Origin: Microvirga arvi
Lineage (GTDB): Bacteria > Pseudomonadota > Alphaproteobacteria > Rhizobiales > Beijerinckiaceae
Reading direction: 5' to 3'
Length of the DNA: 64,000 nt
Assembly (NCBI RefSeq): GCF_016892765.1
Contig: NZ_JAFEMD010000013.1
Location: forward strand, 62,001 to 126,000
Position 1 is the first letter of the stretch. Every line of letters begins with the position of its first letter. The translations under genes were made by a program, and so were the position numbers. The notes below the pieces were generated by a model. That model was not told the DNA's origin. It worked only from the letters and a program-made list of their open reading frames with translations, and searched no databases. Below are positions 1 through 64,000 of the stretch, piece after piece.

Positions 1-293
1 ACGAGCGGGCGATCGATCCCCGGCGAGGAGATTTCGAGGTAATAGGCGGTGTCGATCGGATCTTCGAGGTCGAGAACCGGCGAAATCGCCCGGCTCACCG
101 TCTCGCAATCGCTGACCGACATGGTGCCGTCCGGCCTCTCGGCCATGATCTGCACCGTGCATCCGTTTTGGCCGGTGACCCGCACCCGTACGAGATTGAA
201 GCCCAGATCCTCGATCACGGGCTCGACGATGGCCGCCACTCGGGCGGCTACGCCGTTCTCGGTAATCAGCCGCTTGTCGCGTTCGTTCGTCAT
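1..293 (-). CDS. rimP: Ribosome maturation factor RimP, 3' end outside window
   Basis: RimP binds the 30S subunit and helps its late assembly in the cytoplasm. The first 97 codons are visible, starting at the ATG whose complement is 291-293. They show the family's N-terminal part, with the stretch [11 protein letters not shown] followed by QIMAERPDG and the strongly conserved [14 protein letters not shown]. The gene normally heads the rimP-nusA-infB operon, and the rest of that operon should lie beyond base 1. It has its own promoter and a terminator-like hairpin in its leader, described separately. The start is supported by a GGAG-type Shine-Dalgarno (GCGGAGAACC) directly upstream. Confidence 0.93.
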
Positions 294-324
294 GGTTCTC
301 CGCACGCTCCGGCGTTCAAGCAAT

Positions 325-354
325 AAAAAAGAGCGGACCCGGTGGGGCCCACTC
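325..354 (-). terminator. Intrinsic-terminator-like hairpin in the rimP leader (candidate attenuator)
   Basis: On the minus strand a GC-rich 10-bp stem (bases 331-354, two mismatched pairs, 4-nt loop) is followed directly by six U and then AUU. It lies between the rimP promoter and the rimP start codon, and no gene ends just upstream of it. It therefore looks like a premature terminator, not the end of another transcript. A smaller stem (GCAGC/GCTGC, 362-376) precedes it and could compete in folding. Confidence 0.6.
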
Positions 355-395
355 TTGACCAGCAGCTTGACGCTGCAACCAGAGCTGACGTGCAA

Positions 396-424
396 CTTAT
401 AGCGATTCAAGCCCAAAAAAGCAA
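396..424 (-). promoter_or_regulatory. Sigma-70-type promoter for rimP
   Basis: On the minus strand a -35 element TTGCTT (419-424) and a -10 element TATAAG (396-401) are separated by exactly 17 bases. The predicted start of transcription near 389 gives a leader of about 95 bases that contains the terminator-like hairpin. The rest of the 294-546 interval shows no further gene. Confidence 0.5.
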
Positions 425-546
425 GAGTCATGCAAAAGACCTGCCCGACCCACCCGGCCCGACAGGCCAAGCTGCCTCCGGAAGGCTGCGCCGTCGCGGC
501 ACCGCTTGGTCTATGATAGGGAATCCTGTCTCTCGGGAGCCGTGCC

Positions 547-1545
547 TTGAAGCTGTCCCGCCTCCTCATCCTCTTGGTTCTTCTGCTGGCGGCAGCCGCC
601 GCCTTCTGGCGTTTCAGTCGGCCCCAGGAGGTCGCTCTCGTGCTCCCGAGGCGCGGCGAGGCCGCCGAGATCGTCTATGCCACGGGTATCGTCGAGCCAC
701 GCATCTGGGCCAAGGTGACGCCCCTGCTGCGGGAGCGGATCATCGAACTGTGCAATTGCGAGGGCGAAGCCGTAGAGCGCGGGGCCGTACTCGCCCGCCT
801 CGACAGTCGCCAGCCCGAGGCGACCCTGGCGGAATTACGGGCACGGCAGAAATTCGCCGCTGCCGATTACGACCGGGTTGCAGCTCTGGTGGAGCGCCGG
901 GTCGCCAGCGAACAGGCCCTCGATCGGGCGCGCAGCGAGCACGGCCAGATCCAGGCTCTCATCGCGGGCCAGGAGACGCGGCTCGAATCCTATGTCCTCC
1001 GAGCGCCGGTCAGCGGCATCGTCCTGCGCCAGGACGGGGAGGTGGGAGAGGTGGCCGAGCCCGGGACGATTCTGTTCTGGGTGGGAGAGCCCAAGCCCCT
1101 CCAGGTGGAGGCCGAGGTGAACGAAGAGGACATCCCCCGCGTCGCCGTCGGGCAGCGCGCCGTCCTCAAGGCCGATGCCTTTCCGGATCAGGTGCTGGAG
1201 GCCAAGGTCGGGTCGATCACGCCCAAGGGCGATCCCGTCGCCAAGACCTACCGCATTCACCTGGCCCTGCCGGAGGACACACCCGTGCGCATCGGCATGA
1301 CGGTGGAGGTGAACGTGATCGTCCGCGTCGCGTCCGGTGCGCTTCTGGTTCCCACCAACGTTCTGCGGAGCGGCAGCCTCTTCGTGGTCGAAGGCGGCGT
1401 GGCCCGCCGGCGGGACGTGAAGGTCGGCATTCGCGGAACCGGCCACACGCAAATCCAAGAAGGGCTTGTCGAAACGGACAGGGTGATCGCTCCCTTCCCG
1501 GATGATCTGACGGACGGGACGAAGGTTTCGGAAAAGAGGGGATAA
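547..1545 (+). CDS. HlyD-family periplasmic adaptor of an ABC exporter
   Basis: A membrane-fusion protein of 332 residues that should link an inner-membrane ABC pump to the periplasm. Residues 4-20 form one hydrophobic anchor. A coiled-coil hairpin rich in [12 protein letters not shown]-type repeats follows at about 95-150. A lipoyl/barrel-sandwich half with [20 protein letters not shown] follows that, then a beta-barrel region to about 250. The start is TTG, chosen because a GGGAG lies 9 bases upstream and the hydrophobic anchor begins at once. It is the first gene of a three-gene operon with the permease (2-base gap) and ATPase, an arrangement like DevBCA or MacAB-type exporters. The substrate is unknown. 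Confidence 0.88.
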
Positions 1546-1547
1546 GC

Positions 1548-2795
1548 ATGCGCCTCGTCCTCGAACTCGCCCTGACCCATATCGCCGGACGCGGCCGGCA
1601 GACCCTCGTGGCGATCCTGGGCGTGGCGCTGGGCGTCGGCTTCTCCATCGCCATGGCGGCCCTGATGCAGGGTACGGAGAAGGACTTCATTGCCCAGCTC
1701 GTCGACACCATGCCGCATGTGCAGATCAGCGACGAACGCCGCACGGCGCGCCGGCAGCCGGCGGAGGATCTGTTCGCCGCCACGCAGTTCGAGGGCCTGC
1801 GGCCGAAGGAGGACCGCCGCGGCATCCTCAATCCTGCTGCCGCCACGGCCGCCTTGCGCTCCTGGGTGCCCGGAAGCATGGCCCAGAGCCTGCGGACGCA
1901 GGGCGTGATCCGTTATGCGGGCCGTGACGTCGGCGTCTCGGTCATCGGCATCGAGCCGGAGATCGAGGTCCGGGTCTCGTCGGTGGCAGGCGACTTCGTG
2001 GAGGGCAGCTTCGATGCCCTGCGCGCCGGCGGCAACAACATCATCGTCGGCGATGCCCTCGCGCGCCGGATCGGCGCCTCGACGGGCACCACGATCCAGG
2101 TCGTCGCACCCACCGGCCAGTCCCGGGGCTTTCGCATCGTCGGGCAGTTTCACACCGGCAACAACGCCCGCGACGAGGGTGAGACCTATGTGCTCCTGAA
2201 GAGCGCGCAGATCCTCTCGGAGCGCCCCAATGCCATCAACGACATCCGCCTGCGCCTCGCCGATCCGGAGGCGGCGCCGCGGGTCGCCCGCCAGGCGGAG
2301 GCCGAGCTCGGCTACAAGGCCGTGCCCTGGCAGGAGGCGAACGAATCCCTCCTCGAAGCCCTCGTGGTGCGCAACGTGGTGATGTACACGGTGGTGGGCG
2401 CAATCCTGCTGGTGGCCGGCTTCGGCATCTTCAACATCATCTCCACCATCACTCACGAGAAGGCCCGGGATATCGCGATCCTGAAGTCGCTGGGCTTCAC
2501 GCAAGGGAACATGCGCCGCCTCTTCCTCGTGGAAGGGCTGGCCCTGGGAGCCGCCGGCTCGCTGGTCGGCTGGCTGATCGGCTTTCTGCTGTGCTTTGCC
2601 CTCTCGCAGGTGGAGTTCAAGCTCTCGGGCGCAGCGATCGGCCGCGAGCTAACCCGCCTGCCGCTGTTCTGGAGCCCCTGGCATTACGTCATCGCCTCGG
2701 CCTTCGCGCTCATCGCCTCGGCCGTCGCCGGCTATCTCCCGGCACGCCAGGCGGCGCGGCTCAATCCCGTCGACATCATCCGGGGCGCCACATGA
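1548..2795 (+). CDS. ABC exporter permease, FtsX/MacB-like family
   Basis: A permease of 415 residues with the FtsX/MacB plan. There is one N-terminal membrane segment (about 20-40), a large periplasmic domain (about 45-275), then three membrane segments (about 285-305, 325-355 and 375-400). The motif EKARDIAILKSLGF after the second segment is typical of the coupling region in this family. AGGG lies just upstream of the ATG. It overlaps the ATPase gene by ATGA, so the two products are probably made together. The family does not import solutes. It transmits force from the ATPase to the periplasm, for example to expel lipids, peptides or antibiotics through a HlyD-type partner. Confidence 0.9.
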   Translation: MRLVLELALTHIAGRGRQTLVAILGVALGVGFSIAMAALMQGTEKDFIAQLVDTMPHVQISDERRTARRQPAEDLFAATQFEGLRPKEDRRGILNPAAATAALRSWVPGSMAQSLRTQGVIRYAGRDVGVSVIGIEPEIEVRVSSVAGDFVEGSFDALRAGGNNIIVGDALARRIGASTGTTIQVVAPTGQSRGFRIVGQFHTGNNARDEGETYVLLKSAQILSERPNAINDIRLRLADPEAAPRVARQAEAELGYKAVPWQEANESLLEALVVRNVVMYTVVGAILLVAGFGIFNIISTITHEKARDIAILKSLGFTQGNMRRLFLVEGLALGAAGSLVGWLIGFLLCFALSQVEFKLSGAAIGRELTRLPLFWSPWHYVIASAFALIASAVAGYLPARQAARLNPVDIIRGAT

Positions 2796-3493
2796 CGCTG
2801 CTCATCGAAGCCCGGCATCTCACCCGGATCCTGCCTGCCACCGTGCCGGTGACCCTGGTGCAGGACGTGACAATGAGCGTGGGCGAGCGGGAGTTCATCG
2901 CGATCACTGGCCCGTCCGGCTCGGGCAAGTCCTCGCTTCTGTATCTGCTCGGCCTCCTCGACCGGCCGACGAGCGGAAGCTTGAACATCGCCGGGCAGGA
3001 TACGTCCGCCATGGACGACGATGCGCTCGCGCGGCTGCGGCTCGAGATGCTGGGCTTCGTGTTCCAGTTCCACTTCCTGCTGCCGGAATTCTCCCTGCTG
3101 GAGAACGTGAAGCTGCCCATGCGCAAGGCGGGCCGTCTGTCATCGGCCGAGATGCGCGAGCGCGCGGCGGCTCTTCTCGAAGAGCTCGGACTCGCCGGCC
3201 ATCTCGACAAGCGCCCGGACCAGCTCTCCGGCGGCCAGCGCCAGCGGGTGGCCGTGGCGCGCTCGCTCGCCAACGACCCGCATGTGGTCCTGGCGGACGA
3301 GCCGACGGGCAGCCTCGACAGCAAGAGTTCGGAGCAGGTCTTCCAGATCCTGCGCGACCTCGTGCACAAGCGCCGCAAGACGGTGATCGCCGTCACGCAC
3401 GACATGGACATCGCGGCGCGGGTGGACCGGCGCATCCACCTCGTCGACGGCCGGGTGGTGAGCGACGAGCGCGTGGCTCAGCCGGTCGTGTGA
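2792..3493 (+). CDS. ABC exporter ATPase, LolD/MacB/DevA type
   Basis: A cytoplasmic ATPase subunit of 233 residues. It has Walker A GPSGSGKSS (about residue 41), a Q-loop in FVFQFHFLLPEFSLLENV, the signature LSGGQRQRVAVARSL, Walker B VVLADEPTGSLD and the switch histidine in AVTHDMD. The sequence is full length for the LolD/MacB class, and all catalytic motifs are intact. The ATG inside the permease stop (ATGA overlap) is the natural start, as a longer reading has no support. The gene converges on trmB with a 3-base gap. Its operon sits inside an otherwise conserved trmB-rimP neighbourhood, which suggests later insertion. Confidence 0.93.
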   Translation: MTLLIEARHLTRILPATVPVTLVQDVTMSVGEREFIAITGPSGSGKSSLLYLLGLLDRPTSGSLNIAGQDTSAMDDDALARLRLEMLGFVFQFHFLLPEFSLLENVKLPMRKAGRLSSAEMRERAAALLEELGLAGHLDKRPDQLSGGQRQRVAVARSLANDPHVVLADEPTGSLDSKSSEQVFQILRDLVHKRRKTVIAVTHDMDIAARVDRRIHLVDGRVVSDERVAQPVV

Positions 3494-3496
3494 GAA

Positions 3497-4180
3497 TCAG
3501 ACCCGTTTGAGGGTCAGGTAGCTCGGCACGCGGCCTTCTCGGATCGCCTTGGCCTCGTAGCGAGTGCCCGGCCAACCCTCGTAAGGAGCCCGCCAGTCAT
3601 CGGCGCGCGTTGCGGTCCAACGGAAATGCGGGGAGCGCAGGGTCCGGGCGAGCACCCAGCCGATGTAATCGTCGATATCGCTGGCAAAGCGCAGCTCGGC
3701 GCCCGGCTTCATCACGCGGGCGAGCATCTCCAAACTCTCGTCCGAGACGAGGCGGCGCTTGCGCTGCCGGCGCTTGGGCCAGGGGTCGGGATAGAGGATG
3801 TAAACCCGGTCCAGGCAAGCGTCGGGCAGGGTCGGCAGCAGGTCGGTGACGTCGTCGTCCCAGACCCGGATGTTGTCGAGACGCTCGTGCTCGATCACGG
3901 CCAAGAGCTTCGCCATGCCGTTCACGAAAGGCTCGCAGCCGATGAAATTCACATCGCGATGGGCGCGGGCCTGGGCCGCGAGATGCTCGCCGCCGCCGAA
4001 GCCGATCTCGAGCCAGGTTTCCCGCGCCTGGCTATTCGGAAACTGGCCGGGAAGGTCGCTGCCCGGAATCACGCGGATCGCGGGCAGAAGATTCTGGACC
4101 AGTTCGTCCTGGCCGGCGCGAAGCTTCTTGCCTTTCCGGCGCCCGAAGAAGGCGCCGGCCCGTTCATTCGCTTCGCTCAT
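3497..4180 (-). CDS. trmB: tRNA (guanine-N7)-methyltransferase TrmB
   Basis: The enzyme puts a methyl group from S-adenosylmethionine on N7 of G46 in tRNAs. The 227 residues show the SAM-binding loop LEIGFGGGEHLA (about 57-68), GCEPFVNGMAKLL for the ribose contact, and the family hallmark YILYPDPWPKRRQRKRR near 130-145, followed by the C-terminal WTATRADDWRAPYEGWPGTRYEAKA. AGGAG lies about 10 bases upstream of the ATG. The gene follows metK, which makes its methyl donor, with 150 bases between them. Confidence 0.95.
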   Translation of the reverse strand: MSEANERAGAFFGRRKGKKLRAGQDELVQNLLPAIRVIPGSDLPGQFPNSQARETWLEIGFGGGEHLAAQARAHRDVNFIGCEPFVNGMAKLLAVIEHERLDNIRVWDDDVTDLLPTLPDACLDRVYILYPDPWPKRRQRKRRLVSDESLEMLARVMKPGAELRFASDIDDYIGWVLARTLRSPHFRWTATRADDWRAPYEGWPGTRYEAKAIREGRVPSYLTLKRV

Positions 4181-4251
4181 CAGACAGATGCTCCTGAAAA
4201 CAGCACGATCTGGTTCATGGACCAGGTGTCTTCGTATCGGACAACACGTTG

Positions 4252-4283
4252 AGAGCCGGTCCTCCTCGCGGGGAACCGGCTCT
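4252..4283. other. Stem-loop between metK and trmB
   Basis: Nine perfect base pairs (AGAGCCGGT with ACCGGCTCT) enclose a 14-base loop in the gap between the metK stop and the trmB start. Only three T follow on the plus strand and none on the minus strand. It is therefore a poor intrinsic terminator for metK and may instead be an mRNA-processing or stability element. Its role is not known. Confidence 0.4.
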
Positions 4284-4333
4284 TTGTGGTGATCTCAATA
4301 TGACCGAATCTCTTCGGCCTGTCGGAGACGTTC

Positions 4334-5512
4334 TTAGCGGAATGCCGCCTTGAGGCGATCGGCGAGGTCCGTGCGCTCCCAGGAGAAACCGCCGTCGGCG
4401 TCCGGCTTGCGGCCGAAATGGCCATAGGCCGAGGTGCGGGCATAGATCGGCCGGTTGAGGCCCAGATGCGTGCGGATGCCGCGGGGCGAGAGGTCCATGG
4501 CGTCCATGAGCACGGCCTCGAGCTTGCCCTCGTCAACCTTGCCGGTGCCATGCAGATCCACGTAGATCGACAGAGGCTTGGCCACACCGATGGCGTAGGC
4601 TAGCTGCAGGGTGCAGTTATCGGCGAGGCCGGCAGCCACCACGTTCTTGGCGAGGTAGCGCGCGGCATAGGCCGCCGAGCGGTCCACCTTGGTCGGATCT
4701 TTTCCTGAGAAGGCGCCGCCGCCGTGGGGAGCCGCGCCACCGTAGGTGTCGACGATGATCTTGCGGCCGGTGAGGCCGCAATCGCCGTCGGGGCCGCCGA
4801 TCACGAACTTGCCGGTGGGGTTCACGTGCCAGATGGTGTCGGCCGAGATCCAGCCGGCTGGCAGCGTCGAGCGGATCGTGGGCTCGACGATGGCGCGCAC
4901 GTCCTCGGAGGAAAGGTTCTCGTCCAGGTGCTGGGTGGAGAGAACGATCTGGGTCGCCGCGACCGGCTTGCCGTTCTCGTAGCGCACGGTGACCTGGCTC
5001 TTGGCGTCCGGGCCGAGCTTGGCGGCGTCGCCCACCTTGCCTTTACGGGCGGCGGTGAGGTTCTCGAGGATCTTGTGGGCGTAGTAGATCGGCGCCGGCA
5101 TGAGCTCGGGCGTCTCGTTGCAGGCATAGCCGAACATGATGCCCTGGTCGCCCGCGCCCTCGTCCTTGTTGCCGGAGGCATCGACGCCCTGGGCGATATG
5201 AGCCGATTGGGCATGCAGATAGACGTCGACCTCGGCATTGCGCCAATGGAAGCCGTCCTGCTCGTAGCCGATATCCTTGATGGCGTCGCGGGCGAGGCTG
5301 ATCACTTTGTCCTTGGTGATGGAGGCGGGGCCTCGCACCTCGCCGGCGATGACGACGCGGTTGGTGGTGGCAAGCGTCTCGCAGGCGACGCGCGCCTCCG
5401 GCTCGGCAGCCAGGTAAGCATCGACGACGGCATCGGAGATCCGGTCGCAGACCTTGTCCGGATGACCTTCGGACACCGATTCGCTCGTGAAAAGATAGCT
5501 CGAACGCCGCAC
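4334..5512 (-). CDS. metK: S-adenosylmethionine synthetase
   Basis: Makes S-adenosylmethionine from methionine and ATP in the cytoplasm. The 392 residues begin with the family's [22 protein letters not shown]. They contain the [26 protein letters not shown] loop (about 128-153), [50 protein letters not shown] split over the ATP site, and a complete C-terminus. The start is GTG, with a good AAGGA about 8 bases upstream. That Shine-Dalgarno is part of a 9-bp stem in the leader. Gene order lnt, praR-like, metK, trmB matches the usual order in rhizobia. Confidence 0.97.
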
Positions 5513-5519
5513 GACAGAA

Positions 5520-5597
5520 TTCCTTCAGGCAATGGAAAAGCAGAACCTGCGGTCGGCCGCAGGGATTAAACCATGCTCATGACGCAGGCTGAAGGAA
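5520..5597 (-). promoter_or_regulatory. Structured metK leader that pairs with its own Shine-Dalgarno
   Basis: Read on the minus strand, three nested helices can form upstream of metK. The outer stem has 9 perfect pairs (5589-5597 with 5520-5528). The middle stem pairs GCATGG with CCATTGC with one bulge (5571-5576 with 5529-5535). The inner hairpin has 7 perfect pairs and a CCGA loop (5546-5563). The 3' arm of the outer stem contains the AAGGA that should recruit ribosomes to the GTG at 5512. No published SAM riboswitch consensus was recognised. Confidence 0.5.
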
Positions 5598-5617
5598 AGG
5601 TCAAGCGAACGCGTTCT

Positions 5618-6031
5618 TTATGCCGAACGTTCCGTTTCCTCCTGCCCGGCAAGGGACGCGACGAGTTGGACGATGCTTTTGCGGACTTTGGAGTTCTTGA
5701 TGCCGGTAAAATGCCGCACGAGCTGCAGGCCTTCCGGCGTCGACATCATATCGGCCACATAGGCGGGCGCGCCGCTCTCTGCGAAGCCCGGTCCGCTCTT
5801 CCCGCCCTTGAGGCCGTCGAAGAAGAACGCGATCTCGACTCCCAGGATCTTGGCAATCTCGACGAGGCGGGCCACGCTGATCCGGTTCATGCCTTTTTCG
5901 TATTTCTGAACCTGCTGGAAGGTCAGGCCCAGCATATCGCCAAGTTTCTCTTGGCTCATGCCGATGGAGATGCGGCGCATACGAACTCTGCTGCCGATTT
6001 CGATATCGATAGAACCGGTCGATTTCTTCAT
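5618..6031 (-). CDS. praR: XRE-family regulator, PhrR/PraR-like
   Basis: A DNA-binding regulator of 137 residues. A Cro/CI-type helix-turn-helix lies at about 10-65 (RVRMRRISIGMSQEKLGDMLGLTFQQVQKYEKG), followed by a family-specific tail. Rhizobial relatives PhrR and PraR sit beside the lnt homologue actA and respond to low pH or repress quorum-sensing and biofilm genes. The same position here, between lnt and metK, supports orthology, but the symbol is an inference. The start at 6031 is preferred to the ATG 27 bases upstream because a TAAGGA lies before it and the family usually begins with MxK/R close to IGxRVRxRR. Confidence 0.75.
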   Translation of the reverse strand: MKKSTGSIDIEIGSRVRMRRISIGMSQEKLGDMLGLTFQQVQKYEKGMNRISVARLVEIAKILGVEIAFFFDGLKGGKSGPGFAESGAPAYVADMMSTPEGLQLVRHFTGIKNSKVRKSIVQLVASLAGQEETERSA

Positions 6032-6081
6032 AAGGCCCCACTTCCTTACCGGATCCATTGTAACGCAAGGTCATGGGTTAC

Positions 6082-7680
6082 TTAAGGAAAAGTTGAATGC
6101 TTCCCACGACGTACAACCAGGAGCATTAAGCAGATTACAAGCGTAACCGTCAAAGAAAACTTGCCCCCTTTGCTGTAAACAGTGGCAGCTTCCGCAACTG
6201 GTAGAGTTGAGTTTATGTTACCTTCAACTCCCAGTGGAAGTTCATCCACTATCCGTCCATAAGGATCGATCACAGCGGAGATCCCGGTATTGGCTGCGCG
6301 CAGCAGCGGCAGGCCTTCCTCCACGGCGCGCAGGCGGGCCTGAGCGAAATGCTGGTAAGGTCCGGGCGTCTGCCCGAACCAGGCATCGTTGGTCACGTTC
6401 AGGATGAGATCCGGGCGGGGGCCATCGGCCAGGATCTCGTTGGGAAAGATCGCCTCGTAGCAGATCGTCGCAGCGACCGGCGGCAATCCCGGAATAGCAA
6501 GCGTCATGCGCTTGTCGGCAGGTTCGAACCCACCCGGGATGTGAACGAACTGGCGCAGTCCAAAAGCCTTGATCAGGGCATCGAGGAATTTCGGCACGTA
6601 CTCGCCGAAGGGGACCAGATGCACCTTGTCGTAGGCGCCCAGAATCGTGCCGCGATCGTCGATGACCTGGATCGCGTTGTAGAACTTGCCTACCGCCTCC
6701 CCCGGCAACGGTTCGTCCATGCGGGCGGCACCCGTGATCAGCACGGAGCCCGGCTCCAGGAGGGCCCCGATCTGGGCGAGCGAGGCGGGGTCGCGATGAA
6801 GCAGGAACGGGAAGGCCGATTCGGGCCATATGATGTGCGTCGGCGCGGCGCCGTCCTTCCCCGGTCTCGCGCTCAGGGTCAGGTAGTGCCGCATGATGGC
6901 ATCGCGGTTGCGCGGGTTGAACTTGGCATCTTGCGGGAGATTCGGCTGCATGATGCGCAGGCGCACATCCCGGACGGTGGCGGAGGCTTCCGCCGGCAGG
7001 CGCCAGTAGCCGAAGCCGGCCATGCCGAGGAGCATCATCGCCGCCAAGGCCGGTACCGCCCATCGTGCGCGGCCTGCCGGTCCGGTCAGAAGGACCGCAG
7101 GAGCGGCGCCGATGCAGAGGCTCAGGAAAGTCAGGCCATAGAGCCCGACAAGGGAGGCGGACTGCATCAGCCAGAGATTCTGACCGAGCGCCATGCCGGG
7201 ACTGTTCCAGGGAAAGCCCGTGAAGAGATGGCCCCGCAGCCACTCGGCGATGGTCATTCCGAAGGCAAAGGCGAGGATGCGCCTGGCATCGGGCAGCCAG
7301 AGCAGGCGGGCGAGCGCAAAGCCGGCGGCCGGAAAGAAGGCGAGGAGAGCCGGCAGGCCCAGCACCCCGAAGGGCATGGCCCAGGCGAACTCCTCCGCCT
7401 CAACGAGGAAAGCGGCACCGAGCCACCAGAGGCCGGCCACGAACGTGCCGAAGCCCCAGAACCAGCCCAGCAGCGCCGCCGGTTTCAGAGGAGCCAAGCG
7501 GGACGGCCCCTCCTTCATGGTCCCGTCCAGAAGCCAGATGGCGGGAGCAAGCGACAGGACGAGCGCCGGCAGAAACCCGAAGGGCGGCATGGCCAAGGCA
7601 CCGATGGCCCCGGCCGTGAAGGCCGCAAGCCAGCGGCGCCAGCCTCGTAAAAGGCCAGCGCGCTTCGCCAACAGCCTCAT
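6082..7680 (-). CDS. lnt: Apolipoprotein N-acyltransferase
   Basis: Inner-membrane enzyme that adds the third acyl chain to the N-terminal cysteine of lipoproteins. The 532 residues have about six N-terminal membrane segments (to about 215), then a nitrilase-like catalytic domain. The catalytic triad is visible: Glu in HIIWPESAFPF, Lys in GAYDKVHLVPFGEYVP and Cys in VAATICYEAIFP. A last membrane segment near 505-525 anchors the C-terminus. It overlaps the CBS-domain gene upstream by ATGA. The homologue in Sinorhizobium (actA) is needed for acid and metal tolerance. Confidence 0.94.
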   Translation of the reverse strand: MRLLAKRAGLLRGWRRWLAAFTAGAIGALAMPPFGFLPALVLSLAPAIWLLDGTMKEGPSRLAPLKPAALLGWFWGFGTFVAGLWWLGAAFLVEAEEFAWAMPFGVLGLPALLAFFPAAGFALARLLWLPDARRILAFAFGMTIAEWLRGHLFTGFPWNSPGMALGQNLWLMQSASLVGLYGLTFLSLCIGAAPAVLLTGPAGRARWAVPALAAMMLLGMAGFGYWRLPAEASATVRDVRLRIMQPNLPQDAKFNPRNRDAIMRHYLTLSARPGKDGAAPTHIIWPESAFPFLLHRDPASLAQIGALLEPGSVLITGAARMDEPLPGEAVGKFYNAIQVIDDRGTILGAYDKVHLVPFGEYVPKFLDALIKAFGLRQFVHIPGGFEPADKRMTLAIPGLPPVAATICYEAIFPNEILADGPRPDLILNVTNDAWFGQTPGPYQHFAQARLRAVEEGLPLLRAANTGISAVIDPYGRIVDELPLGVEGNINSTLPVAEAATVYSKGGKFSLTVTLVICLMLLVVRRGKHSTFP

Positions 7681-8717
7681 TCGGCGGCAGCGCTTTCAGG
7701 GCGCGGCGGAGCGAGCGGCTGGCCTTCGCTGATCTCCACCTCCGAGGCGGCCGGTGAGCGGCGCAGAATGCGAAGCCGCTTCACGCGCCGGGGATCCGCA
7801 TCGAGAACCTCGAATTCGAGGCCTGCCGGTCCCACGATCACCTCGCTGCGGGACGGCACCCGGCCGGCGAGCGTCACGATGAAGCCACCGATCGTGTCGA
7901 TGTCCTCGGCGCCCTCTTCCTCGGTGAGATCGACGCCCAGGGTTTCCTTTACCTCGTCGAGGCTGGCCCTGGCATCGGCGATGTAGGTGCCCTCCGCCGC
8001 CTGCACGATGGTGAGGGTCGAGTCCTCGTCGTGCTCGTCCTCGATGTCGCCCACCACCATCTCTACGAGGTCCTCGATGGAGACGAGGCCGTCGGTGCCG
8101 CCGTATTCGTCGATCACGAGGGCCATGTGGGTGCGCGTCGCTTGCATCCGCACCAGGAGATCGATGGCAGGCATGGAGCGCGGCACGAAGAGGACCGGGC
8201 GCAGGATGTTGGCCGACGAGAGCGCCATCGACAGGTCGATGAGGCCAAGGCTCGGCAGGGGGGCCTCGTCGCTCGCTCCCGATTCCGAGGCCCCGCTATC
8301 GGCCCGCATGGCGATGAAATCGAGGAAGTCCCGGATGTGGACCATCCCCTTGGGATCGTCGAGGGTCTCGCCATAGACCGGCAGTCGGGAATGGCCCGCT
8401 GTCCGGAACAGGTTGAGCAGATCGCCCAGATTGGTGTCGGCGGCCACGGCCACGATGTCGGCACGGGGCACCATCACGTCCTCCACCCGGATGCGGTGGA
8501 AGGAGAGCACGTTCTTGAGCATCGCCCGCTCCTGGGGCGAGAAGTCCGTGTCTTCGACGGATTCCTCGAGGGCGTCCTCGAGATCGTGGCGGATGGATTC
8601 GCGGGGTTTCAGGCCCAGCCGGGTCAGAACCCGGTCGTACCAGTGGTCGCGTGTGTCGTCTGTCTCGGGAAAGGTTCGGACAGGAGGGCGTTCGCTGCGA
8701 CTTCGATCTTCGTTCAT
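7677..8717 (-). CDS. CorC/TlyC-type CBS-domain protein
   Basis: A soluble protein of 346 residues with two CBS domains (about 80-215; motifs [11 protein letters not shown] and [24 protein letters not shown]-like) and a C-terminal CorC_HlyC domain (about 235-320). Relatives are called CorC (magnesium/cobalt efflux partner) or hemolysin C, but the biochemical role of this lipid-free class is not settled. It has no membrane DUF21 domain. It sits between ybeY and lnt, as in most proteobacteria, and shares an ATGA overlap with lnt. Confidence 0.88.
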
Positions 8718-8738
8718 GGTCGTGGGTTAAGCCAGCCG

Positions 8739-9215
8739 TTATGCTGCCATATCGCGATAGGGATCGGCGATGCCAAGGGAGGCGAGCGCCTTGACCTCGA
8801 GACCTTCCATGATCTCCGCCTCCGCCTCGACCTCGTGGTCGTAGCCGAGAAGATGCAGAACGCCATGGACGATCAAATGGGCGAAATGATGCGCGAGTTC
8901 CTTGGATTCCTCTTCGGATTCGCGCACCAGGGTTTCGTAGGCTAAAGCAATATCGCCCAAATGGCGAGGGCCGCTCAAGCCCGGCGGCTCGGGTGCTGGG
9001 AAGGACAGCACGTTGGTGGGCTTGTCCTTGTCCCGCCAGGTGCGGTTCAATTCCCGGATCTGGGCGTCGTCGGTGAGCATGACGCTCGCCTCGAACTCCT
9101 CGTCCGCCTCGTAGGTGACGGCGAGCGCAGCCTCGGCGGCCTTCTGGGCCAGGGCCTCGGCGTCTTCGAGCCGGTCCCAATCGCCCGCTTCGATCATGAT
9201 GTCGAGGGTGATCAC
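8739..9215 (-). CDS. ybeY: Endoribonuclease YbeY
   Basis: A metal-dependent RNase needed for 16S rRNA 3' maturation and late ribosome quality control. The 158 residues contain the diagnostic zinc motif HGVLHLLGYDH near residue 117, after the NVLSFPAPEPPG and LGDIALAYE segments. The first codon is GTG, overlapping the phoH-like stop by GTGA, which argues for translational coupling. An internal ATG at codon 7 is a less likely start. In rhizobia YbeY also affects sRNA regulation. Confidence 0.95.
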   Translation of the reverse strand: MITLDIMIEAGDWDRLEDAEALAQKAAEAALAVTYEADEEFEASVMLTDDAQIRELNRTWRDKDKPTNVLSFPAPEPPGLSGPRHLGDIALAYETLVRESEEESKELAHHFAHLIVHGVLHLLGYDHEVEAEAEIMEGLEVKALASLGIADPYRDMAA

Positions 9216-10309
9216 GGCCTGCGGTCCCGGTAATCCTGGCGCGGCGGCTCCGGCGGCGCTTCGCGGGCGGCCTTGTCATAGGCGGTGACGATGCGGCGCA
9301 CGAGGTCGTGGCGCACCACGTCCGCCTCCTTGAAGGTGACGCGGGCGATGCCCTCGACGCCGTTCAGGATGCGCACGGCCTCGACCAGCCCCGATTTCTG
9401 GCCCGGCGGCAGGTCGATCTGGGTCGGGTCGCCGGTGATGATCATCCGCGAGCCCTCGCCGAGGCGGGTCAGAAACATCTTCATCTGCATCGACGTGGTG
9501 TTCTGCGCTTCGTCGAGCAGCACCAGGGCGTTGGTGAGCGTGCGCCCGCGCATGAAGGCTAATGGCGCGATCTCGATCATGCCGGTCTGCAGGCCCCGGT
9601 CTACGTGCCGCGCTTCCATGAAGTCGTAGAGCGCGTCATAGATCGGGCGAAGGTACGGGTCGACCTTCTCGCGCATGTCGCCGGGCAGGAAGCCGAGTCG
9701 CTCGCCCGCTTCCACGGCCGGGCGGGAGATGATCAGGCGGTCCACCTGCCCCGCTTCGAGCAGCGAGACCGCGTAGCCGACCGCCAGCCAGGTCTTGCCG
9801 GTGCCGGCCGGGCCTTCGGCAAAGATGAGCTCGTTCGTCTTGAGCGCCTTGATATAGGTGTTCTGCGAGGCGTTGCGGGCGCGCACCGGTCCGCGCCGGC
9901 GGGTGGAGATCTGGTCGAAGGCGGTCAGCCCCGAAGCGGACTGTTCCTCGGCCGCCGGGAAGAGGCTGCCCTGGAGGGTACTCTCCTCGATGGCGCCGTC
10001 CACATCGCCGGTCCCGAGCGCCCCACCCTGGCGGGCGCGCTCGTAGAGCCCTTCCAGGACACGCCGCGCCATCTCGGAGGCTTCCGGCGTGCCCTTCACG
10101 GTGACCCGGTTGCCGTTGGCGATCGCGGTCACGCCGAGGCGTCGCTCCAGATGGGCGAGGTTCTGGTCGTATTGTCCGAAAACGAGGCTGGCGAGGCGGT
10201 TGTCGTCGAAGGTGAGGATGATTTCGGCCTCTTCGACGACTCCGGGATGCAAGCTGCCTGTGTTGCGTCCCTTTTGTGCGCGTGCGGTCGCGTTGTCCGC
10301 TGGGCTCAA
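9212..10309 (-). CDS. ybeZ: PhoH-like ATPase (YbeZ)
   Basis: Cytoplasmic nucleotide-binding protein that partners YbeY in many bacteria. The 365 residues have a KH-like N-terminal part (about 25-110) and a PhoH ATPase domain with Walker A GPAGTGKTW near 148, the motif RPAVEAGERLGFLPGDMREKVDPYLRP, and Walker B ALVLLDEAQN. The start is TTG, with AGAGGAGAGG directly upstream. No ATG in a suitable place has a better site. The product's exact activity (RNA helicase or remodeller) is not proved. Confidence 0.93.
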   Translation of the reverse strand: MSPADNATARAQKGRNTGSLHPGVVEEAEIILTFDDNRLASLVFGQYDQNLAHLERRLGVTAIANGNRVTVKGTPEASEMARRVLEGLYERARQGGALGTGDVDGAIEESTLQGSLFPAAEEQSASGLTAFDQISTRRRGPVRARNASQNTYIKALKTNELIFAEGPAGTGKTWLAVGYAVSLLEAGQVDRLIISRPAVEAGERLGFLPGDMREKVDPYLRPIYDALYDFMEARHVDRGLQTGMIEIAPLAFMRGRTLTNALVLLDEAQNTTSMQMKMFLTRLGEGSRMIITGDPTQIDLPPGQKSGLVEAVRILNGVEGIARVTFKEADVVRHDLVRRIVTAYDKAAREAPPEPPRQDYRDRRP

Positions 10310-10378
10310 ATGCCTCTCCTCTGATGATCCGCTGCCGGTGTGGCGACGGACGAATATGGGGCCTCGTTGGGCAATAGA

Positions 10379-11737
<1,359 letters not shown>

Positions 11738-11876
11738 GAGGTCGGCCTGTCTGCTGAAACGATCGGGCGGTCGAAGGTGAGCGCCCTTTTAAGCGGTTTG
11801 GGGCCTAAAGAGAATAGCGGCTGTTTGGCTCAAGGTTTTTCGTCTGCTCCCGTCGTTAGAAAGCCTTTCTCGTCAT

Positions 11877-11954
11877 CCCCGGGCTTGCCCCGGGGATCCC
11901 CGTCTTTAGCAACGTCGTGGTTCTAACACGTGGATGGCCGGATCAAGTCCGGCC
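11877..11954. repeat. REP-like pair of palindromic hairpins
   Basis: Two strong stem-loops lie between miaB and the GST gene. The first, 11877-11895, pairs CCCCGGG with CCCGGGG. The second, 11936-11954, pairs GGCCGGA with TCCGGCC. They are flanked outwardly by CGTCAT and ATGACG. This matches the style of repetitive extragenic palindromes common in alphaproteobacteria and could act as a bidirectional transcription or decay barrier. Confidence 0.65.
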
Positions 11955-11967
11955 ATGACGGGGATTC

Positions 11968-12651
11968 TCACTCTCGAAACGCACCCGCCACCGGCGCCGA
12001 CAGTTCTGCATCGGCAGCAAGAATCTCAGAGACAATCCTCGCAAAAGCGAGGCGCATGCTGAGCCGCGCATACCAAGCCGCCAGATTGTCATGTCCCTTG
12101 AGCGAGGGCCCACCCAGGCGACGGGCCCAGAACACGGTCATGAACACGGCAATGTCGGCCGCCGAGAAGGCGCCGCAGAGATAATCCCTGCCGTGGAGCT
12201 CTCGGTCGAGTTCGGCAAAATGGCCGGCGATGACAGGCTCGGCCCCCCTCGCCTTCATCTCCTTCGCCTCCCAGCGCCCGAGATCCTCCGGCTTCGGCTC
12301 GGTCCGGTGCATGAGGAAGCGCAAGGGGGCCAGCATGATCTCGTCGGCGAAGAGGTCGAAAAGGCGGCAGCGGGCGCGCTCCCGGGGAGCCTTCGGGTAG
12401 AGCGCCGGCTCGGGATGAGCATCCTCCAGATATTCGAGGATCACCGTCGAGTCGTAGAGCGACAGATCCCCGTCGACGAGGACCGGCACCTGCCCCTTGG
12501 GGTTGAGGGCCAGCACGTCGGGGTGCTTGGGGGAGTAGCCCCGCGTCTGGCTGAACACGACCTCGATGCGCTCGAAGGCGAGCCCCTTTTCGTAAAGGGC
12601 TATCTCCACCTTACGCGAGAAGAGGCTGACGGGACCGGAATAGAGCTTCAT
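11968..12651 (-). CDS. Glutathione S-transferase family protein
   Basis: A cytosolic protein of 227 residues with a thioredoxin-like N-terminal domain (LYSGPVSLFSRKVEIALYEKGLAFE; cis-Pro in GQVPVLVDGD, then LYDSTVILEYLED at about 62-75) and an all-alpha C-terminal domain. Ser11 or Ser8 may serve as the catalytic residue. The substrate cannot be predicted, as such proteins detoxify electrophiles or act in stress responses. It is part of a small insert (GST, DUF1127, LysR) between plsC and miaB. Confidence 0.85.
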   Translation of the reverse strand: MKLYSGPVSLFSRKVEIALYEKGLAFERIEVVFSQTRGYSPKHPDVLALNPKGQVPVLVDGDLSLYDSTVILEYLEDAHPEPALYPKAPRERARCRLFDLFADEIMLAPLRFLMHRTEPKPEDLGRWEAKEMKARGAEPVIAGHFAELDRELHGRDYLCGAFSAADIAVFMTVFWARRLGGPSLKGHDNLAAWYARLSMRLAFARIVSEILAADAELSAPVAGAFRE

Positions 12652-12672
12652 CGGGGGCCTTTCGGGTTGAGA

Positions 12673-12912
12673 TTACCGGCTGATCGACGGCGGCAGGTGA
12701 TCCTGCCAGGAGGCCGCATTCAACCCCTCCACGTCGGCGCGCGACAACCCGATATCGGCGAGCGCGTGGTCGTCGAGTTCATACAGGATCTTGGAGGTCC
12801 TGCGCCGGTCAAGCCAGGCCTCATAACGCAGAAGCAGGTTCATAAGCGTGTTTCCAGGGTTGCGGTGGGTGGTGTGGAACCCAAGATTTGCTGTGGCATG
12901 TCCGATCGCCAT
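12673..12912 (-). CDS. Small DUF1127-domain protein
   Basis: A protein of 79 residues whose last 45 form a DUF1127 (YjiS-like) arginine-rich domain: YEAWLDRRRTSKILYELDDHALADIGLSRADVEG. Members in Agrobacterium and Rhodobacter bind RNA and affect sRNA turnover and phosphate or carbon metabolism. The upstream ATG at 12912 was chosen because a textbook GGAGGAG precedes it. An internal ATG at 12843 would give only the core domain and has a weaker site. The gene is divergent from the LysR gene 122 bases away. Confidence 0.8.
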   Translation of the reverse strand: MAIGHATANLGFHTTHRNPGNTLMNLLLRYEAWLDRRRTSKILYELDDHALADIGLSRADVEGLNAASWQDHLPPSISR

Positions 12913-13034
12913 GATGGTTCTCCTCCAGGCGCTTCACTGGAGATAAATGTGGTCCTATAGTAGGTTGTAAGCAAACGAGAACTTCTTAAGCTCTACCCAA
13001 GAAATACTTGGGCAAAGTACCTCAAGGGTCCGCC

Positions 13035-13970
13035 ATGTCCCGCCGCCGATTGCCGCCGCTCAATGCCTTGCGTGCCTTCGAGGCCGCCGCGCGCCACCTC
13101 AGCTTCGAAAAGGCCGGCGACGAGATCGCCGTGACCGCAAGCGCCGTGGGCCAGCAGGTGAAATCCCTGGAGGCCTGGCTCGGTCGACCGCTCTTCGTTC
13201 GTCAGCCGAGCCGCGGCGTTGTGCTGACGCCCTTGGGGGAGCGCTATGCCACCTCCCTGTCCGACATTCTCGACCGGCTCGACGAGGCGACGGCGCAGGC
13301 CCTGCGGTCCGACCGATCCAACGTGATCACGGTGAGTTCCATGCCGAGTTTCGCCTCCGGCTGGCTGATCCCCCGGCTCGGATCCTTGAAGGAGCGGCAT
13401 CCCGAATTGGAGGTGCGGGTCTCGGTCGACACGCGGCTGACGGACTTCGCCCGCGAGGATGTGGACGTGGTGATCCGCTTCGGACAGGGGAATTATCCGG
13501 GCCTGCGCGCGGACCTGCTCATGGAGGAGTTCTTCTTTGCCGTCTGCAGCGCATCGTTGCTGAACGATCCGAAGCGTCCCTTGAGGGAGCCTGCGGATCT
13601 GCGCCACCACACCCTGATCCATGAAACCGTCTACAGCATTCCGGATTACACCACCTGGGACCGCTGGCTGGCGGCCATCGGGGTCGAGGGCGTGGACACC
13701 TCCCGCGGCCCGAGTTTCCCGCACACCTATCTCTGCCTGCAGGCGGCGGCGGCCGGTCAAGGCGTGGCGCTCGCGACCAGCGTCCTGATCGGTGATTATC
13801 TCCAGGCGGGCCGTCTGGTTCAGCCCTTCCTGCATCAGGTGAAGGGAGCCTACCGCTATTATGTCGTCTGCCCCGAGGCGACAGCCGACCGGCCTGCCAT
13901 CGCAGCTTTTCGGGCTTGGCTGCTGGACGAGGCGAGGCTTCAGGGGGTGGCGGAGGGGGCGCGGCAATAG
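13035..13970 (+). CDS. LysR-type regulator, GcvA-like
   Basis: A transcription factor of 311 residues with an N-terminal winged helix (RRRLPPLNALRAFEAAARHLSFEKAGDEIAVTASAVGQQVKSLE) and a LysR substrate-binding domain. It most resembles the GcvA/AmpR group. The ATG at 13035 is preferred over the in-frame TTG at 13008 because AAGGG lies before it and the family starts just ahead of the PPLNALRAFEA motif. It is divergent from the DUF1127 gene, so it may control that gene and the GST. Effector unknown. Confidence 0.9.
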   Translation: MSRRRLPPLNALRAFEAAARHLSFEKAGDEIAVTASAVGQQVKSLEAWLGRPLFVRQPSRGVVLTPLGERYATSLSDILDRLDEATAQALRSDRSNVITVSSMPSFASGWLIPRLGSLKERHPELEVRVSVDTRLTDFAREDVDVVIRFGQGNYPGLRADLLMEEFFFAVCSASLLNDPKRPLREPADLRHHTLIHETVYSIPDYTTWDRWLAAIGVEGVDTSRGPSFPHTYLCLQAAAAGQGVALATSVLIGDYLQAGRLVQPFLHQVKGAYRYYVVCPEATADRPAIAAFRAWLLDEARLQGVAEGARQ

Positions 13971-13980
13971 CCGGGAAGGC

Positions 13981-14748
13981 TCACGCCGCCAGGGCCCGCC
14001 GCACCTCGGCCTCGGCAAAGGCGGTCGCCTGCTTGCGGCTGCCGTTGAACGGCATCGGCTCGCCCCAGGTCACCACCACGTCCAGGGGAACGCCCTGGAT
14101 GAACAGCTTGAGATGGGGCCCGAGATCCATGTCGCCGTACCAGGCGACGAAGGGGCGGTCGCGGCGGGTCACGGGCAGCCCGTTGCGGTGGGTGTAGGAG
14201 ATGGCGAGCGGTTGCAGGAGCACGCGCTCGACGCTGTCATGCATGAGCGCCGTCTGGGCCGCACCCACCAGCGATGAGCGGAAGGGCAGGAGCCGGTTGC
14301 CGTCGCTCGTGGTGCCTTCCGCGAACAGCACGATCACCTCGCCCTTCACCAGCCGGTGGGCGAGGGCATCGTTGACCTCCGCCGTGGCCTTGCGGCGCTG
14401 GCGGTCGATGAACACGGAGCGCTGAAGCCTTGCCATCGTTCCCACCACCGGCCAGCCCTCGATCTCCGACTTCGCGATGAAGGAGAGCGGATGCAGCGAT
14501 CCGATCACCGGGATGTCGAGCCAGGACACGTGGTTCGAGACCACGATGGTGGGCGCCTTGCCCGGCGGCGTGCCCCGCTCGGTCACGCGCACGTTGAAGA
14601 TCGCGACGAGCGCCCGGTGAAACCACATCGGCAGCACGTGAAGCAGGGATGACCAGCCGAAGCGCAGGGCCAGCATCTGCAACGGCACGAGCACGAGGCT
14701 GCACAGGCCGAGAAGCGCCAGCCTGAAGACGACGGCGATTTTGGTCAC
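13981..14748 (-). CDS. plsC: 1-acyl-glycerol-3-phosphate acyltransferase
   Basis: Inner-membrane enzyme that makes phosphatidic acid from lysophosphatidic acid. The 255 residues carry an N-terminal membrane segment (about 5-27), the catalytic HX4D motif in VSNHVSWLDIP near 83, and the FAEGTTSDGNRLLPF substrate-binding motif near 160. The start is GTG, overlapping the fur-family gene by GTGA, so the two are in one operon. The 10-base convergent gap to the LysR gene holds no terminator. Confidence 0.92.
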   Translation of the reverse strand: MTKIAVVFRLALLGLCSLVLVPLQMLALRFGWSSLLHVLPMWFHRALVAIFNVRVTERGTPPGKAPTIVVSNHVSWLDIPVIGSLHPLSFIAKSEIEGWPVVGTMARLQRSVFIDRQRRKATAEVNDALAHRLVKGEVIVLFAEGTTSDGNRLLPFRSSLVGAAQTALMHDSVERVLLQPLAISYTHRNGLPVTRRDRPFVAWYGDMDLGPHLKLFIQGVPLDVVVTWGEPMPFNGSRKQATAFAEAEVRRALAA

Positions 14749-15200
14749 GCATCATCCTTGTCGAGGGGCACCGCGTAGAGTTCGAGCCGGTGGTAGACCA
14801 CCTTGTAGCCCAGGCGCCTGGCGATCTGGTTCTGCAGCGCCTCGATCTCCTCCGAGCGGAACTCGATCACGTCGCCCGTCTCGAGGTTGATCAGATGGTC
14901 GTGGTGCTCGCGGGCCGCCTGCTCGTAGCGCGAGCGCCCGTCGCGGAAATCCAGCCGCTCGAGAATGCCTTCCGTCTCGAACAGCTTCACGGTGCGATAG
15001 ACGGTGGATAGCGAGATGCGGTCGTCCACCTCCGCGGCCCGGCGATGCAGTTCCACCACGTCGGGATGATCCGCGGCAGAATCGAGCACCTGCGCGATGA
15101 TCCGGCGCTGGCCCGTCATGCGCAGGCCCTTGTCGCGGCAGGCGCGCTCGATGGCGTCCGACCGGCGCGTTCTGGCGGATGTGCTGTTGCGTGTGGCCAA
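14745..15200 (-). CDS. mur: Fur-family metalloregulator (alphaproteobacterial Fur/Mur type)
   Basis: A DNA-binding metal sensor of 151 residues. It has the winged-helix part RMTGQRRIIAQVLDSAADHPDVVELHRRAAEVDDRISLSTVYRTVKLFE and the metal-site EHHDHLINLETGDVIEFRSEEIEALQ. In rhizobia the orthologue at this locus mostly senses manganese (Mur), while iron control falls to Irr and RirA. That function is assigned by position and family. It lacks the Irr triple-histidine loop. The start is TTG with AAGGAG about 11 bases upstream. It is translationally coupled to plsC. Confidence 0.85.
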   Translation of the reverse strand: MATRNSTSARTRRSDAIERACRDKGLRMTGQRRIIAQVLDSAADHPDVVELHRRAAEVDDRISLSTVYRTVKLFETEGILERLDFRDGRSRYEQAAREHHDHLINLETGDVIEFRSEEIEALQNQIARRLGYKVVYHRLELYAVPLDKDDA

Positions 15201-15249
15201 GGTTAAGCGACTCCTTGGGCAGCCTTATAAGCGAGGTGAGCGCAGCGGG

Positions 15250-15735
15250 CTATAGGTCCAGCGCCATGGTGAGGGCGGAAGCCTTGGTTCCATCGGCCTT
15301 CTGGTAATACCCCTCCCGCCGCCCGGTCTCGCGAAAACCTGCCCGACGGTAGAGGGCGATGGCCGGTCCATTCCCCTCCTCGACCTCCAGATGCACGCGG
15401 GCGACGCCGCGGCGGGAGAGGGCGTCCAGGTGGCGGGTGAGAAGGGCGCGCGCATGGCCCTTCCCGCGAGTGTCGGCCGCGATGGCGACCGTGATGATCT
15501 CCGCCTCGTCCAGCACGATCCGCGACAGGACGAAGCCTGAAGGTTTCGTGGTGCGGCCCAGGAAGAGCCCGTCGGCCATGACACCGCGTTCGCCGAGCAG
15601 ACGCTCGAAGTCGAGGGTGCTCCAGGGCCGCGGGAAGGCGGAGGCGTGGATCGCCGCGAGCCGCGCGGCGGCCTCGGTGCCCACGGGCTCGACATGGGGC
15701 GAGGGCGGCTGGATGAACCGGTCGAGAATTCTCAT
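15250..15735 (-). CDS. rimI: GNAT acetyltransferase, RimI-like
   Basis: A GNAT-fold protein of 161 residues. Acetyl-CoA-binding motif A is visible as VAIAADTRGKGHARALLTRHLDAL (about 95-118), followed by VHLEVEEGNGPAIALYRRAGFRETGRREGYY, the RimI/ArdT signature near the C-terminus. RimI acetylates the N-terminal alanine of ribosomal protein S18. The position next to tsaB is typical for rimI. The ATG at 15735 was chosen because longer readings run into tsaB in another frame. The gap to tsaB is 11 bases and contains a duplicated AGAATTCTCA. Confidence 0.88.
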   Translation of the reverse strand: MRILDRFIQPPSPHVEPVGTEAAARLAAIHASAFPRPWSTLDFERLLGERGVMADGLFLGRTTKPSGFVLSRIVLDEAEIITVAIAADTRGKGHARALLTRHLDALSRRGVARVHLEVEEGNGPAIALYRRAGFRETGRREGYYQKADGTKASALTMALDL

Positions 15736-15746
15736 TGCAAGAATTC

Positions 15747-16430
15747 TCACTGTCTGGCGATTCGCGCCCCGTCCTGCGGCTTGGCGTCGGGATCGCGCAG
15801 GTAGAGCGGCTTCGGCAGGGCCTGGGCCGGATCGGCGAGCGCCCCGAGGCGGGCCACCCAGGCGATGTCGGGGAAGGCCGACACGTCGCAGATCTGGGCC
15901 TCGACCCCCTGCGCCCTCGCCTCGGCGGCCAGCATGGCCGCCGCCGATCCGGCCACGATGATAGGGCCGGAGCCGAGGAGCCGGATGGCGTCGCGATAGG
16001 TCATCAGCCCCGGTGGGATGATGCTGCGCCCACCCGGGGCGACGGCCTGGATGTAGAGGTGGCCGTGCTTGGCATCGATGGCGGCGGTGTAGAGCCCACG
16101 CCTGTCGCCGACCATGAGCGGGGCGAGAAAGGCCGAGAGCGTCGCCACCCCGACCACCGGGATGCCGGCGGCAAGGCCGATGCCGCGGGCGGCGCTGATG
16201 CCGACCCTCAGGCCCGTATAGCTGCCGGGCCCTACCGTGACGGCGACCCGGTCGAGGCTTTCGAAGCTGCCGTCGACCTGCGCGGAGAGCCGGTCGAGGA
16301 GCGGCATCAGCGCCTCCGCATGGCCGCGCTCCATGGGGATGGTGTCGGCCGCCAGCGGCACGGTCTCGCCCGCCTGGACGATGCAGGCCGAGCAGGCGCC
16401 GAGGGCGGTATCGATGGCTAGGACGCGCAA
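15747..16430 (-). CDS. tsaB: tRNA threonylcarbamoyladenosine biosynthesis protein TsaB
   Basis: Partner of TsaD in making t6A37 on tRNAs that read ANN codons. The 227 residues begin with the actin-like ATPase-fold motif VLAIDTALGACSACIV and contain VTVGPGSYTGLRVGISAARGIGLA near 66-90, which is diagnostic for TsaB. The start is TTG with GGAG about 8 bases upstream. It forms a pair with rimI. Confidence 0.93.
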   Translation of the reverse strand: MRVLAIDTALGACSACIVQAGETVPLAADTIPMERGHAEALMPLLDRLSAQVDGSFESLDRVAVTVGPGSYTGLRVGISAARGIGLAAGIPVVGVATLSAFLAPLMVGDRRGLYTAAIDAKHGHLYIQAVAPGGRSIIPPGLMTYRDAIRLLGSGPIIVAGSAAAMLAAEARAQGVEAQICDVSAFPDIAWVARLGALADPAQALPKPLYLRDPDAKPQDGARIARQ

Positions 16431-16552
16431 GGGTCGTCTCCGTGGGATCGTGGGGTTTCTTTAGAGCATGACCGGGATGGGTGGAAACCGGTTTGTTGCT
16501 CCTTCGGCATTCCGGTGCTGCCCGCCTCGGATCACGGCTACGGAGGAAGCCA

Positions 16553-16582
16553 AACAAAAAGCGCGGCTCTCTCAAGCCGCGC
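16553..16582 (-). terminator. Rho-independent terminator of the nfu gene
   Basis: On the minus strand an 8-bp perfect stem (GCGCGGCT with AGCCGCGC, loop of 6) at 16561-16582 is followed by TTTTTGTTTG. It lies 39 bases past the stop codon of the Nfu-type gene. The remaining bases to tsaB (16431-16552) hold no gene. Confidence 0.85.
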
Positions 16583-16620
16583 TCTGGATAATGAGACTGA
16601 GGTCCTGAAGCAAACGGCCC

Positions 16621-17181
16621 TTAGACCGCCTGCACCTCGCGCACGTCAGGCAGGAAGTGGCGCAGCAGGTTCTGGATGCCGTGGCGCAGGGTGGCGGTCG
16701 AGGACGGGCAGCCCGAGCAGGCGCCCTTCATGACGAGGTAGACGGTACCGTCCTTGAAGCCGCGGAAGGTGATGTCGCCGCCGTCGCCCGCCACCGCCGG
16801 CCGGATCCGGGTCTCGAGCAGCTCCTTGATGGTCTCGACGGTTGCTGCATCCGCATCGTCGAAGAATTCCTCGCCGTCCTCTTGGCTAGCCCCGTAGCCG
16901 TTGGCGAAGAGCGGCGCGCCGGTCATGAAATGCTCCATGATCGCGCCCAGGATCGCCGGCTTCAGGTGCTGCCACTCGCCGTCCGCCTTGGTGACGGTGA
17001 CGAAGTCGTAGCCGAAGAACACGCCGGTCACGCCCGGCACGGCGAAAAGGCGCTCGGCCAACGGCGAGACTTCGCCCTGTTCGGGAGTCTTGGCCTCGAA
17101 GGTGCCCTCCGGCATGACCACGCGGCCAGGCAGGAATTTCAAGGTGGCGGGATTGGGAGTGGCTTCTGTCTGGATAAACAT
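16621..17181 (-). CDS. NifU-like iron-sulfur scaffold (Nfu type)
   Basis: A carrier of 186 residues for Fe-S clusters. Residues 1-88 form the Nfu N-terminal domain (MFIQTEATPNPATLKFLPG; FFGYDFVTVTK), and about 100-180 the NifU C-terminal domain with the cluster-binding CxxC in KGACSGCPSS. It delivers clusters to target proteins and is not the nitrogenase-specific NifU. The ATG start is conserved with MFIQTE of the family. A clear terminator follows the gene. Confidence 0.93.
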   Translation of the reverse strand: MFIQTEATPNPATLKFLPGRVVMPEGTFEAKTPEQGEVSPLAERLFAVPGVTGVFFGYDFVTVTKADGEWQHLKPAILGAIMEHFMTGAPLFANGYGASQEDGEEFFDDADAATVETIKELLETRIRPAVAGDGGDITFRGFKDGTVYLVMKGACSGCPSSTATLRHGIQNLLRHFLPDVREVQAV

Positions 17182-17308
17182 TGTCGTTTCGTCCTCTGCG
17201 CCGGTTCAAGGCCGGCCGAGCGGTGGATTTAGAATGGTTCTAACAGGATCCTCTCCCAATGTGGAGCGAATCGGGGCGGATTCCAAGGGGAGGCCTTGAG
17301 CCGGTCCG

Positions 17309-17806
17309 TCAGCCTGCCAGCGCGTCGATCTCCTCGTCCGTCAAGCCGCCCGGAACGATCACGATGGGCACCGGGAAGGACGCGGCGGCGCGGCCGCCCA
17401 GCGTCGAGACCAAGGGGCCGGGGCCTTCCTTGCTGCTGCCGGCGCCGAGCACCAGAAAGGAGATGTCCTCGTCCTCCTGGATCAGCTTCATGATCTCGTC
17501 CGCCCGGGTACCGACGCGGATCACCTGCTCGGGTTCGACGCCCGCCGCGTTGCGGGCCTCACGGGCGGCGGCATCGAGGAGCTTCTGAGCTTCCTCGCTC
17601 GCCTCCTCAATCATGGCCTCGCCCACGCCGATCCACTCGAAATTGTCGGGCGGATCGACGACCGCGAGCATCACCATGCTGGCGCCGGTGCGAACGACGC
17701 GGCGCGAGGCGAAGTGCACCGCCCGCGCGCATTCCGGGGTCTTGTCCACCACCACCATGAATTTCGGGCGATGGCCCGATTCGTAGGATCGGCGCTTGTC
17801 GCTCAC
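17309..17806 (-). CDS. Universal stress protein, UspA family
   Basis: A single-domain Usp protein of 165 residues: FMVVVDKTPECARAVHFASRRV at the N-terminus, RVGTRADEIMKLI, and an ATP-binding loop related to LVLGAGSSKEGPGPLVSTL near the C-terminus. It probably binds nucleotide and acts in stress survival. The start is GTG with AGGAGAG upstream. Position between trpS and nfu is usual in this order of bacteria. Confidence 0.88.
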   Translation of the reverse strand: MSDKRRSYESGHRPKFMVVVDKTPECARAVHFASRRVVRTGASMVMLAVVDPPDNFEWIGVGEAMIEEASEEAQKLLDAAAREARNAAGVEPEQVIRVGTRADEIMKLIQEDEDISFLVLGAGSSKEGPGPLVSTLGGRAAASFPVPIVIVPGGLTDEEIDALAG

Positions 17807-17880
17807 GGAACGCTCTCCTGCCTGAATCCGATGCTGCCTTGCCTTTGGGGGAAGGGCAAGCCGGTCCGCTGCCGCTCTTT

Positions 17881-17920
17881 TAAGCAGCGCATCGTCCGCG
17901 GCGGAGAACCGGATTCACGT
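17881..17920. repeat. Partial copy of the GCGCATCG intergenic repeat (module 2)
   Basis: The stretch TAAGCAGCGCATCGT, followed by CGGAGAACCGGATTCAC, repeats the start of the module seen at 58851-58900. It sits between trpS and usp. The other end of the element is not recognisable. Confidence 0.5.
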
Positions 17921-17936
17921 TCAAATCCCGACGTGC

Positions 17937-18977
17937 CTAACGGGACCGCAAGAATCCGACGATGTCCTTGACCGCATTCATGGTGACGGACGCGATGGCG
18001 CGGGCGCGGGCCGAGCCGTCCGCCAGCACCGCATCGATATGGCCGGGATCGGCCATGAGACGGCGCATCTCGTCGGCGACCGGCGAGAGCTTCGTCACCG
18101 CCACGTCGACCAGCGCCGCCTTGAAGCCGGAGAACTGCGCGCCGCCATGCTGGCGCAGCACCTCTTCCGGAGTGGTGTCCATGAGCGCCGCATAGATCGC
18201 CACGAGGTTCTCGGCTTCGGGGCGGGTCTTCAGACCCTCGACCTCGGAGGGCAGCGGCTCGGGATCGGTCTTCGCCTTGCGCACCTTCTGGGCGATGGTG
18301 TCGGCGTCGTCCGTCAGGTTGATGCGCGAATAATCGGACGGGTCCGACTTCGACATCTTCTTCGAGCCGTCGCGCAGCGACATGACGCGGGTGGCCGGAC
18401 CCTGGATCATCGGCTCCGTGAGCGGGAAGAAGGCATCGCCGAAGCCGTGCGCCGCGATCGACTCGGACCAGTCGTTGTTGAACTTCTGGGCGATGTCGCG
18501 GGTCAGCTCAAGGTGCTGCTTCTGGTCCTCGCCCACCGGCACGTGGGTGGCGCGGTAGACCAGGATGTCGGCGGCCATCAGGTTCGGATAGGCATAGAGG
18601 CCGACCGAGGCGTTCTCCCGGTCCTTGCCGGCCTTGTCCTTGAACTGGGTCATGCGGTTGAGCCAGCCGAGGCGCGCGACGCAGTTGAACACCCAGGCGA
18701 GCTCCGCGTGCTGGGGCACCTGGGACTGGTTGAAGACGATGTGGCGCTTCGGATCGATGCCGGCTGCGAGGAACGCGGCGGTCACTTCCCGGATCTGCCG
18801 GGTCAGGTCGGTCGGGTTCTGCGGCAGGGTGATCGCATGCATGTCCACGACGCAGTAGATGCAGTCGTAGTTCTCCTGCATGGCCACGAAGCGCTTGATG
18901 GCGCCGAGATAATTCCCGAGATGAAGGTTTCCGGTGGGCTGAACGCCCGAGAACACCAGCTCCTTGAACTGCGCCAT
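17937..18977 (-). CDS. trpS: Tryptophanyl-tRNA synthetase
   Basis: Class I aminoacyl-tRNA synthetase that charges tRNA-Trp. The 346 residues include the HIGH-like motif [14 protein letters not shown] (about 10-23), the tryptophan-pocket region [31 protein letters not shown], and the KMSKS loop in [17 protein letters not shown]. The ATG at 18977 was chosen over one 27 bases upstream because the family starts close to the [15 protein letters not shown] motif. Confidence 0.96.
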
Positions 18978-19146
18978 CGCCTTGAACTCCCACGCAGGGT
19001 GCATCGCGCGGACTTCGATGAGCCGCAGACCGCCCCAGACCCTTTTCCAAATGCATCGCCCGCAGCCGGCTTAATAAGCTCGCCTCGCGGGAAAACGCTA
19101 CTCTGCGGCGGGGTTACGACAGGCCTGCGCCACCATGCAAGGGTTC

Positions 19147-20670
19147 TCACGATTTTTTCGTCAGAGCGGCCCAATCGTCGCGGGTGACGGCACCGGTCAT
19201 CCATGCGGCAAGCGCATAAAGGGCAATGCCACAGAGGCAGAGAGCGGCCAAGGCGGGGGCTTGGACCTGTGGGAGTATGCGACCGGCCCCGAGGAGCCCT
19301 GAACTCATGGCGAGAACCGCCGCCGCAATCCGCAGGAGGCGGGCCTGAATCTGCCGGTCCGGCGCCCAGAGGCCGAATCGCTGCAGGCCCAGGATCACGG
19401 CTCCCGCATGGCCGAGGCATCCGAGGCTTAACCCCAGCGCGATGCCGGCCGGCCCGAGGGGCCAGGCGAGCAGGAGAGAGCCGGTCACCGTCACTGCAAG
19501 GCCGAAGCCGGCGGCGGCGAGCGCGGCCCTCAAGGAACCGCAGGCAAAAAGGGTCTGGCTCAGAACCTTCGCCACCGTCGCGAAAGGAAGACCCAGGCTC
19601 AGCGTCATGAGCACCAGGGCCGTGCCCTCCGCATCGGAGGATTCGAAGGCGCCGCGCTCGAACAGAACGGCACTGATCGGCCGGGCGAGGATGAGCAGGG
19701 CGGCGCTCGCCGGCAAGGTCAGCAGCAGCGCCACCTCCAAAGCCCGGTTCTGCGCCGACACGAGGGCCTGCCTATCGCCGGCCCAGTGACGCCGGGCGAG
19801 CTCGGGCAGGAGCAGGCCGGAGCTCAAGCCCGCCATCAGGCCCAGCGGCAGCTGCATCACCCGCTCGGCATAGTAGAGCCAGGAGACACCCGACGGCCAG
19901 AAGGACGCGATCTGGGTGGCTGCGAGAAAGAAGATCTGCACCGCGCCGCCGGCCGCCAGCACGGGAAGCCCGGCAACGAGCAGCCTCTTCAGCAGGGGCG
20001 ACCAGCGGGGCCTGCGCAAGAGGACGAGGCCCGAGCCGCCTTGCAGGAGCGCTGCAGCCACGATGATGAGCTGGCTCAGGCCGGCGAGGCTCGACGCGGC
20101 GGCAAGCCATGCGGCCTTCTGCGCGAGGGCATGGCTGAACCCGAATTCGAGGACGACCAGCGCCAGGATCAATCCGCCGTTGACCGCCAGGGGCGCCAGG
20201 GCCGTCGCGGTGAAGCGCCCGCGCAGGTTCAGGATGGCGCCGCCGATGGAGGCAAGCGTCACGCACAGCACGACCGGGAAGGAGAGGCGGGTATAGAGCG
20301 CCACCAGCGCCAGCGTCTCCCCGTCGCCGTGAAGGCCCGGCGCGAGCAGCAGGGCGAGCAGACCCGCCCCGATCTCCACGAGGCCCGTGAGCGCCAAGAG
20401 CGCGAGGCCGAAGGCGCCGAGCACGTCGCCAGCCACGTCCGCCGCCTCATGGGGCTCCAGACGGCTCAGAGCGGGCACGAGCGCCGGGTTGAGCCCGCCC
20501 TCGGCGACGATCCGGCGCACGAGGTTCGGCAGGCGGAAGGCGGCGAGGAACGCATCCGCTACGGGACCCGCCCCCAGGGCCTGCGCGAACAGCACGTCGC
20601 GCGCGAAGCCGAGGATGCGCGAGGCGACGGAGCCGAGGCCGACCACAAGGGAGGAGCGGATGAGCGACAT
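19147..20670 (-). CDS. murJ: Lipid II flippase MurJ
   Basis: Integral inner-membrane protein of 507 residues with about 14 hydrophobic segments. It moves lipid II across the membrane for peptidoglycan synthesis. The N-terminus SLIRSSLVVGLGSVASRILGFARDVLFAQALGAGPVADAFLAAFRLPNLVRRI holds the conserved arginines of the MviN/MurJ family, and AEGGLNPALVPAL follows. Full length. It precedes trpS with 169 bases between. Confidence 0.95.
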   Translation of the reverse strand: MSLIRSSLVVGLGSVASRILGFARDVLFAQALGAGPVADAFLAAFRLPNLVRRIVAEGGLNPALVPALSRLEPHEAADVAGDVLGAFGLALLALTGLVEIGAGLLALLLAPGLHGDGETLALVALYTRLSFPVVLCVTLASIGGAILNLRGRFTATALAPLAVNGGLILALVVLEFGFSHALAQKAAWLAAASSLAGLSQLIIVAAALLQGGSGLVLLRRPRWSPLLKRLLVAGLPVLAAGGAVQIFFLAATQIASFWPSGVSWLYYAERVMQLPLGLMAGLSSGLLLPELARRHWAGDRQALVSAQNRALEVALLLTLPASAALLILARPISAVLFERGAFESSDAEGTALVLMTLSLGLPFATVAKVLSQTLFACGSLRAALAAAGFGLAVTVTGSLLLAWPLGPAGIALGLSLGCLGHAGAVILGLQRFGLWAPDRQIQARLLRIAAAVLAMSSGLLGAGRILPQVQAPALAALCLCGIALYALAAWMTGAVTRDDWAALTKKS

Positions 20671-20744
20671 GCGCTTTGGGGCTTAGCGGGTCGCCATGAA
20701 TGCCGCAACTTTTCGTACTCATTTGCGAGAAGAAGTGCCGCACC

Positions 20745-20844
20745 GTGTCATCCCCGGCGCACGAAGTGCGGGAAGGGGATCCACACACACGTTCAGTGCT
20801 CTGGATTCCCTTCCCCTTCGCTGCGCTCCGGCCGGGAATGACAC
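20745..20844. repeat. 100-bp intergenic inverted-repeat element
   Basis: The element begins GTGTCATCCCCGGC and ends GCCGGGAATGACAC, so 13 of 14 terminal bases form an inverted repeat. Further internal pairing brackets the centre. It fills most of the gap between murJ and the DsbA-like gene. It has no open reading frame and resembles short dispersed repeats found widely in this group of bacteria. Confidence 0.65.
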
Positions 20845-20869
20845 CCAGGGCGTGATGCGGAAAGGTTGA

Positions 20870-21496
20870 TCAGCCTCTCGCCTCGGCAATGGCCTCGCGC
20901 TTCTGGGCGAGATTCATGCCGCCGACATAGGATTGCGTGGCGACCAGGAAGGACGGCGTGGCGACGAAGCCCAGGGAATTGCCGAGGGTGAAGGCGTCCT
21001 TCATCCATTGCGTCGTGCGCTCGGCATCGGCGGCCTCTTCCAGGCGCCTGCGGTCGCCGCCGAGGCGCTGCGCCTCCGCCAGCACCCGCTCCCCGTCCAC
21101 CGCGCCGCGGAGGCGGAAGAGGGCGAGGTGCAGGTCGAGATAGCGCTCGGGGCCTTGGAGCTGAAGATAGGCGAGCGCCGCCTTGTGGGCCGTCACGGAA
21201 GCGATGCCGAGCACCGCGAAATTCACCAGCACGTAGGAGAGATCGGGCTCGGCCTTCAGCAGGGCGGGCAGGTCCTGGGCCGAGCGTTTGCACCAGGGGC
21301 AATTGTAGTCGAAATACTCGATCATGATCACGTCGCCATGCGGGTGGCCGAGCCGCACGGCGGACGGCAGGGCGAGCGTGTCCTCCACCAATTCGATGGG
21401 GACGAGCTGCGGCTCCGGCGCGGATTGCGCGAAGGCGGGAAGACCGGTGCTCGAGACGGCAAGACCGGCGAGAAGGGTGCGGCGGGACAGGATCAT
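20870..21496 (-). CDS. DsbA-family thiol oxidoreductase, exported
   Basis: A periplasmic protein of 208 residues. The N-terminus MILSRRTLLAGLAVSSTGLPAFA has a twin-arginine-like or Sec signal with cleavage near AFA. The mature part has a thioredoxin fold with the redox motif YNCPWCKRSAQDLPALL near residue 80, and the cis-Pro region FVATPSFLVATQ. It probably forms or rearranges disulfides in exported proteins. The closest class is the Com1/ScsC-like DsbA group. Confidence 0.9.
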   Translation of the reverse strand: MILSRRTLLAGLAVSSTGLPAFAQSAPEPQLVPIELVEDTLALPSAVRLGHPHGDVIMIEYFDYNCPWCKRSAQDLPALLKAEPDLSYVLVNFAVLGIASVTAHKAALAYLQLQGPERYLDLHLALFRLRGAVDGERVLAEAQRLGGDRRRLEEAADAERTTQWMKDAFTLGNSLGFVATPSFLVATQSYVGGMNLAQKREAIAEARG

Positions 21497-21621
21497 GACA
21501 AGGCAACTCGACTGACGGGAAGCCTCTCGTGCCGTCCGATCGTGGCGACGGCAAGGCCAAGCTCGTGAGTGTCATAGCTTCGTGAAATCAAGTTTGGAAA
21601 AAGCGATGGTGTCAGGTCGCG

Positions 21622-24261
21622 CTACACCCCCTGCCATGATGCGATGAGGGACGGCACGTCGCCGGCCGGCATCGGGCGTCCGAAATGGTAGCCCTGCACC
21701 AGGTCGCAGCTCATGCGCTGCAGGAGAGAGGCCTGGAAGGCCGTCTCGACGCCCTCGGCCACGACCTCGATCCCGAGATTGTGCCCGAGGCCCAGCACGG
21801 CTTTCACGATAGCCGCATCACCTGCATCGGATTCCAGGCCGCTCACGAATGTTCGGTCGATCTTGATCGTATTCACCGGAAACCGCTTGAGATGGGACAG
21901 GGAGGCATAGCCCGTGCCGAAATCGTCCAGCGCGATGGTTATGCCCTCGGTGCTCAGGGTTCGCAGGGCCCGTTCCACGAGCTGGGTGCTGGATCCGAGG
22001 AAGACGCTCTCGGTCACCTCCACCTCGAGGCACCGGGCCGGCACGCCGGCGCGCCTCAGCTCCTCGAGCACGCGCTCCGCATAATCGCCGCGCCGGAACT
22101 CGGCGGCCGATGCATTGATGGCGACGCGCCCGATGGCCAGGCCCGCATCGAGCCAGCGGTGCATGTCGTTCATGACGCAGGAGCGCATGCGCTCGCCGAT
22201 GGCGGTGCCGAGTTCCGTGTCGTTGAAGGCCGCGGCAATCTTTTCCGGCGACTGGATGCCGCCGCGGGGGTGCTGCCAGCGCAGGAGGGCCTCGAAGCCG
22301 CCGAGGGCGCCGGAGGCCAGCACCACCTTGGGCTGGTAGAACGGCATGATCCAGTCGGACGCGATCGCCTTGGCCGCCACCTCCAGGGCCGAGGCCGTCT
22401 TCTGGGCTTCCTGACGCAGGGCCGGGACGAACATCCTGAACGCGCCGCGACCGGACGACTTGCTGTGGTACAGGGCGAGATCCGCCTGCTTTTGAAGCTC
22501 CTCGGGGCTCGTCTCAGATCCGAGAGCGACCGCGCCCCCGATGCTGGTACGGCAGTCCAGCGTCTTGCCGCTGCGCTTCAGCGGTTCCTGCATCCGGCAC
22601 AGGATGGCTCGGGCGGTTGCGGCAATGTCCTCCTCCCCGGTCACGCCGGGCAGGATCACGGCGAACTCGTCGCCCCCTAAGCGGGCCACGACGTCGGTGG
22701 GCCTCACCACGTCGCGCAGGCGCTGGGCGAACTCCCTCAGAAGATCGTCTCCGGCGTCGTGGCCGAACCGGTCGTTGATCTGCTTGAGGTGGTCGAGGTC
22801 CATGACCAGGAGGCCGATGGCGCACGAGGCGTCCAAAGCCTCGTCCAGAATTTGCTTGAGGCGTTCGCGAAAGAACCTCCGGTTGGCGAGGCCGGTCAGG
22901 TCGTCATGATAGGCCGCCCGATGCAGCTGCTCCTCGGCGAGCTTCCGGTCATGGATGTCCTCGACCGTCCCGTACCAGCGCATCACCGTGCCGTCCTCGG
23001 CGAAACGCGGAATCGCCCGGCTCCGGAACCAGCGGCAGGTTCCATCCGCAAGATACCCGCGGCATTCCACATCGAGCGGTTCGCGCGTGCGGACCGCCTC
23101 GATCCATTTCTGTCGAACCAGGGGCAGATCATCAGGGTGCACGACCTGAGCCCAGCCGGAGCCCACGGTATCGTCAGGCGGGATCCCTATCAGCTGATTC
23201 CAGCGTGTGGAGGTGCTGAGGATGTTGCCCTGACTGTCCGCCGTCCAGGGAATCTGAGGATTCAGCTCGACCGAATGGCGGTAATGCTCCTCGCTCTCGC
23301 GCAGGGCCGCCTCGGTCCGCTGGCGCTCAATGGCCAGAGCGGCCAGATGCGGCACGGCGTCGATACTGTCCATCTCGGCCTGCGTGGGGATTCGCGGCTC
23401 GGCATAGTAGAAGCCGAAGGTGCCGAGCACGTCGCCGGACCGCGATAGGATCGGCTTCGACCAGCAGGCCCGCAAGCCGTGCTGCAGGGCGAGGGCGCGC
23501 TTCGAAATCCAGAGCGGATCGTTTGCGATGTCCGATACAATCACGCTGCTGCGGCGATAGGCGGCCGTGCCGCATGACACGGCCGCCGGCCCGATCGGGA
23601 GGTCATCGATGGCCGCGTTGTAGGCGGGAGGAAGGTTGGGTGCCGCTCCGTGCCGGAGCAGCTGGCGCGATGGATCGAAGAGGAGGATCGAACAGCGCGC
23701 CCCGGTGAGCTGGTCCTCGGTCAGATGGCAGAGAGCCGTCAGGACCTCGTCGAGAGGGCGTCCGGCGGCGACCATTTCAAGTACCCGCGTATGGCCCTCA
23801 TGGGTTAGTTCGGCGAGCTTGCGGTCATGGATGTCCTGGGTGGTGCCGTACCAGAGGATGACGGTGCCGCTCCCGTTGCGGCGTGCTCCGGCGCTGGAGC
23901 GGAACCAGCGGTAGTGGCCGTCGGCCGTCCTGATCCGGTATTCGCACTCGTAGGATGCGCCGGAGGCGAGGGTCTCCCGGCGGGCCTGCTTCAGGCGGGC
24001 GGCGTCGTCCGGATGCACGAACTGCATCCAGCCATATCCCAGCAGGTCTTCGAGAGGATGCCCGATCATCTCCGCCCAGCCGGGCCCGATATAGAGGATG
24101 TTGCCTTCCGTATCGGACACCCAGGGGATCTGGTGGCTCAGCTCGATGGCGTAACGGTATAGATTCTCTTTTTCAGAAAAAGCGCCGCCGAAAGCATCGA
24201 ACGCCTTCTCGCGATAAGGTCTACCTCCCGGAAAAGGAGCTATGGGTTCTCTGCTCTGCAT
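21622..24261 (-). CDS. PAS-GAF-PAS-GGDEF-EAL cyclic-di-GMP enzyme
   Basis: A sensor protein of 879 residues with no predicted membrane segment. Domain order: PAS (about 30-145, PWVSDTEGNILYIG), GAF (about 160-310), PAS (about 325-440), GGDEF (about 450-605), EAL (about 625-870). The GGDEF site is intact (ARLGGDEFAVIL), and an inhibitory RxxD site (RPTD) lies exactly five residues before it. The EAL domain has FEALLRW, INASAAEF, EVTES, LDDFGTGYASL, KIDRTFV and VVAEGVE, so both cyclase and phosphodiesterase residues are present. Net activity cannot be read from sequence. No clear Shine-Dalgarno precedes the ATG. Confidence 0.92.
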   Translation of the reverse strand: MQSREPIAPFPGGRPYREKAFDAFGGAFSEKENLYRYAIELSHQIPWVSDTEGNILYIGPGWAEMIGHPLEDLLGYGWMQFVHPDDAARLKQARRETLASGASYECEYRIRTADGHYRWFRSSAGARRNGSGTVILWYGTTQDIHDRKLAELTHEGHTRVLEMVAAGRPLDEVLTALCHLTEDQLTGARCSILLFDPSRQLLRHGAAPNLPPAYNAAIDDLPIGPAAVSCGTAAYRRSSVIVSDIANDPLWISKRALALQHGLRACWSKPILSRSGDVLGTFGFYYAEPRIPTQAEMDSIDAVPHLAALAIERQRTEAALRESEEHYRHSVELNPQIPWTADSQGNILSTSTRWNQLIGIPPDDTVGSGWAQVVHPDDLPLVRQKWIEAVRTREPLDVECRGYLADGTCRWFRSRAIPRFAEDGTVMRWYGTVEDIHDRKLAEEQLHRAAYHDDLTGLANRRFFRERLKQILDEALDASCAIGLLVMDLDHLKQINDRFGHDAGDDLLREFAQRLRDVVRPTDVVARLGGDEFAVILPGVTGEEDIAATARAILCRMQEPLKRSGKTLDCRTSIGGAVALGSETSPEELQKQADLALYHSKSSGRGAFRMFVPALRQEAQKTASALEVAAKAIASDWIMPFYQPKVVLASGALGGFEALLRWQHPRGGIQSPEKIAAAFNDTELGTAIGERMRSCVMNDMHRWLDAGLAIGRVAINASAAEFRRGDYAERVLEELRRAGVPARCLEVEVTESVFLGSSTQLVERALRTLSTEGITIALDDFGTGYASLSHLKRFPVNTIKIDRTFVSGLESDAGDAAIVKAVLGLGHNLGIEVVAEGVETAFQASLLQRMSCDLVQGYHFGRPMPAGDVPSLIASWQGV

Positions 24262-24440
24262 GTAACGGGCTGAAAAATTACCATCGAAGGAAGCGCAAAA
24301 TCTTGGCTGACGCTGACCCTTCTGTCCATTGGGCCGAAAGATCTATCGGCTTTCAGAGCTGAGCTGAGTGGGGATTTGCCCCTTCCGTTACGGCTCGAAG
24401 AGAGCAGTTCGAGCCGGCATCGACGTCTCTCTGCATAGGG

Positions 24441-24462
24441 AGCCCCCTGTGCTTCAGGGGCT
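24441..24462. other. Stem-loop in the gap upstream of the GGDEF-EAL gene
   Basis: AGCCCC(C)TG pairs with CAGGGGCT across a 5-base loop with one bulge. No T-run follows on either strand. The wider interval 24262-24739 has no supported gene apart from the fabI fragment at 24608-24690. Confidence 0.3.
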
Positions 24463-24607
24463 GAGGGAGAGGTCGTTAAGGATGTTCGCAGAATGGCCGG
24501 GCAGAGCCTGCGCGCCGCCGAATACAAAAAGGCTGGCCGCTGGTGCCGACTGGCCTTGAGGGTGCGCCCGTAGAGGTGAGGTCCTCGTGCTGGTCGTCCT
24601 CGCCTGT

Positions 24608-24690
24608 GAGGCCTGCGGTATCCTAGGCCTTTTGATAGGTGAACATGAGCTACGCATCGGCGATGTGCCGGCGCACATCCCTGCAAATGT
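24608..24690 (-). pseudogene. Decayed fragment of fabI
   Basis: Read on the minus strand, 24665-24608 translates as IADA*LMFTYQKA*DTAGL. Intact FabI contains IADARLMFTYQKA and, 52 residues later, QDAAGVTG. At DNA level 24626-24665 matches 25415-25454 at 35 of 40 positions, and 24608-24631 matches 25241-25264 at 19 of 24. The two parts are joined at a GGCCTT shared by both places in fabI, so 156 bases (52 codons) were lost between short direct repeats. Two in-frame stops show it is dead. Weaker similarity reaches about 24690. Confidence 0.75.
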
Positions 24691-24739
24691 TACGAAATAT
24701 AATAAGGTGGTATCCTTAAGCTCTCAAGAGGAGGCTTCC

Positions 24740-25177
24740 TTGGGCAAAGCGGCAATTCTCCGGAATTTACTTTTCGCTTTTACTCTGATCGGCGCATCAA
24801 GGCTCGCATCGGCTGAGTCTCTCTCGCTCCTATCACAAGCAAAACCTGTATTTGAGCGGGCTGCGAAGTCAGCGATCGCAGAGATCAGGAAGAGCGGGAT
24901 TGCCGGCCTCAATGCAGTCCTTCAAGACTGTTACGACCGTTCAATGATCAAGCAGGATTTAAGGGGCGTTCAGTATTGCTTCGCGATGCACATCGCGGCC
25001 ATTCAATATGATATGGCCGTGATTGAATCATTGGGAGGTAAGGGATCATCCGAAGGAATGGATCTGGCCGATGCGTTTAACATGGCAGCTCCAACCCTTA
25101 GGCGTGCAGGATATGAGAGTGCTGGCGCAATCCAGTCCGTTCTTCAGGCTTGGATCGATTCCTTCATAAAGGAGTAA
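24740..25177 (+). CDS. Orphan secreted protein, unknown function
   Basis: A protein of 145 residues from a TTG start chosen because AGAGGAGGC sits 5-10 bases upstream. An earlier in-frame start at 24587 would run through the fabI fragment. The first 25 residues (LGKAAILRNLLFAFTLIGASRLASA) read as a signal peptide. The mature part is mostly helical, with two cysteines (LQDCYDRS and VQYCFAMH) that could form a disulfide, and ends AIQSVLQAWIDSFIKE. I do not recognise the family. The codons are visibly richer in A and T than the neighbours, which suggests transfer. It lies between a fabI fragment and fabI itself. Confidence 0.6.
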   Translation: MGKAAILRNLLFAFTLIGASRLASAESLSLLSQAKPVFERAAKSAIAEIRKSGIAGLNAVLQDCYDRSMIKQDLRGVQYCFAMHIAAIQYDMAVIESLGGKGSSEGMDLADAFNMAAPTLRRAGYESAGAIQSVLQAWIDSFIKE

Positions 25178-25222
25178 ATCCGCCAATCAGGCGAGATCTA
25201 ACTATTGCCTTGGACGGAGTTT

Positions 25223-26053
<831 letters not shown>

Positions 26054-26210
26054 GTGGATCCCCCTCTGCATCGACTCCAAGGTGCGATGCCAATTGTTAT
26101 GAAAGTGTGCATCGCGAGCCGGAATTATGGTGTGGTTAAGCCTGTCCGTGCGAAGCCCTCTGGAAAAACGGGGCATCGTACGGACCTGTCTCAGGTTAAT
26201 GACGTCAGTC

Positions 26211-27434
26211 TTATCCGTTGTAGCGGCTGAAGACGAGTGTGGCATTCGTGCCGCCGAAGCCGAAGGAGTTCGACAGGACGGTGTCCATCCTGGCGTCGTC
26301 GATCCGCTTGCGCACGATGTTCATGTCGGCGAATTCCGGATCGAGCTCCTCGATATGGGCGCTCTCGCAGATGAAGCCGTTGTTCATCATCAGCAGCGAA
26401 TAGATCGCCTCCTGCACGCCGGTCGCGCCGAGCGAGTGGCCGGTGAGGGATTTCGTCGCAGAGATCGGCGGGCACTTGTCGCCTGAGCCGAAGACCGTGC
26501 GGATCGCCTCGATCTCCTTCTGGTCGCCCACCGGGGTCGAGGTGGCGTGGGGATTGATGTAATCGACCGGATTGTGCACGTCCTTGAGGGCCATGCGCAT
26601 GCAGCGGATGGCGCCCTCGCCCGAGGGGGCCACCATGTCGTAGCCGTCCGAGGTCATGCCGTAGCCGACGATCTCGCCGTAAATGCGCGCGCCGCGGGCT
26701 TTTGCATGCTCCAGCTCCTCCAGCACCAGCACGCCCGCGCCGCCGGCGATGACGAAGCCGTCGCGGTTGACGTCATAGGCGCGGGAGGCGCGTGCCGGGG
26801 TGTCGTTGTACTTGGTGGACATGGCGCCCATGGCGTCGAAGAGGTTGGACATGGTCCAGTCCAGATCCTCGCAGCCGCCGGCGAACATCACGTCCTGCTT
26901 GCCGTACTGGATCATCTCGTAGGCATTGCCGACGCAGTGATTCGAGGTCGCGCAGGCCGACGAGATGGAATAGTTCACGCCCTTGATCTTGAACCAGGTG
27001 GCGAGCGTCGCGGAAGCCGTGGAGGACATGGCCTTGGGCACCGCGAAGGGGCCGATGCGCTTGGGCCCCTTCTCGCGGGTGATGTCGGCCGCTTCCATGA
27101 TGATGCGGGTCGAGGGACCGCCCGAGCCCATGATGATGCCCGTGCGCTCGTTGGAGACGTCGCTCTCCTCGAGGCCGGCATCCCGGATCGCCTGGTCCAT
27201 GGCCACGTGGTTCCAGGCCGTTCCCCGGGCGTGGAAGCGCATGGCGCGCCGGTCGACGATCTCCTCCGGGTTCAGGCTCGGGGCGCCGTGCACCTGGCAG
27301 CGGAAGCCGTATTTCGCGTAATCCTCGGCCTTGCTGATGCCGGATCTCGCTTCACGCAAAGAGGCCAGCACCTCCTGCGTGTTGTTGCCGATGGACGACA
27401 CGATGCCCATTCCGGTGACGACGACGCGCCTCAT
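26211..27434 (-). CDS. fabB: 3-oxoacyl-[acyl-carrier-protein] synthase I
   Basis: Condensing enzyme needed for unsaturated fatty-acid elongation. The 407 residues contain the active-site cysteine in [17 protein letters not shown] (about 160), the two histidines in [11 protein letters not shown] and [14 protein letters not shown], and the C-terminal [14 protein letters not shown]. All three catalytic residues are present. GAGGTAGGC precedes the ATG. With fabA it forms the classic anaerobic unsaturated-fatty-acid pair. Confidence 0.95.
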
Positions 27435-27633
27435 AGCCTACCTCTTCAAAGGACCTTCACTGCCGGCCTGTCCCGGAGACGTAAGGCCGACCCTGCTCAA
27501 TCTCAACCGTGAGCCCGCGATTGATTGACGGCACGATGCGAAAACCCGAGGCTCCTGCTGCCGAGCAGTGAGGCCGGTTTTCCGAAAAGATCGCGCTTTG
27601 TCAACATGATGTGGGTACAGTGTCAGTTAGGAC

Positions 27634-27646
27634 CGGCACTGTGCCG
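27634..27646. other. Short perfect palindrome after fabA
   Basis: CGGCAC and GTGCCG flank a single central base, 4 bases past the fabA stop codon. It has the form of a regulator site or a short hairpin. No T-run follows. The fabA-fabB gap (27435-27650) also holds an imperfect AAAACC...GGTTTT stem at about 27540-27582. No regulator can be named. Confidence 0.3.
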
Positions 27647-27650
27647 AATT

Positions 27651-28172
27651 CTAGCCGCCGACCGGAGCGTCGGCCTGGAACAGCCCGACCCGCATGTCCT
27701 TGGCCTCGTAGATCCGGCGCCCGTCGGCCTCGAGCCAGCCGTCCGCGATGCCGAGCACCAGCTTCGAGCGGAAGACACGCTTGAGATCGACGCCGTAGAC
27801 CACCTTCTTGACGTTGGGCAGCACTTGGTCGGAGAATTTCACCTCGCCGACGCCGAGCGCCCGGCCGCGGCCCGGGGAACCGCCCCAGCCGAGGAAGAAG
27901 CCCGTCATCTGCCAGAGCGCGTCGAGCCCGAGGCAGCCCGGCATCACCGGATCGCCCTTGAAGTGGCAGGGGAAGAACCAGAGGTCCGGCCGCACGTCGA
28001 GCTCGGCCACCACATGGCCCTTGCCGTAGGCGCCGCCATCCTCGCCGATGGAGGTGATGCGGTCGAACATCAGCATGGGCGGCAGCGGCAACTGGGCGTT
28101 GCCGGGGCCGAACAATTCTCCGCGCCCGCAGGCAAGGAGCTCTTCATAATTAAAGCTGGACTGGCGGGCCAT
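27651..28172 (-). CDS. fabA: 3-hydroxydecanoyl-[acyl-carrier-protein] dehydratase/isomerase
   Basis: Makes the cis double bond for unsaturated fatty acids. The 173 residues hold the active-site histidine in [24 protein letters not shown] (His near 70, Asp near 84) and the family start [21 protein letters not shown]. Complete length. It is divergent from irr, with 248 bases between the two starts and no further gene in that gap. Confidence 0.96.
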
Positions 28173-28420
28173 GCCGGATGCCGATCCTTTCCCTAGGGTC
28201 TCAAATGGGCCTCAAGAAAGCCTCGGGGCCATGGTGCGGCTCTGGTAGCACAGGCTTGGCCGTCCATCAAAGGGACCTGAGCCGGGATTCTTCGATCCCT
28301 GAGGATCCTTAAGAACCCTGTCGTTCCAAAAGCCGACCTTGGGCTAGCCTTGCGGCAACCCTCTCGCTTTCTTATTATCGTGATGTTAGAAGCGCGCATT
28401 CGTCCATTCAGTTCCGTGAC

Positions 28421-28891
28421 ATGACCGATCCTTTGTCCGCCTATATCGAGTCCACCGCCGCTCCGGCTCATCGGAAGGGCTGCCCCGTGTCCGAGCTGCG
28501 GGACAAGCTGCGCCGCGTGGGCCTGCGCCCGACTCGGCAGCGGGTGTCCTTAGGCTGGCTCCTGTTCGGCAAGGGTGACCGTCATATCACGGCCGAACTG
28601 CTCTTCGACGAGGCGACCCGCGCCCGCGTGCCGGTGTCTCTGGCAACCGTCTACAACACCCTGCACCAATTTACGGAAGCCGGCCTCCTGCGCCAGCTCG
28701 CGGTGGACGGGGCCAAGGCCTATTTCGACACCAACCCGACCGAGCACCACCATTTCTTCCTGGAGGAAGAGGGCGAACTCGTCGATATGCCCTCCTCAGG
28801 CCTGAGCGTCGCCGACCTGCCCCAGCCTCCCGAAGGCATGGAAGTGGCGGGTGTCGAGGTGATCGTGCGCCTGCGCCGCAAGGGCGCCTAA
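28421..28891 (+). CDS. irr: Iron response regulator Irr
   Basis: Fur-superfamily regulator that senses heme and controls iron and heme genes in Hyphomicrobiales. The 156 residues include a short heme-regulatory-like Cys-Pro motif in HRKGCPVSELRDKL near residue 20, the winged-helix LRRVGLRPTRQRVSLGWLLFGKGDRHITAELLFDEA, and the triple-histidine heme site in NPTEHHHFFLEEEGEL near 107. The position divergent from fabA is conserved in the order. An Irr operator was looked for upstream but none was convincing. Confidence 0.94.
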   Translation: MTDPLSAYIESTAAPAHRKGCPVSELRDKLRRVGLRPTRQRVSLGWLLFGKGDRHITAELLFDEATRARVPVSLATVYNTLHQFTEAGLLRQLAVDGAKAYFDTNPTEHHHFFLEEEGELVDMPSSGLSVADLPQPPEGMEVAGVEVIVRLRRKGA

Positions 28892-28927
28892 ACCCATCCC
28901 TTCAAGCGGCATCCCGGTTTTTGATAG

Positions 28928-29803
28928 ATGCCGCTCAGCCACAGCCTCTTTGCTCTTCTCGTCACGGCCATCTGGGGCCTGAGCTTCGTCGTCATCAAGC
29001 TCGGGGTCGGCACCACGCCACCCCTGCTGCTGGCCGCCCTGCGCTTTCTCTTCGCGGCGGTTCCGGCCGTCTTCTTCGTCCAGCGCCCGAAGACCGATTG
29101 GAAGAACGTCGTGGCCTACGGCCTCTTCCTCGGCGTCGCCCAGTTCGGGCTGCTTTTCGCCGCCGTCGCCATCGGCATGCCGGCAAGCCTCGCCTCCGTG
29201 GTCATGCAGGCGCAGGTGTTCTTCACGATCCTCTTCGCGGCGCTCTTCATGGGCGAGCGCCCCTGGCCGCATCAGATCGCCGGCGGCCTCGTCGCCGCTT
29301 TCGGCCTCGTCCTGATCGCCTGGCCGCGCATGACCGGCGGGGGAGCCGGGCCGTTCCTCATGACGGTGATCGCCGCAGCCTCCTGGGGCGTGGCGAACAT
29401 CGTCTCCAAGCGGGCCGGCCGGGTCGACATGCTGGGCTTCATCGTCTGGTCGAGCCTAGTTGCGTCGCTGCCGCTGCTTGGCCTGTCCCTGTGGCTCGAC
29501 GGTCCCGCCCAGGTGATTGCCGCCCTGACCCGGATCGATGGCGGGACTCTCGCGGCGGTGGCCTATCTCGCCTATCCGACCACGATCTTCGCCTTCGGGA
29601 TCTGGGCCTATCTGCTCTCCCGCCACCCGGCGGCCACGGTGACGCCCTTCGCCCTCTTCGTGCCCGTCGCCGGCATCCTGGGCTCGGTCCTCATCCTCGG
29701 CGAAGCCGTGCACCCGATCGAGGCCGTCGGCGGTGCCGTGATCGTTCTCGGTCTCGCCTTCAACGTCTTCGGCCAGCGACTCATGGGGCACCGGGCGGCT
29801 TAG
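28928..29803 (+). CDS. EamA/DMT-superfamily transporter
   Basis: Inner-membrane protein of 291 residues with about ten hydrophobic segments arranged as two EamA repeats (about 5-135 and 150-285). It starts MPLSHSLFALLVTAIWGLSFVVIKLG, typical of RhaT/YdcZ-type exporters of amino acids or metabolites. It begins 36 bases after irr and may be co-transcribed. The substrate cannot be inferred. Confidence 0.88.
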   Translation: MPLSHSLFALLVTAIWGLSFVVIKLGVGTTPPLLLAALRFLFAAVPAVFFVQRPKTDWKNVVAYGLFLGVAQFGLLFAAVAIGMPASLASVVMQAQVFFTILFAALFMGERPWPHQIAGGLVAAFGLVLIAWPRMTGGGAGPFLMTVIAAASWGVANIVSKRAGRVDMLGFIVWSSLVASLPLLGLSLWLDGPAQVIAALTRIDGGTLAAVAYLAYPTTIFAFGIWAYLLSRHPAATVTPFALFVPVAGILGSVLILGEAVHPIEAVGGAVIVLGLAFNVFGQRLMGHRAA

Positions 29804-29818
29804 CACAGGCCGTGGTTC

Positions 29819-29965
29819 TCAGCGGATGAAGCCGTAGCCCACGAGGCCGTAGACGATTAGGAAGATCGCCACGAAAATGTTCAGAAAACGGGGAACGACC
29901 AGGGAGGCGACGCCCAGGGCGATGCCTAAGATCGGGAGCAGCTTGAAGCTCAAATTCAAGGACAT
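29819..29965 (-). CDS. Small DUF3096-type membrane protein
   Basis: A protein of 48 residues starting MSLNLSFKLLPILGIALGV and ending LIVYGLVGYGFIR. Two hydrophobic segments (about 8-24 and 27-45) with LVVPRFLN between them match the small DUF3096 proteins, which have no known function. It converges on the DMT gene with 15 bases between. The Shine-Dalgarno is poor, so expression is uncertain. Confidence 0.7.
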   Translation of the reverse strand: MSLNLSFKLLPILGIALGVASLVVPRFLNIFVAIFLIVYGLVGYGFIR

Positions 29966-30038
29966 GGGGAAGGCTTTTTGCGGAACGGGTTACGGTGTTG
30001 CCTTCTAACCCTGCAATTCTTGAGAAATCGGTAAAAGC

Positions 30039-30572
30039 CTACTCGACCGTCTCGTTGGGATAGACGCCCCACAGCTTCTCCTGCTGGATGTAGCCGTCCA
30101 CGTCGCGGGCGCCGTCCATCGCGATCATCACCCGGCACCACTTGCCGTCGCAGCCTTTGACGTTCGTGATCACGCCCGGCTGGAGATGGGCCAGCACGCC
30201 GCCCTTCTCATCCGCTTTGTCGAGGAGGTTGATCGGGGGCTGCTTGCCCTTGGCCCAGGGCATGACCAGGGCCGTCCGACGTCCCGACAGAAGGGAATGG
30301 AGAACCCAGCCTTCGGTGCCCTCCGAATCGCGGATGCGGCGCCAGGTCTCGTATTCGGCGATGATCTCGACGGGAAGTCCCGCGCGCTGGAAGACCCAGG
30401 CCGTGCGATGATCCTTGGACGGGCCCTCGCGCAGGTTGACCCGGTCCGTCTTGAGGCTGACATAGCGCGGGACGGGCAAGCCGGTGCCAAGGCGTCCGCC
30501 GGGAAGCTGCTGGGCCTGGGCCGATCCGGCACTCAGGCCGACAACGGCAAGGGCAAGGACGATCTTGCGCAT
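30039..30572 (-). CDS. Exported SH3-domain protein
   Basis: A protein of 177 residues with a signal peptide (MRKIVLALAVVGLSAGSAQA) and bacterial SH3-like folds, with RVNLREGPSKDHRTAWVFQRAGLPVEIIAEYETWRRIRDSEGTEGWVLHSLLSGRRTAL split over about 50-110. A second SH3-like half (GVLAHLQPGVITNVKGCDGKWCRVMI) follows. Such proteins are thought to bind cell-wall or peptide ligands. The ATG at 30572 was chosen for the GGGGGAACC upstream and the immediate signal peptide. Confidence 0.85.
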   Translation of the reverse strand: MRKIVLALAVVGLSAGSAQAQQLPGGRLGTGLPVPRYVSLKTDRVNLREGPSKDHRTAWVFQRAGLPVEIIAEYETWRRIRDSEGTEGWVLHSLLSGRRTALVMPWAKGKQPPINLLDKADEKGGVLAHLQPGVITNVKGCDGKWCRVMIAMDGARDVDGYIQQEKLWGVYPNETVE

Positions 30573-30736
30573 GGTTCCCCCGATCATGGCTTTGTCTTGG
30601 ATGGCGGCTCTGGTAGAGAAGCTTGACGGATACCGCACTGTGGCGGGTCGTCACCTTTGATCGCCGAAGCAGGGTTAAGAGAGCGTGAAACTCTTTGCAC
30701 TTCGCGGCTTTTTCTGTGCTGGGGACGTTTGAGCCG

Positions 30737-31729
30737 ATGAAAAAGAGACCCGTGGTCGTTGTCACCCGCCGCCTGCCCGACGTGATCGAGACGCGCCTGC
30801 GCGAATTGTTCGACACGCGCCTCAACCTCGAGGACAGGCCTCTCTCCGCGGAGGAGCTCACCGAGGCGGTCAGGACGGCTGACGTTCTGGTTCCCACCAT
30901 TACCGACGAGATCACCGCGGCGATCGTCGAGCAGGCCGGGCCCAACCTGAAGCTCATCGCCAATTTCGGCAACGGCGTCGACAACATCGACGTCTCGGCC
31001 GCAGTGGGGAAGGGCATTACCGTCACCAACACGCCCGGCGTCCTCACCGAGGACACGGCGGACATGACCATGGCGCTGATCCTGGCGGTGTCCCGCCGCC
31101 TCCCGGAGGGCGCGCGCGTGATCCCGGACGGGAATTGGACCGGCTGGTCGCCCACCTGGATGCTGGGGCGGCGCATCACGGGAAAACGCCTGGGCATCGT
31201 CGGCATGGGCCGCATCGGCCAGGCGCTCGCCCGGCGCGCCAAGGCCTTCGGCCTGTCGATTCACTACCACAACCGCCGCCACGTCCCGCCGAAGATCGAG
31301 GCGGAGCTCGAGGCGACCTACTGGGAATCCCTCGACCAGATGCTGGCGCGCATGGACATCGTCTCCGTGAACTGCCCGCACACGCCGGCGACCTATCACC
31401 TTTTGTCCGCGCGGCGGCTCAAGCTCATGAAGCCCGATGCGATCCTGGTGAACACCGCTCGCGGCGAGATCATCGACGAGGGCGCGCTGACCAAGCTCAT
31501 CGAGGCCGGCGCCATTGCCGGCGCGGGCCTCGACGTGTTCGAGGAGGAGCCCGCCGTCAATCCGCGCCTCGTGCGGCTCGCCAAGCAGGGCAAGGTGGTG
31601 CTGCTGCCCCATATGGGCTCGGCCACCCATGAGGGGCGCGTCGCCATGGGCGAGAAGGTGATCGTCAACATCCGGGCCTTCGTGGATGGCCACAAACCCC
31701 CGGACCGCGTGCTGCCCAGCATGCTCTGA
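30737..31729 (+). CDS. D-2-hydroxyacid dehydrogenase, glyoxylate reductase type
   Basis: A cytosolic oxidoreductase of 330 residues. The NAD(P) site is GKRLGIVGMGRIGQALARRAKAFG (about 148-172). The catalytic Arg, Glu and His lie in LVNTARGEIIDE, GLDVFEEEP and VVLLPHMGSATHEGR. It best fits the glyoxylate/hydroxypyruvate reductase GyaR group, which would serve C1 or C2 metabolism. The exact substrate is unproved. The ATG at 30737 begins KKRPVVVVTRRLP; an upstream in-frame ATG at 30695 is possible but unlikely. Confidence 0.9.
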   Translation: MKKRPVVVVTRRLPDVIETRLRELFDTRLNLEDRPLSAEELTEAVRTADVLVPTITDEITAAIVEQAGPNLKLIANFGNGVDNIDVSAAVGKGITVTNTPGVLTEDTADMTMALILAVSRRLPEGARVIPDGNWTGWSPTWMLGRRITGKRLGIVGMGRIGQALARRAKAFGLSIHYHNRRHVPPKIEAELEATYWESLDQMLARMDIVSVNCPHTPATYHLLSARRLKLMKPDAILVNTARGEIIDEGALTKLIEAGAIAGAGLDVFEEEPAVNPRLVRLAKQGKVVLLPHMGSATHEGRVAMGEKVIVNIRAFVDGHKPPDRVLPSML

Positions 31730-31804
31730 GCCGTCGATGACGGCGATGACTGTTCTGCGGATCCTGTTCCCGCAGCCTTGTCGGCCCTTGCCGTTGCGTC
31801 TTAA

Positions 31805-31816
31805 TAACATATGTTA
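31805..31816. promoter_or_regulatory. TAACATATGTTA palindrome upstream of the receiver gene
   Basis: A perfect 12-bp palindrome lies 62 bases before the receiver-domain ATG. The core AACATATGT recurs at 32382-32390, 63 bases before the first in-frame ATG of the Crp/Fnr gene. Shared spacing suggests a common regulator, possibly the Crp/Fnr protein itself. The core could be chance. Confidence 0.3.
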
Positions 31817-31877
31817 ATCACAACGAATCGCGTGGGATCAACCCTGCTCAACCCTGTGTCGCGAGAAAGCTTGTTCG

Positions 31878-32255
31878 ATGAACGGCCATTCCACGTCTCT
31901 GCGACCCGTCGTGCTCCTCGTCGAGGACGAGCTTTTTGTCCGCATGGCGACGGCCGATGCCCTCATGGATGCGGGCTTCGATGTGATCGAGACCGCCCAT
32001 GCGGATGCTGCGCGGGAGATCCTCCTCCATCGCGCCGACATCCAGGTTCTGTTCACCGACGTAAAGATGCCCGGTTCCATGGACGGGCTTGAACTCGCAG
32101 CTTTCGTTCGCCGCCGATGGCCTCACATCCTGGTCGTGATCACGTCCGGCCACCTGGAGCCGGAGAGTCGCCATCTGCCCGAAAACACCGCATTCATCGC
32201 CAAGCCCTATCATGAAAAGGTCCCGGCAGCGGTGATCCAGTCCCTGCTGTCCTGA
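31878..32255 (+). CDS. Single-domain response regulator
   Basis: A CheY-like receiver of 125 residues and no output domain. The acidic pocket (VEDE), phosphorylation site Asp in VLFTDVKMPGSMDGLEL (near 58), the Thr/Ser in VVITSGH and the Lys in IAKPYH are all present, so it should be phosphorylated. No histidine kinase lies nearby. Single receivers like this are numerous in Methylobacteriaceae and often act in phosphorelays. Confidence 0.9.
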   Translation: MNGHSTSLRPVVLLVEDELFVRMATADALMDAGFDVIETAHADAAREILLHRADIQVLFTDVKMPGSMDGLELAAFVRRRWPHILVVITSGHLEPESRHLPENTAFIAKPYHEKVPAAVIQSLLS

Positions 32256-32452
32256 CGCCGACACAGCGAGGCTTCGCTCCTTCAGGCCACGCCCGAACGA
32301 TGGGATCGCAGCCTAGCATCCTCACCCGGCTGTGAAGATGTGGGCTGCGGCGTTGTGCAACCAAAATCCATCTTGAGCATAAACATATGTGAGTGCGGCT
32401 AAGAACGGAGTTTGGCCAGAACAGGGCTATTCCTACCCCAGCAATGACCCGT

Positions 32453-33172
32453 ATGACCAACCCTCTGATCCTAAAGCTCGAACAGCGCGACCAGCTCTCC
32501 GATGCCGAGAAGAGAGCACTGGAAAATGCTGTTTCGCGCGTGAGGATCGTCGAAGCCGATGAGGATATCGTGCGGGAGGGCGACCGCCCGAGCGAGAGTT
32601 CACTGCTTCTGGACGGCTTTGCCGTCCGCTACAAGATCGTGTCGAACGGGCGGCGGCAGATCTCCGCCATTCATGTTCCCGGTGACTTCATCGACCTGCA
32701 CAGTTTCCTGCTGAAAACGATGGATCACGGCGTTCTGGCGCTGACCACCTGCCGCATCGCTCTCGTTCCGCATACGACGTTGGAAAAGATCACCGACGAG
32801 TTCCCTCATCTCACCCGGATGCTCTGGCTCAACACGCTGATCGACGGCGCTATCCACCGGGAATGGCTCACCGCCATGGGGCGCCTCTCGGCAACCGCCC
32901 ACATGGCGCATCTCATCTGCGAGCTGTATCTGCGCCTGAAAATGGTCGGTCGAGCCGAAGGCGATACGGTCCAGCTTCCCATCACCCAGGCCGAGCTCGG
33001 CGACACGCTCGGCCTTTCGACCGTTCACGTGAACCGGGTGCTGCAGGAACTGCGCAAGGAAGGCCTGATCCGGTTCCAGGGCGAGGCGTTGACCATTCTC
33101 GACTGGGAACGCCTGAAGAAGGTGGGTGAATTTACCTCCACCTATCTCAGCCTCCAGAACGAGGATCGGTGA
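32453..33172 (+). CDS. Crp/Fnr-family transcriptional regulator
   Basis: A regulator of 239 residues with a cNMP-binding-like beta-roll (about 20-140: DIVREGDRPSESSLLLDGFAVRYKIV) and a Crp-type helix-turn-helix (about 165-220: LPITQAELGDTLGLSTVHVNRVLQELRKEGLIRF). It lacks the Fnr cysteine cluster, so it is not an oxygen sensor of that kind. The ATG at 32453 is used, though an ATG at 32444 is equally possible. It lies after the lone receiver gene, which hints at a joint pathway. Confidence 0.88.
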   Translation: MTNPLILKLEQRDQLSDAEKRALENAVSRVRIVEADEDIVREGDRPSESSLLLDGFAVRYKIVSNGRRQISAIHVPGDFIDLHSFLLKTMDHGVLALTTCRIALVPHTTLEKITDEFPHLTRMLWLNTLIDGAIHREWLTAMGRLSATAHMAHLICELYLRLKMVGRAEGDTVQLPITQAELGDTLGLSTVHVNRVLQELRKEGLIRFQGEALTILDWERLKKVGEFTSTYLSLQNEDR

Positions 33173-33193
33173 TCCCAGGATTCGTAACACGTC

Positions 33194-33472
33194 ATGCGTG
33201 AGATCACCCTGCAACCCATTTCAGTGATGACCGACGGCGGCGGCTCCGATGGACACATGATCCTCGCCGACGGACTTCTGGTAGCCATTCTGTCCCGCGT
33301 CACGGAGGAGCAAACCCTCGGCGGGCAGGCGCAGGTCGAGGGATGGTTTCTGGAAGCGGGCTTCGGCCCCTGCGGGGTCCTGATGAGCGTCACCCCGCCT
33401 GTCTTCGCCGATGTCGACGAGGCCGTGGTCTGGGTGCGTGCGAGGCTGGAAGCCGGGTTTTCTCCATCCTGA
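33194..33472 (+). CDS. Small hypothetical protein
   Basis: A protein of 92 residues with no signal peptide or membrane segment. The sequence MREITLQPISVMTDGGGSDG, then GFGPCGVLMSVTPPVFADVDEAVVWVRARLEAGFSPS, looks like a compact alpha/beta domain. I do not recognise a family. It begins 21 bases after the Crp/Fnr gene, so it is probably co-transcribed. Its stop directly abuts the convergent flavoprotein gene. Confidence 0.65.
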   Translation: MREITLQPISVMTDGGGSDGHMILADGLLVAILSRVTEEQTLGGQAQVEGWFLEAGFGPCGVLMSVTPPVFADVDEAVVWVRARLEAGFSPS

Positions 33473-34771
33473 TCATCCCAGCCGCCCGATGATCTCCCCG
33501 GCGGCGCGCTCGCCCTCCTCCCAGGCGCCGCCTGCCGTGCCCCATTGCGCGCGCGACAGCGCCTCGCCCGCAAACCAGATCCGCTCGCCGACCGGAGCCT
33601 TCAGGATATCGCGGATGGTAGAGAGCCCCGGCGGCACCACCGCCCAGGATGCCCGCGACCAAGGGTCGTTGCGCCATGTGGTGCTGTGCATAGCGGTGAG
33701 ATGGCGGATGGCCTTGTGGCCGAAATGCTCCGCCAGCACCGCGCGTGCGAAGCGGGAGGGCGCATGCTCATCCCGTCTGTCGAAGCCGGTGGCGGTGGGC
33801 TGGTCGAGCTCAAAGAAATGAAACGGGGTGCCGTCGATGCAGGTGAGGAGCCCCGGCGGCGAACGATGCGTGCCCGTGAGGCTTGCGAGCCGGTCCGCGC
33901 CGCGAAACGGCGAGTCCGGCCAATGCAGCACCACGTGCTCGTACACGCCCTGCGTAAAGCCGTGGATGGCCTCATGGACGGCGTTCGGCAAGGCGGGAGC
34001 GAAGCGGATCATGCCCTGCTGCAGCACGGCCATGGGCGTGGTCACGATGACGGCCTTCGCATGAAGCGTTCCGGCGGCGCTCTCGACCCACACGCCCTGG
34101 CCCGACCAGTCGATGGATTGGACGGCGGTGCCGAGCCGGATCGGCAGGTCTCTCGCCAAGCGGCTCACATAAGCGCCGAGGCCGCCGGCCATGAAAAGGT
34201 TGTCCGCATATTCCATGCTCGGGAAATCGTGCAGGCTCACCTCGTCGAGGGGGCGGCCCGAGACGAGCCCGTGGATGGCGGCGACCCGCTGTCCCTGAGG
34301 TCCCATGGGCGGCAGGACCCTGGCCGCCGGCTGGTCCTCATGGGCTTTCGCTCCTTGAGTCATCGCCCGGTCGGCCATGGCGAAGGCGCGGTCCAGCGCC
34401 GCCCTCTCGGCCCGGCTGCCCGGCCGGTCGCGCACGAAAAAATGTCCGTCGACGGGGGCACGGCGCAGGGGCTCACGCCGCTCACGACCCAGTTTCACCA
34501 GCGGGTTGATCGGACCCGCGTGCAGCCAGTGGGCGCCGAGATCGAGCGGATGCCCCCTGAAGCGCCGCGTGAGCGCCCGCCCGCCGATGCGATCCCGCGC
34601 CTCCAGCACGGCGACCGCCAGTCCCGCCGCCAGCAGACGCCGCGCCGCGGCGATCCCCGCGCTTCCCGCTCCGACGATCACCACATCGGGGTTCGCGCCA
34701 AGGCTGTTCGACGATCCGGCTTCCAACAACACAGGCTTCTCCACCCCTCGCTTTGCAGCAGCTTCGTTCAT
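33473..34771 (-). CDS. FAD-dependent amine oxidase family protein
   Basis: A flavoprotein of 432 residues of the monoamine-oxidase fold. The dinucleotide site is VVIVGAGSAGIAAARRLLAAGLAVAVLEARDRIGGRALT (about 27-66), and a C-terminal FAD motif WFAGEALSRAQWGTAGGAWEEGERAAGEI lies near 395-425. Substrate could be an amine, an amino acid or a polyene alcohol. No signal peptide is clear. The ATG at 34771 was preferred to one 15 bases earlier by proximity to the family start. Confidence 0.87.
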   Translation of the reverse strand: MNEAAAKRGVEKPVLLEAGSSNSLGANPDVVIVGAGSAGIAAARRLLAAGLAVAVLEARDRIGGRALTRRFRGHPLDLGAHWLHAGPINPLVKLGRERREPLRRAPVDGHFFVRDRPGSRAERAALDRAFAMADRAMTQGAKAHEDQPAARVLPPMGPQGQRVAAIHGLVSGRPLDEVSLHDFPSMEYADNLFMAGGLGAYVSRLARDLPIRLGTAVQSIDWSGQGVWVESAAGTLHAKAVIVTTPMAVLQQGMIRFAPALPNAVHEAIHGFTQGVYEHVVLHWPDSPFRGADRLASLTGTHRSPPGLLTCIDGTPFHFFELDQPTATGFDRRDEHAPSRFARAVLAEHFGHKAIRHLTAMHSTTWRNDPWSRASWAVVPPGLSTIRDILKAPVGERIWFAGEALSRAQWGTAGGAWEEGERAAGEIIGRLG

Positions 34772-34807
34772 AAGTAAGCTTCGCACCTCACATCAAGCGT
34801 GGCCCTA

Positions 34808-34848
34808 GCGCATCGTGCGGACCTCCGGTTCCGCTCCACACGATGCGT
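34808..34848. repeat. Short GCGCATCG-type inverted repeat
   Basis: GCGCATCGTG at the left pairs with CACGATGCG at the right around a GC-rich centre. It sits upstream of the CysZ-like gene and belongs to the same family as 51632-51683. Confidence 0.5.
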
Positions 34849-34899
34849 ACGGCACGAAGAGAAGGCTGGGGCTAAGCCCCTCAAGGAGACGAACGACAG

Positions 34900-35631
34900 A
34901 TGCTGATCCAATCGGTTTTCGCGGCGGCCCGCGAGGTGTTCTCGCCCGCGCTGCGGCGCATCCTCTGGAAATCGATTGGGCTGACGCTGGCGCTGTTGTT
35001 CATTGTCGGTTTCGGTCTCGTTCGACTCGTGAAGTATTTTATTGAAAACCACTCCGTCAGCGCCGATTACCCGATCCTCGACAGCATTGCCCTGTTCCTG
35101 ACGGGAGCCGGCATCATCTTCGGCCTCTTCTATCTTCTGCCTGCGGTCTCGGCCATCGTGGCAGGTTATTTCCTCGACGATGTCGCCGATGTGGTGGAGC
35201 GCCAGGACTATCCGGCCGATACCCGGGGGCAGGCTCTGCCTTTCGGCAGATCCATTCTCTACGGTCTTCGGTTTGCCGGTTTATCGCTTCTGGTCAATCT
35301 TGCCGCCCTGTTCCTGCTCTTCATCCCCGGAATCAATATCGGGGCGTTCTTCATCGCCAACGCCTATCTGCTCGGGCGCGAATATTTCGAACTTGCGGCG
35401 GGTCGTTTCTGGTCGGCGGAAGAGGTGGCGCGGCTGCGCACCGAGAATCGGGGCACGGTGCTCGCCGCCGGCGCCGTTCTGGCAGGTCTGGTTCTGGTGC
35501 CGGTGGTGAACCTCATCACACCGATCTTCGGCGCGGTAATGATGGTTCACCTGCACAAGAAGCTCACGCACGGTCCGGCGAAGTGGACGCCGGTTCGCCG
35601 AGAAGACAACGCGTCTATCGAGAAATATTGA
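34900..35631 (+). CDS. EI24/CysZ-like membrane protein
   Basis: Inner-membrane protein of 243 residues with four hydrophobic segments (about 25-50, 60-90, 125-150 and 185-215), matching the EI24/CysZ domain. CysZ takes up sulfate for cysteine synthesis. Whether this distant relative does so is not certain. AAGGAGACGAACGAC precedes the ATG. The gene ends 20 bases before the convergent SDR gene, with a hairpin in the gap. Confidence 0.8.
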   Translation: MLIQSVFAAAREVFSPALRRILWKSIGLTLALLFIVGFGLVRLVKYFIENHSVSADYPILDSIALFLTGAGIIFGLFYLLPAVSAIVAGYFLDDVADVVERQDYPADTRGQALPFGRSILYGLRFAGLSLLVNLAALFLLFIPGINIGAFFIANAYLLGREYFELAAGRFWSAEEVARLRTENRGTVLAAGAVLAGLVLVPVVNLITPIFGAVMMVHLHKKLTHGPAKWTPVRREDNASIEKY

Positions 35632-35632
35632 G

Positions 35633-35649
35633 GGGTTGCTTTCCAACCC
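35633..35649. terminator. Hairpin between convergent genes
   Basis: GGGTTG pairs with CAACCC over a 5-base loop in the 20-base gap between the CysZ-like gene and the SDR gene. Only two T follow it on the plus strand. It may work as a weak terminator for both directions. Confidence 0.4.
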
Positions 35650-35650
35650 T

Positions 35651-36754
35651 TCAGTGGCTCGCCGATGGGCCGATGGCCGGGCCGGGGGCCCGCTCCGGGT
35701 GGAAGTCGGACGCAGGCCCTCCTGAGCGGGGCGCCAGCAGATCCGGATTCGTCTGCGTCGCGTTGCGCTTGAGGTCGAACTGGCCGGTTTTGCGGAAGCG
35801 CACCAGATAGCTCGGCACGATGGCCTCAATGGTGGTGGGCGTGATACCCAGACCCTCGATCGTGCGGCCTTCGCGGATGGCGTTCTCGGATACGACGTTG
35901 TCGCTCTCGAGCAGGATTGCCTGGTCGCGGGTGGTGACGAGCTCGTTCGGGATCAGGCCGAGCGTCAGCATGTCCAGGAAGCCCATGACACTGCCCATCG
36001 CCCGGGCCATGTTGTTCGGCATCGGAACGATGACGCGCTTGCGCTCCGTGACCTCGAAGACGAACTCCATCATCTGGCGGAGCGTACGAATCTCGGGGCC
36101 GCCGAGCTCGTAGACCCGTCCGGTCGGCACCTTGCCGTCCACCGCCGCCACAATGGCCGCGGCCACATCACCGGCATAGATCGGCTGGAAGCGGGTGTCG
36201 GCGCCCGGCAGAGGCTGCACGGGGAGCATGCGGGCGAGGGTTGCGAAGCGGTTGAAAGAACTGTCGCCCGGGCCGAACATGAGGGAAGGGCGTAGAATCA
36301 CCGCGTCGGGCCGCACCTGCAGCAGGGCGGCCTCACCCTCGGCCTTGGAGCGGGCATAGGCCGATTCGGAATCGGGATCGGCGCCGATGGCCGAGACATG
36401 GGTGATGGAAACCGCCTTCTTGGCGGCTTCCGCGATCAGGGCGGGCGCCTTGGCCTGTATCGTATCGAAGCGCTGGCGGCTGCTCTCCTGCAGGATGCCG
36501 ACCAGGTTGATCACATGATCGGCGCGGGCCACCGCATGGGCCACCGAGTCGGGATGGCGAAGGTTGGCGTGGATCGGGTGGATCTGCCCCACCTTCCCGA
36601 GAGGAAGGAAATTCGCCATGTTCGGCTGCCGGGTAGGCACGAGCACCCGGTAGCCGCGCTGGGCGAGAAGGCTCACCACATAGCGGCCCAGAAAGCCCGA
36701 TCCGCCGAAGACGGTGACGATTTGCTGCTCAGGCGTGCGAAGGGCACCGATCAT
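35651..36754 (-). CDS. NDUFA9-like NAD-dependent epimerase/dehydratase
   Basis: An atypical short-chain dehydrogenase of 367 residues. The Rossmann motif is QIVTVFGGSGFLGRYVVSLLAQRGYRV (about 11-37), with a substrate region LRPSLMFGPGDSSFNRFATLARMLPVQPLPGADTRFQPIYAGDVAAAI further on. Alphaproteobacterial members are annotated as complex I NDUFA9-family proteins, an accessory subunit in mitochondria, but a role in complex I is not proved for bacteria. The ATG at 36754 follows AGGAG. A longer reading to 36859 lies in repeat DNA. Confidence 0.87.
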   Translation of the reverse strand: MIGALRTPEQQIVTVFGGSGFLGRYVVSLLAQRGYRVLVPTRQPNMANFLPLGKVGQIHPIHANLRHPDSVAHAVARADHVINLVGILQESSRQRFDTIQAKAPALIAEAAKKAVSITHVSAIGADPDSESAYARSKAEGEAALLQVRPDAVILRPSLMFGPGDSSFNRFATLARMLPVQPLPGADTRFQPIYAGDVAAAIVAAVDGKVPTGRVYELGGPEIRTLRQMMEFVFEVTERKRVIVPMPNNMARAMGSVMGFLDMLTLGLIPNELVTTRDQAILLESDNVVSENAIREGRTIEGLGITPTTIEAIVPSYLVRFRKTGQFDLKRNATQTNPDLLAPRSGGPASDFHPERAPGPAIGPSASH

Positions 36755-36818
36755 GAAACTCTCCTGCCCGGATAAGGACTTGGTCCAGAGCTTGGGTGTG
36801 AATTTTCGAATGTCTCTA

Positions 36819-36954
36819 TAGCATCGGACCCGAAAGTGAAATCCACTTTCGGGCTCCATCTGATGCTCTCACTTGATGCGGCACATATCGTTCTTTAGGA
36901 AAGCCGGGGTCATCTTTTACTGGCGTAGCCCTTTCGGGTCCGCACGATGTGCCG
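36819..36954. repeat. Two-module GAGCATCG/GCGCATCG intergenic repeat
   Basis: Module 1 (36819-36868) reads GCATCGGACCCGAAAGTG and returns as CACTTTCGGG, then GATGCT, an inverted repeat. Module 2 (36878-36954) runs from GATGCGGCACATATCGT to CGCACGATGTGCC. The same two modules in the same order occur at 58793-58930. The rest of the 36755-37068 gap holds no gene. Confidence 0.65.
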
Positions 36955-37068
36955 GCCAAACGCCGCTCCCTGTGAAGAGGGGCAGGCCGAAGAAAGCGCA
37001 TCGGTCGCATTTTCGGCGATTGACGTCCCGCCCGAAGCACCGTAAACGAAGCCTCGCCGAACAGGCAG

Positions 37069-37153
37069 GCCCAGGTGGCGGAATTGGTAGACGCACTGCT
37101 TTCAGGTAGCAGCGGGTAACACCGTGGAGGTTCGAGTCCTCTCCTGGGCACCA
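37069..37153 (+). tRNA. tRNA-Leu (anticodon CAG)
   Basis: An 85-base class II tRNA with encoded CCA. The acceptor stem pairs GCCCAGG (37069-37075) with CCTGGGC (37143-37149). The anticodon stem CTGCT/AGCAG encloses TTCAGGT, giving CAG, which reads CUG codons. A long variable arm (CGGGTAACACCG) marks it as leucine, and the T-loop is TTCGAGT. Its last 18 bases recur with one change at 40775-40792, marking it as the attachment site of an island. Confidence 0.97.
37136..37153 (+). repeat. Left att-like repeat (3' end of tRNA-Leu)
   Basis: The 18 bases GTCCTCTCCTGGGCACCA match 40775-40792 at 17 of 18 positions. Site-specific islands typically use the T-arm to CCA end of a tRNA gene as the recombination core, and the recombinase remnant begins 100 bases further on. 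Confidence 0.75.
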
Positions 37154-37252
37154 ACATCTCGCTAAGGTGTTGATCCGCAAAGAAATCCCATAAAATCATA
37201 TGGCTTATCGTTTGCCGACTGGTACGGGCGGGGGGTACATATGGTTCTTGCG

Positions 37253-37780
37253 ATGAGTCGCCCCTGGAAGCATCCTGAGACAGGTCCCTACCATTTCCGG
37301 AAGTCGGTTCCTGACGATCTGCGCTTGGAAAGCGGGAAGAGAAGCGTTCCCTTCGGACCGAGAATCCTGCGATCGTTAAGCAGCGCCACGCCGATAAGCA
37401 GCGCCACGCCGAGGCGGCAGCCGAGATTGAACGAGCCTGGAGAATCCATCGCGCTAAACCTGAGCCTCTAACTCAACTTGAGATCATCGCATTGGCCGGC
37501 TTAATCCATGACGAGTGGGTGAGCGGAAAGCTAAGAGAAGAGCCCGGCACTCCAAGTTCATGGGAGCAGGTGCTTCGGCTTAACCGGCAGGCTCGGGAGG
37601 CAGGCAAACTGGAGCAGTGAGGGGGTCCCGTCGTGGATGAGCTTCTTGTCAGGCGGGTCTTCGGACCGATGCCCATAGCCGTGACCGCTTGATTGATGCC
37701 CTTGAGAAGGCCTTTACCCAAACGGTGGAGCAGCTGAAACGCAATGCGGAAGGCGACTATAGTCCGGATCCGAGAGCTAC
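37253..37780 (+). pseudogene. Decayed tyrosine recombinase (island integrase)
   Basis: The first frame reads MSRPWKHPETGPYHFRKSVPDDLR, the N-terminus of a DUF6538-type integrase. After a frameshift near 37330 the sense resumes as KQRHADKQRHAEAAAEIERAW and PLTQLEIIALAGLIHDEWV until a stop at 37618. A third frame continues with DRLIDALEKAFTQTVEQLKRNAEGDY up to about 37770. The catalytic domain is missing. Bases 37781-38175 show no supported gene, only a short readable stretch (GAYGRYILVEETTDTFDRVS) of unknown origin. Confidence 0.8.
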
Positions 37781-38175
37781 GGAGCCTACGGACGCTACAT
37801 CCTGGTCGAGGAGACTACGGATACCTTCGATAGGGTCTCCGCTGAGAGCAAGCGGCCGCGCGACGTGCGGTGAGGTTGTGCTGTCCGGCAGGATTCCAGA
37901 ATGGCTTTCAGAGCCAGCGAATGTCGGTTCTTGAGCGCTGAAGCAGACCACGCGCATACTTCTCGGAAATGACAGAGGGTGACGCTTAGGATCCGGCATG
38001 GTGACCAGTTGCGGAGAATCCTGTCCATGCTTGTCCGTTTGATGCTTGGGCGCTCGACTGTTAGCCTGCGGATTGCTCCACTCGTGGACGGTCCTGATAT
38101 CGATGCCGACCAGAGATTGCACCATCTTGCCGGCGATGCAGGACGAGCTTGAGCCGAACCCGAAGGTGAGAAGCG

Positions 38176-39225
38176 TTAGTGAAGCCGCCGCAGCGTTGCG
38201 GCAATGTCCGCCTCCATCGCTTGTGCGATGGGCTGCCGGTAGTGGATCTTGTCGAAGAACCATGCGGGATTCCTGATCTCAGGACGGTCGGTCCGCCAAT
38301 CGACCAGCGCTGTGCGGGCATGGCCCCTTTGCGCCGCCCCCGCGATCGCAACCTTGCAGGCCTGCAGGCGAAAGGCCTGCTCTGTCCCCTCGGGCGGCAG
38401 CCAATTCTTGTACAATGGGGGCACGACCAGAATAAGAGCTGCATCCTCCGGGAGAGAGGCGGCGACAATTCCGATCCGATCGGCGGCGGGGAAGTTCCGC
38501 ATCCCCGCCAGAGGATCCCGGTCGTGACGCGGGGCATTCGCATAGGGCTTGGCCGCAAGCTCCTGGCGGTGGGCTGCAGCCATCTTGTCACCCCGCTGCG
38601 TGTATTCGGCATCGTAATCCCAGTAGCCGTCTGGTCGGGAGCGCTCGGCATTCATCCCCAGCAGATAGGCCAAGCGCGGAGGTACCTCCTCCAGAACCTC
38701 CCAGCGCAACAGCCCGCGGGCATACGCGAGCGGGCTGGCCTCATAGAGCCAGAAGGGAAAGGGCCTCTCGTTCGCCAAAGCGGGATCGGATGTGCACCAC
38801 GTCTCATCGATGCTCACCAGCAGCGCCTTCGCTGGCTCCCTCCGATGGCTCAGGAACCAGTCGATCAGGGCGAGTTGCTCCTTGGGGCCCGAGCCCGGAA
38901 CCGACATCTGGACGAAATCCAAACCGGTCGCTTTCTTCAGCCGCTCGGGCGAGATGAGCTGGATTCTGGAATTTCCCACGATCATGGCCTTGAAGGCGGG
39001 ATCCCGTCCGCGGCTGGCATTTCCCGTCGCCGGGGCCAAGGCACGCACGCCTGCATGGGAGAAGAAGGGCGACCGGCCGGTGTCATAGGGCTCGATCAGA
39101 TAGATGCCCGCCAGCATAATAGCGAGAACGATCACTGCTGCTGCCACGAGCATGACCGCGAAACGCCGCCAGAGCGCGTCGTCTTGCCGGGCGGCGGCCT
39201 CAGAACTGGAAATAGATGAATTCAT
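38176..39225 (-). CDS. Membrane-anchored SGNH-type protein, partner of the MBOAT acyltransferase
   Basis: A protein of 349 residues with one N-terminal membrane anchor (VMLVAAAVIVLAIMLAGIYLI) and a large extracytoplasmic part. A GDSL/SGNH-like nucleophile motif AMIVGNSRIQLI lies near residue 82, and a C-terminal DKIHYRQPIAQAM offers the Asp and His of a DxxH pair. This resembles AlgJ/AlgX or DltD proteins that work with MBOAT enzymes to O-acylate polymers outside the membrane. It overlaps the MBOAT 3' end by 26 bases, so the pair is coupled. It is part of the tRNA-Leu island. Confidence 0.8.
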   Translation of the reverse strand: MNSSISSSEAAARQDDALWRRFAVMLVAAAVIVLAIMLAGIYLIEPYDTGRSPFFSHAGVRALAPATGNASRGRDPAFKAMIVGNSRIQLISPERLKKATGLDFVQMSVPGSGPKEQLALIDWFLSHRREPAKALLVSIDETWCTSDPALANERPFPFWLYEASPLAYARGLLRWEVLEEVPPRLAYLLGMNAERSRPDGYWDYDAEYTQRGDKMAAAHRQELAAKPYANAPRHDRDPLAGMRNFPAADRIGIVAASLPEDAALILVVPPLYKNWLPPEGTEQAFRLQACKVAIAGAAQRGHARTALVDWRTDRPEIRNPAWFFDKIHYRQPIAQAMEADIAATLRRLH

Positions 39226-40573
39226 AATTCGCATCATCGCCGATCTTGAACAGCACAACCACGAGGAGGATCGCGAAGCCGATGGCGATCCAGCGGCGCG
39301 GCGGAAGCCGGTGCACGAAGGTCCAGGCCGTGGGGCCGAGCACGGCGACCAGCGCCGCGATCAGGATCGTGCGCCACTTGATCGACGGATCCGCGCCACC
39401 GAGGCCGACCAAGCCCTCGTAAACCCGCAGCGCCGCCTCAAAGCTCGTGGCGCGGAAGAGCACCCAGGTGAGCATCACGAACAGCAGGGTCAGGGCCCAG
39501 CCCGCCGGGCGCGGCATGGAGAGCCCCGCCCGTCTCCAGAGGAGGCCGGCTCCGAGCACAAGACCGTGGGCGGCACCCCAGGCCACGAAAGTCAGCCCCG
39601 CGCCATGCCAAAGGCCGCCTAGGGTCATGGTGGCGAACAAGGCCCCCAGCTGGATCGCCAAGCCTTTCCGATTGCCGCCCATGGCGATGTAGAGGTAGTC
39701 GCGCAGGAAGCGCGACAGGGTCATGTGCCAGCGCCTCCAGAAATCCTGCAGCGACACCGAACGGTAAGGCGCATCGAAGTTCTGCGGCAGGACGATGCCG
39801 AAGAGCAATGCGAGGCCGAGCGCCATGTCCGTGTAGCCCGAGAAGTCGAAATAGATCTGGAAGGTGAAACCGAGCATCGCCTGCCAGGCCTCGCCCAACG
39901 CGATGGCTTTTCCTGCGGCAGCAGCCTGAAAGATCGGATTGACGTATTCGGAAAGGGGATCGCCGAGCAGGGCCTTCTTCGCCAGGCCGCAGACCAGCAG
40001 CATGAGACCCCGCGTGAAGCGCTCGACGGCGTCAGGCTTCCGATAAGGCCGCTCCTCGAACTGGTGCATGATCTCGCTCCAGCGCACGAGAGGCCCTGCG
40101 AGAACCTGCGGAAAGAAGGCGATGTAGAGGCCGTAGCGGACGGGATCGTAAAGGGGCGCTTTGCCCTTCTTCAGATCCGTCAGGTACATGATGTGATGAA
40201 ACGTGAAGAACGAGATGCCGAGCGGCAGCGCAATCTCGAAGTGGCGCGTCGGCAACCCCGGGATGTAGGCAGCGAGATCGGCGAAGAAGTTGAAGTACTT
40301 GAAGATCGCGAGGACGAGCAGGTTGGCGGCGATTGACAGGGAGATCAGAATGGAGAGCCCCGAGCGCACGAAGGCGTTCGCGACGAGCCAGTTGAGTGCC
40401 ATGGAGCCGACCAGCAGCGGCATGAACCGCCAGTCCCAATAGCCGTAGAAGATCAGCGACAGCCCCAAGAGCACAGCCAGCCGCCATTTGGGCCAAAACC
40501 GCTCCACGGCCCAATGGGCCAGCAGTGCGGCAGGCAGGAAGGCGAACAGGAAGATGAACGAGTTGAAGAGCAT
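39200..40573 (-). CDS. MBOAT-family O-acyltransferase (AlgI-like)
   Basis: An integral membrane acyltransferase of 457 residues with about 11 hydrophobic segments. It starts MLFNSFIFLFAFLPAALLAHW, as AlgI/PatA proteins do. It carries FLRDYLYIAMGGNRKG and the catalytic His in MTLGGLWHGAGLTFVAWGAAHG near residue 320. It should pass acetyl groups across the membrane for modification of an exported polysaccharide. No polymer synthase is present in the island, so the acceptor is unknown. Confidence 0.92.
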   Translation of the reverse strand: MLFNSFIFLFAFLPAALLAHWAVERFWPKWRLAVLLGLSLIFYGYWDWRFMPLLVGSMALNWLVANAFVRSGLSILISLSIAANLLVLAIFKYFNFFADLAAYIPGLPTRHFEIALPLGISFFTFHHIMYLTDLKKGKAPLYDPVRYGLYIAFFPQVLAGPLVRWSEIMHQFEERPYRKPDAVERFTRGLMLLVCGLAKKALLGDPLSEYVNPIFQAAAAGKAIALGEAWQAMLGFTFQIYFDFSGYTDMALGLALLFGIVLPQNFDAPYRSVSLQDFWRRWHMTLSRFLRDYLYIAMGGNRKGLAIQLGALFATMTLGGLWHGAGLTFVAWGAAHGLVLGAGLLWRRAGLSMPRPAGWALTLLFVMLTWVLFRATSFEAALRVYEGLVGLGGADPSIKWRTILIAALVAVLGPTAWTFVHRLPPRRWIAIGFAILLVVVLFKIGDDANYEFIYFQF

Positions 40574-40595
40574 CCCTGCTGAAGCATCGTTGGAT

Positions 40596-40620
40596 GGTGC
40601 GGAACGCTCTGTTCCGCACC
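40596..40620. other. Perfect 10-bp stem upstream of the MBOAT gene
   Basis: GGTGCGGAAC pairs perfectly with GTTCCGCACC over a 5-base loop, 23 bases before the MBOAT start. No T-run follows. It could be a regulator site or a leader hairpin. The remainder of 40574-40920 contains only the right att repeat and no gene. Confidence 0.5.
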
Positions 40621-40774
40621 TTGAGAGCGCGTCCTTGTGCGGGAATGCAGGCCCAGCGTCAACTTTCGATGATGGAAGTTACTGAGGGCTGACCGGATGC
40701 GTGTCACACCGCCGCGGCCTGTGCGCGGCTCATTCGAGCCTGCAGGATCAAAAACTTAGGCCTCAGAGATACCT

Positions 40775-40792
40775 GTCCTCTTCTGGGCACCA
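40775..40792 (+). repeat. Right att-like repeat (copy of tRNA-Leu 3' end)
   Basis: GTCCTCTTCTGGGCACCA differs by one base from the last 18 bases of tRNA-Leu. Bases just after it still resemble those after the tRNA (both contain CACCAA and then TAAGG). The surrounding bases do not form a tRNA. It marks the far end of a segment of about 3.6 kb. Confidence 0.75.
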
Positions 40793-40920
40793 ATCTTCTC
40801 TTAAGGGTTCAATGCTTGATATCCCGCCTATTCATAGGCTCGTAGATCCAGTCTGATACAGACGAGTCCATTGACGGCTTCTCGATTGGATCTCTTCCGC
40901 CGTCCTGTCCAGAGAGGGCA

Positions 40921-41844
40921 TCAGCGCTCCAGAATGGGCCTGATCTCCTGAAAACTCTCGATCGTGTGCTCCAAGTGGCGGCGTAGCGCCTGCGAGGCCT
41001 CAGCGTTTTTTCCGCGTTCCAGGAGCTCGAGGATCTGCAGGTGTTCCTCGCATTGCCGGCGGTAGCGCTTGCGGTCGATCATCGAGCGGTACGAGAGCAG
41101 GCGGCGAACACGGTTGATACGCCGGACGGCATCGAGAAAGAACGGATTGCCGGACGCGCCGATGATCGCCTCATGAAACCGCACGCCGCGTTCATGGAGC
41201 GCATCGGCGCTGTCGGTCTCGATGGCGCCTCCGAGAAGCCGGAGCTCGGCCTCGCGACAGCGGGCGGCTACTTCGGGATTGAGATGGTATGTCGGCTCCA
41301 GCAGAGCGGCGGGTTCGAGGGCGAGGCGCACGCGATAGGTCTGCTCCAGGCATTCGGGCGTCGTGAGCATGGGTGAGAAGGACCAGCCGTAGCCGGGGCG
41401 GCGCTCGGCCCAGCCTTCCTGGGCGATCCGGCCCAGCACCGCGTTCAGCTGCGCCTTCGTGACGCGATAGGTTTCCTTGAGGTAGGCCTCGGAGGCCGGA
41501 TCCGGGAGGCGCCCATGCAGATGGTCCTCGGCCATTCTGAAATAGATCTGGGAGGTCTCGTCCCGCCTGTCCAAGCCAAGGGCTTCCGCCGATGCCTGCC
41601 TGGCATCCGACACGAAGTAGCCCCTGTTGCGCTCATGGATGAGAACACCCTTCAGGGCGAGCAATTGCAGAGCCTGGCCGATGGGAAACCGGGAGACGCT
41701 GAACCGCTGCGCCAGTTCCTGCGCCGTTACATGCGTCCCGGCAGCCAGTCCGGATCCGCGGATGTGGTCGAGGATCTGCGCGGCCAGCCCTTCGGTCATT
41801 TCCCGTTTGCTGCCTATGGCGCGCTCACTGACTGAGGAACTCAT
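40921..41844 (-). CDS. GntR-family regulator with FCD-like domain
   Basis: A regulator of 307 residues. The winged helix is at about 15-80 (EGLAAQILDHIRGSGLAAGTHVTAQELAQRFSVSRFPIGQALQLLALKGVLIHERNRGYFV). An FCD-type effector domain follows (about 165-295), with several His and Asp residues suited to metal and carboxylate binding. It is the third gene of acnA-Bug-gntR, so it is the likely reader of the large palindrome upstream of acnA. The ATG at 41844 is chosen; one 42 bases earlier is possible. Confidence 0.88.
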   Translation of the reverse strand: MSSSVSERAIGSKREMTEGLAAQILDHIRGSGLAAGTHVTAQELAQRFSVSRFPIGQALQLLALKGVLIHERNRGYFVSDARQASAEALGLDRRDETSQIYFRMAEDHLHGRLPDPASEAYLKETYRVTKAQLNAVLGRIAQEGWAERRPGYGWSFSPMLTTPECLEQTYRVRLALEPAALLEPTYHLNPEVAARCREAELRLLGGAIETDSADALHERGVRFHEAIIGASGNPFFLDAVRRINRVRRLLSYRSMIDRKRYRRQCEEHLQILELLERGKNAEASQALRRHLEHTIESFQEIRPILER

Positions 41845-41920
41845 TAAAACCCTGACCCTGTCCTTGGAAACCGCCCGTCTTCGCATCGGCGATTCCTGTC
41901 AGGTATAGCACCACATTCCT

Positions 41921-41967
41921 GGCTCCGCAGGAGCCCGGACGGAAGAGGGCGGATCCCTCTCCCGTCC
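41921..41967 (-). terminator. Tandem stem-loops between the Bug gene and gntR
   Basis: Directly after the Bug stop codon, GGACGG-G-AGAGGG pairs with its partner over 13 positions (one G-T), at 41937-41967. It is followed by a perfect 6-bp hairpin GGCTCC/GGAGCC at 41921-41935. No T-run follows. It probably protects the upstream mRNA or reduces read-through into gntR. Confidence 0.5.
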
Positions 41968-41975
41968 GATCCTTG

Positions 41976-42941
41976 TCAGGACTTCACGAGGCCGACCGAC
42001 TTCAGCACGTCGCCGACGCGCACCTGCTCTTCCTTGAGGAAGGCCGTGAAGGGCTCTCCGGCAAGATAGAAGTCCTCCCAGCCGCGCTGCTTCAGAAGCT
42101 CGGCCCATTCCTTGGACTTCACCAGCTTATCGACCGTCTCGGTCAGGGCTTTCTTCTGGTCGGCCGTGATGTCGGGGCCTGCCATGATGGCGCGCCAGTT
42201 CACGACCTCCACATCCATGCCCTGCTCCTTGAGGGTCGGAACGTCAGCATTGGCAAGCCGCTTGCCGGACGAGATGGCGAGTGCCCGCAGCTTGCCGGCC
42301 TTGATCTGGCTCTCGAACTCGCCGTAGCCGGAGATGCCGGCCGTCACGCGCCCGCCGAGCATGGCCGCCAGAGCCTCGCCGCCGCCCGAGAAGGCGATGT
42401 AGTTGACCTTCGATGGATCGGAGCCTGCCGCCTTGGCGAACAGGGCTGCCAGGATGTGATCCGCGCCGCCTGCCGAGCCGCCGGCCCAGGTCACCTTCGC
42501 CGGATCGGCCTTGACCGCGTCGGTCAATTCCTTGACCGATTTGATCGGCGAATTCGCCGGCACCACGATCACGAGCGGATCGCCGGTGAGGCGCGCAATT
42601 GGTGTCACCTGATCGAGAGTCACCGGCGCCTTGTTGGTGAGGATCGCGCCCACCATGGTGATGCCGTTGACCATGAGCTGGCTCGGGTCGCCCTTCGCCT
42701 GGTTGACGAACTGCGCCAAGCCCACGGTGCCGCCGGCGCCGGTGACGTTGATCACCTGGACGCTCTTGGCGAGCCCCGTCTGGGTGAGCACCTGCTGGAT
42801 TGAGCGCGCAGCCGAGTCCCAGCCGCCGCCGGGCCCGGCTGGGGCCATGATCTTGAGTTCCTGCTGCGCGAAGGCCGACGACGCGACGAGCGTCATAGCG
42901 GCGACGGCGACGCCGCGGATTGTCTTGGTGAAGTGGCTCAC
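41976..42941 (-). CDS. Tripartite tricarboxylate transporter binding protein (Bug/TctC family)
   Basis: A periplasmic solute-binding protein of 321 residues with a signal peptide ending ASSAFA. The mature N-terminus [27 protein letters not shown] is the ligand-binding start of the TctC/Bug family. Members bind citrate, tricarballylate, succinate or aromatic acids. The TctA and TctB membrane partners are not in this window, so transport needs genes elsewhere or the protein serves in sensing. The start is GTG with GGAGG upstream. It lies 53 bases after acnA. Confidence 0.9.
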
Positions 42942-42994
42942 GAGTTCCTCCCTTGGGTTGCGTGAGGTGTTGAACGCGAAGCGGACGTTGCCGC

Positions 42995-45709
42995 TCAGCG
43001 TCTGATGATCGGCGAAGCCTCTCGCCGATGGGTGTCACCGTTGCCGGTGATCTCGGGTGCAGACGTCTCGCGGCTTGTGGCCTCCGCGTTGGTGACGCGA
43101 CGCAGGATGAGGGGAATGATGCCGCCGCCGCGCAGGATCTCAACCTCGAGGCCGGTCTCGATGGCGGCGGTGGCCGTGAATGTCTCGCTGCCTCCCGATG
43201 CGCGTCGGATCGTGACGGGCACGGCGCAGCGCGGGCTGATCTTCGCCGGATCGGCGTCGACGACGATCTGATCGCCGGGGCGCAGGTGCAGAATGCTCGG
43301 ATGCCGTTCCGCTGGCAGGCGCAGGGGCAGGATACCCATGCCGATCAGGTTCGAGCGATGAATGCGCTCGAAGCTTGAGGCCAACACGGCGCGGGCACCG
43401 AGGAGGGCGATGCCTTTTGCGGCCCAGTCCCGGGACGAGCCCATGCCGTAGCGTTCGCCTGCAACGACTACGACGGAGGCGCCCTCGCTTGCGTAGCGTT
43501 CGGCGGCCTGGAACAGAGGCAGGTGCTCGCCCGAGCCGGCATGGATCGTGGAGCCGGGGGCGATCTGTGGATCGAGCAGGTTGCGCACGGACTTGTTGGT
43601 GAACAGGCCGCGCACCATCGCCTCCCAGTTGCCGCGCCGGGACGCGAAGACGTTCAGGTCGCGGCGTTTCTCGCCGCGTTCGACGAGATACTCGGCGGCC
43701 TCGCCCGTCTGCGGGATCTGCCCGGCGGGCGAAATATGGTCGGTGGTGATGTCATCGCCCAGCACGAGCAGAGGATGCGCCGCATAAGAGCCCAGCAACG
43801 TGCCCTTGCCGAAGCTCGCGAAGGGCGGACGGCGGATGTAGGTCGAACTTTCGTTCCATGGGAACAGGGGAGTGGCGGGTGCATTGAGCGCGTGCCAGGT
43901 CTCGCTCGCCTCGGCCTCGTCGTAGGAGGTGTCGAAGTCGGCAGCATCCATGGCGGCCATAGCCAGCGCTGCATCGATCTCGTCGCCGCTCGGCCAGAGA
44001 TCGGCCAAATGGATCTCCTCGCCTGAGGGGGAGCGTGCAATCGGATCGGCAAGGATGTCGCGATTGACGTCGCCTGCGAGTGCGAAAGCGACAACGAGCG
44101 GCGGCGAGGCGAGAAATCCTGCCTCGAGCTGCGGATGCACGCGTCCCGGGAAGTTGCGGTTGCCCGACAGGACGGCCACGGGAAGAATTCCGCGCTCAGC
44201 CATGGCCTGCTCGACGATGGCGGGCAGCGGGCCGGAATTGCCGATGCAGGTGGTGCAGCCGTAGCCCACAATGCCGAAGCCTAGAGCCTCCAGGTCCTCC
44301 AGCAGTCCGGCGCGGCGCAGGTAGCGCTCGGCCGTCGGCGAGCCGGGCGCCAGCGACGTCTTCACCCAGGCGGGTGGGGCAAGGCCGAGGCGGCGCGCCT
44401 TGCGGGCGACAAGGCCGGCGGCGACCAGGAGCCTCGGATCGGACGTGTTGGTGCAGCTTGTGATGGCCGCGATCGCCACGGAACCGTTGCCGGGCTGCTC
44501 GGTCGACGCAATCGCAGGGCGCGCCGCCAGCATCGGCGCAAGGGCCTCGACGGTCCGTCCTGCCGGAATGCGGTCCTGCGGCCGGCGCGGACCGGCGAGA
44601 CTGACCTCGACCTCATCGAGGTTGATCTCGACGACATCCGTGAACCGCGGAGCCGCTTTCGGGTCGAACCAAAGCCCCTGCCGCTTGGCATAGTCCTCGA
44701 CGAGGCGGACTTGGCTCGCGGAGCGGCCCGTTTCGCGCAAGTAGCGCAGGGTCTGGTGATCGATCGGGAAGAAGCCGGAATTGGCGCCGAATTCCGGTGT
44801 CATGTTGGCGATGACGGCGCGGTCGCCGGCCGATAGAGACGAGACGCCGTCACCAAAGAACTCGACGAAGCGGTCGGCCAAGTCGATCCGGCGGAGACGC
44901 TCCGTGACCGTGAGCGCGAGGTCGGTGGCGAGCACGCCCTGCCTGAGGCGTCCCGTGAGGCGAACGCCGACGATATCCGGCACGCGGATCATCACGGGCA
45001 TGCCGAAGAAGACGCTTTCCGCCTCAAGCCCGCCGACGCCCCAGCCGAGCACGCCGATGCCGTTGATCATGGGCGTGTGGCTGTCAGTGCCGATCAGCGT
45101 GTCGGGCATGGCCCATGACACACCGTCCCGCTCCATGATGGTGACGACACTCGCCAGCCGCTCCAGGTTGAGCGTGTGCATGATGCCGGTGCCGGGCGGA
45201 TGGACGCGAAATCCGGCAAGCGCCCGCGTGGCCCATTTCATGAAGCTGTAGCGCTCGGCATTGCGTTCGAACTCGCGCTCCATGTTGCGCCGGAAGGCGT
45301 CTGGGGAGCCGAACACGTCTACGCCGAGGGAATGGTCGGTCGAGACATCGACGGGCAGGACGGGATTGAGGTGGCTCGGATCGTACCCCGCCGCGGCGAG
45401 GGAGGCGCGCATCCCGGCGATGTCCACCAGGGCAGGGCCGCAGGTGGTGTCATGCATCATGACGCGACCGGGCAGGAACGGGATCTCCTCCTCGCTGCGT
45501 CCGTTCTCAAGCCAGCGCAAAATCGCCACTACGGCGCGGGGAGCATCGTCGCCTGCGGTCCGCAGCACGTTCTCCAGCATGATCCGCAAGATATGCGGCA
45601 GCCGGTTGAGGGCGCCGCCTGCCGCCGCAGGAAGATCCACGATGCGATGCCGCTGCCCGTCAAGCGCAAGCGTTGTCTCGGCAGATCGCATTTCTGGACG
45701 AGTGACCAT
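42995..45709 (-). CDS. acnA: Aconitate hydratase A
   Basis: A 4Fe-4S enzyme of about 904 residues that interconverts citrate, cis-aconitate and isocitrate. Cluster cysteines lie in [12 protein letters not shown] and [14 protein letters not shown], and active-site segments include [29 protein letters not shown] and [16 protein letters not shown]. The order of domains is that of AcnA/IRP, not AcnB. A short extra tail after the swivel domain is unusual. Three in-frame ATGs at 45724, 45709 and 45691 are possible, none with a good Shine-Dalgarno. It heads an operon with a Bug protein and GntR, so it may be a second, substrate-induced aconitase. Confidence 0.9.
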
Positions 45710-45725
45710 GCAGTCATTTTGCATA

Positions 45726-45769
45726 ATGAATCTATCAAATGCAAATCATTTTGCATTTGATAGATTCAT
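45726..45769. promoter_or_regulatory. Perfect 20-bp-arm palindrome at the acnA promoter
   Basis: The left arm at 45726-45745 begins ATGAATCTATC and ends GCAAA. It is matched exactly in reverse complement at 45750-45769, with TCAT between. It ends just before the earliest acnA start. The half-site TCATTTTGCAT also occurs at 45714-45724, giving a third copy of the inner motif. This is an operator, probably for the GntR protein of the same operon. The inner TGCAAATCATTTTGCA also resembles Mur boxes, an alternative reader. Confidence 0.7.
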
Positions 45770-45887
45770 AAATGCTCTTTGGCCCAATGCTGCATTGGTC
45801 GAGCCGCGAGTTCTCACGGCGAGGGATGCTTAGCGGCTTAAGGGACAAGGGTGTATAAGCGTAGAACCGAGCGCTGGAGGAGGCACC

Positions 45888-46643
45888 ATGGGAAAAGATC
45901 CATTCCTGCCTGTCGACGACGAAGCCCGCGCACTGGCGAAAAATCTCATGCGCACGGTGCGCTCCGGAGCTCTCGCCACCAACGACGGTGAGACAGGCAT
46001 GCCGTTTGCGAGCCTCGTGCAGGTGGGAACGGATCTCGACGGCTCGCCGGTGATCCTCACCTCGCAGCTCTCGGTGCATACCCGTCTGCTCGACGCCGAC
46101 CCGCGCTGCTCCCTGCTGCTCTCCGCTATCGGCAAGGGCGATCCGCTGGCCCATCCGCGCCTGACCCTGCTGGCGAAGGCCCACCGGCTCGAGCGGGAGA
46201 GCGACGAGGCGCGGAACATCCGTCGGCGCTACCTGCTGCAGCATCCCAAGGCCGAGCTCTACGTGGACTTTCCCGATTTCGCCTTCTGGCGCTTAGGTGT
46301 CGCATCGGGCAGCCTCAACGGCGGCTTCGGCCGGGCCTATCGCATGGGGAAGAAGGACCTGCTGGCGGACCTTTCCGAGCTGTTCGACTTTTACGATTTC
46401 GAGGCTCAGGCCATCGAGCACATGAACGACGATCATGCCGACGCGGTGGCGCTCTATGCCACGCAGCTCTGCGGCGCGCGCGAGGGCGCCTGGCGCCTGA
46501 TCGGCATCGACCCGGAAGGCATCCAGATGGCGCTCGTTGACGAGATCCTGCGTCTGCCCTTCCCGAAGGCGCTCACCGGTCCGCACGAGGTGCGGCCGAT
46601 GCTCATCCGCCTGGCGAACGAGGCGCGTAGTAGAATTTCCTAG
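45888..46643 (+). CDS. HugZ-like split-barrel protein (pyridoxamine-phosphate-oxidase fold plus DUF2470)
   Basis: A protein of 251 residues with an FMN-type split barrel (about 10-160: LMRTVRSGALATNDGETGMPFASLVQVGTDLDGSPVIL) and a C-terminal DUF2470 domain (about 170-245: EHMNDDHADAVALYATQL). Proteins with this pairing include HugZ heme oxygenases, which free iron from heme. An enzyme role here is inferred. GGAGGAGGCACC precedes the ATG. The gene is divergent from acnA across the palindrome. Confidence 0.85.
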   Translation: MGKDPFLPVDDEARALAKNLMRTVRSGALATNDGETGMPFASLVQVGTDLDGSPVILTSQLSVHTRLLDADPRCSLLLSAIGKGDPLAHPRLTLLAKAHRLERESDEARNIRRRYLLQHPKAELYVDFPDFAFWRLGVASGSLNGGFGRAYRMGKKDLLADLSELFDFYDFEAQAIEHMNDDHADAVALYATQLCGAREGAWRLIGIDPEGIQMALVDEILRLPFPKALTGPHEVRPMLIRLANEARSRIS

Positions 46644-46710
46644 AGACAGGTCTTCCTAGAGGAACGCCAGAGAACCTTGTGGCATCAGAGCCCGCATCGG
46701 CGGTTCGGCT

Positions 46711-46872
46711 CTAGCTTACGCCCTCGTCCTGCTTTCTCTCGCAATCCCGCTTCGGGGTCTGCTGCGGAGGCCGCTGCTCCTGGGCAATGACGGTGTCGGC
46801 GGTGGGCGCCTCGGTCGCAAAGGACGGAGTGGTAAAGATTGCGAGCAAGGCAAGGGAGAGGATGCGAAGCAT
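46711..46872 (-). CDS. Small exported peptide, unknown function
   Basis: A protein of 53 residues: a signal peptide (MLRILSLALLAIFTTPSFA) followed by a hydrophilic, Pro-, Gln- and charge-rich tail with one cysteine (TPKRDCERKQDEGVS). No family is recognised. The ATG at 46872 has GGGAACG upstream. It is divergent from hsp20 and is supported mainly by its clean signal peptide. Confidence 0.5.
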   Translation of the reverse strand: MLRILSLALLAIFTTPSFATEAPTADTVIAQEQRPPQQTPKRDCERKQDEGVS

Positions 46873-46969
46873 ATCGGTCGTTCCCTGGTCGAAGCAGCCT
46901 GATGCTAGGGCCTGATGGGCCTGATGGCCAGCCCGCTTCACAGGCAAGTGAACAGGCCTATTTCACCCT

Positions 46970-46999
46970 CTTGAAAACCATTAAAACCGCTCCTACAAT
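46970..46999 (+). promoter_or_regulatory. RpoH-like heat-shock promoter for hsp20
   Basis: CTTGAA at 46970-46975 and TACAAT at 46994-46999 are 18 bases apart, with CCT before the latter. This fits the alphaproteobacterial RpoH pattern (CTTG ... CYTATNT-like). The expected transcript start falls at about 47006, exactly where the first leader hairpin begins. Confidence 0.55.
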
Positions 47000-47006
47000 C
47001 AGGATT

Positions 47007-47093
47007 GCCAAGGCCTTTCAAAGGCTTGGCCATGCGGGCGCCGGCGGGTGTCCGGCGCTCTCGGACCCATGTTGCTCAAAGGAGGATATGGTT
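47007..47093 (+). ncRNA. ROSE-like RNA thermometer in the hsp20 leader
   Basis: Three hairpins fill the leader. Hairpin 1 (47007-47030) pairs GCCAAG+CCTTT with AAAGG+CTTGGC with one bulged G. Hairpin 2 (47038-47058) pairs GCGCCGG with CCGGCGC. The third joins TTGCTC to the GGAGGAT Shine-Dalgarno just before the start. The TTGCT...GGAGGAT pair is the hallmark of ROSE elements, which melt on heating and free the ribosome site of small heat-shock genes. Confidence 0.75.
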
Positions 47094-47582
47094 ATGAGAT
47101 CAGCTTTCGACTTCTCTCCCCTGTACCGTTCGACGGTCGGCTTCGACCGGCTGTTCGACATGCTCGACCAGTCTGCCCAGCTCGAGCCCATGACCAACTG
47201 GCCGCCCTACAACATCGAGAAGATGGGCGAAGACCAGTATGTCATCACCATGGCCATCGCAGGCTTCTCGCCCGATGAGATCGACCTGGTGCAGAAGGAA
47301 AGCCAGCTTTTCGTCACGGGCCAGAAGAAGGGCTCGGAAGAGGGCAGGCAGTACCTGCACCGCGGCATCGCGACCCGCGCCTTCAAGCAGACTTTCAATC
47401 TTGCCGATCACGTGAAGGTCACGGGCGCAAACCTTGAAAACGGCCTGTTGACGGTCGAGCTCAAGCGCGAGGTGCCCGAGGCCCTGAAGCCGCGCCGCAT
47501 CGAGATCAAGTCCGATGGCGGTGTGAAGAGCGTGGGCCAAAACAATCAGCCTACGCAGATCGAGCACGGCAAGGCCGCCTAA
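47094..47582 (+). CDS. Small heat-shock protein, Hsp20/IbpA type
   Basis: A chaperone of 162 residues that holds unfolding proteins. The N-terminal MRSAFDFSPLYRSTVGFDRLFDML is the IbpA-like class A start, followed by the alpha-crystallin domain (about 37-130: YNIEKMGEDQYVITMAIAGFSPDEIDL, and VTGANLENGLLTVELKREVPEALKPRRIEI, including the A/GxL-type motif). The ATG at 47094 was chosen because it sits 8 bases from AGGAGG, while the ATG six bases earlier is too close. Both an RpoH-like promoter and a ROSE-like leader precede it. Confidence 0.94.
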   Translation: MRSAFDFSPLYRSTVGFDRLFDMLDQSAQLEPMTNWPPYNIEKMGEDQYVITMAIAGFSPDEIDLVQKESQLFVTGQKKGSEEGRQYLHRGIATRAFKQTFNLADHVKVTGANLENGLLTVELKREVPEALKPRRIEIKSDGGVKSVGQNNQPTQIEHGKAA

Positions 47583-47598
47583 CTCGCACCATTTCAAC

Positions 47599-47622
47599 GG
47601 CACCGGCTCCATCGCCGGTGCC
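47599..47622 (+). other. Perfect 9-bp hairpin between hsp20 and the hsp20 stub
   Basis: GGCACCGGC pairs exactly with GCCGGTGCC over a TCCATC loop. It is followed by CGTTGTGAAAGGAGGGTGG, which resembles the end of the ROSE leader (TTG...AAAGGAGGAT). No T-run follows. It could be an intercistronic barrier or part of a second thermometer. Confidence 0.5.
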
Positions 47623-47654
47623 GACCCCCATCGTTGTGAAAGGAGGGTGGCATC

Positions 47655-47741
47655 ATGAACATGCGCGATCTCATTCCATGGGGTCGCAATTGGCAGCGGA
47701 CTCCGAGCCGCTACCGCGACGACGACGATCGACAGGCATAA
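47655..47741 (+). pseudogene. 28-codon stub of a second hsp20 gene
   Basis: The reading frame starts MNMRDLIPWGRNWQRTPSRY, then runs into an Asp-rich end and a TAA. MNMRDLIPWGR is the opening of a second class of rhizobial Hsp20, whose next part should be a PFxSLxREMNRLFDD block, but it stops exactly there. AAAGGAGGGTGGC lies at good distance before the ATG, so the peptide could still be made. Most likely a truncated gene of an ancestral hsp20 pair. A short functional peptide is a less likely reading. Confidence 0.6.
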
Positions 47742-47762
47742 TGAATTGCGCCGGCCCCAGGC

Positions 47763-47789
47763 AAAAAAGGCCGGGTAGCGAGCCTTTTC
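47763..47789 (-). terminator. Terminator of the EcfG sigma gene
   Basis: On the minus strand AAAAGGC and GCCTTTT form a 7-bp stem with a 10-base loop and end in TTTTTT. It lies right after the sigma-factor stop codon. The symmetry may also stop the hsp20 transcript from the other side. Confidence 0.75.
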
Positions 47790-47792
47790 CGT

Positions 47793-48344
47793 TTACGGCT
47801 CCGCGTGCATGAAGAGGGCGGCCTTGACGAGACGGTCGGGGCCAAGATCGTTGTCCGGATCGAATTTCAGCAGCTCCGCCAGACGGCTGCGGGCCCGGTT
47901 GATGCGGCTCTTGATGGTGCCGATGTTGGTGCCGCAGATCCGCGCCGTGTCTTCGTAGGACAGGCCTTCCGCGCTCACCAGGAGGAGCGCCTCGCGCTGG
48001 TCGACGGGGAGCTTGCTCAGCGCCTTCAGCATGTCGTCGAAGTCGAGGCGTGCGCCCTGGGCCGGCATGACGGCGACCTTTTCGGCCCAGGAGCCCTCCG
48101 GATCCTCGACCTCGCGCCTGCGCCTGCGGGCCTGGGTCAAGAAGTCGTTGCGCAGGATCGTGAAGAGCCAGGCCTGCATGCTGGTGCCGGGCTGGAACTT
48201 GTCGAGGTTGCTCAGGGCCTTGAGCAGGGCGCTCTGCACCAGATCGTCCGCTCTGTCGACGCTGCCGGAGAGGGAGATGGCGAAGGCCCGCAGATGCGGG
48301 ATGGCAGAGAGCATCTCCTCCTTCGTGGAGTTCTCGATTGTCAC
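47793..48344 (-). CDS. ecfG: ECF sigma factor, EcfG (general stress) type
   Basis: A sigma factor of 183 residues. Region 2 (about 10-75) has HLRAFAISLSGSVDRADDLVQSALLKALSNLDKF, and region 4 (about 115-170) has LPVDQREALLLVSAEGLSYEDTARICGTNIGTIKSRINRARSRLAELL, the EcfG/ECF15 pattern. EcfG proteins are released by PhyR from the anti-sigma NepR. Neither partner is next to it, so this may be one of several paralogues. The start is GTG with AAGGGG upstream. No GGAAC-type self-promoter was seen. The 48345-48630 gap holds only a repeat. Confidence 0.85.
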   Translation of the reverse strand: MTIENSTKEEMLSAIPHLRAFAISLSGSVDRADDLVQSALLKALSNLDKFQPGTSMQAWLFTILRNDFLTQARRRRREVEDPEGSWAEKVAVMPAQGARLDFDDMLKALSKLPVDQREALLLVSAEGLSYEDTARICGTNIGTIKSRINRARSRLAELLKFDPDNDLGPDRLVKAALFMHAEP

Positions 48345-48547
48345 TCAACCAACCCCTTCCGCTTCGGGTCTGTCAGGAAACCCTTCTCGGCGGCTGGCCG
48401 CATTAACCTATGCGAAGCCTGACAATACTTCGTGCAACGTTGGGTGGAGAACGGCTGAATTTGCAGGGAAAAATTTATTCCTTCGTTCTTGGAGGGCGCC
48501 ATTTTCCAATCCGTCGAAGCCGATGCCGAGGCGTCTCCTGTAAGGCG

Positions 48548-48597
48548 GAGCATCAGATGGATCCCAAAAGTGGTTTCTACTTTCAGGTCCGATGCTC
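48548..48597. repeat. GAGCATC...GATGCTC inverted repeat (module 1)
   Basis: Fifty bases running from GAGCATCAGATGGATCC to GGTCCGATGCTC, with the inner CCAAAAGTGG and CTACTTTC. It matches module 1 at 36819-36868 and 58793-58843 in the opposite orientation. It lies just ahead of rnd. Confidence 0.6.
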
Positions 48598-48630
48598 TAC
48601 AGCCTGTTCCTGCGCATTTTCGGATTTCCC

Positions 48631-49245
48631 ATGACAGTACGCTTCCATCGCGGCGACCTGCCCGCGGATTACCAGCCCGGCCCCGCAATTGCCATCGACA
48701 CCGAGACCCTGGGCCTCAATCCTCACCGCGACAGGCTGTGCGTGGTGCAGATCTCGACCGGGGACGGCACGGCGGACGTGGTGCAGATCCTGAAGGACGG
48801 CCCCTTGCCGGAGAATCTGATCCGCATGCTGTCCGACGAGAGCGTGCTCAAGATCTTTCATTACGCGCGCTTCGACCTGGCCGTGCTCTTCCATACCTTC
48901 GGAATCATGCCGCGCCCCGTCTACTGCACCAAGGTCGCCTCCCGGCTCGTGCGCACCTATACCGACCGTCACGGCTTGAAGGAGCTGGTGCGCGAGCAGC
49001 TCGGGGTCGAGCTGTCGAAGCAGCAGCAATCCTCCGACTGGGGCGCCGACACGCTCACCCCCGCGCAGCTCGATTATGCGGCCTCCGACGTGCTGCATCT
49101 GCATGCTCTGAAAGGGAAGCTCGACGCGATGCTCGAGCGGGAGAACCGGCTCGGGATCGCTCATCAATGCTTCAGCTTCCTGCCGACCCGCGCCCAGCTG
49201 GACCTGCTCGGCTGGGCGGAGACGGATATTTTCGCCCATTCTTGA
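48631..49245 (+). CDS. rnd: Ribonuclease D (exonuclease domain only)
   Basis: A 3'-5' exonuclease of 204 residues of the DEDDy class for tRNA and structured RNA ends. Exo I is AIDTETLGLN, Exo II lies in IFHYARFDLAVLF, and Exo III is LDYAASDVLHLHAL with the tyrosine. The HRDC domains of long RNase D are missing, as is usual for the short alphaproteobacterial form. It is upstream of lptC as in other Hyphomicrobiales. The ATG at 48631 precedes TVRFHRGDLP. An upstream ATG at 48592 lies in repeat DNA. Confidence 0.92.
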   Translation: MTVRFHRGDLPADYQPGPAIAIDTETLGLNPHRDRLCVVQISTGDGTADVVQILKDGPLPENLIRMLSDESVLKIFHYARFDLAVLFHTFGIMPRPVYCTKVASRLVRTYTDRHGLKELVREQLGVELSKQQQSSDWGADTLTPAQLDYAASDVLHLHALKGKLDAMLERENRLGIAHQCFSFLPTRAQLDLLGWAETDIFAHS

Positions 49246-49295
49246 CGCGCACTTAAACTTTCCCCCATAAAACCCATATCCGTCATAACATCGCC

Positions 49296-50096
49296 ATGTG
49301 CGTGCGGCATGGCGCGATGCCGATCGAGAGGCGGAAGGGGTTGAAAGTGGCGGGAATCCAGGGCACCACGATGCGTGATGGCCCGGCCTTGAGGCCGGCC
49401 ATACGGTCGGCGCGCGCCTTCAAAAAGGCCCGCCGCCATTCCCACTGGGTCCGTTTCGCCAAGATCATCATTCCTCTAGGTTCTCTCGTCGGCATGGGAG
49501 CCGTGGGCTTCGTGGCCTATTACGACCCGTTCCGGAAGATCGAGAACCTGAGCTTCGGCTCCATCGGTGTGAGCGGGACCAACGTCACCATGGCAAGCCC
49601 GAAGCTGACCGGGTTCAAGAACGACAACCGACCCTACGAGGTGACGGCCAGCGAGGCGACGCAGGACGTGCGCAAGCCCAATCTGGTGCAACTCAAGGAT
49701 CTGAAGGCGCGCATCGTCACCGACGAACGCGGCAGCGTTGCGCGGCTTCAAGCCGCGAGCGGCGTTCTCGACACCAAGAAGGAGCAGATGAGGCTGCGCA
49801 ACGACATCGTGGTCACCACGGATGCCGGCCACGAGGTCAGGCTCCGCTCGGCCTTCGTCCAATTCAAATCCGGCGCCGTGACATCCAACCAGCCCGTCAC
49901 CGTCTCCTTCGGCAACGGCATCATCGAGGCCGAGGGGCTCAAGGTCACGGATAACGGCAAGATCATGAGCTTCGAGGGCCGGGTGCGCAGCGTCTTCGAA
50001 CCGTCCCGCTCCACCCCATCGAAGGACGCCGCAGGCACCGGCTCCACCGTGCCCTCCCCGGCTCCCATGCCCCAACAGACAAGTACCCGTCCATGA
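49296..50096 (+). CDS. lptC: LPS export protein LptC
   Basis: Inner-membrane protein of up to 266 residues that passes lipopolysaccharide from the LptB2FG transporter to LptA. One membrane segment is at about 53-72 (IIIPLGSLVGMGAVGFVAYY), followed by an LptC beta-jellyroll (MASPKLTGFKNDNRPYEVTASEATQDV; VRLRSAFVQFKSGAVTSNQPVTVSFGNGIIEAEGLKV). The start is uncertain: an internal ATG at 49371 would leave the 25-residue lead typical of the family. It overlaps lptA by 4 bases. Confidence 0.88.
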   Translation: MCVRHGAMPIERRKGLKVAGIQGTTMRDGPALRPAIRSARAFKKARRHSHWVRFAKIIIPLGSLVGMGAVGFVAYYDPFRKIENLSFGSIGVSGTNVTMASPKLTGFKNDNRPYEVTASEATQDVRKPNLVQLKDLKARIVTDERGSVARLQAASGVLDTKKEQMRLRNDIVVTTDAGHEVRLRSAFVQFKSGAVTSNQPVTVSFGNGIIEAEGLKVTDNGKIMSFEGRVRSVFEPSRSTPSKDAAGTGSTVPSPAPMPQQTSTRP

Positions 50097-50737
50097 TGAG
50101 TTTCTCCCGCGCCGCCCTGACCATCGCGCTTCTTTCCTCTGTTCCTGTGCAGGCCGTCTGGGCCCAGGCCGGTAAGGAGCGTGCGGTCGGCTTCGGCAAT
50201 TTCGGCTCCAGCAAGGAGCCGATCAAGATCGATGCCAACAAGCTCGACGTCTTCGACAAGGAGGGGCGCGCCGTCTTCTCCGGTGACGTGGTCGCGGTTC
50301 AGGGCGAAAGCACGATGAAGTGCACGATCATGACCGTGTTCTACGAGCAGCGGGATCGGAACGGCGGCCAGGCCACGCCCGCCGCGCAGGGGGCTGACGA
50401 CAGCGCCATCAAGAAGATCGACTGCAAGGGGCCGGTCACCATCGTGTCGCGGACCCAGGTTGCCACGGGCGAGAACGCCACCTTCGACCGCGGCTCCAAC
50501 AAGATCATGCTCGTCGGCAACGCCACCTTGAGCGACGGCCCGAACGTGACCAAGGGCGAGCGGGTGCTCTACGACATCAATACCGGCGTCGCCAATATCG
50601 AGACCACACCCGGCGGACGGGTGCGGGCGCTGTTCGTGCCCGGCAACGGCGGGCCGGCCCCGACCGGTGCCGGAAACGCTGCGCCTGCTGCCGGCAACGC
50701 CAAGCCGAAGCCGCAGCAGAAGCCGGCGACGAACTAG
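50093..50737 (+). CDS. lptA: LPS transport periplasmic protein LptA
   Basis: Periplasmic bridge for LPS of 214 residues. A signal peptide (SFSRAALTIALLSSVPVQAVWAQ) is followed by the OstA-like domain: PIKIDANKLDVFDKEGRAVFSGDVVAVQGESTMKC, then GNATLSDGPNVTKGERVLYDI, and a Pro/Ala/Gly/Lys-rich tail. Two adjacent ATGs serve as possible starts. It is translationally coupled to lptC, with lptB next. Confidence 0.92.
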   Translation: MMSFSRAALTIALLSSVPVQAVWAQAGKERAVGFGNFGSSKEPIKIDANKLDVFDKEGRAVFSGDVVAVQGESTMKCTIMTVFYEQRDRNGGQATPAAQGADDSAIKKIDCKGPVTIVSRTQVATGENATFDRGSNKIMLVGNATLSDGPNVTKGERVLYDINTGVANIETTPGGRVRALFVPGNGGPAPTGAGNAAPAAGNAKPKPQQKPATN

Positions 50738-50784
50738 AACTGGGATCTCCCCGCTTCGATCATTCCAAGGACAGCGATCAGCCT

Positions 50785-51633
50785 GTGAAACCGCTTTTCA
50801 ACCGTTCTCAACCCGGTTCCGCCAATGTGAGCCTTCTCGACGCTCATCCGGCCGGGACGGCTCCGCATGTCTTCTCCCGCGGTGAGAGCGAAGCCGTTTT
50901 CGGCGGCCCTGGCATCCTGGCCGTGAAGGGCCTGCAGAAGAGCTATCGCGGCCGCACCGTTGTGCAGGACGCGGGCCTCCAGGTGCGCGCGGGCGAAGCG
51001 GTCGGCCTGCTCGGCCCCAACGGCGCGGGCAAGACCACGATCTTCTACATGATCACGGGCCTCGTTGCTGCTGATCGCGGCGTCATCAGCCTCGACGGCC
51101 ACGACGTGACGGGCCTGCCCATGTACCGCCGCGCCCGGCTCGGCATCGGTTATCTCCCCCAGGAGGCCTCGATCTTCCGCGGCCTGAACGTGGAGGACAA
51201 CATCCGCGCGGTGCTCGAGATCGTCGAGCCCAGCCGCAAGGAGCGGGAGCGCAAGCTCGATGCGCTGCTCGACGAGTTCAACATCACGCGCCTGCGCAAA
51301 TCGCCTTCGATCGCGCTCTCGGGCGGCGAGCGGCGGCGCTGCGAGATCGCCCGTGCGCTTGCGGGCGAGCCGACCTTCATGCTCCTCGACGAGCCCTTCG
51401 CCGGCATCGACCCCATCGCCGTGGGCGACATCCAGAACCTCGTGCGGCATCTGACCCGCCGCGGCATCGGCGTGCTGATCACCGATCACAACGTCCGCGA
51501 GACCCTGGGGCTGATCGACCGCGCCTACATCATCCATTCCGGCCGCGTTCTGACTGAAGGCACGCCTGATGCCATCGTGGCGAATGAAGAGGTGCGCCGC
51601 CTGTATCTGGGCGAGGATTTCCGCCTCTACTAG
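50785..51633 (+). CDS. lptB: LPS export ABC ATPase LptB
   Basis: ATPase that powers LPS extraction from the inner membrane. The 282 residues have Walker A GPNGAGKTT near 76, Q-loop YLPQEASIFRGLNVEDN, signature LSGGERRRCEIARAL and Walker B FMLLDEPFAGIDP, with switch His in ITDHNVRETL. An N-terminal extension of about 45 residues before the ABC fold (to GILAVKGLQKSYRGR) is longer than in E. coli. The start is GTG with AAGGA somewhat far upstream. Confidence 0.94.
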   Translation: MKPLFNRSQPGSANVSLLDAHPAGTAPHVFSRGESEAVFGGPGILAVKGLQKSYRGRTVVQDAGLQVRAGEAVGLLGPNGAGKTTIFYMITGLVAADRGVISLDGHDVTGLPMYRRARLGIGYLPQEASIFRGLNVEDNIRAVLEIVEPSRKERERKLDALLDEFNITRLRKSPSIALSGGERRRCEIARALAGEPTFMLLDEPFAGIDPIAVGDIQNLVRHLTRRGIGVLITDHNVRETLGLIDRAYIIHSGRVLTEGTPDAIVANEEVRRLYLGEDFRLY

Positions 51634-51683
51634 CGCATCGGAATCTTGCGCATTGTAGGGACCTCTGGATCCATCCGATGCGT
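51632..51683. repeat. Short GCGCATCG-type inverted repeat
   Basis: AGCGCATCGGA at the left is matched by TCCGATGCGT at the right around a 30-base centre. It lies just after lptB, in the 138-base gap to rpoN. It belongs to the repeat family at 34808, 36819 and 58793. Confidence 0.5.
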
Positions 51684-51771
51684 AGGACCATCTCCCTTTT
51701 GACGTCAGGCTAAGGGTCACGGTAACCTGACGCATGCAAGAAGCATGCCCACAGGCTGACCGGATGGTGTC

Positions 51772-53193
51772 ATGAGCGCGATGCAGCGGCTCGAGCTGCG
51801 CCAGGGCCAGTCCCTAACGATGACCCCTCAGCTGGTTCAATCGATCAAGCTGCTGCAGCTCTCCCACGCGGAGCTCGCGGCCTATGTGGAAGCGGAGCTC
51901 GAGCGCAATCCCCTCCTGCACGAAGGCGAGATCCGGGCCGATGCGCCCGCGCCGAGCCTGGCCGATTTCCTGCGCGCCAAGCAAAAGGCCCAGGCTGCAG
52001 GGGCCAGGATGGTTCCGGGCCCGGCGCCCGCACGCGCCCCGGCGTCCTCGGGCGCATCCGGGACGGCGGGTGCGGCTCACGGCGACATCGGGCCCGAGAT
52101 GGAGGAGACGCTTGCCCGGGCGACGAGCCTGACCGAGCATCTGGAGGCGCAGCTCGACCTTGCCACGGCCGATCCGCGCCTGCGACGGATCGGCGAGCAC
52201 CTGATCCACAATCTCGATGAAGCGGGCTATCTCACCGAGGATTTGACGGAGATCGCCGCCCGCCTGCAGGTCTCTCCTGAGGATGTCGAAGCGGCGCTGC
52301 GGCTGATCCAGACCTTAGAGCCGTCCGGTATCGGCGCGCGCAGCCTCGCCGAATGCCTGGGCATCCAGCTCAAGGAGCGCGACCGGCTCGATCCCGCCAT
52401 GCAGGCCCTGCTCGCTCATCTGCATCTCGTCGCCCGGCAGGACTTTGCCGGCTTGAGAAAGGTCTGCGGCGTCGATCAGGAAGACCTCGCCGACATGCTG
52501 GCCGAGATCCGGCGCCTGGAGCCCAAGCCCGGCCTTGCCTTCACCCCCGTCGCGGTGGACGTGCTCGTGCCGGACGTGCTGATCCGGCTGGCTCCCGACG
52601 GGGGCCTTGCCGTCGAGCTCAACCCGGAGACCCTGCCGCGCATCCTCCTCAACCGCAGCTATTATGCCGAGGTGGCGAAGGTTTTGCGCAAGGACGAGGA
52701 CAAGAGCTTCCTGTCGGAGTGCTTCCAGACCGCCAGCTGGCTCACCCGCAGCCTCGAACAACGGTCCAGGACCATCCTGAAGGTCGCTGCTGAAATCGCC
52801 CGGGAGCAGGAGGATTTCTTTCGCCAAGGTGTCTCCGGCTTGCGCCCGATGACCCTGAAGAGCGTGGCGGAAGCCATCGGGATGCACGAATCCACCATTT
52901 CCCGCGTGGCGGCGAACAAGGCCATCGGCACCGAGCGCGGCACCTATCCCATGAAGTTCTTCTTCGGCGCGGCCACGGGAGAGGGCGAGCATTCCGCGAA
53001 GGCCGTGCGCCACCGAATCAGGCAGCTGGTCGAGGCGGAGGGCCCGGACCATGTGCTCTCGGATCAGGCAATTGCCCAAACATTGCAGGCGGACGGCGTT
53101 CAGGTCGCCCGCCGCACGGTCGCCAAATACCGCGAGGCCCTGCGCATCCCCTCTTCGGCAGGCCGGCGCAGGAGGCGCAACCCCAAGGTTTGA
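51772..53193 (+). CDS. rpoN: RNA polymerase sigma-54 factor
   Basis: Sigma-54 for nitrogen and other activator-driven promoters. The 473 residues have the glutamine- and leucine-rich region I (LELRQGQSLTMTPQLVQSIKLLQLSHAELAAYVEAELERNPLL), the core-binding domain (about 110-300), a HTH (MTLKSVAEAIGMHESTISRVAANK) and the RpoN box VARRTVAKYREAL near 450. It follows the lptCAB genes and precedes hpf and ptsN, the classic order. Confidence 0.96.
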   Translation: MSAMQRLELRQGQSLTMTPQLVQSIKLLQLSHAELAAYVEAELERNPLLHEGEIRADAPAPSLADFLRAKQKAQAAGARMVPGPAPARAPASSGASGTAGAAHGDIGPEMEETLARATSLTEHLEAQLDLATADPRLRRIGEHLIHNLDEAGYLTEDLTEIAARLQVSPEDVEAALRLIQTLEPSGIGARSLAECLGIQLKERDRLDPAMQALLAHLHLVARQDFAGLRKVCGVDQEDLADMLAEIRRLEPKPGLAFTPVAVDVLVPDVLIRLAPDGGLAVELNPETLPRILLNRSYYAEVAKVLRKDEDKSFLSECFQTASWLTRSLEQRSRTILKVAAEIAREQEDFFRQGVSGLRPMTLKSVAEAIGMHESTISRVAANKAIGTERGTYPMKFFFGAATGEGEHSAKAVRHRIRQLVEAEGPDHVLSDQAIAQTLQADGVQVARRTVAKYREALRIPSSAGRRRRRNPKV

Positions 53194-53308
53194 CCCGTCC
53201 GCGGTGGGATTTCAAGACTTGCATTAGCCTCTATTCGGATCATCATCGGCTCATAAGCGCACCCAAGACAGTCGCATTCAAGCGAAGGCGCCACATGAGG
53301 AGGACACG

Positions 53309-53881
53309 ATGACATTGAGGGTGTCGGGGAAGAATCTCGATATCGGAGAAGCTCTCAGGTCTCAGGTCCAGGCCAGGATGGCGGGAGCGCTGTCGAAATA
53401 TTTCGACGGCGGCTATTCCGGTCATGTGACCGTCACCCGCGACGGCGGGGGCTTTCGCACAGAATGCGTGCTGCACCTTACCTCGGGCATGACCCTGGAA
53501 GCCTCCGGCGCAGCCGGCGATGCTTATGCCAGCTTCGATCAGACTGCGGACCGGATCGAAAACCGCCTGCGCCGCTACAAGCAGCGCCTCAAGGACAAGT
53601 CCGGCGCGGGCGCGCGGGCGGGCGGCATCGAGGTGTCCTACGCGGTCCTCGAGGCGCCGAACGACAAGGCCATCGAGGAGGAAGACTATCACCCCATCGT
53701 CGTCGCCGAGACCACGAAGCCGCTGCACAGGCTCTCCGTCAGTGACGCCGTCATGCAACTCGACCTGACGGGGGCCTCAGCTCTTGTGTTCATCCACGCT
53801 AGCACCGGACGCATGAACGTCGTATATCGCCGCGGCGACGGGGCGATCGGTTGGGTCGATCCGCCGCTTGCACAGCCTTGA
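53309..53881 (+). CDS. hpf: Ribosome hibernation-promoting factor, long form
   Basis: Binds 70S ribosomes and joins them into inactive dimers in starvation. The 190 residues include the N-terminal S30AE domain (about 1-100: LRVSGKNLDIGEALRSQVQARM) and the C-terminal dimerisation domain (about 130-190: VAETTKPLHRLSVSDAVMQLDL, NVVYRRGDGAIGWVDP). GAGGAGGACACG precedes the ATG. A weak AAGGG/CCCTT stem with TTTT follows its stop. Confidence 0.94.
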   Translation: MTLRVSGKNLDIGEALRSQVQARMAGALSKYFDGGYSGHVTVTRDGGGFRTECVLHLTSGMTLEASGAAGDAYASFDQTADRIENRLRRYKQRLKDKSGAGARAGGIEVSYAVLEAPNDKAIEEEDYHPIVVAETTKPLHRLSVSDAVMQLDLTGASALVFIHASTGRMNVVYRRGDGAIGWVDPPLAQP

Positions 53882-53963
53882 AGGGCACTACCCCTTTTGG
53901 CCCAGTTCTTGCGTGGAACGGTGAGAGGCCTTCCAGGCTTCACATCTAAATGCAGCGTGATCG

Positions 53964-54422
53964 ATGCCTTTGCTGGATTTTCTAGACCCTCAGGCCGTCC
54001 TGCCCGCCTTGCGCGTCAACGGCAAGAAGCAGGCTCTTCAGGAACTGGCTTCCCATGCGGCCCGGCTCACGGGTCTTGCCGAGGCAGCCATCTATGAGGC
54101 TCTTCTGCAGCGTGAGCGCCTCGGCTCGACCGGGATCGGCGAGGGCATCGCCATTCCCCACGGCAAGCTGCCGGGCCTCACCCGAATCTACGGCCTCGTG
54201 GCGCGGCTCGACAAACCGATCAATTTCGAGGCCCTCGACAGCCAGCCGGTCGATGTTCTTTTCCTGCTGCTGGCGCCCGAGGGGGCCGGAGCCGATCACC
54301 TCAAGGCCCTGGCGCGTGTTGCCAGGGTGTTGCGCGAGCCCGGCCTCATCGAGCGGGTGCGCGCCACGCGCGATCCCTCCGCCCTCTATGCCATCATGAC
54401 CGAGCTGCCGAAGGCGGCCTGA
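53964..54422 (+). CDS. ptsN: Nitrogen-PTS EIIA component PtsN
   Basis: A phosphocarrier of the regulatory nitrogen PTS, of 152 residues. The phosphorylated histidine lies in IGEGIAIPHGKLPGL near residue 66, and FLLLAPEGAGADHLKALARVARVLREP is typical. It controls potassium, nitrogen and polymer storage responses in relatives and is paired with rpoN and hpf here. The Shine-Dalgarno is weak. Confidence 0.95.
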   Translation: MPLLDFLDPQAVLPALRVNGKKQALQELASHAARLTGLAEAAIYEALLQRERLGSTGIGEGIAIPHGKLPGLTRIYGLVARLDKPINFEALDSQPVDVLFLLLAPEGAGADHLKALARVARVLREPGLIERVRATRDPSALYAIMTELPKAA

Positions 54423-54513
54423 TTGTCGGGATAGGCTTCTGACCTAACGTAAACATATCTTTAAGACGTCCCCCGCAATCTTGCCGCAACGTGAGAAAAA
54501 GGATTCGGGGGTA

Positions 54514-56505
54514 ATGGCGTTTCTGTCTCGGTTGAAGCAGCCGTCGGTGCGGATGCGCGTCGCGACGTTGAGCGGCGTGATGGTGCTTGGCTTTGCGGTT
54601 ATCGGCGCGGTGCTCCAGACGGGCCGTTCCGAGGTGGAGCAGGCGCTGGCGACGCAGCAGACCTACTCGGCCCTCGCCGACAAGGCCAATCGGTTCCGCG
54701 GCCGTGCCGACGGCCTGAAGGTCGCGGCCGGCGAATGGACGAAGAGCCGCCTCAGCCATCACGGCCAAGCCTTCATGGATCAGCACAAGGCGCTGGCGGC
54801 CCAGCTCGACGAGATGAGTGCCGCCTCGGGTGCCGTCCTGATCGAACCCGAGATCGCCGCGCTGAAGCAGCACGCGGCCGCCTTGCTCAGCCAAGGAAAG
54901 GCCCTCAACAACCTCTATGTCGGCATCGGCACCAAGCCCGACGAGGGGGCGCAGGGACGCCTCATCAAGGCCGAAGGCAATCTCGAAAAGCTGGTGCGGC
55001 CCCTGACGGCCAGCGGCGAGACCATCGCCTGGCGCCTGTGGGCCGCCATGCTCGGCATGTTCAATCAGGAAGCCCGCGCCCGGATCCTGCTCGAGGAGAG
55101 CATCCTGGGTGCCTTCGAGGTCGAGCAGGGACGGTTCACCCGCGCCCTGGCCCAGCTCTCCGGCGATCTCGCCAAGGAAAAGGCAGGCATCGAAAGCGCC
55201 AGCGTAACCTTCCAGGAAGCCTTCAACGCCTGGGGCGAGCTGGAGCGGGAAGTGGCCGGCCAGAGCGAGAAGCTGATGGGCCAGTTCGACTTGCTCGTTC
55301 CGGTTCTCGACCAGCTGCTCGCCAAGGTCCGCGCCGAGGCGCACCAGACCGATGAGCAGCTCACCGCCTCGCAGAATCGCACCTTCTCCCTGATCCTCTG
55401 GGCGATGGGCGCCACGCTCCTGTTCGGCCTGATCCTGAACTTCATCGTCGGGCGCTCGATCTCCCTGCCGCTCACCCGCCTCCAGCAGGCCATGCGGCGG
55501 CTCGCCGACGGCGATGCGTCCACGGACATCCCCTCGACCAAAGCCACCGACGAGATCGGCGCCATGGCCCGCACCGTCCTGGTCTTCCGCGACAATGCCC
55601 GCGAGCGCGAGCGGCTGACGCAGGAGCGCGAGGGCATGGCGGCTCTCGATGCCGAGCGGGCTCATGCGATCACCCATGCGATCGCAGCCTTCGACGCCTC
55701 CGTCGAGCAGATCCTGGCCGAGGTCCGCCAGGTCACGGGCGAGCTCGCGAAAGCCTCCGGCCAGCTCGAGGGATCGGCCAACCACGTGACCCAGCAGGCC
55801 CAGATCGCAGGCTCGGCCTCCTTACGAACGGCGCAGAACATGTCGGCGGTGGCGAGCGCCGCCGAAGAGCTCGATGCGTCGCTGGCCGAGGTCGCCGCCC
55901 AGACGAGCGCCTCGGCGAAAGCCTCCGAACGGGCCGTCGCCGAGGCCCGCGGCGCTTCCGGCAGCATGTCGATCCTCTCCTCCGCAACCTCCCAGATCGG
56001 CGAGGTGGCGGGTCTCATCCGCTCCATCGCGGCGCAGACCAACCTGCTCGCGCTGAACGCCACCATCGAGGCGGCCCGCGCGGGCGAAGCCGGCAAGGGC
56101 TTTGCGGTCGTCGCCAGCGAGGTGAAGGACCTGGCGGGCCAGACCGCCAAGGCCACCGAGGAGATTGCCCGTCAGATCGAGGCCGTGCAGGCCGCTTCAC
56201 GGGAGACCCTGGTGGCGCTCGGCACGGTGCAGGCCTCCGTCGAGGATCTCGCAGGCGTCGTCTCCACCGTGGCCGGAACCGTCAGCCAGCAGACGGCGGC
56301 GGTGTCGGAGATCGCCCATTCCGTGGCCCAGGTCTCCTCGGAGGCGCAGGCAGGCACCTCCGCCATCGAGACCACGCAGGGAGTCGCGGTCCAGTCCCTG
56401 GAGGCTGCCCGCAACGTGGCGGATCTTTCGGTCGCCTTGGAGAGCCAAGCCCAGCGCCTCGGCGCCGAGATCGGCCAATTCCTGAACAGCGTCAGGGCGG
56501 CGTAG
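54514..56505 (+). CDS. Methyl-accepting chemotaxis protein
   Basis: A chemoreceptor of 663 residues. Membrane segments lie at about 18-40 ([16 protein letters not shown]) and about 297-320 ([20 protein letters not shown]), with a helical periplasmic sensor of about 250 residues between. A HAMP domain (about 320-375) and a signalling hairpin tip ([40 protein letters not shown]) follow. The C-terminus lacks a CheR-binding pentapeptide. The ATG at 54514 follows GGGGG. No chemotaxis genes are nearby, and the ligand is unknown. Confidence 0.93.
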
Positions 56506-56569
56506 AAGCCATTTCCCCCTTGCGGCTAGGGTGGTATCGCTGGTGAGAAAGCAGACCAGCAGGCCGCAG

Positions 56570-56790
56570 GCTCACCTCTCCTTGTGGGAGAGGTCGCGCC
56601 AAAGGCGCGGGTGAGGGGTTACAGGTTTATCCGGATAGCACTCTCCCCCTCACCCTCGCTGCGCTCGACCTCTCCCCACCGTGGAGAGGTGACGCTGTAT
56701 GAGCGTCGCGCCTTCCGGATAAAGCGCATCGCTCTGACTTTCCGATCCCCACCCTCGATCCCTCCCCGCAAGGGGGAGGGCACTGCTCCC
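56570..56790. repeat. Cluster of CTCTCCCC-type intergenic hairpins
   Basis: Several imperfect inverted repeats follow one another, with CTCACCTCTCCTTGTGGGAGAGG, CTCACCCTCGCTGCGCTCGACCTCTCC and CCCCGCAAGGGGGAGG. The same style appears at 60478-60615. No gene is present between the MCP and SIMPL genes (286 bases). Confidence 0.6.
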
Positions 56791-56791
56791 G

Positions 56792-57523
56792 TCACGGCCG
56801 TCCGGCCATCTCCCAGACGAGCTGGACATTGGCCGTGTAGCGGATCGTCGCCGGCGGCACGATCGGCACCGACTCGGCGCCCTTGGCCATCGCCATGGAC
56901 ATGCGCATGTCGGGCTGCGGCTCGAATGGCTGGGCCGAGCCGTCCCGGATCTCCAGCAGGCGGCCGAGGGACACGCCTGCAGCGGCGGCATAGATCTCAG
57001 CCTGTCGGCGAGCATCGCGCACGGCGGCCTCACGGGCGCGGTCGCCGCCCTCCTCCTGCCGGTCGAGGCCGAAGGAAACCGACTGGAACGTCATGTCGCC
57101 GCTCGCCAGGATCTCGCCGGCCAGACGCCCGACCCCGTCGAGATCGCGGCTGGTGATCCGCAGCTGATGATGGGCGGAGAACTTCGGCGTCTTCACCTCC
57201 TTGCCGTCGGGGCCGACCTGCTGCGGCGTCTGGAAGACCTGGAAATTGGCGGTGCGGATGTCCTCCCGCTTGATGCCGAGGCCCTGAATGCGGGCGAGCA
57301 CCCGTTCCGTTGCCGTGCTGTTGGCGGCGCTCGCCTGCGCGACCGTGTCGGCCCGTGCTTCCACCGTCACATGGATGCGCGCGAAGTCCGGCTTCAGCTC
57401 CGCCTCGCCGGTTCCCATCACGCTGATCGTGGGCTGGCGCGGCGCGGGGGCTTGTTGGCCGACCTGGGCCAGGGCCGGGGAGGCAAGGCTCAAGGCGAGA
57501 AGAGCGGCGAGGGCGAGGCGCAT
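56792..57523 (-). CDS. SIMPL-domain (DUF541) exported protein
   Basis: A periplasmic protein of 243 residues with a signal peptide (MRLALAALLALSLASPALAQ) and a SIMPL domain (PTISVMGTGEAELKPDFARIHVTVEARADTVAQASAANSTATERVL). Relatives act in oxidative-stress or outer-surface functions, with no known enzyme activity. The ATG at 57523 was chosen by the signal peptide. A strong terminator of the upstream potF gene lies between. Confidence 0.88.
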   Translation of the reverse strand: MRLALAALLALSLASPALAQVGQQAPAPRQPTISVMGTGEAELKPDFARIHVTVEARADTVAQASAANSTATERVLARIQGLGIKREDIRTANFQVFQTPQQVGPDGKEVKTPKFSAHHQLRITSRDLDGVGRLAGEILASGDMTFQSVSFGLDRQEEGGDRAREAAVRDARRQAEIYAAAAGVSLGRLLEIRDGSAQPFEPQPDMRMSMAMAKGAESVPIVPPATIRYTANVQLVWEMAGRP

Positions 57524-57542
57524 GATGAAACGTCCTTCTTGT

Positions 57543-57576
57543 AAAGACAAAAGCTCCGCCCGAGTGGGCGGAGCTT
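57543..57576 (-). terminator. Rho-independent terminator of potF
   Basis: On the minus strand AAGCTCCGCCC and GGGCGGAGCTT form an 11-bp perfect stem with a 4-base loop (57551-57576), followed by TTGTCTTT. It lies 43 bases past the potF-like stop. Confidence 0.85.
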
Positions 57577-57619
57577 GGCGGGCGCGTGAGACGATGCGCG
57601 AACGAGTCTGAGCGCCGGA

Positions 57620-58705
57620 TTAACGGCCGGTCTTCACGCGGGTCCAGAGCCGGGTGACGGTGCGCTGGGAGCGCTCGTCATAGGCCGTGTTGGTGAAAAG
57701 CCGCTTCATGGTGGCCTCGTCCGGATAGATGCCGGGATTGTCGAGGATCGCCTTGTCGATGTGTTGTTTGGCGGCCAAATTGCCGGAGGCATAGGACACG
57801 AAGTTCGTGTTCATGGCGGCGATCTCGGGACGGAGCATGAAGTTGATGAATTCATGCGCCTCGGTCACGTTCTTGGCGTCCGCCGGGATCACGAAGCTGT
57901 CGAACCACATCAGCGCGCCTTCGCGCGGGATGACATAGCCGACCTCGACGCCGTTCTTGGCCTCCTCGGCCCGGCTCTTGGCCTGAATCATGTCGCCGGA
58001 ATAGCCCACCGCCACGCAGATGTCGCCGTTGGCGAGCGCATTGATGTATTCGGAGGAGTGGAACTTCTGGATGTTGCCGCGGACGCGGAACAGAGCATCG
58101 CCCGCCCTGTTCAGATCCTCGACCCGCTTGGAATCGGGATTGAGGCCCAGATAGGCCAGCACGCCGGGGAAGAGGTCTTCGGGTGAGTCCAGCATGTAGA
58201 TGCCGCAGGCCTTCAGCTTGGAGGAGATCTCCGGCTTCAGCACCAGGTCCCAGGTGTTGAGCGGCACGTCGCCGAGGATCTCCTTCACCTTCTTGACGTT
58301 GATGCCGATGCCCGTGGTGCCCCACATGTAGTTGACGGCGTATTGATTGCCCGGGTCGAAGACGGCCAGGCGCTGCGTCACCTCCGGCCACTGGTTGGCG
58401 AGGTTCGGCAGCTTCGCCTTGTCGAGCTTCTGGAACACCTTGGCGCCGATCAGGCGCTGCACGAAGGGGCCCGAGGGCACGACGATGTCGTAGCCCGACT
58501 TGCCGGCGAGAAGCTTGGTCTCGACGATCTCGTTGTTGTCGTAGGTATCGTAGACCACCTTGATGCCGGTCTGCTTCGTGAACTCGTCCAGCGCCTTCGT
58601 ATCCACGTAGTCGGACCAGTTGTAGACGTTGACCACACGCTCCTGGGCGGCGGCGGCGCTGACAAGGCCGAGACCCAGAGCGACCGAAGCGAGAAGACGA
58701 ACCAT
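57620..58705 (-). CDS. potF: Polyamine-binding periplasmic protein, PotF-like
   Basis: A solute-binding protein of 361 residues: signal peptide (MVRLLASVALGLGLVSAAAAQ), then VVNVYNWSDYVDTKALDEFTKQTGIKVVYDTYDNNEIVETKLLAGKSGYDIVVPSG, typical for PotD/PotF. Ligand-site aromatics are in NYMWGTTGIGIN and AVGYSGDMIQAKSRAEEA. It should deliver putrescine or spermidine to a PotGHI importer, whose genes are not in this window. The start is at 58705, with AGGAG about 12 bases upstream. Confidence 0.92.
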   Translation of the reverse strand: MVRLLASVALGLGLVSAAAAQERVVNVYNWSDYVDTKALDEFTKQTGIKVVYDTYDNNEIVETKLLAGKSGYDIVVPSGPFVQRLIGAKVFQKLDKAKLPNLANQWPEVTQRLAVFDPGNQYAVNYMWGTTGIGINVKKVKEILGDVPLNTWDLVLKPEISSKLKACGIYMLDSPEDLFPGVLAYLGLNPDSKRVEDLNRAGDALFRVRGNIQKFHSSEYINALANGDICVAVGYSGDMIQAKSRAEEAKNGVEVGYVIPREGALMWFDSFVIPADAKNVTEAHEFINFMLRPEIAAMNTNFVSYASGNLAAKQHIDKAILDNPGIYPDEATMKRLFTNTAYDERSQRTVTRLWTRVKTGR

Positions 58706-58792
58706 TTTGGGGCGGAACTCCTGCGAAGTGAGTGACGACGGGGGCAGGCTAGGAAATTCTGGCACAAGAAACAATGTCCAAGTTGCTGGCTA

Positions 58793-58930
58793 GAGCATCG
58801 GACCCAAAAGTGGATTTGCACTTTTGGGATTGATCCGATGCTCAATCCTTTAAGCAGCGCATCGTTTTGTGCGGAAAACCGGATCCACTTTTCGCTGGCG
58901 CGGCCCGCTGGGTCCGCATGATGCGCTAAG
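58793..58930. repeat. Two-module GAGCATCG/GCGCATCG intergenic repeat
   Basis: Module 1 (58793-58843) begins GAGCATCGGACCCAAAAGTGG and ends CCGATGCTC. Module 2 (58851-58930) begins TAAGCAGCGCATCGTTTTG and ends GATGCGCTAAG, with CGCTGGCGCGGCCC inside. The modules match those at 36819-36954 in order and orientation. The end overlaps the last codons and stop of the aminotransferase gene. Confidence 0.7.
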
Positions 58931-60080
58931 CAGCCCTCTTGATGGCCCTCGCCAGCCGCTCCAGACCGGCGTCGAGGGTAGAATCCTTCTTGGCGAAGCA
59001 GAAGCGCACCACGTTTTTCACGGCGCCTTCCGCATAGAAGGCCGATACCGGAATCGCCGCGACGCCGTGCTCCGTGACGAGGCGGCGACAGAAGGCGACG
59101 TCGTCGGACTCACCTAAGGGCGCGATGTCGACATTGACGAAGTAGGTGCCCTGGCTCGGGATCACGTCGAAACCGAGCGTCTGCAAGCCGTCCGTGAAGC
59201 GGTCGCGGCTGCGGGCGAAGTTTTTGCGCATGCTCTCGAAATAGGCGTCGTCCTTGGCGAGACCGTAGGCCACGGCGTGCTGCAGGTTCGGCGCCGTTGT
59301 GAAGGTGAGGAACTGGTGCGACTTCGCCAGCACCTTCATGATGGGGGGTGCTGCGCAGACGAAGCCGACCTTCCAGCCCGTGAGGCTGAAGATTTTTCCC
59401 GCCGACCCGATCTTCACCGAGCGCTCGCGCATGCCGTCGAGCGCCAGGATCGGCCGGTGCCGCCGGCCGTCGAACACCACATGCTCCCAAACCTCGTCGG
59501 AGATCGCGATAGCGTCGAAGCGGCGGCAGAAGTCAGCCAGCAGGTTCAGGTCCTCGTCGGAGAACGTTGTCGCCGTCGGGTTGAGCGGATTGTTGAACAC
59601 CACCGCCTTGGTCTTGGGCGAGAAGGCCTGTGCCAGCGCCTCCTCGGTCAGACGGAAATGCGGGGGCTGCAGGGTGACGAATTTCGGCACGCCGCCGGCA
59701 AGCCGCACGAGGGGCAGATAGGCGTCGTACATGGGCTCGAACAGCACCACCTCGTCGCCCGGCTCCACGATGCCGAGAATCGCACCCGCAAGCGCCTCCG
59801 TCGCACCAGACGTGACCATCACCTCGGTGTTCGCATCGAGATCGACGCCCTGCCAGTGTTTGTAGTGGGCGGCAATCGCGGAGCGCAGTTCCGGAATGCC
59901 CATCATCGAGGGATACTGGTTATAGCCGTTGAGCACCGCGTCCGCCGCGACCCGCCGCACGTCCTCCGGTCCCGGATCGTCCGGGAAGCCCTGGCCGAGA
60001 TTGATGGCGCCGGTCTCCCTGGCGAGACTCGACATCACTTCGAAGACGGTGGTGGGCAGGTTGGCGAACAGATTGTTCAT
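58926..60080 (-). CDS. PLP-dependent aminotransferase, class I/II
   Basis: A fold-type I aminotransferase of 384 residues: NLFANLPTTVFEVMSSLARETGAINLGQGFPDDPGPEDV, the substrate loop VLNGYNQYPSMMG, Asn and Pro in NNPLNPTATTF, Asp/Tyr region AISDEVWEHVVF, and the PLP lysine in GSAGKIFSLTGWKVG near 235. Closest by pattern to the YbdL/kynurenine aminotransferase group (methionine or aromatic amino acids to keto acids). Its stop lies in a repeat element. Confidence 0.92.
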   Translation of the reverse strand: MNNLFANLPTTVFEVMSSLARETGAINLGQGFPDDPGPEDVRRVAADAVLNGYNQYPSMMGIPELRSAIAAHYKHWQGVDLDANTEVMVTSGATEALAGAILGIVEPGDEVVLFEPMYDAYLPLVRLAGGVPKFVTLQPPHFRLTEEALAQAFSPKTKAVVFNNPLNPTATTFSDEDLNLLADFCRRFDAIAISDEVWEHVVFDGRRHRPILALDGMRERSVKIGSAGKIFSLTGWKVGFVCAAPPIMKVLAKSHQFLTFTTAPNLQHAVAYGLAKDDAYFESMRKNFARSRDRFTDGLQTLGFDVIPSQGTYFVNVDIAPLGESDDVAFCRRLVTEHGVAAIPVSAFYAEGAVKNVVRFCFAKKDSTLDAGLERLARAIKRAA

Positions 60081-60755
60081 GCCGCTTTCTCACGTTGTTT
60101 CCTGGGACTCTGAACTGCTTGGTATCATGGAGTCGCGGCCAATCGAACCGGGATTGTCAAAACTCCAGCGCCTTGGGGCCCGCAGCCTGAGCTGCGAGCC
60201 TTGCGGGGAGATCGAGGGTGGCGCGTCAGGCAGCCCGGCTCGATGATGGATGGTGAAGGTTAAGAGCCGGACTGCTCGTCACGCGCGGTTTGTTTCAGCG
60301 GACCTGGATCAAGCCAGGATCGGCCACCCGCGATCACAGGTTTGCGAGACCTGCGGCGGGACCGCTCCCTGCCCCACTCTTGCGACGCCTCGCGAGCGCG
60401 CCCCTCGAGGGCGGGGATAGGGAATGATATAGCCGAGCTTAGGACGATTGTCAAGAACAAAATGAGAACACGCCACCTGCCCTCTCCCCTGTGCGGGAGA
60501 GGGTGGCCCTCGCGTCAGCGAGGGTCGGGAGAGGGGCGGTGCGAGACCGATGACGTCCCCTCTCCCGGCTCACTCCGTTCGCCACCCTCCCCCGCAAAGG
60601 GGGGAGGGAGAGACCCGCGCCCTGTCCTGCACGCGATCCCGGATCGGCTGCGCCATCCGGGATGACCAGGGTGGTGACGACAAACGAGAAGACAGAGGCG
60701 CTTTGTCCTCGCAATGTTTCATGCTCTATCGACGGGAACAACGAAACCGTCCTGC
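60081..60755. other. Long gap with repeats and no supported gene
   Basis: This 675-base interval has hairpin-forming repeats at 60478-60615 and otherwise shows no gene, RNA or clear riboswitch. A cobalamin or iron element was looked for upstream of the importer and not found. Codon patterns in the short open frames do not suggest coding. Confidence 0.5.
60478..60615. repeat. CTCTCCCC-type intergenic repeat pair
   Basis: The first unit pairs CCTCTCCC with GGGAGAGG and includes CCCTCGCGTCAGCGAGGG. The second contains CCCTCTCCCGGCTCACTCC and CCCTCCCCCGCAAAGGGGGAGGG. They resemble 56570-56790. Likely a dispersed repeat family. Confidence 0.6.
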
Positions 60756-61760
60756 ATGCTCCTCACCCGCTCTCCCCTCATCCCCGGCCTGCTTGCCCTC
60801 CTCGTCGCGCTGAGCCTCGCCTCCCTCGTCATCGGCCCGGCACCGATCTCGATCCCCATGGCGCTCAAGGCTCTCGTCTCCTATCAGGGGGCGGCGAGCA
60901 TCGTCGTGCGGGAGCTGCGCCTGCCGCGCACCCTGCTCGCCCTTCTCATCGGCTGGATCTCGGGTCTGGCAGGCGCGGGGCTGCAGGGGCTGCTGCGCAA
61001 TCCGCTTGCCGACACGGCAGTGTTCGGGGCGCCGCAGGCGGCGGCCTTCGGGGCGGTGCTGGTGATCTATTCCGGTCTCGTCGGCACCCTGTCCTGGGCC
61101 CTGCCTTTTGCTGCGATCGCAGGGGCGCTGCTCTCCATCGCCCTCGTGGTGGCGGTGGCAGGGCGAAGCGCCACCATCGTGGTGCTCGTTCTCGCCGGCC
61201 TTGCGGTCGGAAGCCTCGCCGGAGCGGGCACGTCGCTCGCCATCAGCCTCTCGCCCAATCCCTTCGCGGTGACGGAGATCGTGTTCTGGCTCCTCGGCTC
61301 CTTCGAGGACCGCTCGATGGTCCACGTGATGCTAGCAAGCCCCTTCATCCTCCTGGCCACGCTCCTGATCCTGCCGGCCGCATCGGGCCTGCGCGCCCTG
61401 GCCCTGGGGGAGGAGACGGCGCGCAGCCTCGGGATCAACGTGGCGCTGCTCAGGGGACGGATCGTTGCCGGTGCCGCCATCGGCACGGGCGCCGCCGTGG
61501 CCGTGGCCGGGTCGATCGGCTTCATCGGCCTCGTGGCACCCCATCTCGTACGTCCCTTCCTGGGCTACGACCCGGCGCGCACGCTCGTTCCCGCGGGCTT
61601 GGCCGGCGCCGCCCTGCTGCTGGCCGCCGATTGTGCCGTGCGGCTCATTCCCTCCGGAGCCGAGGTCAAGGTCGGCGTGCTGACAGCCCTGCTCGGCGTC
61701 CCGTTCTTCCTGTGGGTCATCGCGCGCCGGAAGGCGGAGCTGGTGGAGGCCCCCGCATGA
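60756..61760 (+). CDS. FecCD-family ABC importer permease
   Basis: A permease of 334 residues with about ten membrane segments. The family motif AGAGLQGLLRNPLADTAVFGAPQAAAFGAV lies near 70-100, and GSIGFIGLVAPHLVRPFLGYDPA near 250-275. These import iron-siderophores, heme or cobalamin. No binding protein or TonB receptor is in the window. The ATG at 60756 was chosen by family length; one at 60714 is possible. It overlaps the ATPase gene by ATGA. Confidence 0.92.
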   Translation: MLLTRSPLIPGLLALLVALSLASLVIGPAPISIPMALKALVSYQGAASIVVRELRLPRTLLALLIGWISGLAGAGLQGLLRNPLADTAVFGAPQAAAFGAVLVIYSGLVGTLSWALPFAAIAGALLSIALVVAVAGRSATIVVLVLAGLAVGSLAGAGTSLAISLSPNPFAVTEIVFWLLGSFEDRSMVHVMLASPFILLATLLILPAASGLRALALGEETARSLGINVALLRGRIVAGAAIGTGAAVAVAGSIGFIGLVAPHLVRPFLGYDPARTLVPAGLAGAALLLAADCAVRLIPSGAEVKVGVLTALLGVPFFLWVIARRKAELVEAPA

Positions 61761-62539
61761 TGCGCCTCGAGATCCGCTCCCTCACGGTCGATCTTGGGAA
61801 GCGCCGCGCGCTCGAAGGCATCAGCCTGTCCCCGGCGCCCGGGCGCCTGACGGCGCTCATCGGCCCCAACGGCGCCGGAAAGACGACCCTGCTGCGGGCC
61901 ATGGCCGGGCTGTCGAGGCCCAGCGCGGGCGAGGTCGTCCTGAACGCGGCTTCCCTTGCCCGGATGCGGGCGTCCGAGCGGGCGCGGGCCATCGCCTACC
62001 TGCCACAGGGCGGCGGGGTGGCCTGGCCCCTGCCGGTCGCAAGCGTCGTCGCCCTCGGCCGCCTGCCACACGGGGAGGAGCCGGACAACCTGCCGCCGTC
62101 GGGGCGGGAGGCGGTCGCGACGGCGCTCCGGTCGGTGGGACTTCAGGGCTTCGAAGGCAGGCCCGCCACCTCCTTGTCCGGCGGGGAGCGCGCCCGGATG
62201 CTGCTCGCCCGCGCTCTCGCGACGCAGGCGCCGGTGCTCCTGGCCGACGAGCCCATCGCCGCCCTCGATCCGCGCCATCAGCTCATCGTGCTCAAGGTGC
62301 TCAGAGCTCATGCCCGAACCGGCGCGACGGTCGTGGTGATCCTGCACGACCTGACCCTGGCGGCCCGCTTCGCCGACGACATCGTCCTGCTGGAACAGGG
62401 AAAAATCGTGGTCTGCGGCCCTCCGGAAACCGTCCTGACCGAAGCCCGGCTCGCCTCCGGCTTCGGCATCCGGGCGCGGGTCGTGCGGGATGCGGATGGC
62501 CTGTCGGTGGTGGCGCAGAGCCCTCTGCCTGAGGCTTGA
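61757..62539 (+). CDS. FecE/BtuD-type ABC importer ATPase
   Basis: An ATPase of 260 residues with Walker A GPNGAGKTT near 38, Q-loop YLPQGGGVAWPLPVASVVALGR, signature LSGGERARMLLARAL, Walker B VLLADEPIAALDP and switch His in VVVILHDLTLAARFADD. It pairs with the FecCD permease. The substrate is a metal chelate, probably an iron-siderophore, heme or a corrinoid. Neighbours do not decide between them. Confidence 0.93.
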   Translation: MMRLEIRSLTVDLGKRRALEGISLSPAPGRLTALIGPNGAGKTTLLRAMAGLSRPSAGEVVLNAASLARMRASERARAIAYLPQGGGVAWPLPVASVVALGRLPHGEEPDNLPPSGREAVATALRSVGLQGFEGRPATSLSGGERARMLLARALATQAPVLLADEPIAALDPRHQLIVLKVLRAHARTGATVVVILHDLTLAARFADDIVLLEQGKIVVCGPPETVLTEARLASGFGIRARVVRDADGLSVVAQSPLPEA

Positions 62540-62632
62540 CGGGGATGCACCAGGGGCATCGGCAAAGCGACAGGGTTACATTGACAAAGACGTAGGCCCA
62601 TCCGATACCGCGAGGCAGAATACGGCAAGGTC

Positions 62633-64000
62633 ATGAATCGCCAGGATTTCAAGAAGACACTCATTGTCGCGCATGATCTCGTGATGACAGGCGTGGCCGT
62701 CGTCGCGACATTCTTCGTGCGCTTCGAGGGACCGCTTCTGAACGAGCGTCTCGTTCATCTGCCGCTTTTCCTTCCGCCCTTCATCGCCTTCGCGGGCGTG
62801 GTCTACTGGTTCTCCCAGCTCTACCGCTCCAAGTGGCGCTTTGCCTCCCTGCCGGATCTCTTCAACATTTTCCAGGCGTCGGGCGTCCTGGCGATGACCC
62901 TGCTGGTGGTCGACTACGTTCTCGTGTCGCCGCAGCTCCTGGGCACCTTCTTCTTCGGCAAGATCACGATCGCCCTGTACTGGCTGATCCAGATGTTTCT
63001 GCTGGGCGGCCCGCGGCTCGCCTTCCGCTATATGAAGTACGCCCGCTCCCGGCACAGTCTGCAGCGCGATTCCAGCACGCCGACCCTGCTGCTCGGGCGC
63101 GTCAGCGACGTGGAGGTCATCCTGCGGGCCATCGAGGCCGGCACGGTCAAGAAGATCCAGCCCAAGGGCATCATCTCCTACCGTACGGACGATCTCGGCC
63201 AGTCCATGCGCGGCGTTCCGGTGCTGGGGACGTTCGGCGACCTCGATCAGGTCGTCCAGGACTTCCAGGAGCGGGGCGTTCCCATCCGCCGGCTGCTGGC
63301 GACCCCGAGCGCACTGACGCCGGAAGCGAACCCGGACATGCTGCTCGCCCGCGCCCGGCGCTTGGGATTGCCGCTCGTGCGGGTGACGAGCCTCGGCGAG
63401 GGCATGCGCAATGCCGAATTCGCGCCGCTCGAGATCGAGGACCTGCTCCTGCGGCCGACCGTGCAGATCGACCGGCAAAGGCTTGAAAACTTCATCCGCG
63501 GCAAGCGCGTGCTCGTCACCGGCGGCGGCGGCTCCATCGGCTCCGAGATCTGCAACCGGATCGTCGCCTTCGGGGCGAGCGACCTCATGATCCTGGAAAG
63601 CTCGGAGCCGTCCCTGCATCACATCCTGGAAAACCCGACGCTCCTCTCCAGCGACACCAACGTGGACGGCGTCATCGCCGACGTGCGCGACCGCGAGCGG
63701 GTGCGCGAGGTGATGAGCGAGTTCCGGCCCGAAGTCGTCTTCCATGCGGCCGCCCTCAAGCATGTTCCCTATCTCGAGAAGAACTGGACGGAAGGCATCA
63801 AGACGAATGTCTTCGGCTCGGTGAACGTGGCCGATGCGGCGGTCGAGGCGGGGGCCGACACCATCGTCATGATCTCCACCGACAAGGCCATCGATCCGGT
63901 CTCGATGCTGGGCGCCACCAAGCGCTTCGCCGAGATGTACGGGCAGGCTCTCGATGCCGAGTTCATGGGCCGCAACGGCGCCACCCGCACCATCGCGGTG
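62633..64000 (+). CDS. CapD-like nucleoside-diphosphate-sugar dehydratase/epimerase, 3' end outside window
   Basis: The first 456 codons are visible, with no stop before the window ends. Four membrane segments lie in the first 120 residues (LIVAHDLVMTGVAVVATFFV onward), as in PglF/WbpM/CapD enzymes. A CoA-binding-like half (about 140-280) follows, then the Rossmann site RVLVTGGGGSIGSEIC near 292 and the catalytic-region text MISTDKAIDPVSMLGATKRFAEMY. It makes deoxy- or diamino-sugar precursors for surface polysaccharides. AAGG precedes the ATG at 62633. Confidence 0.92.
   Translation, partial: MNRQDFKKTLIVAHDLVMTGVAVVATFFVRFEGPLLNERLVHLPLFLPPFIAFAGVVYWFSQLYRSKWRFASLPDLFNIFQASGVLAMTLLVVDYVLVSPQLLGTFFFGKITIALYWLIQMFLLGGPRLAFRYMKYARSRHSLQRDSSTPTLLLGRVSDVEVILRAIEAGTVKKIQPKGIISYRTDDLGQSMRGVPVLGTFGDLDQVVQDFQERGVPIRRLLATPSALTPEANPDMLLARARRLGLPLVRVTSLGEGMRNAEFAPLEIEDLLLRPTVQIDRQRLENFIRGKRVLVTGGGGSIGSEICNRIVAFGASDLMILESSEPSLHHILENPTLLSSDTNVDGVIADVRDRERVREVMSEFRPEVVFHAAALKHVPYLEKNWTEGIKTNVFGSVNVADAAVEAGADTIVMISTDKAIDPVSMLGATKRFAEMYGQALDAEFMGRNGATRTIAV

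Follow-up and report, generated by a model that had tools for sequence, protein, structure and literature searches.

A decayed tRNA-Leu island in Microvirga arvi with a putative O-acylation gene pair very probably acquired from another Microvirga lineage

The region downstream of tRNA-Leu(CAG) in Microvirga arvi is, very probably, an immobilised island with a gene pair acquired from another lineage of the same genus, the function of which would resemble that of the PatAB and Dlt systems. The locus lies in a stretch of 64,000 nucleotides (the window), and had been described, from its letters, as an integrated element that lost its mobility and kept its cargo; the terminal repeat, the empty sites in relatives, the broken integrase and the intact pair reported here all agree with that description.

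The only tRNA called by ARAGORN in the window is tRNA-Leu(CAG) (37069-37153, + strand), the host of the attachment site, and an NAD-epimerase gene adjoins it in all 48 Microvirga genomes searched. Based on repeat comparison and a genome-wide search, we assigned the 3' end of the tRNA, GTCCTCTCCTGGGCACCA (37136-37153, + strand), as attL, and GTCCTCTTCTGGGCACCA (40775-40792, + strand) as attR, which matches attL at 17 of 18 letters and bears out the single-change repeat originally proposed. With at most two mismatches allowed and the varying base left free, the 18-base tail was found at just two sites in the 6.46-Mb genome, and it is therefore not scattered through it at random. A control search with the reversed pattern returned four matches genome-wide, meaning that a two-mismatch match somewhere in the genome is ordinary; a copy lying only 3.6 kb beyond the tRNA and differing at one letter is out of the ordinary, and the chance estimate for it, obtained by hand arithmetic, is about 3e-6 (55 x 4000 / 4^18). 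Three other loci at tRNA-Leu (L042, L066 and L068) also have another copy of the tail, exact over 16-18 bases, downstream. Relatives without the island were expected to run from tRNA-Leu into the gntR flank, and such empty sites were in fact seen in two of the 47 other genomes (G009 and G069), where the tRNA is followed by 100-125 bp and then by gntR-tctC-acnA; in the window, the GntR/FCD regulator gene of this flank occupies 40921-41886 (- strand). When the 35 letters to the right of attR were compared without gaps, 19 positions were identical to the empty site of G009 and 21 to that of G069, compared with 14-17 for three other gntR-side flanks and 13 for the flanks on the integrase side in the window, in G065 and in G034. 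The MBOAT/SGNH pair was absent from tRNA-Leu in all 47 other genomes, within stretches of 12-15 kb (a few of them shorter), and is hence not fixed at this place among relatives.

Next to the tRNA lies the remnant of a tyrosine recombinase (37241-37778, + strand), which aligns to residues 1-175 of the 513-residue enzyme of G065. That a frameshifted and truncated recombinase would be found near the tRNA was correctly anticipated, even though the distance is 88 bases, with the remnant beginning at 37241, rather than the 100 bases claimed. Its pieces lie in three frames (37241-37342, 37315-37656 and 37656-37778) and are 76%, 60% and 71% identical to the G065 enzyme; there are one or two in-frame TGA codons, depending on the alignment, and a short duplication adds six residues. 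Alignment to the G065 enzyme gave no credible match for residues 176-513 in the island, and no second copy of the recombinase was found in the window genome, which makes this locus the relic of an island and not an active element. Because the reading frame and everything past residue 175 are lost, self-excision is not expected, and the island should be unable to excise by its own enzyme. In G065 the homologous integrase has an open frame and lies at an equal distance from tRNA-Leu. Past the remnant, the gene caller left an eroded stretch without a called gene (37779-38175, no strand assigned), and in the rest of the genus the segment 37770-38176 had no matches beyond short and patchy ones.

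Within Microvirga, tRNA-Leu(CAG) is a hotspot of integration. A profile search found an integrase or its remnant at this site in 25 of the 47 other genomes (49 loci, with L038, L055, L063 and L074 short at contig ends), although the three profiles derive from clusters at these very loci and many of the matches arise by construction. One member per integrase cluster was compared with Pfam, and the same-site relative in G005 carries DUF6538 above the cut-off and Phage_integrase just under it (26.6 of 27.1 bits), while two remnant fragments had no Pfam match. The G065 enzyme was scanned with local profiles only, and the identity of the remnant rests on its alignment to relatives.

Between the two repeats, a simple codon-usage gene caller (used for all neighbourhood genes, which were then clustered) found two overlapping genes, both open and both on the - strand, and no others, so that the pair is coupled, looks intact and is the sole surviving cargo, as had been claimed. 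The first encodes an MBOAT O-acyltransferase (39200-40573, - strand; PF03062, E 5.2e-30) with His323 in a WHG motif and a predicted acyl-shuttle motif at the C-terminus, FIYFQF, that includes Tyr454; FxYxxF and WHG are kept in 24 of 24 MBOATs, and the best NCBIfam match is DltB, at 154 of 375 bits and thus far under the cut-off. The second encodes a putative SGNH-type acyltransferase partner (38176-39258, - strand), recognised by its motifs and a weak DltD/GDSL fold match, which starts at a TTG or, alternatively, at an ATG at 39225. Its predicted catalytic residues are Ser97, Asp336 and His339 (numbered from the TTG start), and GNS and DxxH are invariant in six aligned sequences, with a stricter pattern missing some distant partners. 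Nothing reached the cut-off when the SGNH protein was compared with Pfam and NCBIfam models, no match was found among sequences of solved structures at E 1 or in a plasmid collection, and the best result of a fold search was DltD at low confidence (E 4.6e-4, TM 0.36, model pLDDT 57); its identity rests on the alignment to relatives, the motifs and this fold search. Between species, dN/dS ranges between 0.14-0.16 for MBOAT and 0.13-0.26 for SGNH, which is no proof of selection after arrival in this genome.

For PatA/PatB and DltB/DltX/DltD, an MBOAT histidine and a C-terminal FxYxxF acyl-shuttle motif are described together with an SGNH-type partner (PMC12148441). The pair studied here likewise combines the conserved histidine, a C-terminal FxYxxF and an adjoining putative SGNH-type partner, even though the latter is below every Pfam and NCBIfam cut-off, and a scan of seven flanking proteins in the window turned up no dlt or peptidoglycan genes. 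Judging from these motifs, the two genes form an apparently functional pair for O-acylation, similar in kind to PatAB and DltBD, whose products probably attach small acyl groups to a polymer of the surface or the cell wall. In the most likely scheme, His323 of the MBOAT would transfer an acyl group, probably the acetyl of acetyl-CoA, to Tyr454 on the outer side of the membrane; from there the SGNH protein, through Ser97, Asp336 and His339, would hand it on to a hydroxyl group of a polymer in the periplasm or at the surface. Acylated surfaces are often recognised differently, and as the cargo of a tRNA-targeted element the pair could conceivably serve phage resistance or antigenic conversion by altering receptor recognition, in the manner of prophage O-acetyltransferases; with no other island gene called, however, only the integrase hints at a phage origin, and we consider such a role unlikely.

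As for the origin of the pair, upstream of the MBOAT gene, comparison with relatives delimited a region carried with the pair (40574-40703, - strand) and, beyond it, a foreign ycjF stub (40704-40733, - strand) of only nine codons plus a stop, MSRAQAAAV followed by TGA (40706-40704). A TTGAC box at 40662-40658 is conserved among relatives, and since a promoter and terminator scan gave no signal above shuffles, this conservation is what recommends it. In six mapped relatives the pair is found between ycjF and dksA; YcjX and DksA were named from Pfam matches at this native locus, while ycjF (Pfam DUF697), FliO-like and CckA-like are tentative names. The window genome's own ycjF-dksA locus holds no pair, and this absence, combined with the ycjF stub in the window copy, could also reflect a move within the genome from that locus to tRNA-Leu, with no transfer between species. 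The stub, however, ends AAAV-TGA-CACGCATC, like the ycjF of G068, whereas the genome's own ycjF has AAAT-TAA at its end, and the sequence behind it resembles that of pairless relatives and is unlike the sequence downstream of the stub. The nearest relatives, furthermore, lack the pair, and the silent sites of the MBOAT are far closer to those of G025 than are the silent sites of core genes, all of which makes a move within the genome very unlikely and is consistent with acquisition from another lineage.

An MBOAT at 69% identity or above was found in 30 of the 48 genomes (in G065, which is partly readable, part of a relocated-type MBOAT can be read), and such a wide distribution might be taken to mean that the ancestor of the genus already had the pair, that it was lost many times, and that the tRNA repeat beside it is a coincidence. 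Against this stand the uniqueness of the repeat and the empty tRNA sites, as well as silent-site identities and AU tests. In comparisons picked by hand (10 pairs inside the relocated group and 19 outside), the identity at four-fold sites of the window genome (G000) and G025 with other relocated carriers was 0.75-0.82 for MBOAT and 0.54-0.58 for core genes, and the MBOAT-minus-core difference outside the group ranged between -0.20 and +0.09. The excess was clear for MBOAT in 9 of 10 comparisons and for SGNH in only 2 of 6, hence the two genes may not share all steps of their history. As for the neighbouring epimerase, its eight best matches all come from genomes in which no MBOAT match was found. 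The relocated group was defined by location and identity ahead of tree building, and in the core-gene tree (four genes beside the donor locus from 24 of the 48 genomes, G002 being 45% filled) its carriers are not a clade (AU p 2.4e-5 for five genomes with G065 counted as pairless, and 3.9e-22 with G065 as the sixth carrier), yet they form a single clade (100/99) in both the MBOAT tree (24 sequences and 3 outgroups) and the SGNH tree (23 sequences), in line with the expectation that the pair and its neighbours would differ in phylogeny. The silent sites of MBOAT and the trees show that there was exchange between species. If the trees hold genome-wide, vertical inheritance is refuted for the tRNA-Leu locus by the trees and the empty sites together, and we find it barely credible.

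How the pair reached the island is a related issue. The compact unit is also found away from tRNA-Leu in G025, in G021, where the contig has the same two-gene cluster at both ends, and at one place common to G009 and G069, where G009 keeps just the MBOAT; ARAGORN detected no tRNA genes in the stretches that hold it. Such occurrences, including the doubled cluster of G021, could indicate that the pair arrived separately, as a small fragment (ycjF tail, MBOAT and SGNH) put by an insertion sequence or by illegitimate recombination into a tRNA-Leu island already in decay, and the edge of the unit, about 40 bases from attR, fits insertion into an older island equally well. The unit lies between attL and attR, however, and the eroded stretch has short matches only; we regard separate arrival as a serious possibility, albeit one to which we do not quite incline. 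In the history that we favour, that of an integrated island now immobile, an integrative element would have entered the 3' end of tRNA-Leu(CAG) through site-specific recombination by a tyrosine recombinase, where we infer the recombination and observe the repeat and the empty site. The insertion would have kept the tRNA whole and placed the 17/18 copy of the tRNA tail at the other end, and the element would then have shrunk as its recombinase lost its frame and everything past residue 175. The surviving cargo would be the MBOAT/SGNH pair of a Microvirga lineage with the pair between ycjF and dksA, dragging along its own upstream region and the nine codons and stop of the donor ycjF. More tentatively, the 2.6-kb unit made of ycjF stub, upstream region, MBOAT and SGNH may be a travelling surface-modification cassette in Microvirga that, once excised from the ycjF-dksA locus, would have passed between species and into at least four unrelated chromosomal places (tRNA-Leu here, one in G025, one in G021, and the one common to G009 and G069).

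Both the island type and the pair type are already known, and the present locus is a well-documented additional case. Like other tRNA-targeted islands and satellite prophages, it combines integration at a tRNA 3' end, an integrase beside the tRNA, a direct repeat on the far side and an empty site, but it is very small (3.6 kb), its integrase is broken and a single cargo operon survives. Franklin et al. are said to have described, in 2004, lateral gene transfer of the algI/algJ alginate acetylation cassette, which is another two-gene MBOAT/SGNH cassette with lateral transfer in its past; no alginate genes were recognised among the proteins scanned beside the pair in the window or at ycjF-dksA. 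Among the titles listed in a literature search of mainly open-access journals, none names a Microvirga tRNA island or this pair. Small genes (clusters c9, c20 and c28) common to the tRNA-Leu loci of G035, G003 and G017 and to the neighbourhood of the pair in G069 and G009 were considered as a link and set aside, as by eye they look like housekeeping genes, of S21-like and cold-shock-like types. An explanation of the pair by symbiosis was discarded as well. NodC is present in three of the six genomes with a relocated-type MBOAT (G025, G021 and G009; not G000, G069 and G065) versus 5 of 42 others, a post hoc count of borderline significance (hypergeometric p 0.0497). Overall, NodC is matched in 8 of the 48 Microvirga genomes, in 7 of them above the curated cut-off, and the window genome has no match at that threshold; envelope chemistry may thus bear on plant contact in the genus, but the island of this genome is not accounted for by symbiosis.

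What this locus offers is a traceable case of the travel of a polymer-acylation operon, in which the sequences reveal the native locus, an empty site, the defunct vehicle and a relic of the gene left by the donor. If the unit is indeed a travelling cassette, it would, with its own upstream region, provide a new host with a different pattern of acylation, and no polymer genes would come with it.

The tRNA-Leu(CAG) gene found by ARAGORN at 37069-37153, with no second tRNA detected in the whole window, is followed 3.6 kb downstream by a copy of its last 18 bases carrying one change (40775-40792), as had been predicted. When the tail was searched against the 6.46-Mb Microvirga arvi genome with up to two mismatches and the varying base left free, these two sites were the only ones; because the reversed pattern, used as a control, gave four matches, it is the placing of the copy and its single change that are improbable, and not a two-mismatch match as such. 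Directly after the tRNA, the broken integrase of the original prediction can be aligned to an open-frame relative of 513 residues lying at the same place in another Microvirga genome (G065). What is left in the window corresponds to residues 1-34, 28-134 and 135-175 of that enzyme in three frames, at 76%, 60% and 71% identity, respectively, with six inserted residues and one or two in-frame TGA codons depending on the alignment. Alignment gave no credible counterpart of residues 176-513 in the window, and no further copy of the enzyme was found in the window's genome. Two fragments of the remnant reached no Pfam family; a related enzyme at the same site in G005 scored above the cut-off for DUF6538 and slightly under it for Phage_integrase. 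Besides the two acyltransferase genes discussed below, a codon-usage gene caller predicted nothing between the repeats.

The same epimerase gene adjoins tRNA-Leu(CAG) in all 48 Microvirga genomes searched. In G009 and G069, gntR-tctC-acnA begins 100-125 bp beyond the tRNA, and since these genes also come after the island in the window, both loci represent the empty site that was looked for in relatives. The 35 letters to the right of the window's second repeat share 19 and 21 matches with these empty sites, compared to 14-17 with three other gntR-side flanks and 13 with three integrase-side flanks. An integrase or its remnant was present within 3 kb of tRNA-Leu in 25 of the 47 other genomes, based on profiles of three local clusters drawn from these same loci, one member of each having been checked in Pfam, and the loci of G034, G020 and G024 carry, further downstream, another exact match of 16-18 bases to the tRNA tail. 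Empty sites, same-site integrases and tail copies together indicate that the window's repeat is the attachment site of a much-used integration hotspot. Some elements at this site seem to carry the entire tRNA rather than the tail alone, as stretches bounded by two whole tRNA-Leu(CAG) copies, numbered here with the tRNA on the plus strand, are seen in G025 (L061, 301-385 and 11027-11111) and G027 (L069, 301-385 and 4583-4667), and a whole copy precedes gntR on another contig of G032 (L064, 7913-7997). G024 (L068, 301-12001, numbered with the tRNA on the plus strand) may hold two tandem islands, with an integrase, then all 18 tail bases repeated exactly at 9378 and a second integrase-like match at 9687 (33% to one piece). 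In G015, 4.2 kb separate tRNA-Leu from gntR (L072, 385-4559) and hold four genes, two of them small. By eye the larger two look like an ordinary transporter and an ordinary oxidoreductase. The three integrase clusters had no member in the first 3 kb of this insert, and the tail repeat was not found either.

The coupled gene pair that had been proposed as cargo looks intact: SGNH (38176-39258) and MBOAT (39200-40573) are overlapping open frames, and MBOAT matches PF03062 (E 5.2e-30). In the PatAB system (PMC12148441), the MBOAT histidine transfers acetyl from acetyl-CoA to a motif tyrosine, from which it passes to a serine of the SGNH partner and then to the polymer, a model that the authors extend to other MBOAT-SGNH pairs. 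The window's MBOAT resembles that of PatAB in having the conserved family histidine (His323) and a C-terminal motif tyrosine (in FIYFQF, the FxYxxF motif being present in 24 of 24 relatives), and a putative SGNH-type partner lies alongside; by analogy, His323 would load acetyl onto this tyrosine, for transfer to the SGNH serine and then to a polymer. SGNH had no Pfam match at cut-off; its GNS (95-97) and D336xxH339 are invariant among six aligned sequences. Its AlphaFold2 model, built on six sequences, is poor (pLDDT 57), and its best PDB match, DltD (E 4.6e-4, TM 0.36), supports an SGNH fold, short of proof. Low dN/dS values against relatives (0.14-0.16 for MBOAT, 0.13-0.26 for SGNH) indicate that both genes are under purifying selection between species. 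The G025 pair is located 1.4 kb ahead of HlyD-like and cellulose-synthase-like genes, both under NCBIfam cut-offs, and no polymer genes were recognised at the ycjF-dksA loci scanned. NodC scored above its curated cut-off in seven of the 48 genomes, with a split match in an eighth; the window's genome gave no match at E 1e-60.

MBOAT at 69% identity or more occurs in 30 of 48 genomes (only partly readable in G065) and SGNH matches, some of them distant, in 29. No other genome showed the pair at tRNA-Leu in stretches of 12-15 kb, a few shorter at contig ends. By match coordinates, 12 of the 48 genomes have MBOAT no more than about 3.2 kb from a ycjF copy, and six of these, when mapped, showed the order ycjX, ycjF, MBOAT, SGNH, dksA, FliO-like, CckA-like, some with extra genes in between. 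Of 19 ycjF loci fetched, 17 have no pair between ycjF and dksA, including those of the window's own genome (G000), G069, G009, G025 and G021, all five of which have MBOAT elsewhere; the other two are G012, with the pair, and G002, whose stretch lacks dksA. G009 has its MBOAT (L084 reversed, 7429-9431) with no SGNH partner next to it; an SGNH gene on a different contig (L085, 8276-9277) shares 57% identity with that of the window.

At 4-fold-degenerate sites these five relocated-pair genomes gave 0.75-0.89 for MBOAT versus 0.54-0.81 for ycjX, ycjF, dksA and cckA. The MBOAT excess was at least 0.15 in nine of the ten comparisons within the group and +0.08 in the tenth (G009-G069, where it sits at the same place); the 19 comparisons made outside the group gave MBOAT-minus-core differences from -0.20 to +0.09. 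For SGNH the excess was clear in two of six comparisons (G000-G025, +0.17; G025-G069, +0.12), the other four lying between -0.05 and +0.05, so MBOAT and SGNH may not always have moved together. The relocated copies group as one clade (100/99) in the MBOAT tree and in the SGNH tree alike, and for MBOAT this holds with the readable part of G065 added. In the 24-genome core tree, by contrast, neither the five genomes (AU p 2.4e-5) nor the set of six that includes G065 forms a clade, and G000 falls amid pairless species. The epimerase, an independent neighbour gene, has its eight best matches all in genomes with no MBOAT match. G021 has two MBOAT copies, one of the relocated type and another at 71%; G017 and G035, which neighbour it in the core tree, have copies at 70-71%. 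The G021 pair and a ycjF stub lie on an 11.5-kb contig (L083, 1-11494) with a copy of one two-gene cluster (c45/c46, judged transposase-like by eye) at either end, which suggests that here another vehicle moved the pair.

A ycjF stub is also found upstream of MBOAT in the window, where the minus strand reads MSRAQAAAV-stop, then CACGCATC, then a conserved TTGAC-containing stretch. The stub corresponds to the 3' end of ycjF in G068, whose pair is located beside that gene; G000's own ycjF ends in AAAT-TAA with a different sequence after it. The stub is shorter in G025 and longer in G021 (54 residues aligned, one stop), and none was seen upstream of the relocated MBOAT in G069 or G009. Such a foreign stub beside the pair makes a ycjF-type locus of another lineage its most likely origin. 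The broken integrase, the repeat, the empty sites and the open reading frames of the pair support the reading as a decayed tRNA island, in which the pair may be original cargo or a later insertion, and our comparisons support an immobilised element with a horizontally acquired, putative envelope-acylation pair, a small and clear-cut case of a type already known.
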